Of a stretch of 64,000 nt of DNA, positions 1-64,000 are shown in pieces. Made by a program: the position numbers and the translations under genes. The first letter of the stretch is position 1. The number at the start of each line of letters is the position of its first letter. The notes beneath the pieces were generated by a model. It was given only the letters and a program-made list of their open reading frames with translations. It made no database searches and was not told the origin of the DNA. This DNA comes from Diprion similis (Eukaryota > Arthropoda > Insecta > Hymenoptera > Diprionidae). Location: assembly GCF_021155765.1 (NCBI RefSeq), contig NC_060108.1, positions 19,555,025 through 19,619,024 on the forward strand, in the 5' to 3' direction.

Positions 1-2646
1 AAGATACAAAGGTGCGAAATCTTTTGTTTCCGGATTGTCTCGAGAGGCGTCGAGAGGTGGTGGAGGAGGGAGGGAGGAAGGAAGGGAGGGAGGGAGGCTG
101 CTTCTGAACAGGGATGAGTCCACAAAAGGGGGATTCCCCGTCTCTCGACGACGCGCCGCGACGCCCAGCGACGCCCAGCAAGAGAAGCAAGCGTTAAGTG
201 GAGCGAACCATGGATGGATACGGACTCCACCACCGTTCCAAATATAGCTATACTATACGTACACGCAGTGACGTCGCGAGTGTTCGAGCATGTTGTACGG
301 TCAGGTGTATTCCGTTGTTCCAAGGTAAAAGCAAAGTGCCGTTTATGGTCACGGGTCACGAAGCTTACTACGTAAAAAAGTGAGCAGGATCTCTCACATT
401 TTCGGAGGAAAAATACGGGATAAGAAAGTGTTTTTCTTTTTCATCTTCTTCTTCTTCTTGGTCTCGTTCTTTCGGTATTCATGATCAACGGAAAAGAAGT
501 TTGTACAGGCGTATCAATCCTCAGGAAAGTATAATATGTACCCAATGGTTAAATGACAAACTGACTGACGCGACGGTATTCTTGGCCACCATGATGATTA
601 TGATGATGATTTCCGGGCTCAGTTTGTTATATTCAAACTTTTCTACCTTATATACGATTTCACACATGTTAATGATAAAGGATTTCTTTTTCCACATGGG
701 GGTATGGCACAACTCTTTGAGCATGTTACACTGAGCTTGGCGGAAGACCATTATCGCGCACGTGTTTTCACAGGCAGTGCAAAACCGTAGGGCGATTCTC
801 CTCCTGGCACCGGAAGAACCTGAATATTTGAATGGCAGGCGGATACAGGAGTATTACTTACCTGTGTAATGAGTATAGCAGGCGGGTAAACTCGAATGCC
901 AGACTCAAGAGCGGCAGGCATTATACCTATATACATCCAGATACCAACCAGCATAGCGTTTCATCATTCAGTGGTGGAAATTAAGCTACCTTTTAACATT
1001 CGTTATTTATTTCATCCGGTCCGGACCTTTTGAAACGATTATTCCGTTTTACTTTTTCAAACAGGTTTTTGGAAGCTGATCAATAATTTCGCGTAACTAT
1101 TCGTAGAAATATACGGACGCATTTTTTAACGAACCGACACCCGAATGGCCGCTAAGATTTTGGCTTTCGGAACTACGATTCGACTGGAGACCAAAACGAT
1201 GATGATAATTACAGGGAAATTTATAAGTGAGAAAAATTTTATAAGCACAGATGTGACCGGCGACATAGAACTGTATTTGAACAGTTTAATAATTCATGAA
1301 GAAACAGAGACCAGGAATCGATCGGTTCCGGGTCAACGTCGACGTTTGAAAGAGATGTACTGAACTTTTCAGGAACCCAGTCTAAGCTTTTCCGTTTCAA
1401 ATCTATCCCCATTACTGTCTGTTTGCATAATTTTGCTTACGACAATTCGATGGACGGAAATCGTAAGAATGCATCAGCAGTGTGAAGTCATAAACGCAGA
1501 ATTGACGAATATAAATTGAGGAATAAACACGTTCAAGTCGAAACTTGAATAATTGTATAAAAATACCGCGAATGCAGGGTTTAACGTAAAACGTAACGCA
1601 CGATCCAGTTTGCGTAATTAGTAAACAAAAAAAAGTTAGTGACTTCGTTGGGGAAAAAAATTAAACGAACAAGATAATTTTTCCCAAGATTCTTAATCGC
1701 CTTCGACTTTTTAATCGCGATTCTACAGCGTAACTGTTTCCTTTGCAAAACGGAAAATAAAAATACGTCACGCAGTCGTGACGCCGGAAAACATTAAGGG
1801 ACCCAATTTAAACTTGTTGAGAGTCAAGATTTTCAACCCCCTGCAGCGAGGACCTCAGCCTGCCGAAATGAAAGCCACCCGAAGCAGCAAGTGTTGATAT
1901 GAAAAAATAGCATCGTTCCCGTAGATCTATGAACGGAACATCATCGAACACTTGTAAAGTGTTTTGAAATGTTTTCATTGCTTTCTCACAAATTTTAGAC
2001 TACCGGAGAGTCGGAATAAAAGATTTTCACCGTTTAATTAAAGTAAGTTGAAATTTGACTTGCTTCTTGAAATCTGAAATTTTATTTCTCAGGAATAATT
2101 TTCACTTTGTTCAAACAGCCCTGAACGAGTAACAGGTGTAGATATACAGGTTACATGCAGATGAATATACGCATGACGTCATAAATATAAAAGCAAGGGT
2201 TGTTCATTCGAGATAAACCGCTTAGAGAATTTATTATGAAACGGGAACCAATCCGATGTGAATATATGTATATTGTGAATATATTATATAATTTTTTTCA
2301 TCCCTGCACCCCTTCTTAACAATTATCAGTTGTCGTTTTAATCTGTTGCGTAAGCTCGAAAATAATTATTCCAGCTTGTAATACAGTTGTTGCGTTGTTG
2401 TTGCAGGCAGCTGATATACGAACGACCCTCGTTGTTATTTCCCGATTAATCACACAACTCGGATAATATATTCCAATATATAATAGGTTTAAATTGCACA
2501 ATGTATCACGGTTACGTTGCTAATACTTGTTGAAAAACATAAATCAACATGAAAGTCTTTTTGCATAAATCGGCTCAAGTAATTATCAAAATAAAATTAT
2601 CAGAACTTGTCATGGATTCAGAATTTCTTTTTGCTTTTAGTGATTT

Positions 2647-2678
<32 letters not shown>

Positions 2679-5600
2679 GTTTTTCAATAATTCGTCATAC
2701 GGAACAAGAAACGACGGGCAGATGCGCTTTGTGTCGACAATTTCGATGTCGAAGGATTTTTTGGCGAGATGTTCATGCCCACTTATATCGTACACACGGT
2801 ATGATATGGAATTTCGTGAAGTCGTCTCCTGCTTCGCATTATTACTTTTATAATCCGTCAGTCCAATTTCGTTGAGCAGCAGCTTTTCAACGTCACACAT
2901 ATACATCTGGGTGGTAGACGCGACGTACGTAGAATATTATAGAAATGTACATGTATGGGAACACATTGTGGGAAAAACGGGCCAACATGACAATATAATA
3001 TCTCAACGTATTGAAGTGAATTGTGTATCATCGGGGCCATTATATTTCTCAGTGTGCGGAAAATCCGGATTTAAATACCCATTTAAATAGAATTTTTATT
3101 ACAGGAACTAAATAAGAGAATTTTCGAATAATTTCCAAAGTGTATATAAAATAACTACCACAAAAAGGCACAAAGTTAAACCCTAACCGGTTTATCAAAT
3201 CTTATTGTTGGTGTGAAAATCAGTCCAATTTCCTTTCGATCCATCGACTTTTTTCTCTTTTCATCGAATTGTATCGAATTTCTTTTATATTAAAAATTTG
3301 CACAGTAAAACAAAAAACTTGCGACTCGAGCGGGGGAATCCGGCATATTTCATTGTTATCTATACTTTTGTAAAAGGTACAAGGGTGAGCTTTCAACGTT
3401 TTCTTTCTTCAAATTTCCTTTTCTTCAAAAATTCCGGAACAATAAATTTTCCCAGATAGGTAGGTGGATGAATAGGTATTAGAATATAGGGAGGAGTACA
3501 AACGCGGGAAGGAAAAAAGTTGATGAGATGCTCTAACCGGATTGAAGAATAATAATTAAACGTTAATCAGGGGAAACGTTTATTAATTAACTCATCACAA
3601 CGTAATAGGGCGGTAATCCCGATACTTTCTCATCAATTTATTCTATAACGAGTTTACAATTTCTCTTTACTCGGAATATTTTTTAATTATATTGAAAAAA
3701 AGGACGCTCGCGTCGTACCGATAAGTTGAAAAAGACCTGTTCAAACCAGACAGTGAATTTGAAACTGCAGATTGGTTTTTCTAAGATTGACAAGGTAAAC
3801 TGAAAATCCGTACCATCGCCCCGATAGCTCATCTAAAGTAAATGCTTGATTTCTAAAGTGGGCATGCGGCAGAAGTTTATACAGTTTCGCCTTTAATTGC
3901 AAAGTTTCCGAAAATAGGGTAGCTAGAGTGCTCGGCAAATATAACGGCGTGAGTAAATATAACGTGTGTCTACTGCTGCATCACGTAGGCTCGTCTGTAC
4001 GTAAGACTTGTGAAAAATCAGATGAAAACTTGCTGAAATTACAAATGAAAATGCCGTATACACGACTAAATAATAACACAACTATAATAAAACCCCGTTT
4101 AGGTAAAATTATAAAATTGTTTGTCAGCAAAAACGAGCGACTATTAGATAGAAATTTTCCAAAGAAAATAAAACACTGCACGATTTTGAAACTTTTTGCA
4201 GAATATGTATAGCGATGAGTTATTCGAATAACGGGGGGGGGGGGGGGGGGGGGGCAATTCAATTTGGTATTATGCCTCTGTTACTCGTCCAGCGTGATGA
4301 AATCATCACCGGTCTCCCCGGGTAGTAAATAGCTAATGTTAATTAATAAGTTCGATAGTAATTTACGTATGCAGATTGGAACTTTCGCAAGTATAAATTT
4401 ATTACCCGTGAGGGAGACGCCTTTTGACCCTGAACTAGTGACCAGTTGCCCTGCCTCCTCTACGTTCACCGAGTGAGAAACACCTTTGAATTATGCAACG
4501 TTTCCGCAGCGGCATCCAAGAGCATGTCTTGTCTTTCAGTAATTACAATTCAACGTGTAATGAATTTTGGGATATTTTTTTTTTTTTACTTTGCTTTGGG
4601 ATATCTAAATTTCTTATTCAGGTAGGTAATGAATTGTAAATGTTGTTTTCCGTTCCAAGCGGCGTTAAAATTTCACACCGACTATTTTGTGTAGAGTTAT
4701 TTGCCGAAGAAAAAACTTTACAAAGCACGCGGTATCAGCACAAGTATTATCATTTTTATCGATGATAAATCATTACTTATCGCACTTCCCACGAATTATT
4801 GATACCTTGAATACTCGCTACGGCCTGTAAGAGTGGATTTATAATATTTGATATTTGTAATTAGTCTGTTCAATCTCGTTTTTTACAAGTTGAAGCAACA
4901 AATCTTCCATGCAGATTCGTTTTGGACGAATAGAAGTTCCAAGGATAAAATTCCGTATCCGTGAGCAAGTTTAAAAACGGTTCTAAACCGCCGTTGAGAG
5001 ATTTATCTTATCCGGAAAACCTCTGCTCCGCGAGAAATTCTCGTGTTATCTTTAATGGAAAGCGTATAAGCGCGTTATCAAGTTTTTAAGGGAAGGATCC
5101 AAAACGAACGTTCGAGAATCGACCTGTGTGAACTTGGGATTTCTAATGTTAGCATCGCGTGAATAAATCGACGTTTTCTGATCATACCGGTTACTTTTGT
5201 ACTTCGTTATTTATTGATACAATAGTTCATTTGATAATTTCGGAATGCGCATCGTAAAGAATAAAAATTCTGTAGAGTTTGGATGAAAGTATAATTTTTA
5301 TAATAATGACCAAGTTTTGGTCAGTTTAATAATGTGTGGTGATATTTTGGAATACTTTTTTTAGATTAACGATATCATTTCCAACTTTGTGAATTTTGCA
5401 CCGTTCTCAATCATCGACGAAGTGGTGAAATCTGGTTTCTTTTTTTTTCCTTATAACTTTTCAGGCAAGTTTCAAAAATGTATTTTTCCATCGTTTACCG
5501 GATAGAACTCTCGACGCAATTGATGCTGAATACATACTTTTCCAATTTATAACCGATCAGTTCAAATAATAAAATTCCGCTAAGATACTGACAGCTGCTA

Positions 5601-5940
5601 CGCGAATTTGGTTCTAATTTTTAGAAGGAACTGTATTTCAAAATCTTCAACAAGAAACCATAAAACTAGCCTAGATACCAACAGGTCTTTGATACATTTA
5701 TACCATACGAACATTTATCGTACCAAGTTCACCCGGTTCGAAAATCGACCTAAAAAACAAAACAAGAAAAAACTACCAAAACGAAGACAACGATAATCCG
5801 AAAACCCAGTGATCCAATCGGAACCCGGACCTGGACCAACATCCAGCAGAATAAAAGATTAATAATAACGAAGTAAAGAGAAGACAAAAAATGAACGCCA
5901 GTATAAAAATAATCAGACAAAAATTATTTATCAATTGCAG
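1..5940. other. Gene-free AT-rich DNA
   Basis: I see no coding exon here that I can support. Open frames are short, overlap on both strands and have low-complexity translations. It contains a run of 30 T at 2648-2677, a run of 22 G at 4233-4254, and ordinary AT-rich sequence. It could be intergenic or the intron of a gene outside the window; nothing in the sequence decides this. Confidence 0.6.
4233..4254. repeat. Homopolymer G22
   Basis: An uninterrupted run of 22 G on the plus strand, seen directly. It is one of several long G runs in the window and may be length-variable or misassembled. Confidence 0.95.
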
Positions 5941-6068
5941 GTTTTCATCCGATATCATCGACTGACGCACTTTCAGAGCTCGATGTGAACTCTACATCGA
6001 TTGCGCATCGTTCTCCTCGAGGTGAGCCGCAGTGAGCAAACGTGAAACGTCGAGGATGACGAGGCGAC

Positions 6069-6092
6069 GGGGGGGGGGGGGGGGGGGGGGGG
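6069..6092. repeat. Homopolymer G24
   Basis: An uninterrupted run of 24 G inside the CpG-rich patch, seen directly. Confidence 0.95.
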
Positions 6093-6719
6093 ATAACGAC
6101 TCCGGCCGCGATCGCAGCGACGCGACGCGAGGAGTTGCGCGTAGAACTCGCGCCGGACGGTCGTCGTGTGTTTATTCGTTTCTCGGCGGCACTTGCGAAA
6201 TGGAATGCAAGATTGCGACCTGCGTCGGTGTTCTCGTTGATATACATAAGATTTAACGAAAAATCTCCGAGGTTGTCAGATATAAGTTGCGGAAGTAATT
6301 TTCCTTGAAAACGTTTTCTTTTCTCTCGTCTTCCTACTTCCGCTCAAGCCACGACGTTGTGTGGAACGACGACGTGTAGATGGAAAATAATCGATCGTCG
6401 ACGACACGCGGTGCGCGCTGCGTTACATACATACAACAATATTTGTTATCCAGGGTATAGTTGATGGGTAATCGAGTGTTTCGATCTTCCCTTCCTTCCC
6501 TTCCCTCGTTTCATGTATACCCACGCACGTACGTACGTACGCATTACTAGCTTGCCTTATAGTTTATGACTGATTGTGAGACTCACGGTTTGTCGGGCTG
6601 CGAGCTCCGCACCCGTTTCTCAGCCATCTGTATCTCCTCGGCTCGCGTTACGCTCTTTGCTCGCCTGTACCTGACCCGGGTTTCCGGCTCGATGCGACCC
6701 TCTGCCATCGCCGTAGCTC

Positions 6720-6764
6720 GACACCCAACACACCCAACACACCCAACACACCCAACACACAGCG
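6720..6764. repeat. 10-bp tandem repeat (CACACCCAAC-type)
   Basis: About four tandem copies of a 10-bp unit of the form ACACCCAACA. Simple minisatellite; it makes a spurious Thr-His-Pro repeat in one reading frame. Confidence 0.85.
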
Positions 6765-6995
6765 ACTATATTTAACACCGTACTTTATCCAGCGATTCTA
6801 CGATTCGACGCACTGGACGCCCGCCGACGACGGCTAGTTGACTAGTGACTCTCCACTCACAAAACGATTAGCGCCGCTGCAAAGATATTCGCCGGCGATT
6901 ATACCTCGTCTAAGCCGTGTGTCTTCGCTCGCTCTACTCGCGCGACTCGCGCGACTCGCCCGAGACTGTATAGCGATATTTCCGACCGGTGTCAG

Positions 6996-7033
6996 CCTCT
7001 CTCTTTCTCTTTCTCTCTCTCTCTCTCTCTTTA
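6996..7033. repeat. CT-rich microsatellite
   Basis: Imperfect CTCTTT stretch followed by a pure CT run. On the opposite strand it reads as GAGA, a motif often found in insect promoters, so it could contribute to the putative promoter patch. That role is inference. Confidence 0.8.
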
Positions 7034-7974
7034 TATCGCCGACTCCCTCCCTCGCCTCTCGATTGTTTTTATGTTCCACTTTTGTTTTCACCGACCACTT
7101 TTCGTCGCCGCAATGACCTATGGGACACTCTCACTCGTTCCTTCACTCGCGAACTGAAAGGACTCTGCAATACCGACAAACCCGGCGAGCGGTTAATTGC
7201 ATGCCTCTAATGTAGATAGAATGCACATTTTAATCACGCAGGTCTGTCTGACGCCTTTGCCGCTGCGATAACAACATCCGACTCGTCCGTGTGAATGTAA
7301 GGATAAATTATATCCACCGACAACAAGACGAGCTAACGAACGAACAAACAAACGCAACCGACCCGCTCCAGCGACTGACTATTTCGGTTTTTTCTGCTTT
7401 TCTTTTCCTTACTACTCCGTCTTGGTCTTTTTTTTCCTCTTTTTCTGATGCTCGTTTTCCATCTCACTCTGAGAAGATAACGAGACGATAAACCGAGAAA
7501 TATATATCGGCGCAGGAGGGGGAGAGGAGATACAACTGACGAGCCGATTACGCGTTCATTCGTTTCCTCGGACCCGAGAATTTTACGTTAAGTGAGCTCT
7601 AATTTCACGCGTTTCATGAACGGTCTGGAAAATTGCGGCGAAATATGTATTTCTGGGTATAATTTATCAGAAAATCGGCAACAACTCTCGCTCGTCGAGG
7701 ATTAGTTGGGTGAAAATATGGTTTGTCGCCAAACTAACGTCAAAGTCCAAAAGATTAACACACCGAGGGCCTGACTTGGCAATTGCAGCTATATATGACG
7801 ATTTCTTCGGGAAACAATGACGCGAATGAACGTTGCTGAGTCAGCAATTTTGTCGCGATAACGTGAACAGCTGATCGTTTTATGCAGATTGCGAACTCGT
7901 TGCAACGCAAGATGGTTCGAACAGGATATTACGTTGGGCTTTTATTCCGCTGACTTTTAAGGAGGTGCTCTGGT

Positions 7975-8310
7975 CGATTTTAACGATGTCGTACATATCG
8001 TCAGATATCGAAGCCCACGTATTTTAAACGCAAAAAAGATTTTAACAGCCCCATTCTATACAGAATTCTGAACAAAAAGATTCGAACATATTTTTATTTG
8101 ATGCAGAAATGGAGAAATGGCACGAAAACTAGGAATTTACTATTGCGATTTCGTAGTTGTCGCACCATTTCTTTATTATTGCATTAAATGAAAATTTATC
8201 ATAATCCTTTTGTTCAGAATTGTGTATAGAATGGGACCGTTGAGCTCTTTTTACGTTTAAAACACGTGGACTTCGATATCTGGGGATATAATACATATCG
8301 AATCGACGTT
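7975..8310. mobile_element. Foldback (palindromic) MITE-like element
   Basis: A long imperfect inverted repeat. The left arm (about 7980-8130) contains GATATCGAAGCCCACGTATT, then a TTTTAAACG block, CCATTCTATACA and TTCTGAACAAAA. The right arm (about 8155-8307) carries the reverse complement of each block in matching order. Arms are roughly 130-150 bp with scattered mismatches, separated by a short centre near 8131-8154, so transcript or single-stranded DNA would form one long hairpin. There is no coding capacity. Structure and size fit a non-autonomous foldback transposon; target-site duplications were not identified, so exact ends are approximate. Confidence 0.65.
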
Positions 8311-10840
8311 ATAAGTAAAAGACAGGATGAACAAAAACTTGAAATAAAATATGCGATTATTCATGAAATCCCGACACTGTTCGTCCTCAAGATATTCTTC
8401 AAATTTTTGAAAATGCAACGGAATTCGATACTTGAATCATACGATCAAGCAGCTTTAGCGATATTCGCACCAAGTCGGAATGACGTCCGTAAGATAACGA
8501 TTCGTAAATAAAAAACATCTTGATTAAACGAATCGTCACACATATATTTACAATCAGCTAAACGATTCTGAAAGTAATTTCCTCGCTTATCAATTCGTAC
8601 ACGTATCTTTCAGTAACACTGTCGCTACTTTTCGAATAAAATTTATCGTGTCATGTGGTGGATAAGGTTATAAGGTTAAATACAACGGAATATGAATGAT
8701 AGTTCTTTACCGCTCTTCCTGCGTCTATCGCATTACTATCAGTACATTTATGTAGGGGGCATTCCATGTCAAATTGACCCGGGCGTGACCTGTCATCTCT
8801 CCGATTGAGTTGGCGATTTTTTATACAATTGTTGTACGAATGTAGACTCGCGAAGGAACTAATCTTATTTTTCAGGAATTAACGAAATGATTTGAATAAC
8901 AACTATTGAAAACGAGAGCCGTACATGTCGAAATGAAAGAGATTTTTATACTTGATTGTAATACAAATTTATGACCTAAGAGCTGGATTATAGCAAAATC
9001 AAGAAATTATCTAGTAAATAATCTCTATGTACAGATAACCTGCACCGCGTTTTAATACCCGATGATAAATTTTGAATCTACCCTGTAATAAACACTGCTG
9101 CAGGGGGTCTCTAATGAATAGTTTTTTTTTCTTCAGATTCTTCTCCCATTATCCCGATCACTTTTATACTCGAAGATTTGCGTACACCCAATTATGTGAT
9201 ACGTTCCTCGAAGACATTGAAAATTTTCTTGTCATTATCATCGTTCGTTTTACTATTATTATTGTTTTTGTTCTTGCTGTTGTCATTATTGTATAAAAAT
9301 TTAGCTCAGCCGACGTTCAGCCCTTGTTACGCCTCAGGGATGGTATGAGCAGACCTATTATATTTTTTCAATATCACGCTGCTGGATATCATATCCTCCA
9401 CGTTACGTGCTTCAGCATTTTCAAGAGCCAATTCAATTTTTCATAACGGCAATTTATATACCAATACTCGCTGCGCGTCGCCGATGTTGCTGCAGGCCGA
9501 GAAAAATACTGGCGAATAATCCCCCTGATAAGAACCACCTCTTACACGAAAGTATAACACGATATGGTAATATGCATCCGACTATAAGGCGAAATTTTCG
9601 TATAGAATATCTGGTATCCCAAACACTTGCTGCAGCTCGCAGTGGGGTAAACATAAAAATGGAAAATTGAAAAATATTTGAGGGAGAGAGAAACAAAAAA
9701 CAGGGTATATATTAGGGTGTTACAAAAAAAAATAATTTGCGAATTTTCAACGTGGCAAACCATCAAAAACCTGTTTAGGTTCAAAGAGAGATTCTGGGAA
9801 AAGATAAGTATTCTACATTGAGTGGAAGATCGTCCTCGTTTGATTTTGTCAATTTTTTATATTTTGTATTTTTGAATTTATGAGGAATAGTGAAAATTTC
9901 TTTTTATCGTTTACATCAATCAAAATATCAATTTACGAAAAGTGTATTTAATGATTTATTCATTATTAATTCAATCTCGTAAAATGGTTATAATATAATA
10001 TGAACTTTTAGTTAAGGAAAATGAGATTCCCGCGGGATCTATAGTTACATTACCGCTCGTGATATTTGGTTAAAGTATAATTTTCGGGAAAGAAATAATA
10101 ATGGAAATGCTACAAGCTGATATTTTCGTATCCTGAGGGAAATGTTTATATAGAATAAAAACTCAAATGAGAATGATATTCCACGTAACGTAGAACGCTC
10201 ACATTTTCCAAAAATCTTCCTTAAGAGCCTAATCAAACTTATCATGGAAACCCACTTTCGAAAATCGCATATTATTTTTTTCTGAAACACCGTAATAACA
10301 CACATACCTACGCATAACTACCAGAATTTTTGGTAAAACTCGCGGTTCAACGCCACTTTTAATGTGCAAAACTTCTGATAGATACCTATACATATAACGC
10401 AGTCGTCGGGTTGAAATAAAATTTAGTCACGGGTCTTTTATCTTCTAAGTAGTTACACCGCCGGGGATCGAGGCTATCAAAACAAAAGCGTGGCAAAGAC
10501 ACAGAGAGGGAGTGAGAAAGAGAGAGAGAGAGAAACATCACGGTGCAGGGACGGGCATCCCGGAATCCCGGAGGAGGAATCTTTGGAGTGAAAAATGTTG
10601 CAAGAGTTTGAAAGCAATAAACGTCCCGAGATCACGTAGGATAGAGGTACCTGACTGCCTGCCCCGTCTTATACACACACCCTCATCCGCAAAGGAAAAC
10701 CCTCATGGATCCCGGATGCGGTCTTTCCAGGGGGAGGAACTAATTAAAAGATGTGTAGGTATCCCGTTCGCCGACTGCATTGCACCGCACACCGACAAAC
10801 TTCTCTCCTGAGTTTGGTATTGCGCCCTGGTGCAACTGCA

Positions 10841-10876
10841 GAGGGAGGGAGGGAGGGAGGGAGGGAGGGAGGGAGG
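10841..10876. repeat. GGGA tetranucleotide repeat
   Basis: Nine tandem GAGG/GGGA units, seen directly. Confidence 0.9.
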
Positions 10877-11116
10877 ATCCGTCGCTAAATTGCTGGCTTA
10901 GGGACGCGTGACTCCAGCTCGAAAATCCCGGATCGAGAAATAAGGGACGGCCAATGCTCGCTCCACAAATTGTCCAAGGGGTGCAGAGTTTTGGGGATTC
11001 GACTCTCTCTCTCTCTCTCTCTCGTCCGCAAGCGGAGTGGAATCGCCGCAACCGCACTAATTATAAATACTGTTTTTTCACGAGGGTGTTCTCATCAATG
11101 TTATCATTGACAAATT

Positions 11117-11119
<3 letters not shown>

Positions 11120-11147
<28 letters not shown>
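11120..11147. repeat. AC dinucleotide microsatellite
   Basis: About 14 pure AC units, seen directly. Confidence 0.9.
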
Positions 11148-12677
11148 TTTGCAGATGTATTTATCGCTCGCAGTTGTTTATCTAAGAAATTGAAAACTAT
11201 ACGTTATATAGATGAGCGAAAAAAATTTTCTCTACGACTTTATCGGAAGGTAATCGAATCGTTGGATTCAAATGAGCTCCGACAGCCCCGTTGGGTTCCG
11301 CCTTATTCCCGTGAAGTATGGCTTTCGTGCACCAGCACGGCGGCGGTCGATAAATAACGAACAACAATCCGTCCGTATGAGGTTTTGCGTTCGTATTCGG
11401 AATTTCGTGTCGTGTTCGGAAACCAAGCAATAGAAAATTGCCAAAGGGTAGGTATTTGCGATTGGACGGTGGTTTCCTTTAATTTATTTAAAACCATCGG
11501 GCAACGCACGCTTCCACCCCCACCCTCAACGCCGCCCCCGCAACCCCCGAAAGATCCCCGCGTCAGCCTGTTGTGAAATATTCACCGCTGCCCGGCATCG
11601 TTCCGGTCTTCCTATACCATGTTACGTTTTTCAGAATCGCTTGATTGCTCGAATGGCGAGCAGTGAAATCGGAGAGATTGGCAGGTGTCGAAGAAGTGTA
11701 ATCTACGATAGCAATGGAATAATGAAAACTGGCGAGTGGAACAGTGTCTAGCTGTAATATAATTCACAGAATCGATAAAGCTTGTAATTTTTAATTTATT
11801 CTTTCCGGGCTCAGAATTTATGATAATAATCCTGTACGAATTGAATGGAAATTAAAAAAAAAAAAAAATAAGCCTGGGTTTTATTATTCCTATTGGTTAT
11901 TAATTATACAAAACAAATTATCGACTGCAATTGGACGTGCAAAACTAGCTAGTTTAAAATAAAATAAAAATATGAATAAAAAATCTATAACCACATTAAT
12001 CGACAACGCGTGACGACGAGCATAATTAGTTGTTTCAATCAATCCAATTACTATCGGCAGATCGCTGCTGTGGTGAAAAAGGAAGGGGGAAAAACGTGAA
12101 TAACGATGTCGAATATTAATATTATACATACGTGCGAGATGCGTGTAAATAATAAACACAAATTGGTAGAATCGCGCAAAGTCGATACTGCAGTATAGGT
12201 ATATACATATACTCCGTTCCCAGTTTATTCAGGTCCCATTTAAACGAGCAGAGAGCATTGCCCGCGCTAACGATAAGCAAATCCCAATCAAATTACACGA
12301 CGCCCGTTTCATAACGGCCCGAACCAACGCTCCGCAGTTAACAAACGGATTCCAGGCTTTTGGTATATCTATCAGCTATATATAAGCTACAGATAAAACC
12401 TATTACACCTTACAAATATATATATATACTGAACGTGTTCATGCTGACCGTAACTGTTCAGAGCCCTGAGAAGGTTGTAAAAATTCCACAGGGTACATCA
12501 AACTCGTACGATTAGCTCCAGGGCAAAATCCAAGATTAATTGTCGATCACTCGGCCGTGATGAACTCGGTGAAATTTCCAACTTTTTATAAGTAATTGGA
12601 GCGTTGAGTATCACTGAAATTTTATAAAACAAATATTTGGCAGATTACTGTAATCAGTTGGTTTCTAGATGGGTATG

Positions 12678-12678
<1 letters not shown>

Positions 12679-12754
<76 letters not shown>
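12679..12754. repeat. TA dinucleotide microsatellite
   Basis: About 38 uninterrupted TA units (76 bp), the longest dinucleotide array in the window. Likely length-polymorphic and prone to cruciform extrusion. Confidence 0.95.
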
Positions 12755-12756
<2 letters not shown>

Positions 12757-15700
12757 TATTGATTCAAATCATTTAAAAACTTTTTTGAATAGAAAGTACA
12801 TATTAATATTGTCAATTACAAACAAGTGGCATTACTGGATAATTAATCATAAGATGTAAAAATTGAATGCCAAATTACGATTAAAGTTTTAACTTGTAAT
12901 ATTTACTAAAATAATATACCGCGTCAATCGAAGAATTTGTATAATAAATATTGCGTGAACGTATGCGAACCCTTTAAAATGATTCTATGGTAGTAACAAA
13001 TTTTAGTGTGAAAATATGAGCTGGTGCGTCTGCATGCGTCTCTCCGATGATAAACGAGAGCCCGTAAACTTCCTGCAACGATGAAAATAGCTCACCATGG
13101 TGACTACCTACCTATCCATACACCGGCGAACCGAGCCCAAATTCATCGAGTCTATCTATAGGTATACCTATCGGTATCCGCATTGCGGTTATGATGACGA
13201 TTAGCATGAAACTGTCTCTGTATCCGAATGGTACCCACAACCGCATGTCGTAAACCTTTGGAACAACGGCGTTATTATAGATCGTTAACTTAGGGAATAA
13301 AAGAAGCTTAGGTATCAACGGAAACATCGCTGTGCGCGATGTCGAGCCGTCAACGTTATTTTCGTAGGACGCGGTCAGTCGAGTGAATATCCGAGAGCAA
13401 GGAAACTCCAGCATCCCAACAACCCTGCATTGTTAACCCTTAACGCCCGGACACCGCCTCCGTTCTCTGCGGATTCACGACTATTTTCATCCACCCCCGC
13501 AGGACTGGCCGACAAACCACGAATGTACGTGGATTCAGCGGTTTTCCGGAATCGCGTTTGCGGTTTTCACCGACGTTTCGTCAAGTGGTATGAGTAGACA
13601 CCTTAAATCCGCGTTACGTTGTAACTTTCCAGAACTCAAATAGACACGCACCTGATGACGCTAATTAAGGGGATCTTTTTACAAAGCAGACTGCCATTTG
13701 TCAAATTTGCAAAAAGAGTATTGCATTACACGACATTTCGATCACCGTTTAAAAATATGATTTAACCATATAATGTAGTTATAACAGTACACAATTACAC
13801 ATAGAGTTTAATTTCTTCTTCGAAAAAAGAGGAAATATTTTCACTGACCATGGTCCTAAATGGAATCCAAGTTTCACTCTCGTGCAATATAACTTTATGG
13901 CGTGTATAATTTGGACTGAAATTAATTCTAAGGACTTAGCGAGAACTAGAGCACCGATGGGTGTGAGGTGTAGGATGAGGATAAGAAGGGAGGAGTGATA
14001 AGGGCTCGGGACACGGCCCATAACCGCCCCGAAATCTGGGACATACATCCTTATTTCGGTGATCCCGTATTTCAAATCGATACACTGATTGCGAGAGAAA
14101 GGTTGATCAATTGGGCGAGAGGAAGTATCGGGGGGTGAGTAAACGCGACGAGGTGGAATCGGGGAGGAAATACTGGCTAGACTTGTTCGTGGGTTTTGCG
14201 AAGGTGTGTAGTACACACAAGTGAAGTATACACCATTCACGCAGGCTATACAGGTGCAGACGATAAAAATGTAAATATATACCATCGTACGCATAATGTA
14301 TGGGACTGAGAGGCTGATTTTAATCTGCACGAAATCTTTTGACGTATCAAATACTCCTTATCAACGACAGCCGCAGGGCGCTGCACCATAACATCGAGGG
14401 CCAAAAATAGGGAAAAATTAAGGATTCAAATACGGTTGAACTCGACTCGTACGTGATATTTGCATCTGCACGCGATGAAACCGTTCCTGTACACGACAAA
14501 TGTCGCGTGTTTCCACAGCGACGCGTTGCATCCTGTCCCATTTCCTCCACGTGCTGGGCTGCACCCTTACATAACCGTGATGATGAGGAGAAAACGATTT
14601 GTTCCCTGCATCTAATCTCGGTCGATGTTACACTGTGTAAATACACATACGCGAAGGCATAAATCTGAAATGTCATTCCGACGAAATAATCTGGGGAATT
14701 TATGGGGTTCTCACGATCTTAAGAGAAAGGGCGGGAAATTAAATGGTACGAAAAGCGCGAGGCACCCAAATTACCGATTGTGATTAGTCCTTTCAGCAAC
14801 GGCCTACTCTGGGTGCTCGACAAGCTTGTCGGTGTATTGGAACACGCTACGCAGACTTGATGATCGTTTTTGAACGCAAATTCGCATCGATCGGCATCCG
14901 TAGTCTGAACACATTTCTCCACTATCCTCCCGCAGTTGCATTACCATATCGAGTTGGCTCCTCGAACCGCGTGATAACTTAACATAAATTCGATAAGTTT
15001 TGACACGGATCGATGTCTCGGCCGGGTTGATCCTTGGATTAATTTGACTATGAGAACCCGGCACCATCGGTGCTCGAGGGTTTTCGAACGGGCTGAAAGA
15101 TCATTGTTTGCAACTCTGAACCGGCTTAGGTGTTGGAAGGTGTAGTGGGCGAGGAAAAGGGTTGAGGAATGGGGAAGAGATGAGAAGAGAAGAGAAGGAT
15201 TTCGAGGGGGGAGATCAGGAGTAACCGGGGCTTCCTTAACCCGGAGATTCCCGGCTTAACGTAGGCGCGATCCTCGTAAGCTAAAGCTAAGAGGCTATTA
15301 GTTAGCTACGCAAGCACGGGACCCCGTAACCCGTAAGATCAACACGGCATATTATCATCGACGCGAAAATTTTCGGCGACAAACTGTGAGGGACTCTGTA
15401 CTTATCACTTACATCTTCGCTCGCGTTTAACGCTTGTAAAGTTACGGTCTTACAGCACGCGGCGTGTCGTCAAAAACGAATCGTTTCAAACTTGCGAGCA
15501 GTTTCCTGTATACATATGTATACGGCTCTTTTATGGATAGGAAAAAATTCGTAAGAATATTTATTGGAAATTGATAGAAGAAATTAGTAAGTATAGTATC
15601 CGTGAGAGAAGTTTGTGCGTAAAGTTTTCTAAAGCGAAGGCTACCGATCGTCGTCGTCGGGTTGGGTTGGGTAGTTCCGTAGAAACAGATGGGGATGAAC

Positions 15701-17621
15701 GGTCCCGACCATCAGCGACACGGGTCGTGAACGATACTCTACAGTCTTCTTGGATACATTATGCACGGTTTCCTGGAGCCAAAACCAACGGTGAAACCTT
15801 CGCAAAGCCGATTAGCAGTCAAGGCACGTTCGTTATTAGCCATTCGCGAGATCCCGACTAAAACCACTAAAATCAAACTTAACGCTGTGCACGAAAGGGA
15901 ACGAGAGAATAAGGGGCAGGAGGGCGAGGATGGAAACGCGGCGAGGGTGAGCGAAGGAGATGAGGGAAGAGGGAAGTTTGCACTCGGATGATCGGATACC
16001 CATCTGGGGAAAACATTTGCAGTTTAAAACCAGCTGCTTGAGAAGAGGAACTACCGCCTAACTTTTAAATGTATCTACGTAATAACTTTTGCTGCAGGTG
16101 GTAAAACATGAGCTAAAATGCAACTTGACTGCCGGTTTAACGACTGGCTTAATCCCGTGCAGGTTTTTTACACTTTTTTCCGGGCATTTTCTTTTTTGTT
16201 TGTTGGTATTTTTCTCACACATTTTCCGTATACGGCTCGCAAAATTTTTTCATCAACGAATTCTGACATTGAAAAGTAATGACTGTATACATATAGCCTT
16301 ATTCTTTTGCCCAGAATGGAATTAATGTTGAATTTGATTGGATGTAACATTCAAGATGTAAATCATATGTTTGTGCAAAAAAATCAGTTTCATACTTTTT
16401 AACCATGTTTTTCTTACAATTAGTCCTTTTTTCGAGCCAGAGAAAAAGTAGCGACTTTCCTTCTCCCGCGGTGTCTATACTCTGTTTGATTGAGGCGTAA
16501 CTGAGGTTGCTTGTAGATAAAAGGCATAGTTTTGGGCGAGGGCGAGTTGATGACGCGGTCGCGGTCGTTTGATGTCCCGAATAATAAATCCTAGTGCGCG
16601 AAATCCAAGGAGGAAATGGGTTAATCGCGTGCCGAGGTGATGCATTAATTAAAATACCCAGCCCTAGGTCGGGTGAAAGACAAATGGTTGATGTAAAGTA
16701 ACGAAAATTCAATTTTCATTATTTAATTTCTTATCTAAAACAATCCACTCCGCCTACATGCTGCACACGAGTTTCAGCAGAATCCATATATGGAATTTCG
16801 CCCGTATGAAGATTCGCAAAAATAGAAATCCGTAGGTATAGATAAGCTTCGAGGCTTACGAGACGAGTTACGAATGGGCGCCGTTAGGCGCGATTAGATA
16901 TTCAGATGACTCGAATTTATTGGTACCAGTTAAACCCGGCGTACGAATACTGCGATAGATTGAGGAAAAGCCATTCTAGTATCTTTAGCAATACGGTGTG
17001 CGGAAGTGCTCTCGTAAATCCGATGATAACCCAGTCGGTACCATTTTGGGACAATTGCTCGGTACCCGAGCAGCCCTGCAAACTCTTCTTTAAATAAAAA
17101 TCTCCAAGGTTTTACCACTTGCAAATATTCAGCCGCCATTATAATTTCAATAGCATGTCGATCCCCCCCGAACCTAATACAGTCACAGCTACGAGATGGA
17201 CCACCGTATTTTCGAGAGCTTTCGAAAGCATCGGAAGAGCAGCGCGTTGTGCATAAAATCGGGTAGTACGTGCGAAAACTGGCTTTATAAAAGGCGTTAA
17301 CAGGTCCCGAAGCAAAGCGTTTGCAAGCTCGCTCGTAAGATCAGCACTTCTCGTCCATAAAAGAGATGATTTTAAGTAAACGTGGAGGTAACTGGGCGGA
17401 ATGTGTGACATCGTAAAAAAAAGCATAAAGGGTAATTGTATGATAATGAGCATATCGTATGCGCACCGACGAACTTGCATATCCAGCAAATAAGCTTTCT
17501 ACAAACCAGCATGGAAAGAATGCTCGCACACAAAGTGATCTGAACGAAGGTGTTAAAAAGCGGTGAAACGAGTTCAATCTGCGAGACACGTTATCATCGA
17601 TTATCGCGATTCAATTCACAA

Positions 17622-17660
<39 letters not shown>

Positions 17661-19766
17661 CTTTTTTCAAATTCTACCTGCGATTGGAAAACGGAGTTAT
17701 GCGTGATGTTCGGTGCGAGGAGCTCAACCTTATTTATATAACAGAGATATATTTTATTTTAATTTATTTATCTCTTTTAGATATTCTACTAAGTTTACTT
17801 ACTTCTAACTATGTAAGGCTTGAAACTAGTATTAAGGAATCATTATTATCCTTGTTCAACTAATATTTGCCTAAAGGTTACATCAGGGCATATAAATACA
17901 CGATTAATCAATGAATCTTTATTTACAATCTGATCTGTGTGCAAGCCGGAAAATTATTATTCATGTATCCTAATGTCACTAAACTTGAAATTTTTTATCG
18001 ACGGACTCGCTGGTGAAAAATTACGCAGCGTGGGAACCGAAACATTTGTACATATATTGATCAGCTCGCGGAATTATGCAGTACGAATTGAATGCCGGGT
18101 TTCGATTGATTGAGTATGGAAAAATATGTACATTATTCCCAGACGAGGCGTTAACGTTTTCGCGGTGGAGTTCGGTAATGTCGTAAAAAATGAATGAGCG
18201 TGGTTCGCCATACTTTAAGAAAGAAAAGAAGAAGGAGAAGAAGAAGAAGGAGCAGCAGCAACAGCAGTAGCAATAGCAAGTGTAGAAATTGTTTACGACC
18301 ACCGTAGCAAAGTTTTTTAACACCTCGAGACAAGAGCTTTGAAGAATATTGGCCCAGGGGCTTTACGAGTGGGATCCGGTCGTCCTCGTTGCTCAGAAGC
18401 TCGGCTCAGAGAGAGAATGGCGAGTGGCAGAGGTGCTAAATATATTCCGCGGGAAATTTATTTAAAACGAAATCGCTTTGGCCATAGTTCGAGGAGACTT
18501 CGAGGGCGGTACGCATCCGTTCTCCTCTAAGAAACTGGGAATAAAATCCAAGGAGCCATGCAATGGCTCGTGAACGGCTTTTACGGACTCAAGAATTGGC
18601 CTCGGGGATCTTGACCGAGCAACGTCTCACCCTGGCTCTCTCCCCCACTCTTTCTTCCTTTCTTTCTTTCTTTTTCACTCTCTCTTTCTCTCTCTCTCTT
18701 TCTCTGTCGTTCGGTATCGCATGCCAGAAGAGCTTTTATAGTGTGACAACCCGTCACGATGTGTAAACCATGAGCCTTTCTTCTCGGCGCAAATCAAAGT
18801 GGAACCCTTTTACGGTCGAACCTTTGCGATTCGGTGTACACTGTACATTGTACATATGAATTCGACTCTATACGAACCAACCAACGAGCTTTTCTCTCTG
18901 CATCCTAGCTTTTCTGCGTTTTCACTCCATCGCTGTAATAAGGTAGCGAATTTTTTTAGGGTAATACGAAAAATCAAGCATCCAAATTTTGAAAATTTTT
19001 TTGTTATGGTTGGGTTTTTTTTTTTGATACGACACCGTTGATATTATGCGTATCCACCGCATTTGTCCCAAAATAGCGAATGATGCTTTCGAACCACTTA
19101 GAAAAATTGTACGATGGTTAAAATATACTTGAGAATATTGTTGACATAATCTTACCGCGACAAAGTAACCAAGCGAAGTAAATCAGATTTTCTTATCTTC
19201 TAATTGCGGATGGCAGGTCCAAATTGACTGACGTGACAGCCCTAATTTCGAAGTGAAAAATAACTTTGAACGAGTTAACGTCGGTTAACTTCATCAGGCC
19301 TAATTCCTGCGCCAGGACGGACAAAATTCTCTGATACTTTCTTGGCGATTTCAGTTTTCCCAAATCTTCACCTGCCACGTTCTACACACCCTGAATAAAT
19401 AGTCCGATGACTCGTTCTTGACTCTAAACTTGATTTAGTAAAAAGTGAAACGTCGTTCGACGTAAACACCAACTAAGAGACGGTAACATAAAAACCGCTT
19501 TAAAAAGTGGTCTAAGCGACCCTCGGTCCAAAAAAAAGTGACCCAAATCGCGTGAAGTGAGTTCGATGAAAGGTCCCGTGTGTTCTTTCTATAATCAAGA
19601 GAAATAGGTGCAGAGCGATCCGGAAAAGAGGGAAGAATCCCGGAGGAAGCCTAAGCGTCCTGCGGGCTTTCATAGGTCCGGCGACATCGATCATGGCAAC
19701 ACACGAGAGATGATAAGAGCATCGTGTAAACAGGACGGCGGAGGCCTACGCGTCGCGTCAATCTGC

Positions 19767-19785
19767 GGGGGGGGGGGGGGGGGGG
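19767..19785. repeat. Homopolymer G19
   Basis: An uninterrupted run of 19 G, seen directly. Confidence 0.95.
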
Positions 19786-21040
19786 TTGTCTCCACGCCAT
19801 CCACCCGCTCCGAAGGCTTCCCGATTTCTGGTTTTTCTCTACGTGAGTAAAGAGACGCTTCGCGTTCGGCTCGGTGATTGGAATCGAACGCAGCAAAGTG
19901 CTTAGTCATGGGAGCGAAAGTCCGGACAGGAATAGAACCGGGGGTGGAGGGAGGAGAAGTGCAATTTTGCGGGATCGTTGGGTGACGTCGAGCAGGAAAT
20001 TTACCGGATGGCGCCCCCCGCCCGAAACGAATCTCACCACTGGCAAAGGGACTCTCTCTCTCTCCTTCTCTCTTTCTCTCTTTCTCTCTCTCTCTCTCTG
20101 CGCTGATCACTGATCACCCATCAGGGGTTGTCAATATTTGATTTCGTCCGGTTACAAAGCCAGACATTGAATGTTGATAGGACGCCATCAATTATGTCCG
20201 ACACACGGACAGTCTCTGAGCCATCCCCCGCCCCCGCCCCCTACCCTCGATTCATGCGTCGAATTACGTGGTGTGAGGTACAACATTTTCCACCGACCAC
20301 AGTAGCCATCCACTCTCGCACAAAGTGCTCGATCGTTACATTGAAAATTAAATACAGTCACGTTTCCCGCCAAAATAAACTAGCCGTAGGTAACAACCAG
20401 AGGTTTCACCACTCCGTCACTGCCGGGGGGTATAACTGCTTGTCACTCTCTTCGGTATCAGTTTCGTTTAGCCATACTTATTACTATTATTATCATTATT
20501 ATTATTATTATTATTATCGTCACTATCGATCTGTATTTCATTTTTGCCTTCTTTTTTCATTCACACTCTGAAATCTCGATTGTCACTTTAACGCAGTTTT
20601 TTTTTTTATTAAAATGTAGCCTCCTATAGTAGAGAACAAAACTTTGTCTCCTTTTTTTTGTTGTGGAAGTGGAATTCCATAAAAATTTAATGCACATCAT
20701 TTATCATTGATTCTTTGATAATTATTACTTTTATTTTTTCTTTTTTTTATCTGAATAATTTTACTTGTGCTTAAATTCATTGCTATCATTATCGATATTT
20801 GTGTGTGTGTGTATATATATATATATATACACATTATTTATTGTTCTTATTATTGACAATAGTAGCCGAACATTGCTACGGGAGACAGCCGTGAAGATAT
20901 ATATGTATAACGTATTCTAGTTTTATGTCAGTATTGTGAAAATATTCAGTGAAAAAAGTGTCACTACAGCTGGATGACAATGTTAAGTTGCACCTTGTGG
21001 TTATAGCCTGGCAATGAAAGTATGTTTCCTCGTTAGTATT

Positions 21041-21074
<34 letters not shown>

Positions 21075-21974
21075 TTTTTCATTTTCTGTTCTGACGTTTT
21101 TCTAATTACAATAAATCAATTGATCCACATATCAATTACGTGGTTGATTAGTTTATTTATAAACTACCTATTACGTTTAATAACAATGAATTAAAATTAA
21201 TCACTAGATTCTTGTATATTTCTCGCCTATCTGTATAATTATTTAACATATATATATGTAATACAATATAGGCATGTATAATAAGCGCAAGATTGGGATA
21301 TCTCTTTCTCTCTTGTAGTTCTTGCTGATAGATACTATCTCTGTTAAAACTTTTATACACAAATTTCAATGATATGACGAAACGAAAAAAGAAAAAAAAA
21401 AACTATAGACAAAGAACAAAGTTTTTTCTGTTTTAGGTATTTTTCGTTCAGATTAAAGCACAGCTACAATCTTTGGAGATTTTGTGTCCAAAGAAATTGA
21501 TGATAAATTACTTTAACGGAACGATTTTATTACATTTATTTATAATAAATTGTTCGATTTTTCGTTTCTTCTTTATTTCTTCATTGTTTTACTTTTCCTT
21601 TCTCCGCTGTGTACCTCGCACTTTTTATAAGTTTTAGGCAAAGTTCGGTGGACCTGTTTTTATTCCGCGTGGAGTTTAAATACAATATTTCATAAATTCT
21701 CTATTATATGTTATTGACTTGTACGTCACGGGTTGCGTTTCAATTACCAAAAGAAAGAAACGTTGTTACATGTCACTTTTTTCGTTCAGTTGCTTCTTTT
21801 TATTTCCCCTCGTTTAAACTGCACGTTATTTTCATTAAACTATTTCATCGTTTGGTTAATCTCCTCGATTGTTTTTCCCACTCTTTGGTCGAAGGCCTGT
21901 GGCAGGCGGTTTCAGCGCGGATGAAAGTAAATTTTGATTCAATTAAAAAGATTGAAACTAGTCCAGAATCTTAG

Positions 21975-34383
<12,409 letters not shown>

Positions 34384-36474
34384 TTTCCGTTGATAAATTC
34401 CGTAGAAGCACTAAACTCTGCGCCGAACTCGAGTCTCCTTCGAAGCTCAGGGGCAGAAGACGACCGGACACTGTAATTTATCACGGAAAACTGGCGACGG
34501 CACGCGAGCGCGTCTACTGGGTGAAACCACGACCTCCGGACGTCACAATTAGCGCCGTAGAAATGTTCTGGCCTTTAACCACGGGATTCGGAGACCGAGA
34601 CCCCCACACTCGATATATGTAGCGAAAAAACGGTCGAATGAACGATACGAACGATTAAAACTGAATGTCAAGGTTCACCCCCACCCGAACTAGTCGAAAA
34701 ATAAAATACACGAGCTAAATCCTAAATTACGAATCAGTGATTACGAATTTCTCACCACACCTGCAGCCACTTTCACACCGCTCGTTCGTACCGACCGAGC
34801 GACGGTCAAGAAGACGAGAAAAAACTATCGATTCCTGCCACTAGAGGCGCGCACAGTGTGTCAATATTTGGCGGGACCTTTGACTGATATTTACGATGCT
34901 GCGAAAATGAGAAGAGAATTACATGGTTGAGGAGGCCATTTCGGCTTTACGATACAAGAGTTGATTGTCCAGTTCAGCGAAAGGGAAAAAATTGTAATGA
35001 AAATTACGATTGTAATATGCAATAGGACTGTTTTAACGTTTCTTCGAAGCTTTCGAATGTGTCCCGAACGCGTACCGTAATTTTGAAACAATATTTTTGA
35101 GAAACCGACTCCAATCTTTTCAGACCTGACGGGCGGATAATTCGATGAGTATTTTGGTGAGTATTACATCAAAAGAAGAATAACTTATTAAAGTTTAGAT
35201 GGAAGAATCGAACCGCAAAGGAAAAGGGTGTGCAATGGCTAGTGGCCATATTGGAGGCGTCGAACAGCTGTGCTTGGCTCTCTGGCTCCGAATGTGAAAG
35301 GCGAGGTGTATGACATGCGGCAGTATCTGAACATTCTACCATTTTACGCGTGTGAAATATCTGCGTCAAAGATCACACGGGATCGGTTCTCGACTCGTTC
35401 TGCCAGCCGGTGAGTTGTATAATTGAAAATAATTTTCTTTCGCACACGTTATGACTTCGAACTGTTTTCATTTATTATTATTTGAAACAGCTTTTGTCCG
35501 CTCCGATGCCGACTGTTTTATCAACCGAACGTACGACGGTCGTATACTGTTTTTTTTTCGAAAAACAAACTAGAGTCACAAAAAATTCATACACACCGTA
35601 CTTATTGGTATAGTTACAACGTGACCACATGACGGCAACTATTAAGACGATGCTGTAATTCGATCGAGATTACGAAATTTACGAATAAAGCAAACGTTGG
35701 AAGTAAATTTTCCTTCTCGCCTTTAATTACTTTTTATTAAAAATAGTTTGAGTTCGATTAGTTGAGACTATGATTAAACTAGATAATGTATTATTTAAAA
35801 TATACAATTATTAAAGCGGTGGATATTTTCATTTCCACGTGGCTGAACGTTACGTTAATGTTTACAGGTTGCGGTTTATAAGTGAAAAATAAAAAATCTA
35901 CCTACATCCAGTACGAGTCGCGATATTAGTGTCCTCGCTGATTGAAGTGTCCTTAATTAAGAATGTACAAAAGTATTCCGTAGGGAGACATCCTTTTCAT
36001 TATATATTTTTCAGGAGAAAATATCCCTCAGTTTCGTGAGTTAAATGGAGGATAATTTCAGTTACAGAGTATTATGAGAAGACCAGAGAGTACAAGATCA
36101 CACACAATGATGATTCAGACTGCGATTACTGATTATCAATCACACAAAATTTGTTCGTCAATATATCCGACAATTTTTAATCGATTTTCATTCTCATCTA
36201 TCGAAACATGTCGCCAAACATGTGAACAAAGGTTCGCGTAAATACTCGATGATTTCATATGCCTATAACTATAATATTACACTCTCCGATCGCCCACCTA
36301 TAAATGAGTTGTCACGTTGCATATTCTCACGTCTGTAATATCATCATCGCTATAGATATAAAATCATAACCGCCGACGCAAAAAGGCGTGTATTGTACCT
36401 CTACGAGATACTAATCCAGCTGTAATTTCCGATTCCAACCTTTCGTTCTTTCAGGCTTGCAGTGAATTAGTAAA
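34384..36474. promoter_or_regulatory. Divergent intergenic region between slowmo and EOGT
   Basis: About 2.1 kb separates the two divergent start codons, so it must contain both 5' UTRs and promoters. A pyrimidine tract followed by CAG at 36453-36455 lies just upstream of the EOGT start and looks like an acceptor. This suggests a 5' UTR intron; one possible donor is GTGAGT near 35410. No sharp core-promoter motif stands out. Confidence 0.5.
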
Positions 36475-39053
36475 ATGGTTAAGGTTCAACTCTGGCCCAT
36501 ATCCGGTATGGGTTTTAATTACATCGTAGTTATCTTCGTTCTCGCATCGGTGTCGCCAAAAATTCTTGCCGATAATTACACGAACATCAACCTGCCCGAT
36601 GATCAGCTCAAGTTTTACTTCAATTCATTCCCATCGATGACCGAAAAGTGCCGAAACGATCCAGACTGTCCATATAAGGCAAGTAAACTTATACAAGTTT
36701 CTTTATTTTCGCGGAAGTGGATGAAACGAAGCTTTTATCTGGTGTCGTAATCTTGCGAAAACTACACTATGGAAAATGACAATAACAGTTTTTTCGCTGA
36801 ATAAGGATCATTTTAATTGATATAACTTTTTCTGCCTCAGGAGCACCTGGACAGCAAAGCGTGCTGGGGATACGAGGACGACTGCAAGTCGGAAAACGCT
36901 TACTCGGTACCAAAATGCCCCGGAGATCACAAGGGTTGGGTAGCCACAAAACAGGCCCAACTTGACACGTTTTATACTCAGGGTGATTTCGGCTACGTCC
37001 GGGATCAAAGACGAGAGATGAGGATATTATGCGAACCTCTTTTTCTCGTGAGCTACAATAATTTATGAATATTTCACCGCGAGAAAATAAACCTACATCA
37101 CGATAAGGTTGATGAATTTTTTTTAATGTACTACATTTTCGATTCTCAGGACGATTCATCGCTCGAGTGTTCGAATCACATGAGGTTCTGCAGAGGCAGA
37201 AATATTATGATCAATTTTACTGATCTGGCTAGTCGAAGGGATCCGATCAGATACAAGATGGACGTTTTGAAAGAAGGTCAAATCGGTGGCTATTGCACGT
37301 GAGGGTCTGGAATACGTTGAATTTTTTTTTCATTTTTTTTTTTTTATTTTATAATCACGGTACGAATTATCAGCTAAATACAAAGATGAAAACTAAAAAT
37401 AACCGATATCTGTTCATGCTTTGTTTAATAGACTGAACGAAGGTAGACTCAAGGAAAATGCGGACCACATCAGTCCCTTGCAGTCGTGGGGACCAGAAAT
37501 TCGAAACTTCAGAAAACTGGCTAGACGTCCAATAGTGGAAGGGGATTGCGACGTGGTGATTGAAAAACCAACGTTTCTCATGAAAATTGACGCCAGTACG
37601 GTTTTTTGAAATATCATACGAAAGCACTTGCGCCCATTTCTGCGGTGGTCAAATCGAATGAAATACTCTTTGACGATTTATTTTGTTGCAGCAGTTAACA
37701 TGTACCACCACTTCTGTGACTTTTTCAACCTCTACGCATCCCTTCACGTCAATGCATCGCATCCGTCAACTTTTGACACTGACAATCATATTCTGATATG
37801 GGAGAGTTATAGGTAATCACTTTCTCTTTAAACTAAAAAGCACTTTTTCACAAAACACCAAACACTTCTTCTGTAAATTCTGAAAAAACTGAATATATTC
37901 ATTTGCGACTGCAGTTATCAATCAGCGTTTGAAGATACTTTCGCTGCATTTACTAGCAATCCGTTATGGGATTTAAAGACTTTTCGAGGGGAAACAGTCT
38001 GCTTCAAGAATATAATATTTCCGATGTTACCACGAATGATTTTCGGACTCTACTACAACACGCCGTTGGTAAATTTACCATTTGTCTAAGAAAAACCAGC
38101 AAGTATGATTTATTTAATTTATATTTTCACCTAAAACGAACCAATATCGTTGATAAACAGATTTACGGATGTGAAAAAAGCGGTCTTTTCAAAGCGTTCA
38201 GCGACCACGTTCTGCACAGATTGGATATACAGATGCGTGAGAAAAAAAATTCGAAAATTCGAGTCACGCTTCTGAGCAGAGACACACAGTACAGGAAAAT
38301 ACTCAACGAGGATGATCTTGTTGAGGCTTTGAAAAAGAATCCCAACTATAAAGTTAGAAAGGTCTGTAAAGTCTACAGAGCATTGAAGTTAATTTACTAA
38401 ATCAATGTGTTCGAGACATAAATTTTCGTTCCTTGCAGGTAACTTACAACAAGAATTTGTCGTTCAAAAATCAACTACGAATAACGAGGAATACTGACGT
38501 TTTCATTGGAATACACGGTGCTGGGCTCACACATTTGATGTTTCTGCCCGAGTGGGCTGTGGTTTTTGAAATGTCAGTGAAATTTTACTCCATTTTCGTA
38601 CACGTTCAAATTCATAGATTCATAAAACTACCTTCACGTATTTCAAATCCCTTTTCCAAATCCATTTTAGATACAATTGTGAAGACCCAAGCTGCTACAA
38701 AGACCTCGCTAGATTAAGAGGTGTGAAGTATTTGACATGGGAAGATCCGGAAAAGTTGGTTCAAGAAGATCCTGTAAGAAAATAATACCTATACAGCTAT
38801 AGAAACCTCTTTTTTAATTTGCCAATTTGAAGCATGGTTCTTTTCATTTGTTTTCTTTCTCCAGGGAACGCATCCGGATGGCGGAGCTCATGCAAAGTTC
38901 ACAAATTACAGTTTTGATGTCGAGGAATTTCTGCGACTGGTAACTGTGGCAGAAAAACATGTGAAAAATCACAAAGCGTTCAAAGATTTCACCAAACAAT
39001 CATCAAAAAAAAATATTACCTCTGTTAAAAATTTGGCCAAAGACGAATTATGA
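36475..39053 (+). CDS. EOGT: EGF domain-specific O-linked GlcNAc transferase
   Basis: Ten exons: 36475-36678, 36841-37047, 37150-37298, 37432-37595, 37692-37812, 37915-38068, 38161-38361, 38439-38572, 38671-38773 and 38865-39053. They give 541 residues, near the 520-530 typical of the family. A hydrophobic signal segment (about residues 14-31) leads into a Cys-rich N-terminal region, then the GT61-type domain with [18 protein letters not shown] and [10 protein letters not shown] (423-432). The protein ends in KDEL, an ER-retention signal. Family knowledge: this enzyme adds O-GlcNAc to Ser/Thr of folded EGF repeats (Notch, Dumpy) in the ER lumen. Intron 1 uses a GC donor (AAG|GCAAGT), and intron 4 ends in a tandem NAGNAG acceptor (GCAGCAG), either site in frame. 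The gene is convergent with PIGW. Confidence 0.95.
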
Positions 39054-39651
39054 AAAAAAAAATTTATGAAACCTGGTCAATGTGAGCATTTAACTGTAGT
39101 TACCATTTATAACGGGAAGATATACTATTTATGTATAGAACATAATTAATTCAGTAATTTAAGTAATCCATTAAATCGAAAATATTAATAATCGTATGTT
39201 GAATCTGGATGATACATGCGATTCTATGTTCGATTTGACATTACTGAGACAACTATTAATCCCAAAATGATGGATTTATATCTTGCTTAAACCTGAGTAC
39301 GTTGGTTACAGTTTTGAAAACAAGTTGTCACTGCAGTATTCGAACGATTGTCATAAGTGATAACAATATGCATTCACATATATACATATACGTTACATAT
39401 TCCTATTTAGGCAAATGATTTTTATTATTTTTATATAAAGAATCGTTGTACATACTTAATTATATACGTGTATATTTAAATATGTTTCAAAGGTGAATAC
39501 ATGAATATAATTTATCACCACTGCATAGTACCTCGATAGAAGATTGCTTAGAATACTGTATTATTTAATCATGAAGGCACCAAATTTGGACAGCAAAAAT
39601 GCATTTCAGTTGACTTAGATAATCTTAAAAGCAGTAACTCGTCTTCAAATC
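39054..39651. other. Shared 3' region between convergent EOGT and PIGW
   Basis: About 600 bp of AT-rich sequence between the two stop codons, expected to hold both 3' UTRs. An ATTAAA word occurs on the plus strand near 39171 and another on the minus strand near 39565. No other feature was seen. Confidence 0.6.
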
Positions 39652-41160
39652 TCACAACTTAATTTGTATTTTAAATCTAAATAGAACTGCGAATAGGCCG
39701 GTACTAACCAACATGTACGCAGTGATAATTTGGACAGCTTCGATATCTGGTACATATAGCGTTTTAACTGTCATATTTACGGCACCAGTGAGAAAATTAC
39801 AGATGAGAAAGAAAACTAGGCCATTGTAGTTAATGGCTTCGAAAATTTCAGGTATACTAGAGATCTGATTCTGGACTTGCGTGACGTTTCTATTCTTCGA
39901 TGTAACTTGCCTAAATATATCTGCTATGACATCGAGCAACAATAAAAAAGTCAACATAATTGTGGACAAAGTAACCATCCAAGCACAATATCCAGAATTA
40001 GCTAGCTTTCTAGAAATTCTGCGGTACCCATTTAGAAAAAGGGTGGCTATGCAAGCGTGCGCCGCAATCAAGGACAATTTTACACAGAGAATCATGGATT
40101 CACTGTATTGAGCCTCGAGTGTTCGTCCAAATATGGTAAAACTAAAATATGTGGGTCTACCAGTCTGCGCTCTACTTGCTCTGAGGTATGTCGAGTGTAT
40201 CAATCTGCCGACGACAACGCCAATAAAATAAAGCCCTGTGTAGCCAAGAGTGGACACAATTCCTTCACGATTAGCATTCAAGAATCCTTCTCTGGAATGT
40301 CCGAAAACCCATTTTTTTACAGTTTTCTGACTGAGTAAGTACTCGTACATGCCAAGAATAGAAATACCAAGAAGCAAAGAGCGATTCGGAGCTATCAGAG
40401 AAGTTACAATGCTTGTTAGGATCTTCACCGCAGCCAGTGTGATGAAAAAATTCCAATGAACGCCATACTCTGTTACATGTTTCTGATAATTTAGGTATTC
40501 TACAGAGAAGTACCTAGCCGAGCCCAAAATCAGAAGAGGAATGCAGCTCCTCAGACAATCGTGCAAGTTTTTTGAAGCAGTCGCCAAAAAACCTGAAGTT
40601 TGCCGACCGCCGGAATCTCTTGCCTCCGGAGAGACCAGCGCATTTGCAATTACAAAAAATCCTACGCCTGTATCCATTAGGCTGTAACCATATACTTCAG
40701 TCTTTGCGTGACGACGGGGAAATACTTTGAAGTCAACAGCTAAGATGCAAATTGCAGTCAACAGATTGGTCAGGGCTCGGAAGTTTGTTACAAAAGGATA
40801 GCGGGTTCCTACTTGTGACGGTTGATTATTCCCAATAGTTGTGGGGTTTGTCATCATGATCATTATTATAAAATTTGTGCAAGATAAGGCGAGAAGACCT
40901 AGGCAGATGGATATTTTAACATCGGAATAAATCGTGCAGCATAGAATTATTGGTATTATTACTATCAGGAATTCTAAGATGAACCTTGTTACGCGATTCA
41001 GGTATTTCCCGAGTATACATGATGTTGTTAACATCAACAACAAGCTACAAATACTCGGCATTAACATAAGCAATGTTTCCCTCGCTGTAGTGCCGTGGTT
41101 GTTGGTGACGAATTCTATTTGCGCCTTTCTGTACGCCGCTTCGTTTGAATCAACCGCCAT
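39652..41160 (-). CDS. PIGW: GPI inositol acyltransferase PIG-W
   Basis: A single-exon 502-residue protein from the ATG at 41160. An in-frame ATG at 41232 would add 24 residues, but the conserved region begins after the downstream one. The family is about 500 residues. Multiple membrane spans are visible. Conserved blocks are FPRRHAKTEVYGYSLMDTG, LTEYGVHWNFF and NANREGIVSTLGY. Family knowledge: PIG-W (yeast Gwt1) acylates the inositol of glucosaminyl-phosphatidylinositol in the ER, an early step of GPI-anchor synthesis. It lies tail-to-tail with EOGT. There is no intron between start and stop, and the frame is intact. The product call is firm; the exact start is less certain. Confidence 0.94.
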   Translation of the reverse strand: MAVDSNEAAYRKAQIEFVTNNHGTTARETLLMLMPSICSLLLMLTTSCILGKYLNRVTRFILEFLIVIIPIILCCTIYSDVKISICLGLLALSCTNFIIMIMMTNPTTIGNNQPSQVGTRYPFVTNFRALTNLLTAICILAVDFKVFPRRHAKTEVYGYSLMDTGVGFFVIANALVSPEARDSGGRQTSGFLATASKNLHDCLRSCIPLLILGSARYFSVEYLNYQKHVTEYGVHWNFFITLAAVKILTSIVTSLIAPNRSLLLGISILGMYEYLLSQKTVKKWVFGHSREGFLNANREGIVSTLGYTGLYFIGVVVGRLIHSTYLRASRAQTGRPTYFSFTIFGRTLEAQYSESMILCVKLSLIAAHACIATLFLNGYRRISRKLANSGYCAWMVTLSTIMLTFLLLLDVIADIFRQVTSKNRNVTQVQNQISSIPEIFEAINYNGLVFFLICNFLTGAVNMTVKTLYVPDIEAVQIITAYMLVSTGLFAVLFRFKIQIKL

Positions 41161-41802
41161 TACTACCGCGTTCCGTATTCCGCGGCGTTCCTTGTTCAGA
41201 TGCGGTAAGCGATAGCCTGAAAATCGTGACACGTGTCTTTGACAATTCGCCTCGAATTAGAGGAGGAATTAACGAGCTGAGCTTACCACGTGATTTCCTT
41301 TCCGGTATTAATTGCCTACAGTTGTCTCTACCTATCCAAGTTTTGCCGGTATCGGTTCCACACTCCTCGAACTCACGTAACGGTACAAAGTCGTGCCGCC
41401 ATTTTCAAACATATGTCTCATCGTCTTCTGCTACTATGTCTGCTATCTAATCGTACTGTGGACTGTGCTTATCGATTGCCACGCATCCAAGGGTATCAAG
41501 TTCACTTGGTACAAAAGAGCGGTCAAATTTGAGACACTTGGTTAAAGTGTGAGAAAACATTACTTGCAAGACTATATTGACGTCACGATCGGAACAGTGA
41601 AATTTATCACCACTGCAAAGCTTATTGTCGATGTAATTAGTCAAACATTTATTCACTCGCATTTCTCGATAATCGTTATCACGAATAATATAATATTATA
41701 CTTTGCGATTAAATACCTATCCATGAATTCCAGATGATATATTAATAAGTCCAAGTAAAATAAGCTCGTAGTTCTAAATAGGTACTATCACCGTTTCAAT
41801 TG

Positions 41803-42837
41803 TCACAAAATCTGATCGCCATTAGCTAATTTGTCTTTATCCGGTGTAACGGAAAAACAGGAGAAACATACGGCTCTGCGCAAAGTCTTTTGAAAACTGG
41901 CAGAAAATCGTGCGAAAAGTTTGTCATCCCGTCTTGTCTTGGACGGTGAGCTGTGATCGATACATTCAGCCCGCAGACCATTATTAACGATCTCTGAATC
42001 ATCGCCGATTTTTCCTGCAGCGATCGAAACCTGCAGCTCGTTCAAATCATCGACCCTCTTGCTGCTGGCCAGCTTCTTGTCAAAATCCATTCCCGCTGGA
42101 GTCTCAACGAAGGCCAGCGTGTACTCGGGGCTGACAACCTTCGACAACCTTCTGCACTTCCGTCGGTCGTTGACTGACGCGAACGACGTGATTTCGAAGT
42201 GGGATAATCCAGACTGCAGATCCTCCAAGTAGCTCGAAATGCGAGATGATCTCTGAACGGTTGTGTCCGAAGCGGTATTCGTCGGGGCGTCGGTCGTCGC
42301 GTCCCACGAAGAGAGGGGAACAAGGCCTTCTTCTCGGAAAGGCGACACTGTGCGAGCCTCGACCATCGTTGCGAGATTTATCATCGACTGGGAAGCGGCG
42401 AGGTGGTAGCCATCTCCCAGGACATCTTCCAGGACACCTTCAAGGACGCGGGAGGCGGTGCGCTGCACCCTGGATCTCCTCTGGACACGGATGACGGTGA
42501 TGTCGGAATCGCTGGGGAAAGACGATCCTTCGAAGTCTTTGTACCTTTCGGCGATTTTATAGTGGCTCGATAGGAAAAGATCGCTATCGCTCCTGCTCCA
42601 CGGGCAAGCAAATTCGTGGGAACGAAATTTTTGCGAAACTCGGATGTCTAGGAATCTCCCCAATTCCCGGGGATTTAATTTTGTTGTGGGAGAATCCTCG
42701 CAGTAGAGATGTTTCGATGAGTTTTTTACTGCCGGATGTTTCGTTGATGGATCCTCGGGATGATAATGAACGTTTGCATTTTTTTGGGTTATTATATCCT
42801 CGATGTTGAAATTGCGCGTTGAACCGCTCTCGCACAT
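41803..42837 (-). CDS. Uncharacterised Ser-rich protein, 344 residues
   Basis: An intact 344-codon frame starting MCESGSTRNF. I do not recognise the family. It is rich in Ser, Arg and Asp, has no predicted membrane span, and looks largely disordered. There is an Arg-rich patch around residues 115-130 (VQRRSRVQRTAS), which could be a phosphorylation or nuclear signal, and a Cys pair near the C-terminus (CFSCF). Its length, far above the local chance ORF length, and its position next to TBC1D20, head-to-head across about 1 kb, argue for a real gene. It could be the last exon of a longer gene. Function not assigned. Confidence 0.6.
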   Translation of the reverse strand: MCESGSTRNFNIEDIITQKNANVHYHPEDPSTKHPAVKNSSKHLYCEDSPTTKLNPRELGRFLDIRVSQKFRSHEFACPWSRSDSDLFLSSHYKIAERYKDFEGSSFPSDSDITVIRVQRRSRVQRTASRVLEGVLEDVLGDGYHLAASQSMINLATMVEARTVSPFREEGLVPLSSWDATTDAPTNTASDTTVQRSSRISSYLEDLQSGLSHFEITSFASVNDRRKCRRLSKVVSPEYTLAFVETPAGMDFDKKLASSKRVDDLNELQVSIAAGKIGDDSEIVNNGLRAECIDHSSPSKTRRDDKLFARFSASFQKTLRRAVCFSCFSVTPDKDKLANGDQIL

Positions 42838-43877
42838 TTTTAACGCAATTTAATTAATCAATTCGTATATTCTAATTATTATTGACGCGGCTGCTGTGTC
42901 GTTTATACCGCTCGACGTAAACGGTTAGCATAGTAATTTTCTCCTTTGCTTTTGTAACAATCGATGTCCATGACATAAGTACTTCGAGATTTAGATTAAT
43001 TAACAAACTTCAGCTGACTGATAAAGCTCGAAACTATAGTAGTATGTGATATTATTTTCCATCGCTATTCAAAATTCTTGTCAAATTTGAACGCAGCTAC
43101 GAGTCTGAACTATACTCGAACCAACTCGCAGGCTATACCGATAATCGAAAAAATTGGCTGATATTTAAATATGACCCTGCAAACGGTTGATCGTTTCGAA
43201 GGTTGTTAAATAACATAATTCTTAATACTTTAAGTTTGCAATAACAAACAGATTTTATTAAACCTGATAGTTAAATATAAAATCGCATTAAAATTCCAAG
43301 CCTGCCACGAACAGCGAATGATATGATAAAGTTTACTTTTCAAAGAAAATTCCAAACGGTCGAAGCACATGCTACAAACTTTCTGGGTCATCCCGTGAAT
43401 AAGAAAACAAATACAAATCATCTCATAAAATTTTCTGGCTCTAAATTGTACCGTGAATTTCGGTAACGAAAAAATAAAAAACTCACAGTTTCGGCAGTTA
43501 AATTCAATTTACGCAAGGGATATTCTGGGTAATTCAAACCGATCAAGGCCTACACCTGCATACTGAAAATAATTCGTGTACGGCTTGTGCGTATATTTCA
43601 AATCAAATACTTAATTCCCGCGTCTGGTTCAGCTGACGCGGAACGCGGACCGTTACATAACCTTGTTTTCGAACGATGACAATCACCTCGTTGCGTGTAT
43701 CTGTCACTTTCAAACGATACCCACTCACCGTATCGTAGACTTTGGCGCACAGCTGGCCGCGGTGCTCGTTAAAATCGTGAAATATAAATTAAGATAATCA
43801 TCGGTGGTGATGGATTCAGTGGTGATACTGCGTCAATACACCTGATATGACCTTGGGAAAACTGGTATCACCGCGTA
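42838..43877. promoter_or_regulatory. Bidirectional intergenic region upstream of TBC1D20
   Basis: About 1 kb between the divergent starts of the 344-codon ORF and TBC1D20. It should contain both promoters and 5' UTRs. I see no additional coding exon and no sharp core-promoter motif. Confidence 0.45.
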
Positions 43878-46793
43878 ATGGAAACCGACGAAGATGATCT
43901 ACCTCTGGTGCAACCTGTTTCTGGGCCGTTGGAGAATTCGGTCGGTGAATTGGTTAGAAATGCCCCGTCAAATCTGCGGAAGAGGAATATCGGATTGGGT
44001 CTACCTGAGGCGAGTGAGAAGACGGAAAAAGGGGAATCGAAACCCGAATCCAGTGCAAGACGCACTTCGTTTCCTTCGGACGCGACGAGAATTTGGGGTG
44101 AGGAGAAAATTCCTCCTAGAATACCTGGAATCGAGGATCTTGAGTCACCAGGTAAATGGAACGGTGTCAAATCTTCAGCTCTAGCCTCAGATTCCTCTAA
44201 CACTTTACCTTCGGATCAATCCGACAACCTAGAATTACTCAGCGCCAGAGAACGCATGAAAATTAACGTCGTCAGAGGATGTATATCGAAGCAAGACCTC
44301 ACCTTCGGGGAATTGAGGCTGCTTGGCTGCAGTAGCGAGGGATTTGTCAATGGTAATTATTTCCAGACATTGTTTAACTTGTCCAAAATATATAAGGTCC
44401 ACAGCTTGTGTGATGCAACAAGCGAACGTAGATCATAAGCAAATGACAAAACTAAGTGAGAATAGCTGGTGGTATCTCACGGGTGATTACACGATCTGAG
44501 ATATTTTGTTGAATAGCAGTTTATTTGTTTCAATGCCTTCCATCGATCATGCAAGCTATAAATGTATCATTTTCTCTTTTGCTCGCGTGGGAGTGTATCG
44601 GATATTTGCTATATTAACTGTTAGTTTTGGTGCTCTGATATTATAGTGCATCTAGCTCATGATGACTCAACAAAATGATTAACGTCATCTCAAACGACAT
44701 TGGTGTGTTATAATAATAAGCCGCATTGTTTCACGCAATTACGTGAACTTCTCTATGGCGCGTTTACGTTGAAAGAAATTCATTAATCATGATAATGGGC
44801 CATTAGCAGTGATTAAATGGCTATGTAAATATTCAAATATTTTCTACTCTCAAATGTTTTGTTATTTCAAGTGGCATCACTTAATATTTCTCTGCAATTA
44901 GTATTTGCCTAACGAAAATAAATTTTGAAACAAGATATTTTTTTATACATTTCTCTTGAAAAGAAATTCTCAGCATACTGACTCAATTTAGTTATTTATT
45001 CAACTTATGAATCATAGTTAGATCAAAGGTCAGATCTGGGAGTCTTTCCGTCGTATAGGTAAACACAGTCCAAATTCGACTAGAAGACTGGATTTAATTA
45101 TGAACGGTACCACCTCAGAAATATAATGATGCGAATCGTGTACACATATATCTTTTTAAAATCTACATATGCTTTGAATTGGAAAAGAAATCAAGTCTAA
45201 GCAGTTTATAATTCTCTATTTCCCTGTTTTATTTTGGTTTCCACATTTCACTGCTCAACATCCACAGCAGTGGTGCTTCTACTTTGGTTAATTCGATACA
45301 ATATCAATTCTTTCAATTCCTTAAAAAGTATATATATAAATATATATATATCACGATATGAGGAAACTTGATTCCATGTTCATGGAGACGGGTTTGTCCT
45401 ACTCAAATTTTGTAAATGAAAGTTATCTACAGATGATATACGAAGGATTCTATGGCCTCGGCTCCTAGGACTGAGTGATACAGAGCCTGATCCAGTGGCT
45501 GGATTGGACACAGTGCACACTAAAATACCCAACGAGGTTTATCAACAAATATTGAAGGATGTAGTGAGGAGCACCAGTCACTTTCCACAAGAATCGACAG
45601 AAGATGAGAGGACTGCACTTGAAAATGAAATGACACAGATGATATGTTGGGTGCTTCATAGGCACAAAAAATTAAAGCAAGTACCATTTTATTCAGTTTC
45701 AGATCATTTTCAAAGCACTGTTAATAATTTCTGAACAAATGAATCGAAATTAACCGCAATTTTGATACAGTCGACTCATTAAACATCCATTTACAGTTAT
45801 TATCAAGGCTACAATGACGTTGCAGCAACAGTCCTCATGGTGATGGGTCTCCAACGTGGGCTACAAGTTTTAGAACAGATATCGCTAAGATTTCTTCAAA
45901 GGTTCATGGAAACTACGATGGAGAAGGTCAACCAAGAGTTGTTTTTTATATTCGCTTTACTAGAACGAGTTCACCCAACTCTCTTGCAACACTTGGAGAA
46001 GTAGGTGGCAATTTTTTAACAGGTAATGCCACTGTAACCACTTGAAACTCTCGTTGTAAATGTGGAACAACTTTTCTAGTGTGGAATTATTCCCGCACTT
46101 TGCTCTTGCCGAATACACAACGTGGTACGCACACAAGTACTCCGAGCATAGGAAATTACTACACAGACTGTTCGACTACTTTCTTGGAAGCCCCCCGCTC
46201 ATGCCGTTGTATCTAAGCACGGTGATAGTTGCCCATAGGGCTACTGAAATTTTCAACACAACGCCTGATATGGGACATACTCACAAAGTGCTTTGCACGG
46301 TAAGCTGTTATCTGCATCATACGCTATTCTGTTGATGATGCTGTCGGTGTATTTGAGACAGAAGTTCGTCGCGAGTCAATTTTTCCTCGTTCTGGATTTC
46401 AATTTTTCGCAAATGACTTGAATGATGCACCGGATGAATTTGAGTAATAATTTGAAAAGTTCGTTTCGTACTCGTTTGTTTCTTTAGCTACCCGAGGATT
46501 TGCCGTTTGAAAATCTCCTGGTTGATGCCAAGGACCTGTACCGAAAATATCCGCCAGACTCGATAGAAAATGATGTTCGAGACTATGACAATAAAAGGCG
46601 CCGGAAGGAGCAAGAATGGAAGCGAGCGGCAGAGAAAAATCGCCAGGAGCGAGAACGTCGGAGTCGACTTCAAGTTGCAGTTCCTCATCCACGCTTGCCT
46701 TACAGAGTCGGAAGTTATAGAACTATAGCTGTCGTTACTGTCTTAGCTTTAGGTATTTACGCCTTCTTAAAAAGCTCTTCAGGCCTGAACTGA
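43878..46793 (+). CDS. TBC1D20: TBC1 domain family member 20, Rab GTPase-activating protein
   Basis: Five exons, 43878-44352, 45433-45676, 45797-46000, 46080-46299 and 46488-46793, giving 482 residues; the human protein is about 400, the excess being a longer N-terminus of about 100 disordered residues. The TBC domain spans about 150-390. The IxxDxxR arginine-finger motif is ILKDVVR (Arg204) and the glutamine finger is in YYQGY (Gln243), so both catalytic residues are present. A hydrophobic segment at about residues 459-475 is the C-terminal anchor. Family knowledge: TBC1D20 is an ER/Golgi GAP for Rab1 and Rab18. The intron after exon 2 needs a GC donor (TTAAA|GCAAGT): no GT donor keeps the YYQGY frame. 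A 5' UTR exon upstream is possible. Confidence 0.93.
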
Positions 46794-48296
46794 TAGCGAG
46801 TCAATAAACTTATATACCAAAGTCAGATGCAACTCGGTTCTTACGATTGATTGTAAGACCGACTGTTCGATAAACTGGATCTAAAAATTTTGCAATTGAT
46901 GTTAAAAATTAGAACAAGAAGCGATAAAACTAGCAGTGAACTCTCCTAGAGTTTAATAATCGATGGAATCGTAACTCATTAAGCCAATGCGCGTACTGCA
47001 AACTACTAAAAATGTGAATTATGATTTATACATGCCTAAGTTTCCGCGTAAATGTATTAAAGTTTTTCCAAGCATTCCTGCACTGCCTTATGCAGTGTTC
47101 TGCGAAAGGTGATATATTATGCTGATTTCCCAAGTCAGAGATCCGCACAACATGTGCAGTAAGAGACAGGCGTGTGACAAAAGCAACTATGCCATTTACA
47201 CTGTACAATAATGATTAAATTAGTTAACGTGCGTCGCAGAAAATTTATGCAGCAAGTTTCGCATGCTGGCTAAGTAACTTTCTTCCCGCGACTTCTTAAT
47301 TGTCTCGAAATTTTCATCCTGCTTAAAAAATCATGCAGCAATTCCATCATAAGTTGCCCTTACTAGATGAATAAGCGAGATCTTTTATTTATCAAAGGGT
47401 ACAGACTATCCGTCAATTAAATAACATTGAGAAATTTCGTCGGAAAAACGTAGCTTACAATTAGTTGGCGTGAAAAACCTTACAAATGTATTTACAAGAA
47501 AGCACATCAAAAGGGAACACAAAAAGAAACAGAAAATTATTTGTAATAAAATAATAATCTTGTATTTAGGTATGAGAATATAAATATACCACAGAAATTT
47601 GACAAAACTTGATTCGAATCAGACTTTGAAATAACTGCTTTTGCGTAAATTCATATTACATACATACGTATGCACACATATGTATATTTTCCAGCATATT
47701 GTAATTTAAATTAGACTTTAAATACGAATCACAAAAGGTACATAGCCGATAGATATTTATTTCAAAGAATAATGATAAGTTATGAATTATATATACAAAA
47801 TATATAATATATAAATGTAAGCACGGTGTGCGGTAGTGCAATATTTAAACCGTGAATGAAATATTAATTTTTGGAATAATTCAATGCAACATTTTTCTAA
47901 AAGTATGTGAATCGTAACTTTTTATACTTATGAAGAAAGGTTTCCGACTCCCAACGTTTTTCACTTGGTGCATTCGTCTTATTGCAATACAGGAAGTAAA
48001 CGGGGCATTTGTCGAGCCGGCCGTTTTCGAAATAAGGTTCTTGATAACTGTATATTAATCAACAGGCAGGTGTCGATATATCAGAAATGTATGAACTGCA
48101 AAACATGAAATCGTACATCACACTGTTTTTGTTGCTAAGCAGTTTGAATACCTATTCATTGCCTGTGAATTTAAAAAAAATTGTGTATTAAATAAATGGA
48201 AAACCGATGTCTACAAATTCGGAAGCGGAAATCTTCTCTTCTAAGTCATAAAGTGTAAGATGTTTGAGCAATATTTAAATGTTCTCCAACCTCGAT
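46794..48296. other. 3' regions of TBC1D20 and gene A, no gene
   Basis: AT-rich DNA between convergent genes. AATAAA occurs at 46803 (plus) and its complement near 47755, candidate poly(A) signals for the two genes. No further exon or element recognised. Confidence 0.6.
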
Positions 48297-51200
48297 CTAC
48301 TTCCGGTAAATTCTTTGATTCTGATTATAGCCGCCAAGGTTTGCGGGACGTCCATGATTACCGTAATTTCCTTGCGTCGCATTGTAGCCTCCATGATAAC
48401 CAGGGCTTCCGTAACTTCCGGTATATCCAGGAGTCGTGTTGTATTCCCCCTGGAGTCCAGGCCGTCCGTAATTTCCGTAATTTCCTTGCGCCGCGTTGTA
48501 GCTTCCATGAAAACCAGGTCGCCCGTAATTTCCGGTATGTCCAGGAGTAGCGTTGTAGCTTCCATGAAAACCAGGTCGCCCGTAATTTCCGGTATGTCCA
48601 GGAGTAGCGTTGTAGCTTCCATGAAAACCAGGTCGCCCGTAATTTCCGGTATGTCCAGGAGTAGCGTTGTAGCTTCCATGAAAACCAGGTCGCCCGTAAT
48701 TTCCGGTATGTCCAGGAGTAGCGTTGTAGCTTCCATGAAAATCAGGTCGCCCGTAACCTCCGGTATGTCCAGGAGTAGCGTTGTAGCTTCCATGAAAACC
48801 AGGTCGCCCGTAATTTCCGGTATGTCCAGGAGTAGCGTTGTAGCTTCCATGAAAACCAGGTCGCCCGTAATTTCCGGTATGTCCAGGAGTAGCGTTGTAG
48901 CTTCCATGAAAACCAGGTCGCCCGTAATTTCCGGTATGTCCAGGAGTAGCGTTGTAGCTTCCATGAAAATCAGGTCGCCCGTAACCTCCGGTATGTCCAG
49001 GAGTAGCGTTGTAGCTTCCATGAAAACCAGGTCGCCCGTAACCTCCAGTATTTCCAGGAGTAGCGTTGTAACCCCCGGAAAATCCAGGCCGTCCGTAACT
49101 CCCCGCACTAGGAGAAACAGTGTTGTAGCCTCCAAACGATTCGGGGTGACCGTAGCTTCCGCTATTCCCATGATTTACGATGCCGGTATTGCCTCCCGGA
49201 ATTCTGTGAATACCGGAATTTCCGTAGCTCGGTGTGTTCGCATTGACTCCGATATTCCCGTAGCTTTCAAGATTCGGGTAGAGTCCAGTGCTTCCATAGC
49301 TGCCTCCGTTCCCGTAATATCCGTGCCCTGTTAAATACAAATCATAATCTATGATGCAATAATCGCGTGTATTGGACAGAGCGTCTAAAAGTTTCGGAAG
49401 TTTTTTTTTACAACGAAACAAAAGAATTCTAATACGAATTGCAGGTATTGCAGCAAGATGGAATTTGAGAGACGGAAGAAGCCTGCAAAGAAAAATCTCT
49501 ACGACCTTACGACCTGCGTTTACCGAATTACCAATACCCGAAAGAAGAGTTGAAGTTACGCTACGCAATCGATTTGCTAAGAAGACAAGAAGAAGCGGTT
49601 ATTCGTCGAAAAACCTGGGATTACTATCCACCCAATTACCTGGGCTTCCGCCGCCCCCATGAGGCGCAAACTCGTTGCCATGGAATGGTCTGCCAGCGTA
49701 ATTTGCTCTTCTGGGGCTCCTGTGAGGTTTGTCGGGAACATGTCCGGTGATCTCTTCTGCTCGTAGTGGGGCTACTAAACCTCCGGTGTTAGTATTCTTT
49801 TTGGAAACGTCATCCTCTTCCACCTCGGCTCTCCCGTGGGATCGAGCTTAAAATAAATACAGCGATTCAACTAAATATTCCGTAACGAAACAAGAGAAAT
49901 AACACATTTATTCCCGACTCAACCATAAAGTTAACTTTTATGACCTGTAAAGCGGGACAAAAGTGGCATGTTATTCCCTCTTAACTTTTTTCCCTCATCT
50001 GCGGGAAATATGAGATTTTTGAGAAATATCGTCTTATATTTCCCGTAAATAATTTTTTCAGTTTTCTCTGTTTTTCACACTGAGCGCCGGCAGTTCACCA
50101 CGGGGGGGGAGGGGGGGGGGGGATAAAAAGTTGGAAACACCGTTGATGTGTACTGCTATGAACTTTCAAAAATGTTCCCAGACTGGTAAAATGATCACAC
50201 TTACGCACGAATACAAGAATTATAATGATTTTTAATCGAAAATTTCGGAGGTACTCAACAAACTGGTAACATTTCGATGAATAGAGTTGAAATTCATTAG
50301 ATTCCTTGGAATTTGATTAAATAAGGGCTTACCTATGAGAATAATAATCGTTGATAGTACATGATTGTGCAATATTCAATGGCACATTTTCTTTATTTAA
50401 TATAAAATATCAGAAAATATCCATTTTTTCCGCGATGGGGCCCTGTCCCCCCTCCCCCCACCAGGTGGGGGCTTTCCTACCCCGCAGCCGCTGAACCACA
50501 CGCACATACGAGTTGTATGCATTTTTGAGAATGAATTTTTCCATTATTAATTTATGTTCTCAATATTGTACCCAATATTGAGAAATATATATCGAGTCCC
50601 TAGATTCAATAATGTGGCCGGAGTTGAGTCACTCGAAAATAAAGTCCTGCATGTGATATGGGAAGATAAGTCGACTATTCTCTTGAACGATTACATAGGT
50701 TACGCTTTGCTCGAGCAGTAAGCCCGCTCGTCACACGATGTATTATTTCTGGTATTTATCAGCGAAAGGTCAAGCTCCCGAAACATATGTCGCATGTTGA
50801 TCAAAAGTCCAAGTCACTCGATCAGCTTATTCGAGTTGATTCTGGAGAATCAATTCTCCGCGATCGAGCGATTTGACTGTTTTTCACTACAGCTTCGTTG
50901 TCTACAAAATCATTTTTTGTTGTCTATAAAATTTTATTTTTGACTGACCATAGCCTTCATCCAAAGCAAATCATTCATTCAATCACGCCGGAATAATAAA
51001 TTTAAAATGCGAGCGAACAGCACAAATCGAAATAATTTCATGCATTATGCAATTATCACTGATCGAATTGATATAAAAAGAAATTTCATGCTCACTTTGT
51101 CGTCAAAGAATTTGATTAGTTACAGTTACAACAATGAGAAAGTTCATACTGCGACATTTTCAATCATAAATTTCGGAAAAACGATAGCGAATTTAAACAG

Positions 51201-51316
51201 AGGGTTTAGATCCACAAACGAGGTGTTAACGATACTTTGAATTTTCAAATACCTTCAATTTGGGCGCAGAGCGATAATATCGCCAATAAGCCAATGATCC
51301 CTCGCTTCAAGTACAT
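48297..51316 (-). CDS. Gene A: secreted Gly/Tyr-rich tandem-repeat protein
   Basis: Three exons on the minus strand: 51316-51253, 49846-49640 and 49327-48297. All introns are GT-AG and phase 1, giving 433 residues. Exon 1 encodes a clear signal peptide (MYLKRGIIGLLAILSLCAQI, then Glu-Ala). Exon 2 is an acidic/basic linker (residues 23-90) rich in Gly, Pro and Arg. Exon 3 is Gly/Tyr/Asn-rich, with about ten copies of a 19-residue unit containing YGRPGFHGSYNATPGHTG. Unit and total length, absence of Cys and composition fit secreted structural glycoproteins (cuticle, silk-like or glue) or Gly-rich antimicrobial proteins; I cannot choose. Each unit has an Asn-Ala-Thr sequon, although the following Pro may weaken glycosylation. 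Its first exon belongs to the duplicated cassette shared with gene B. Splicing is by eye; no transcript evidence. Confidence 0.75.
48490..49070 (-). repeat. 57-bp coding minisatellite with 228-bp higher-order period
   Basis: About ten tandem 57-bp units, nearly identical, each encoding 19 residues. A variant unit (Asp replacing Gly before Phe-His-Gly, and Gly for Asn at the unit boundary) occurs twice, exactly 228 bp apart (marker positions 48733 and 48961). The array therefore has a four-unit higher-order repeat, a sign of recent unequal exchange of four-unit blocks. Confidence 0.92.
49847..51252 (-). other. First intron of gene A
   Basis: A 1.4-kb intron with AT-rich sequence and a purine run (G8-A-G12) at 50102-50122. 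A C/G-rich hairpin-like stretch near 50450-50475 (CCCCCCACCAGGTGGGGG) may be a fragment of a dispersed repeat. Homology to the second cassette begins near 51119, so the left end of the duplication lies inside this intron. Confidence 0.6.
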
Positions 51317-52438
51317 TTCTAACTATTCACGTTTTTACGCAGCCGTGGATAATACCGTAACTGCCCCTCTTCCTCTTGCATTCTGCTTTATTATCTCTGT
51401 TTGAGAAGCCATTATTGAGATGGCGTTGTAGTGGTCATTTTATGATTTTCCAGATTGAATTCAAATCTGTACATTTTCTGAATAATATGGACAATAGCAA
51501 TTACTGTCGCACAACGTTGTAACTCATTTCAGGTATCGCCACTGTACGACTTGGAATTGCCCTGACAGTAATCATGCAGTGTAAGTGGCAAAAATATCAT
51601 GCCACATGCCTGAGTGTGTACCACGTGGTTACCAGCTGCAAAGTCATTAGGTTATCAACCACGAAGATGGTATACATCGCAGAAGAGACTGGCTACCAAG
51701 CGATATGCATAAAAGTCTGCTATTGTCATCGGATACGTAATCGTTAGTGTAAACACTGACACTACTGAGCTTCAACGCTGATCCCTATAACAAAGTAGAA
51801 CTTAGGTTCCGAGCGTATTTGAAAATTCAGGAAATATTCAGTCAATTTTATTTAATTTTTCAGGTGGCGTAGGGCGAAGAATCTTGTGATATCGAAGGTC
51901 AGAAAAACGCTTACAGAATTAAGGAAATAGCGCCAATTTAACGGAAGCTACTCTTTCCGAGTCAATTGTCACAATTATTTTCATCCCCCTAAATCGTGCA
52001 GGCTTGTTTTATAAAAACCGTTTTCGTCAATCAATAAGCACAGCATGTTGGTAAAACTTTGAATTATTATTCGTTACAGATATCTGCGATTACAAGAACA
52101 AACGCTGTATGTAAATGATAAACGAAGTTATACAGACACAAAATACAAATGTACACAGACACAAGGACGTCATAGGCAAATGTTAACATCGGTGGTTGAC
52201 GACATTGTTTTGAATTACTGTGTAAATCTTTTTACTATGTTTCAACATCATGTATTACAAATAGGCACATTCAAATGTACGCAACACTCGTAGCCGTAAA
52301 ACTGTCAGATTAGAAATAGGGTGGCTACCGCCGTGACCATCCCACTTGCTACGTTAGTTTCTAAAACTTAATACCGTCTTGTCCACTTCCTTGGTCTCCA
52401 AAACTTCTATGGTTTCTGGCTTGATCGGCGATACTTTG

Positions 52439-54162
52439 CTAAACTCGTCCAACTCGGAAATCTGGGCTCCTTGGTGAATTCACTGATCGTTTTCCAACCT
52501 TGATCCCGTGGTGAACTTCTCCATCTAGACCACCGCTGCCTTTCGCTTTAACTCCGTTAACCTCACCTTCAAGAGTTCCGTTAACACCGCCCTCGACACC
52601 GAGTCTCAGTCCAAAAATAGCCGGGGATCTGATTACTCTTCCGACACCACCCTGACCTCCATGTCTTCTTCGATCGCCAGGATCACCTGAGGAAACTCGT
52701 CCATACTGGAAACTTGGGCTCCTTGGTGAATTCACTGATCGTTTTCCAATCTTGATCCCGTGGTGAACTTCTCCATCTAGACCACCGCTGCCTTTCGCTT
52801 TAACTCCGTTAACCTCACCTTCAAGAGTTCCGTTAACACCGCCCTCGACACCGAGTCTCAGTCCAAAAATAGCCGGGGATCTGATTACTCTTCCGACACC
52901 ACCCTGACCTCCATGTCTTCTTCGATCGCCAGGATCACCTGAGGAAACTCGTCCATACTGGAAACCTGGGCTCCTTGGTGAATTCACTGATCGTTTTCCA
53001 ACCTTGATCCCGTGGTGAACTTCTCCATCTAGACCACCGCTGCCTTTCGCTTTAACTCCGTTAACCTCACCTTCAAGAGTTCCGTTAACACCGCCCTCGA
53101 CACCGAGTCTCAGTCCAAAAATAGCCGGGGATCTGATTACTCTTCCGACACCACCCTGACCTCCATGTCTTCTTCGATCGCCAGGATCACCTGAGGAAAC
53201 TCGTCCATACTGGAAACCTGGGCTCCTTGGTGAATTCACTGATCGTTTTCCAACCTTGATCCCGTGGTGAACTTCTCCATCTAGACCACCGCTGCCTTTC
53301 GCTTTAACTCCGTTAACCTCACCTTCAAGAGTTCCGTTAACACCGCCCTCGACACCGAGTCTCAGTCCAAAAATAGCCGGGGATCTGATTACTCTTCCGA
53401 CACCACCCTGACCTCCATGTCTTCCTCGATCACCAGAGTCACCTAGGGATTCCAAATTTGCTCTCAAATATGTTTGTAGTTGATGTTCTTCCTATATGCC
53501 AGCTCGATACTCGTGTAATTTATAAAGAAATGTTGGTCTTATACTTTGATATTTACCTGGTAATGTCAACAAATTTGGAAGCTGAATACTTTCATCAATT
53601 TACTACGCAGGACGATTTTACTCTTCAGATGGAAGACCCGTGATCGTTTCGGTAGGTACAAATGTGAAAATATTCGATTGGGTATCTCCATTGATTTGAA
53701 ATCTTTGGAAGAAAACTTGGCGACAAGAGTTCAGTCACTATAGAAGTGAAGACACTAAAAATGATTTTCAATAGATAACTTCTAGAGCAAAACAGAGGGT
53801 TTTAGAATTGTAGGTTTCAAGTAATACTTGGGTATAATGTTCTTGGATTCGCATCCATTTTTTGATAAAAAGATATTGATATTGACGTATGCTTGTAAAT
53901 GTTTCTATGGACAAAATACGTGACACACACGACGTACTGAGGCACGCGAGTCATGGGAAGTTGATCAAAAACTACGAATGGTTCGGCAACAATCTTCTCA
54001 ACCATTCACAATGAGTGGATTCAATAAGTTATTACGGTTGATGTGAGATTTGTGAGGTTTGAGAGTATGAGTTAAGAATGTTTTGGAGTTAGACTTACCT
54101 GGAGCTGCGGCAATAACCGCAAATAACGCGAATAACGCAGCCACTCCGTACTGTGTACGCAT
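52439..54162 (-). CDS. Gene B1: secreted multi-unit peptide precursor
   Basis: Exon 1 (54162-54099) encodes a signal peptide, MRTQYGVAALFALFAVIAAA. The main exon runs to a stop at 52439 and encodes four near-identical 84-residue Gly-rich units. Each unit has a furin-type site (RVIR before SPAIFG), a core of alternating Val/Gly that should be beta-rich, then VGKR, which would release a C-terminally amidated core of 45-46 residues, and an Arg/Pro/Ser-rich linker. If exon 2 starts at the acceptor homologous to B2 (53556), an in-frame TAG at 53494-53492 stops translation after 21 more residues. An acceptor at 53443 (CCCTAG|GTGAC) skips the stop, keeps phase and gives 355 residues. I do not recognise the family; composition, processing sites and promoter suggest an inducible antimicrobial precursor, which is inference. 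Confidence 0.6.
52450..53440 (-). repeat. 252-bp coding tandem repeat, about four units
   Basis: The marker CCGGGGATCTGATTACTC recurs at 52621, 52873, 53125 and 53377, a spacing of exactly 252 bp. Units differ at only a few positions. B2 lacks this array, so the expansion happened after the two B genes separated, or has been homogenised. Confidence 0.95.
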
Positions 54163-54198
54163 TTTGTCGAACTGTGCTCATTATCTCTGCGTTTGCGG

Positions 54199-54206
54199 TT
54201 TATATA
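54199..54206 (-). promoter_or_regulatory. TATA box of gene B1
   Basis: TATATAAA on the minus strand, 37-44 bp upstream of the B1 start codon. An initiator-like ACAGT lies near 54174, at the expected 25-30 bp spacing. The same arrangement is kept in B2 (60768-60775). Confidence 0.7.
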
Positions 54207-54223
54207 GTAACGATTCTTCCCCT

Positions 54224-54233
54224 GAATATCCCC
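54224..54233 (-). promoter_or_regulatory. Candidate kappaB (Relish-type) site of gene B1
   Basis: GGGGATATTC on the minus strand, immediately upstream of the TATA box. It resembles insect NF-kappaB sites (GGGR...YYYY). The equivalent place in B2 (60793-60802) reads GGGGAAATTT, also kappaB-like despite substitutions around it. A further GGGGTTTTTC lies near 54402. Binding is inferred from the motif only. Confidence 0.45.
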
Positions 54234-54242
54234 GGACCAGAA

Positions 54243-54450
54243 TTTCGATAACACAGAGTTACGTATAATATTTTAATCATCGAACGAGAAGCGGGTTTTT
54301 TTGATTGATAAGACGCATAATTTGCTTCCTGCGCGGATGCGGTTCGTACATTCGATAACACAGAATTACATAAGATATTTTAATCGACGGTTGAGAAACG
54401 GGGTTTTTCTCTAAATGATGAGATAATTTATTTATCGTACCGTTCAAGTT
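54243..54450. repeat. Imperfect 109-bp direct repeat upstream of gene B1
   Basis: TTCGATAACACAGAGTTACG at about 54244 recurs with substitutions about 109 bp on. Each half continues with ATATTTTAATC and a GGG-TTTTT motif. Also present in cassette copy 2. It could be a duplicated upstream regulatory module. Confidence 0.6.
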
Positions 54451-55033
54451 ATAATTACGCTTATATTTGTTTTACAGCCACTATTTCCAAGAATCGAAAG
54501 CGCAACGGGTCTCGACACTTGACCCGGAGATTTTTGTATTTATGAGTTGACAGTGCGACGCGTGTGATGGGCAACGGAAATTTTTGTTCCTGAGAAAAAA
54601 ATTCGCATCGTATATTTTGAATAAATTCTATGCAGTTCTATCGTTTACTTTCCAAAATCTCTACAGTTTTCGGACTCTTCTGAGAGGTGTCCTAGGGTTA
54701 CACTAATCTATAAAGAGTTGCGGCAAATTAAGAATTAGAAATATTTGAAAAATAATTGATTTCTTCTGACATTTTCCGACGTTCTTTGTATCTAAATCAT
54801 TCTAATATACATGTATTACGCATATTGAACAATTGCGGAAAGTTGTTTGTAAATTTATTGATGCTTGCTGAAATCTTCTTCCTTCTGCTAAACTTTGATT
54901 TCACTAACTTATGTGTTTCTCTGTTTTCATCGCTATAACGACTCAAGAAAAAGGATTCAGGTGAGAATATTTTTCGGAATTTGCAAAAAATTCTGACTCA
55001 GAGTCCCAGTTCTGAGTTGATGAGTATATGCGT

Positions 55034-55595
55034 TGTAACGTGGCATTTCAGAATGGCTCGTTATGTAAGAACCTGTATGTATATACACATATGTAGCGCT
55101 ATTTTGAGGTGTATATGTGCGGCACTGGCGAGGCGTTGGGTTCGTGCTATCGGACAGTCGGTCCGCAAACGTCACAGAAATAAGATATTATATGTAGGCT
55201 TGGCCAAGCAAATTCCTTTACTTTATCTTCTGTTGTGATTTTAATAATTATTTATATTGTTTATTTTTTTCGACGACCCTGTGGGGATATATATATATAT
55301 ATATATTTTAATAAAGGATCAAGGACCGACTAAAAGACGATCGCCAAACGATAACGCACAAATCCAATCAAAAAAAGATAAGTGATCGCCTAAAAGGGAT
55401 TTTTATTCAGCATTTTATCGTTCTTTTTAATTATTTATTATTAATTTTGTGTTGCTATCTTTTTATTTATATTTATTTGTATTTTTATTTATACATACAT
55501 TCATTTCTTTTTATATGTTTATTTTATTTCATTATTAATTTGACAGTATATTTTATAATTTTAATCTTACACTTCAATTTATTAAATTCGTTACA
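55034..55595 (+). mobile_element. Lone LTR of the Ty3/Gypsy element (copy 1)
   Basis: 562 bp bounded by the terminal inverted repeat TGTAACG...CGTTACA and nearly identical to the LTR at 61602-62229. The main difference is that the latter has about 66 bp more of a TTTATATTTATT-type repeat. It contains a TATA-like AT run near 55289-55310 and AATAAA near 55311. No primer-binding site or gag follows. Flanks (GCGT before, GTTA after) do not form a target-site duplication, so this is not a simple solo LTR; it looks like the product of recombination or conversion. Confidence 0.8.
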
Positions 55596-56712
55596 GTTAC
55601 AAGGCTAAAAATCTAAAGGAAACTACCGAAAACGCGTCCCTGGCGGGGTACTCCAAGCAAGCTCGATACTATATAGGCGAAAAATACCAGTTACTAATGT
55701 TTTCTGTACAAATTTTGTAATCCCGCGCTTCGGTGCAAGCTAAACAGGTACCGCAACCACGATCATCAAGGGATCAACACGTTTCTTTGATTCACCGAAT
55801 GATCGACAACTACCGAAAACTACAGTTCCAGCTACCGACGAATTCAACTACCGTTCCGTAAACATAAATTTCCCGTACAACTTTGAATGCCTACTTTTTC
55901 GGATGCCGTAAGTTCGACACTAAGGGCAGACCGCAGCCTGTCGTTCACCGACTTACCGGCCAGGAGCCGGACCGAACCCAAAACACTACGTCCAAAGTTG
56001 ATAAAGCCCTCGTTCTGAGGATCGACGCAGCCTTCCTGTCAGTAAGGGCTACAATCATTGTGAGTCATGGTCCACGGACGATGAGGTGCTGTAAGCCGCC
56101 GTGTGACTGCATGGTCTTCGTGATATATCGTGGGCAGTTGGCCACTGGCTATACGACGAAGCCGGTGGAGGCAAACAATGTGGAGCTGCACTCCATCCGG
56201 TAACCTTCCGGAGGTAGCCTACGTACCTGCCTTCGTGGAGGGAACCCCCAATGACAAGCAACCTGGACTGTACAACGCAGCAGACGAAGAAAAGTACGTG
56301 TGATGTCAACTACGCTCATCTAGCGGTAATCGTCGACAACGCGTAGCCAATATTCGCCAGAGGGATGACCCAATTATGGTGGGGATTGAATGACCACCGA
56401 AGGGGAAGAAGAATCACCTGACGACACCGGCGAGATCGCTGATCCGGACTCCGAACTCTGCCTATTCTAGGCTCAACCCGCCAGGAGACAGCTTCGCTAC
56501 CACCTCGCTCTCGTTTAGTTAGAAATCCTTCAACCTTTCTCTTATATTCTTCCACTATCGATTGTTCCTTTATCGCTATCGCTATCGTCATTTTTTTCGT
56601 ACCTACTATCGTTTTGAATTTTAGCTTCACTCCTTCCTTTAACTTCAATTCCTTCCTTCTCTCGCTTTAGTTTTCTTAAGTTTAATTTAAAATAAAGTCA
56701 GTGCCTAATCTC
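55596..56712. other. Unassigned sequence between LTR and foldback element
   Basis: About 1.1 kb, more GC-balanced than its surroundings. It has no long open frame with a recognisable domain and ends with AATAAA at 56691. The composition and the terminal poly(A) signal suggest the 3' end of an old retroelement, but I cannot name it. Confidence 0.35.
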
Positions 56713-57323
56713 TAGTGATGAGCAAAATTCGTCTTGGTCTTGCGGTCTTGGTCTTGGTCTTGCATTTTGCAAGATCGCATGTGAGCAGCAAGACCAAGAC
56801 CAAGACCAAGACCAACCTTGCAAGACTCGGGCAAAAACAAGACCGAACTGCAAGACTCTTGCAGTTTTGCAGTACACCTGTGCAATGTTTGAACTAGGTA
56901 AAGAATAAAGAAGGGTCTTTTCACTCCGGTTAGTACCGTAGGACTAACTAATATTAATTAACATAATTATAATACTATACTAATAATAGTAATAATACTA
57001 GTACAATTCTAGTAGGTACTTTGATTGAACGTAAATAATAGGTCTCGTGTAACAGAAGATATTTAGGTATGTTCCACATGATTAGACAAGTCACTTTCTA
57101 TTATCTTCTACTGTCTACATTGTATGAGTGGTTAAAAGCCACTGGCTGTCGTTACTTGCGAGCTATCGTAGGGTAGAAGAAAGCAAGACTGCAAGAATCT
57201 TGCGAAAATCTTCTGAAAGTGCAAGACCAAGACCAAGACCAAGACCAAGACTGACTTGTAAAACCAAGACCAAGACCAAGGCTGCCAGAGTCTTGGTCTT
57301 GGTCTTGCTTTTGCTCATCACTA
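56713..57323. mobile_element. 611-bp terminal-inverted-repeat element with CTTGGT/ACCAAG arrays
   Basis: Perfect 15-bp terminal inverted repeats, TAGTGATGAGCAAAA at 56713-56727 and its reverse complement at 57309-57323, with a CTC on each outer side as a possible 3-bp target duplication. The interior holds short arrays of the hexamer CTTGGT facing arrays of its complement ACCAAG. Two nested hairpins result, at about 56735-56820 and about 57225-57306. No coding capacity. Fits a non-autonomous DNA transposon (MITE or foldback). Confidence 0.75.
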
Positions 57324-57883
57324 CTCTGAATTCGCAAAACGAAGTTTTATTGGCAACTGACGAACGTCACGCATTCGTGACTCCGTCGCTAGTTAATAGC
57401 CGCAATAGATTTTAGGAATACACGCTGAAATTAGCATTATGTTAGAAACATCGGTCATGGGGAATACGCGAAGGCAGGGCGGAGGAGGGAAGGGGGGGGG
57501 GGGATTCTGTCTGAGGATAATGCCTAAACCGGGTCACTCTTCATCGTTAAAATTTATCCGTTCCAAGTTCCAGCTACGAAACCGACAACGCCGAAGAAAT
57601 TCTTGCCGCACCTGGACCCGGACTTCTTTCAATGGCGTTCACCATCATCATAGCACAACACCTTGCGCCGACTTATACCTACAATGTTCCCAATGAATGA
57701 TATGCATGTATGCACGGGAGAGTTTTACAACTGATTTGGTATACATTTTTTCATAGCAATCTTCATAGAGACAAAAGAGATTTAAATAAGAAGTGAACTA
57801 ATTGCACTTTCTAATGTGATTGTAATAATCGAATCCCTCTAAACTTTTATATGCGGTTGCCTATCGGCCTAGATAGTCCAAGA
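57324..57883. other. Unassigned sequence, includes G12 run
   Basis: No supported gene. A run of 12 G lies at 57492-57503. The right part may belong to the neighbouring decayed non-LTR retroelement. Confidence 0.4.
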
Positions 57884-58511
57884 ATTTAAGAATCTTGTTA
57901 TTGTAGGACATCTTAACGCCAACCTTCACTCTGACTTATTCGACGATAAAAAAAGCCGGTTCTGCGGCTCTCTACGACAAATACATGGTTACTCGGAATA
58001 CATTTCAATTAGAGATTCGTAAAGCTAAATCTGCCTGTTATGGGGATCGGTTTTCTTTCCTCCTTAATCCTAAGTCACTGTAAGGCGAGAGTTAAGGCAC
58101 CCCGGCCTCTCCAAGTAGCGCCAGGGTGTAGTCCATGCTGACTTTACGGTCACTCAGGTCTCAGCTTGACGGTCGTTTGTCTACGACTGCCAATTCTCCA
58201 TTTTTGTAAATGATTAGCCGGAATCGATACGTTACTGCAAACACGGTTTATATACCGACGATCTACTAGTCTACTCTTTATTTTTACCATCAAATATTGA
58301 CAGCGGCGTTAGTGAAGTCACTCATGATGTGCAGGCCATTCATTATAGGACTGATAACAATTGCTTGAGAATTGATTTCAAAAAGATGAAGGTTTGTTTT
58401 GCGGTAGTTTCAAGTTCATTAACAGGCTAGATGCCTCTTGCTTACCTCTGACTAAGGTTGGAAATCACTCAATTGAATACGTTACTAAGATCCGTAATCT
58501 CGGTCTAATAT
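57884..58511 (+). pseudogene. Decayed non-LTR retrotransposon (endonuclease and RT fragments)
   Basis: 57884-58022 encodes an endonuclease-like fragment, LVIVGHLNANLHSDLF, matching the EEP-family GDxN block but with the catalytic Asp replaced by His. From 58251 the frame reads YTDDLLVYSLF, the reverse-transcriptase active-site block (FADD/YADD type), followed by a typical LRIDFKKMKV stretch. A one-base frameshift near 58400 is needed to continue into FINRLDASCLP and IEYVTKIRNLGLI, the usual end of the RT domain in Jockey/CR1-like elements. The sequence between is deleted or replaced. A dead fragment. Confidence 0.7.
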
Positions 58512-58713
58512 AACTCCGATTCTAGCAAGGAATGAATACGTTGATCTCCTATGCAACCGTGTCAACAGGGTTTCATTACAGTTATAACAATGGAAGAGTT
58601 CCTACGGTGCCATTTGTAATAATTAATTCGGGCAAAACGAGAGTGAATTCAACCGGAGGCATTTTTAGATCCCCAGAGGAGATATTAACGATTTTATGAA
58701 TTTGCAAATACAC

Positions 58714-58767
58714 CTTCAATTTGGGCGCAGAGCGATACCGCCAACAAGTCAATGATCCTGATTGCAG
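58714..58767 (-). pseudogene. Remnant of gene A signal-peptide exon
   Basis: Matches gene A exon 1 from the conserved donor (GAAG|GT at 58714) back through SLCAQIE and a hydrophobic core, with a 3-bp deletion that keeps the frame. The start ATG and first codons are missing because a deletion joins the exon to sequence that lies about 300 bp further upstream in copy 1. No exon 2 or 3 of A is present downstream, so it cannot make protein A. Confidence 0.8.
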
Positions 58768-59587
58768 TGTTACCAGCTGCAAAGTTATTCGGTTATCAAC
58801 CATCACGATGGTGTAACATCGCGGAAGAGACTGGCTACGAAGCGATATGCCTAAAAGTCCGTCATTGTCATCGGATTACGTGCGCTACTGTAATCACTGA
58901 TGTACTAAGTTCAGACACCGATCCCTAGATCGAAGTGAAACTTAGGTTCCGAGTATATTTGGAGATCAACAATTCAGGAATTATTCACTCAATTTTGATT
59001 AATTTCCAGGTGGCTCAGGCCGAAGAATCTTGATGTCGAGAGACAGGTGAACGCTTAGAAAGTCGAGGAAATAGCGTCAATCTAACGGAAGGTACTCTTT
59101 TCGACTCAATTATCCGGATTGTTTTTATCGCCCTACATCGTGCAGGACTAATTTTACAAGTACCGTTTTCTTCAATCAATAAAAGTATCATATAGGTAAA
59201 ACTCTGAATGATTATCTGTTACAGATATGCTGAACGAAGTGATACAAGCACAAAATACGAATGAACACAGACAAGAGAACGTCACAGGTAAATATAAATA
59301 TCGTTGGTTGATGACATTGTTTCTAATTGCTTCATAAATGTTTTTATTATGTTTTTACAGAATCGATTACAAATAGTTACAGTCAAATACCCAAGACTTG
59401 TAGCTGCGAGACTGTGAGATGACCGTCGTAACTACCTTATTTACTACGCTGGCTTCTAAAACTTAATATGTTCTAGTCGATCTCCTTGGCCTCCCTAACT
59501 TCCTCGGTTTCTGTCTTGATCGGCGTAATTTCGCTGAGCTCGTCCACCTCCGGAATCCTAGGTGGCCGAGTTACCTTCGACACGCCC

Positions 59588-60731
59588 CTAGTGATCGCAT
59601 GCTTCTCCAATGCAAAAGCCACCCCTGGCTCTTGCTGAGGCACCATGCTCGACTTTGATTGGTATTCCGAAAATCTCCGCTTCAGGTCGTATTGCGCCAC
59701 CAACCCCGACATCGCCTTCTAATTTGCCGTTCAAGGGGGATCTGACTACTCTTTTGACGGCAGTCTTGGCTGCGTTTTTTTCTGCGTTACGCTCTTGGCC
59801 TTCAGATTCTACTCCTACACCCCAATAGACGAAAGCTTCCCCTGCGACTTCACCCTCGCCTAATTCTTTTACTCCAAGAGCTTCTCCGACGTTTCCTTTG
59901 AGCCTGCCCTCGACCTTCCCTCCTTCTTCTGAGATCCACGAAGACCTGTTTACTCTTCCGGAACCACCTTCGACTCCATGTCTTGCTCGGTCACCAGGAT
60001 CACCTAGGGATTCAAAATTTGTTTTCAAATATGGTTGTAGTTGATGTTTTTCCGATATGCCAGCTCGATACTCGTGTAATTTATAAACATATGTTGGCCT
60101 TATACTTTGATATTCGCCTACTAATGTCAATCAAATTTGGAAGTTGAACACTTTCATCAATTTAGTACGCAGGACGATTTTACTTTTCAAATTGAAGACC
60201 CGTGATCGTTTCGGTAGGTATAAATGTGAGAATATTCGATCGGATATCTCCAATGATTTGAAATGGTATAGAAAACTTGACGATAAAAGTTCAGTCGCTA
60301 TAGAAGTAGAGACACTCAAAATGATTTTCAAAGGATAACTTCTAGAACAAAAGGGAGGGCGTTGAATTTTTAGGATTCAAGAAACATTTGGGTATTATGT
60401 TCTTCGATTCGTATCCATTTTTTTATAGTTAGAAACTAATATTGAGGTATGCTTGAAAATGATTTTTTGGACAAAATACGTGACACAAGTTACACGCATT
60501 ACATACTGAGGCACGTGAGTCGTGTGAAGTTGATCGAAAACTACGAATGGTTCGGCAACAATCTTCTCAACCATTCACAATGAGTGAAATCAATAAGTTA
60601 TTCCGGTTAGTGTTCGATTTTTGAAGTATGAGCGTATCAGTTGAGAATGTTTTGGAGTTAGACTTACCTGGAGCTGCGGCAATTACCACCGCAAACGAAA
60701 ATAACGCAGCTACTGTGTATTGTGTACGCAT
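59588..60731 (-). CDS. Gene B2: diverged paralogue of the B1 secreted peptide precursor
   Basis: Exon 1 (60731-60668) encodes a signal peptide, MRTQYTVAALFSFAVVIAAA. Exon 2 (60120-59588) follows a TTAG acceptor in matching phase, giving 198 residues. The mature part starts with a conserved segment containing SIRPTYVYKLHEYRAG (also present, but followed by a stop, in B1). Two diverged Gly-rich domains follow; the first is preceded by GRVNR and the second by VKRVVR before SPLNG, so furin-like processing is plausible. There is no near-identical array as in B1. The frame stops at a GEACDH ending where B1 continues GEVHHG. A second minus-strand frame (59712-59473) carries an acidic tail (EVDELSEITPIK) homologous to sequence beyond the B1 stop, so the C-terminus differs by frameshift between copies. 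Family not recognised. Confidence 0.6.
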
Positions 60732-60767
60732 TTTGTCGAACTGTACTCATTTTTTGTGCGGTTGCGC

Positions 60768-60775
60768 CTTATATA
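60768..60775 (-). promoter_or_regulatory. TATA box of gene B2
   Basis: TATATAAG on the minus strand about 37 bp upstream of the B2 start codon, the same spacing as in B1. A GGGGAAATTT kappaB-like motif follows upstream at 60793-60802. Confidence 0.65.
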
Positions 60776-61601
60776 GTGACTATTCTCCCTCTAAATTTCC
60801 CCAGACCAGAATTTCGATAACACAGAGTTACGTATAATATTTTAATCATCGAACGAGAAGCGGGTTTTTTTGATTGATAAGACGCATAATTTGCTTCCTG
60901 CGCGGATGCGGTTCGTACATTCGATAACACAGAATTACATAAGATATTTTAATCGACGGTTGAGAAACGGGTTTTTTCTCTAAATGATGAGATAATTTAT
61001 TTATCGTACCGTTCAAGTTATAATTACGCTTATATTTTTACCCAGCCACTATTTCCAAGAATCGGAAGCGCAACGGGTCTCGACACTTGACCCGGAGATT
61101 TTTGTATTTATGAGTTGACAGTGCGACGCGTGTGATGGGCAACGGAAATTTTTGTTCCTGAGAAAAAAATTCGCATCGAATATTTTGAATAAATTCTATG
61201 CAGTTCTATCGTTTACTTTCCAAAATCTCTACAGTTTTCGGACTCTTCTGAGAGGTGTCCTAGGGTTACACTAATCTATAAAGAGTTGCGGCAAATTAAG
61301 AATTAGAAATATTTGAAAAATAATTGATTTCTTCTGACATTTTCCGACGTTCTTTGTATCTAAATCATTCTAATATACATGTATTACGCATATTGAACAA
61401 TTGCGGAAAGTTGTTTGTAAATTTATTGATGCTTGCTGAAATCTTCTTCCTTCTGCTAAACTTTGATTTCACTAACTTATGTGTTTCTCTGTTTTCATCG
61501 CTATAACGACTCAAGAAAAAGGATTCAGGTGAGAATATTTTTCGGAATTTGCAAAAAATTCTGACTCAGAGTCCCAGTTCTGAGTTGATGAGTATATGCG
61601 T

Positions 61602-62229
61602 TGTAACGTGGCATTTCAGAATGGCTCGTTATGTAAGAACCTGTATGTATATACACATATGTAGCGCTATTTTGAGGTGTATATGTGCGGCACTGGCGAG
61701 GCGTTGGGTTCGTGCTATCGGACAGTCGGTCCGCAAACGTCACAGAAATAAGATATTATATGTAGGCTTGGCCAAGCAAATTCCTTTACTTTATCTTCTG
61801 TTGTGATTTTAATAATTATTTATATTGTTTATTTTTTTCGACGACCCTGTGGGGATATATATATATATATATATTTTAATAAAGGATCAAGGACCGACTA
61901 AAAGACGATCGCCAAACGATAACGCACAAATCCAATCAAAAAAAGATAAGTGATCGCCTAAAAGGGATTTTTATTCAGCATTTTATCGTTCTTTTTAATT
62001 ATTTATTATTAATTTTGTGTTGCTATCTTTTTATTTATATTTATTTACATTTTTATTTATACTTCTTTATATTTTTATTTATATTTATTTATACTTTTAT
62101 TTATATTTATTTGTATTTTTATTTATACATACATTCATTTCTTTTTATATGTTTATTTTATTTCATTATTAATTTGACAGTATATTTTATAATTTTAATC
62201 TTACACTTCAATTTATTAAATTCGTTACA
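61602..62229 (+). mobile_element. 5' LTR of Ty3/Gypsy retrotransposon
   Basis: 628 bp from TGTAACG to CGTTACA, a perfect 7-bp terminal inverted repeat. A TATA-like run is at 61855-61876 and AATAAA at about 61878. Its right end is fixed by the primer-binding site directly after it and by loss of identity with the copy at 55034-55595. Confidence 0.88.
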
Positions 62230-62233
62230 AAAT

Positions 62234-62247
62234 TGGCGCCCGAACAA
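62234..62247 (+). other. Primer-binding site, tRNA-Lys type
   Basis: TGGCGCCCGAACA, starting 4 bases after the LTR end, complements the 3' end of a tRNA-Lys of the kind many retroelements use to prime minus-strand DNA. The match is about 13 bases before it diverges. Confidence 0.75.
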
Positions 62248-62353
62248 AAGTCTCTTTATCTTTTTATATATATATTTGTGATTTTCGTTTTTATGTTAAT
62301 TGTTTTATGGCGTTGAAATGCAGGAAAATTACGTAAAATAAATTTAACATATA

Positions 62354-63556
62354 TTGATGGCTAATCGTTCGACCATTAAAACCAGGTCCAAAATTGTACA
62401 TTCACCGATAGCGACGAGGACAGAGACAAAGGCGAGCTCAGAAAAACCTACAATAAATATGAACATGGAAGAACAGTTGGAACGTCTTAAGGAGGAATTA
62501 GCGAGTCTATCTGGATTAAGAGAATGCGTGGTTCAGCTACAAAGTCAGCAAACACGAAACGAAGAATTAGCACGGGAGATTCAAATATTGAATACGCAAA
62601 ATCGAGAGCAACGGGAAATACTAGAAACGTTTCGTCCACAACAAACAAATACAGTAAATAATGATGAAACATTGGTAAGTGGATTGGTAGCTAGTTTGCA
62701 AAGAACTCATATCGAGATAAATACTCCTGAATTTTATGACGAAGAAACTTCAAATCCGATAGAATTTTTAAATAATATGGAGAGCTATTTTAATTTAAAA
62801 AATATTGTTGGTCAATGGAAATTAGGAATTATAGAAAATAAATTAAAAGGTAGAGCTAGATTGTGGTGGGATTCAATTAAGCAGCAAATCGAAAATTATG
62901 ATGTTTTTAAGAGAGCATTTCTGGAAAAATTTTACTCGATTCCTATACAAGTAAAGGCAAAAAACAAGTGGAGTTCTCGAAAATACAAATCACAAGATGG
63001 ATCATTGCAAATGTATTTTTTCAAGCAAGTTGTTGAAGCTAAATACTTTACGCCAAAATTAGATGTATTTGAAATTAATTACACAATTGTTCAACAATTG
63101 CCGAACAGAGTTCGCGATATATTGGCAACAGTAAATTTTTCTGATACGAAACAAATAGAACAGACTTTATCGCATTTAGATAGTACGTATCAAGAACGAG
63201 ACAATGAAAGACGTCAAAATCAAAATATTACTAATTCTATAACTCAATCTCAAAATTTTAAAAACACAACATATAAACATAATAATAGTCAAGATACAAA
63301 TTATCAACCTGCTAATTACCAAAGAATTCCTCAATCATACTTCAATTGCCAAAATTATACCCAGAATATTCCGCAAAATCCGAATACAAACAATGTAATG
63401 TCAAATGAGCAAAGTTCGAATAATTTCTCAACATCTGCAAATAATCAAATAGTATTACCTAATTTTAGCTATCCACCACCTCCATTATTAAATACAAATA
63501 ATCAAGTTATGGGACAACAAGGCGTAAATAATGTGCTAAATAGACATTTAAACTAA
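62354..63556 (+). CDS. gag: Retrotransposon Gag polyprotein
   Basis: A 400-residue intact frame. Residues about 38-100 are a Glu/Gln/Leu-rich coiled coil. Residues about 125-250 match the Retrotrans_gag capsid domain, with an FYDEETSNPIEFL block and the characteristic RARLWWDSI. The C-terminal 130 residues are Asn/Gln-rich. No CCHC zinc knuckle is visible, so RNA binding must rely on other residues, a feature of some Gypsy lineages. It starts 125 bp after the LTR. The stop overlaps a -1 frameshift signal leading to the protease frame. Gag would assemble the cytoplasmic particle that packages element RNA. Confidence 0.9.
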   Translation: MMANRSTIKTRSKIVHSPIATRTETKASSEKPTINMNMEEQLERLKEELASLSGLRECVVQLQSQQTRNEELAREIQILNTQNREQREILETFRPQQTNTVNNDETLVSGLVASLQRTHIEINTPEFYDEETSNPIEFLNNMESYFNLKNIVGQWKLGIIENKLKGRARLWWDSIKQQIENYDVFKRAFLEKFYSIPIQVKAKNKWSSRKYKSQDGSLQMYFFKQVVEAKYFTPKLDVFEINYTIVQQLPNRVRDILATVNFSDTKQIEQTLSHLDSTYQERDNERRQNQNITNSITQSQNFKNTTYKHNNSQDTNYQPANYQRIPQSYFNCQNYTQNIPQNPNTNNVMSNEQSSNNFSTSANNQIVLPNFSYPPPPLLNTNNQVMGQQGVNNVLNRHLN

Positions 63557-63594
63557 ATAACAACGCGTTGCGAGTGGGTCCCGCATCGTGTTGT
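63547..63594 (+). promoter_or_regulatory. -1 programmed ribosomal frameshift signal (gag-pol)
   Basis: The slippery heptamer T TTA AAC (63547-63553) is in the gag frame directly before the TAA stop. After a 6-nt spacer, a hairpin forms: 63560-63567 pairs with 63587-63594 (8 pairs, one G-U), then a T-T mismatch, then 63569-63572 pairs with 63582-63585, leaving a 9-nt loop. The -1 frame is open from the heptamer to the window end and has no suitable ATG before the protease. Confidence 0.88.
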
Positions 63595-64000
63595 GACTAT
63601 ATAAATTTAGCTAAGGACCTTGTAAATGATATGAATGATAATCCGTATATAGCAAAGAATCAAGATACAGAAAACCACTTATCTAAGGGACCGCACATAC
63701 ATGTTGTTATTTTAAAAAATCAAGTTTCAGCTTTGATTGATACCGGAAGCCAAATAACTTGCATGTCGGAAAAATTTTATAAATACTTAAAAAACAATCA
63801 TGATTTAAATGAACTTCCTGTTAGTAATGTATTAGTATTATCGGCTATAGGACAAAAAACTACTCCAGTCAGGCGACAAATACTTGTAGATGTTAGTATA
63901 GGAGACAAAATTATACGTACGGTCTTTTTAATCGTACCACATTTAGTAAATGATATTATTTTTGGTAATGATTGGTTGTTCATAAATAGAGTCTTGTTAG
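63547..64000 (+). CDS. pol: Retrotransposon Pol, protease part (incomplete)
   Basis: Frame -1 relative to gag, open without stop to the window edge (about 150 residues visible). It contains the aspartic protease active site DTGS (63739-63750) and a downstream IIFGNDWL block that matches the ILGxDWL motif of retroviral-type proteases. It has no own start near the gag stop, consistent with translation as a Gag-Pol fusion through the frameshift signal. Reverse transcriptase and later domains are outside the window. Confidence 0.88.

Follow-up and report, generated by a model that had tools for sequence, protein, structure and literature searches.

The window analysed here is a stretch of 64,000 nucleotides from the pine sawfly Diprion similis (contig C4:19555025-19619024 of a 269-Mb assembly). 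Its minus strand carries a two-exon gene, gene A, which comprises a leader exon for a signal peptide (called by eye), a GT-AG intron, and a second exon that is largely occupied by four repeat units of 252 nt, or 84 codons (Table 1). Each unit has RVIR|SP at the start of its core, a GKR end and three histidines; with the cut site before it, the core of unit 1 reads RVIR-SPAIFGLRLGVEGGVNGTLEGEVNGVKAKGSGGLDGEVHHGIKVGKR, and a basic spacer comes next. We take RVIR to be a furin-type cut motif and GKR to be an amidation motif. The first-pass annotation of this DNA had described a signal peptide and four 84-residue units with RVIR before SPAIFG and GKR ends, and this anatomy was recovered in full (four RVIR-SPAIFG, three VGKR and one IGKR); against its estimate of 45-46 residues, the released core would have 45 with the glycine, or 44 if the core is amidated. 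The joined product of 355 residues is identical to an NCBI-derived prediction, P0001. The name given to that protein, 'uncharacterized PE-PGRS family protein PE_PGRS54-like [Diprion similis]', is a misnomer, probably prompted by glycine content.

One of the six frames is open through a gene A unit. That frame is open in 2.2% of 5000 dinucleotide shuffles, and any of the three sense frames is open in 8.2% of 5000, so the long open reading frame by itself is modest evidence. The leader, the splice sites and the RVIR/RVVR-SP motif in the paralogs add to this evidence that gene A is a real gene. The units are nearly identical, as against an intron divergence of 13.0% from paralog B, which indicates that the array is either young or homogenised. 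The anatomy of the gene is real, and gene A probably encodes a new secreted precursor of the multipeptide type inside an undescribed cluster. Another repeat protein is seen at about 48360-49370 of the window, minus strand, as a long open frame with Gly/Tyr/Asn-rich units of about 19 residues like NYGRPGFHGSYNATPGHTG.

Table 1. Positions of gene A, its repeat units, its promoter elements and its paralogs (window positions, except extended window coordinates for C, D and E)
Feature	Position	Strand	Description
kappaB-like GGGGTTTTTC	54400..54409	+	GATA site 11 bases off; weak against chance
kappaB-like GGGGATATTC	54224..54233	-	GGGGAAATTT in B and C; weak against chance
TATA box	54200..54206	-	44 bases ahead of ATG; ATATAA kept in 6/6 aligned copies
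Gene A, whole	54162-54099 + 53442-52439	-	two exons, 355-residue precursor
Gene A exon 1	54099..54162	-	ATG; signal peptide MRTQYGVAALFALFAVIAAAPG; last codon divided by the intron (phase 1); leader retained in six copies
Gene A intron 1	53443..54098	-	656 nt, GTAAGT...CCCTAG, GT-AG, phase 1
Gene A exon 2	52439..53442	-	1,004 nt, with a short pro-region, the four units and the stop; joined product as in NCBI protein P0001
Unit 1	53132..53383	-	core 53243-53383 SPAIFG...VGKR, then spacer ending RVIR
Unit 2	52880..53131	-	identical to unit 1
Unit 3	52628..52879	-	differs from unit 1 at two bases (V to I, G to S)
Unit 4	52439..52627	-	ends early: short tail SVNSPRSPDFRVGRV and stop; 7/189 positions differ
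Paralog B, whole	60731-59588	-	in window
Paralog B exon 1	60668..60731	-	signal peptide MRTQYTVAALFSFAVVIAAAPG
Paralog B exon 2	59588..60003	-	159-aa precursor: divergent unit 1 (RVNR-SS), unit 2 (RVVR-SPLNGKLEG...FCIGEACDH)
Paralog C	ATG at 70894		114 residues
Paralog D	ATG at 81037		114 residues
Paralog E	ATG at 84638		same leader and glycine repeat

A cluster with a common signal exon

Gene A belongs to a small cluster that was absent from the first-pass annotation, with paralog B inside the window and C, D and E within the next 24 kb. When the genome was searched with the gene A promoter and signal exon, nine scored candidates yielded 11 matched pieces. With local comparisons, these resolve into A, B, C, D, E, a diverged copy on contig C6, a fragment with a shifted frame (C4:19359376) and, near 68.5 and 78.6 kb, pieces that resemble the promoter; at the one of these last two that was examined, no gene was recognised. 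Copies were sought by searches of this genome, and the copy number is thus a lower bound.

The promoter and the signal exon are common to all the cluster genes, and the peptide exons are of four kinds, with C and D having the same one. The B, C and D precursors have one or two units only, with RVVR-SP or RVIR-SP ahead of the last peptide, and the GKR end is absent from all three. Exon 2 of paralog E is a GGFGGQGG-type repeat (frames read by eye) without homology to gene A. The copy on C6 has kept the leader and the splice sites, and has a 67-codon open exon without the cut motif; at its end the tail is repeated in inverted orientation (L020, C6:15726000-15735000, at 5933-6032). Homology between the second exons of A and B is seen with blastp (4e-9 among three sequences; E of about 0.001 to 0.045 over the whole genome) and is clearer between B and C.

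An acidic tail like VDEFSEVSPIKTETEEVREAKEID is found in a different frame, around or after the stop, at about 52360-52455 of the window and at the corresponding position in B, C and D and in the C6 copy; it may represent an ancestral C-terminus or an exon that has escaped recognition. Residues and an acidic tail are also common to B and C in another reading frame (the SEYQSK frame), which contains stop codons upstream and has at most 10 changes per codon position; it may be an ancestral frame or an extra exon. Just past paralog B, at 62348-63999 of the window on the plus strand, are retroelement-like open frames (gag, aspartic protease), the DTGSQ motif in them being what we take for the aspartic protease.

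Divergence and probable recombination

Identity between A and B is 96.0% in the promoter, 87.0% in the intron and 59.4% over the initial 200 nt of exon 2; between B and D the corresponding values are 89.5%, 87.1% and, for exon 2, 70.5%. In differences, the A/B intron has 85/654 (13.0%) compared with 80/197 (40.6%) for those 200 nt of exon 2 (P 9e-16), and the B/D intron has 70/544 compared with 83/281 for exon 2 (P 2e-8). Over the 234 aligned nucleotides of exon 2 of B and C, which have no internal stop, the changes at codon positions 1/2/3 number 27/27/14 (dN 0.41, dS 0.26), and the third-position deficit (14 of 68) has a P of 0.015. As read from these alignments, the pattern is the fast change expected of effectors. 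Gene conversion of the promoter and intron could exaggerate the contrast between exon and intron, which is therefore, by itself, no proof of positive selection. In the signal exon dN is below dS in most pairs; the exceptions (A/E, A/C6, B/C6, C/C6 and E/C6) involve very few changes.

Paralog C matches B in the promoter (0/500 differences) and exon 1 (0/64) and matches D in exon 2 (0/281), and its intron is mixed. It lies where the two copies of a tandem duplication meet. The duplication measures about 10.16 kb (about 60108-80430 on C4, in extended window coordinates), and its copies are 99.8% identical over the 9,193 bases compared and 98.9% over a further 1,296. On the simplest reading of these sequences, C would be a natural recombinant of B and D through the intron.

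Promoter elements

TATA and kappaB-like sites had been taken in the first-pass annotation to support inducible expression. The TATA box is conserved; the kappaB-like sites are present, but stand out only weakly from chance. In the 560-bp upstream stretch there are two such sites in A, one each in B and C, a distant one in D, none in E and two overlapping ones in the C6 copy, and among 4000 random local stretches of that length at least one site occurs in 17.3% and two or more in 5.7% (overlapping matches counted apart). In insect immune enhancers, kappaB and GATA sites are linked. In 3.8% of the random stretches a kappaB-like site has a GATA site no more than 50 bases away; both A sites and the D site have such a neighbour, and B, C, E and the C6 copy do not. 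The two controls are split, abaecin having a perfect kappaB site with GATA nearby and hymenoptaecin having none. The kappaB and GATA sites give weak support and were rejected as proof of immune induction. Upstream of A there is also a duplicated 58-base block (window 54244-54408, copies 107 bases apart and 81% alike), the upstream copy of which occurs in B, C and D but in neither E nor the C6 copy.

Searches for relatives

The Pfam scan of gene A listed four models, none at its cut-off, and thus gave no match to back the suggested likeness to apidaecins; attacin was not listed in the scans of A or of B, C and E. Collagen was not listed for A and reached E 0.77 and 10 bits for C, against a cut-off of 27.2; the long Gly-X-Y repeat of collagen-type silk was not found. 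In three protein searches (at least 7987 candidates at E 1; 28 and 3808 at E 10), the sole match among those listed was the gene A protein itself, in the first, and B, C and D had no protein match at E 10. A search of solved structures with the first 174 residues of the gene A product gave no match. Among titles and abstract openings, in a coverage that takes in few subscription journals, none was found to describe gene A or its kind. The earlier view of an undescribed multipeptide precursor is supported by its anatomy and by the empty family and protein searches. B, C and D may be unannotated, unexpressed or decaying. The gene A family may be restricted to its lineage, although the lack of a protein match for B, C and D means that relatives in other sawflies may exist unannotated.

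Charge, pattern and predicted fold of the core

The net charge is 0 for the A core, -2 for the B core and +1 for the C core, and +5 for both the A spacer and the D. similis hymenoptaecin unit. The A and B cores are thus about neutral, where a cationic mature peptide would be looked for among insect antimicrobial peptides. Apolar and polar residues alternate in the A, B and C peptides, and one face of the A core reads F L L V G V G L G V / V A G G L G V H I V, with one histidine. In a 17-residue window, the number of shuffles out of 5000 that reached the best score was 19 (A), 17 (C), 106 (B) and 128 (B first unit), compared with 4791 (A spacer) and 638 (hymenoptaecin unit); in an 11-residue window the counts were 267 (A), 81 (C), 183 (B), 139 (B first unit), 4587 (spacer) and 1025 (hymenoptaecin), weaker for A than at 17 residues, all of these being uncorrected counts from twelve tests. 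AlphaFold2, given a two-sequence alignment, returned a two-strand hairpin (5-23/26-44) for the A core with a mean pLDDT of 71.8 and a pTM of 0.29, other models going down to 40.8; with modest confidence, the core may be a beta-hairpin. The model of two joined gene A units (pLDDT 36.3) was uninterpretable.

Proposed function and alternatives

We propose, with a probability of about one half, that the gene A cluster is a family of inducible effectors for host defence (antimicrobial), which would work in the manner of the multipeptide hymenoptaecin precursors without being homologous to them. The signal peptide would be removed from the gene A precursor, a furin-type convertase would cut after RVIR and after GKR, and a carboxypeptidase would trim KR, leaving an exposed glycine to be converted to an amide. 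The yield would be four near-identical 44-residue glycine-rich amphipathic beta-hairpin peptides and basic spacer peptides, the repetition of units raising peptide yield per transcript; across the cluster, a common promoter and signal exon would be combined with a rapidly changing peptide exon. The sequence shows the anatomy of the gene, the repeat, the paralogs, the pattern of divergence and the hybrid copy directly. Secretion and processing of the precursor are likely, and we infer these steps, namely secretion, cleavage and amidation, together with the fold, the restriction to one lineage and the antimicrobial use of the product, and hence an immune role of the cluster.

Several observations argue for the effector reading: the spliced open reading frame equals an independent prediction, the leader and ATATAA are kept in six copies and RVIR/RVVR-SP in A, B, C and D, exon 2 outpaces the intron, the core alternates and is modelled as a hairpin, and the same genome has a multipeptide hymenoptaecin. 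Against it stand the non-cationic A and B cores, the weak promoter evidence, the lack of a protein match for B-D, the weaker alternation at 11 residues and the core models of low pLDDT. A bolder extension, which we hold tentatively and at less than even odds, is that the cluster acts as an effector-exchange cassette, in which a common promoter, signal exon and phase-1 intron would have had peptide exons attached by unequal crossing-over in the intron, giving in A a precursor of four amidated beta-hairpin units, in B one of two units, in C and D peptides that end in cysteine and in E a protein of glycine repeats. Together these would form a new antimicrobial family that only pine sawflies have.

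The units might instead stay joined, their amphipathic beta segments stacking or aggregating in a secreted structural repeat protein of cocoon silk, egg coat or cuticle. Glycine-rich repeats, beta-type alternation and neutral charge would suit such a protein, as would the second repeat protein nearby (about 48.3-49.4 kb), the glycine repeat of paralog E and the short GXY-like start of exon 2, which gives C its weak Collagen match. That match is, however, far under its cut-off, the convertase motif is retained in B, C and D despite their one or two units, and exon 2 diverges more than the intron, unlike a constrained fibre; we regard a structural role as unlikely. A common leader, a fast-evolving effector exon and tandem duplication are also typical of secreted gland peptides, and the cluster fits this pattern; an exocrine or reproductive secretion peptide (ovipositor, accessory or salivary gland) acting on host plant or mate seems to us a slightly poorer prospect. 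Young or decaying gene copies with no working product would agree with the C6 copy that lacks the cut motif, the frame-shifted fragment on C4, the lack of an annotated protein for B-D and the acidic tail common in another frame after the stops, but the frames of A, B and C/D are open and spliceable despite 29-46% divergence in exon 2, and NCBI predicts gene A, which makes this explanation improbable. A neuropeptide precursor, with amidated signalling peptides released from repeated G-K-R-ended units, would fit the amidation and dibasic signal in 4/4 A units and is nevertheless very improbable, given beta-patterned cores of 44 residues, B-D with strongly different sequence and no GKR end, and no Pfam family match.

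If the host-defence reading is correct, a sawfly has an unrecognised secreted peptide family, and a single genome uses the multipeptide layout in two unrelated families. In the young cluster one could then follow, stage by stage, how the intron recombines, how units are amplified and how fast the effector exon changes. Its genes have escaped annotation, gene A under a mycobacterial family name and B, C and D without a protein in the protein searches.

Comparison with known systems

The GGFGGQGG-type repeat of paralog E may resemble glycine-rich peptides of the tenecin-3 type, whereas gene A is not a simple glycine repeat. Tenecin-3 is a glycine-rich peptide (PMC2853521, on Nasonia peptides, accessible portion). 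The hisnavicins of Neodiprion lecontei are clustered, internally repeated and filed as antimicrobial peptides; in the accessible portion of that account, they have a 62-residue motif in up to 19 copies, and ten paralogs are histidine-rich and orthologous to ant cuticle proteins (PMC10542623). Compared by description, they resemble gene A in occurring in a diprionid sawfly, in a cluster and with internal repeats, and differ in having a motif of 62 residues rather than units of 84, and in the histidine richness of ten paralogs as against three histidines per gene A unit.

D. similis has a hymenoptaecin of its own, a six-unit precursor with short 62-residue domains at about 14,245.7-14,247.3 kb of C10 (ATG C10:14247264), and the abaecin ATG (C10:14251816) is about 4.5 kb from its start codon. 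The two genes adjoin in N. lecontei as well, to judge from the adjacent gene numbers in the accessible portion of PMC10542623. Gene A, on C4, is not at this locus. A genome search with bee hymenoptaecin gave nothing at E 1, yet a local tblastn later recovered the gene next to abaecin, so little weight can be put on a negative outcome of the genome search. The profile comparison with the hymenoptaecin family that the first-pass annotation had called for gave no match (hhalign probability 0.1%, one column aligned), and blastp of the A unit against the D. similis hymenoptaecin unit gave none at E 10. Together with the precursor on C10, these results rule out gene A as a hymenoptaecin.

The remark that gene A recalls repeated hymenoptaecins thus fails on homology and stands for layout, with tandem units, spacers and basic cut sites after one intron. 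The precursors of the ant Camponotus floridanus (PMC3415428, accessible portion) and of D. similis share with gene A a signal sequence, tandem near-identical units, spacers and basic cut sites, with one intron in the ants, but gene A has no sequence similarity to them. The spacers and cuts are EAEP-RR in the ant (PMC3415428, same portion), RRSPEPQPEPQ in D. similis hymenoptaecin and RVIR with GKR in gene A, and a neutral gene A core takes the place of a hymenoptaecin unit with a net charge of +5.
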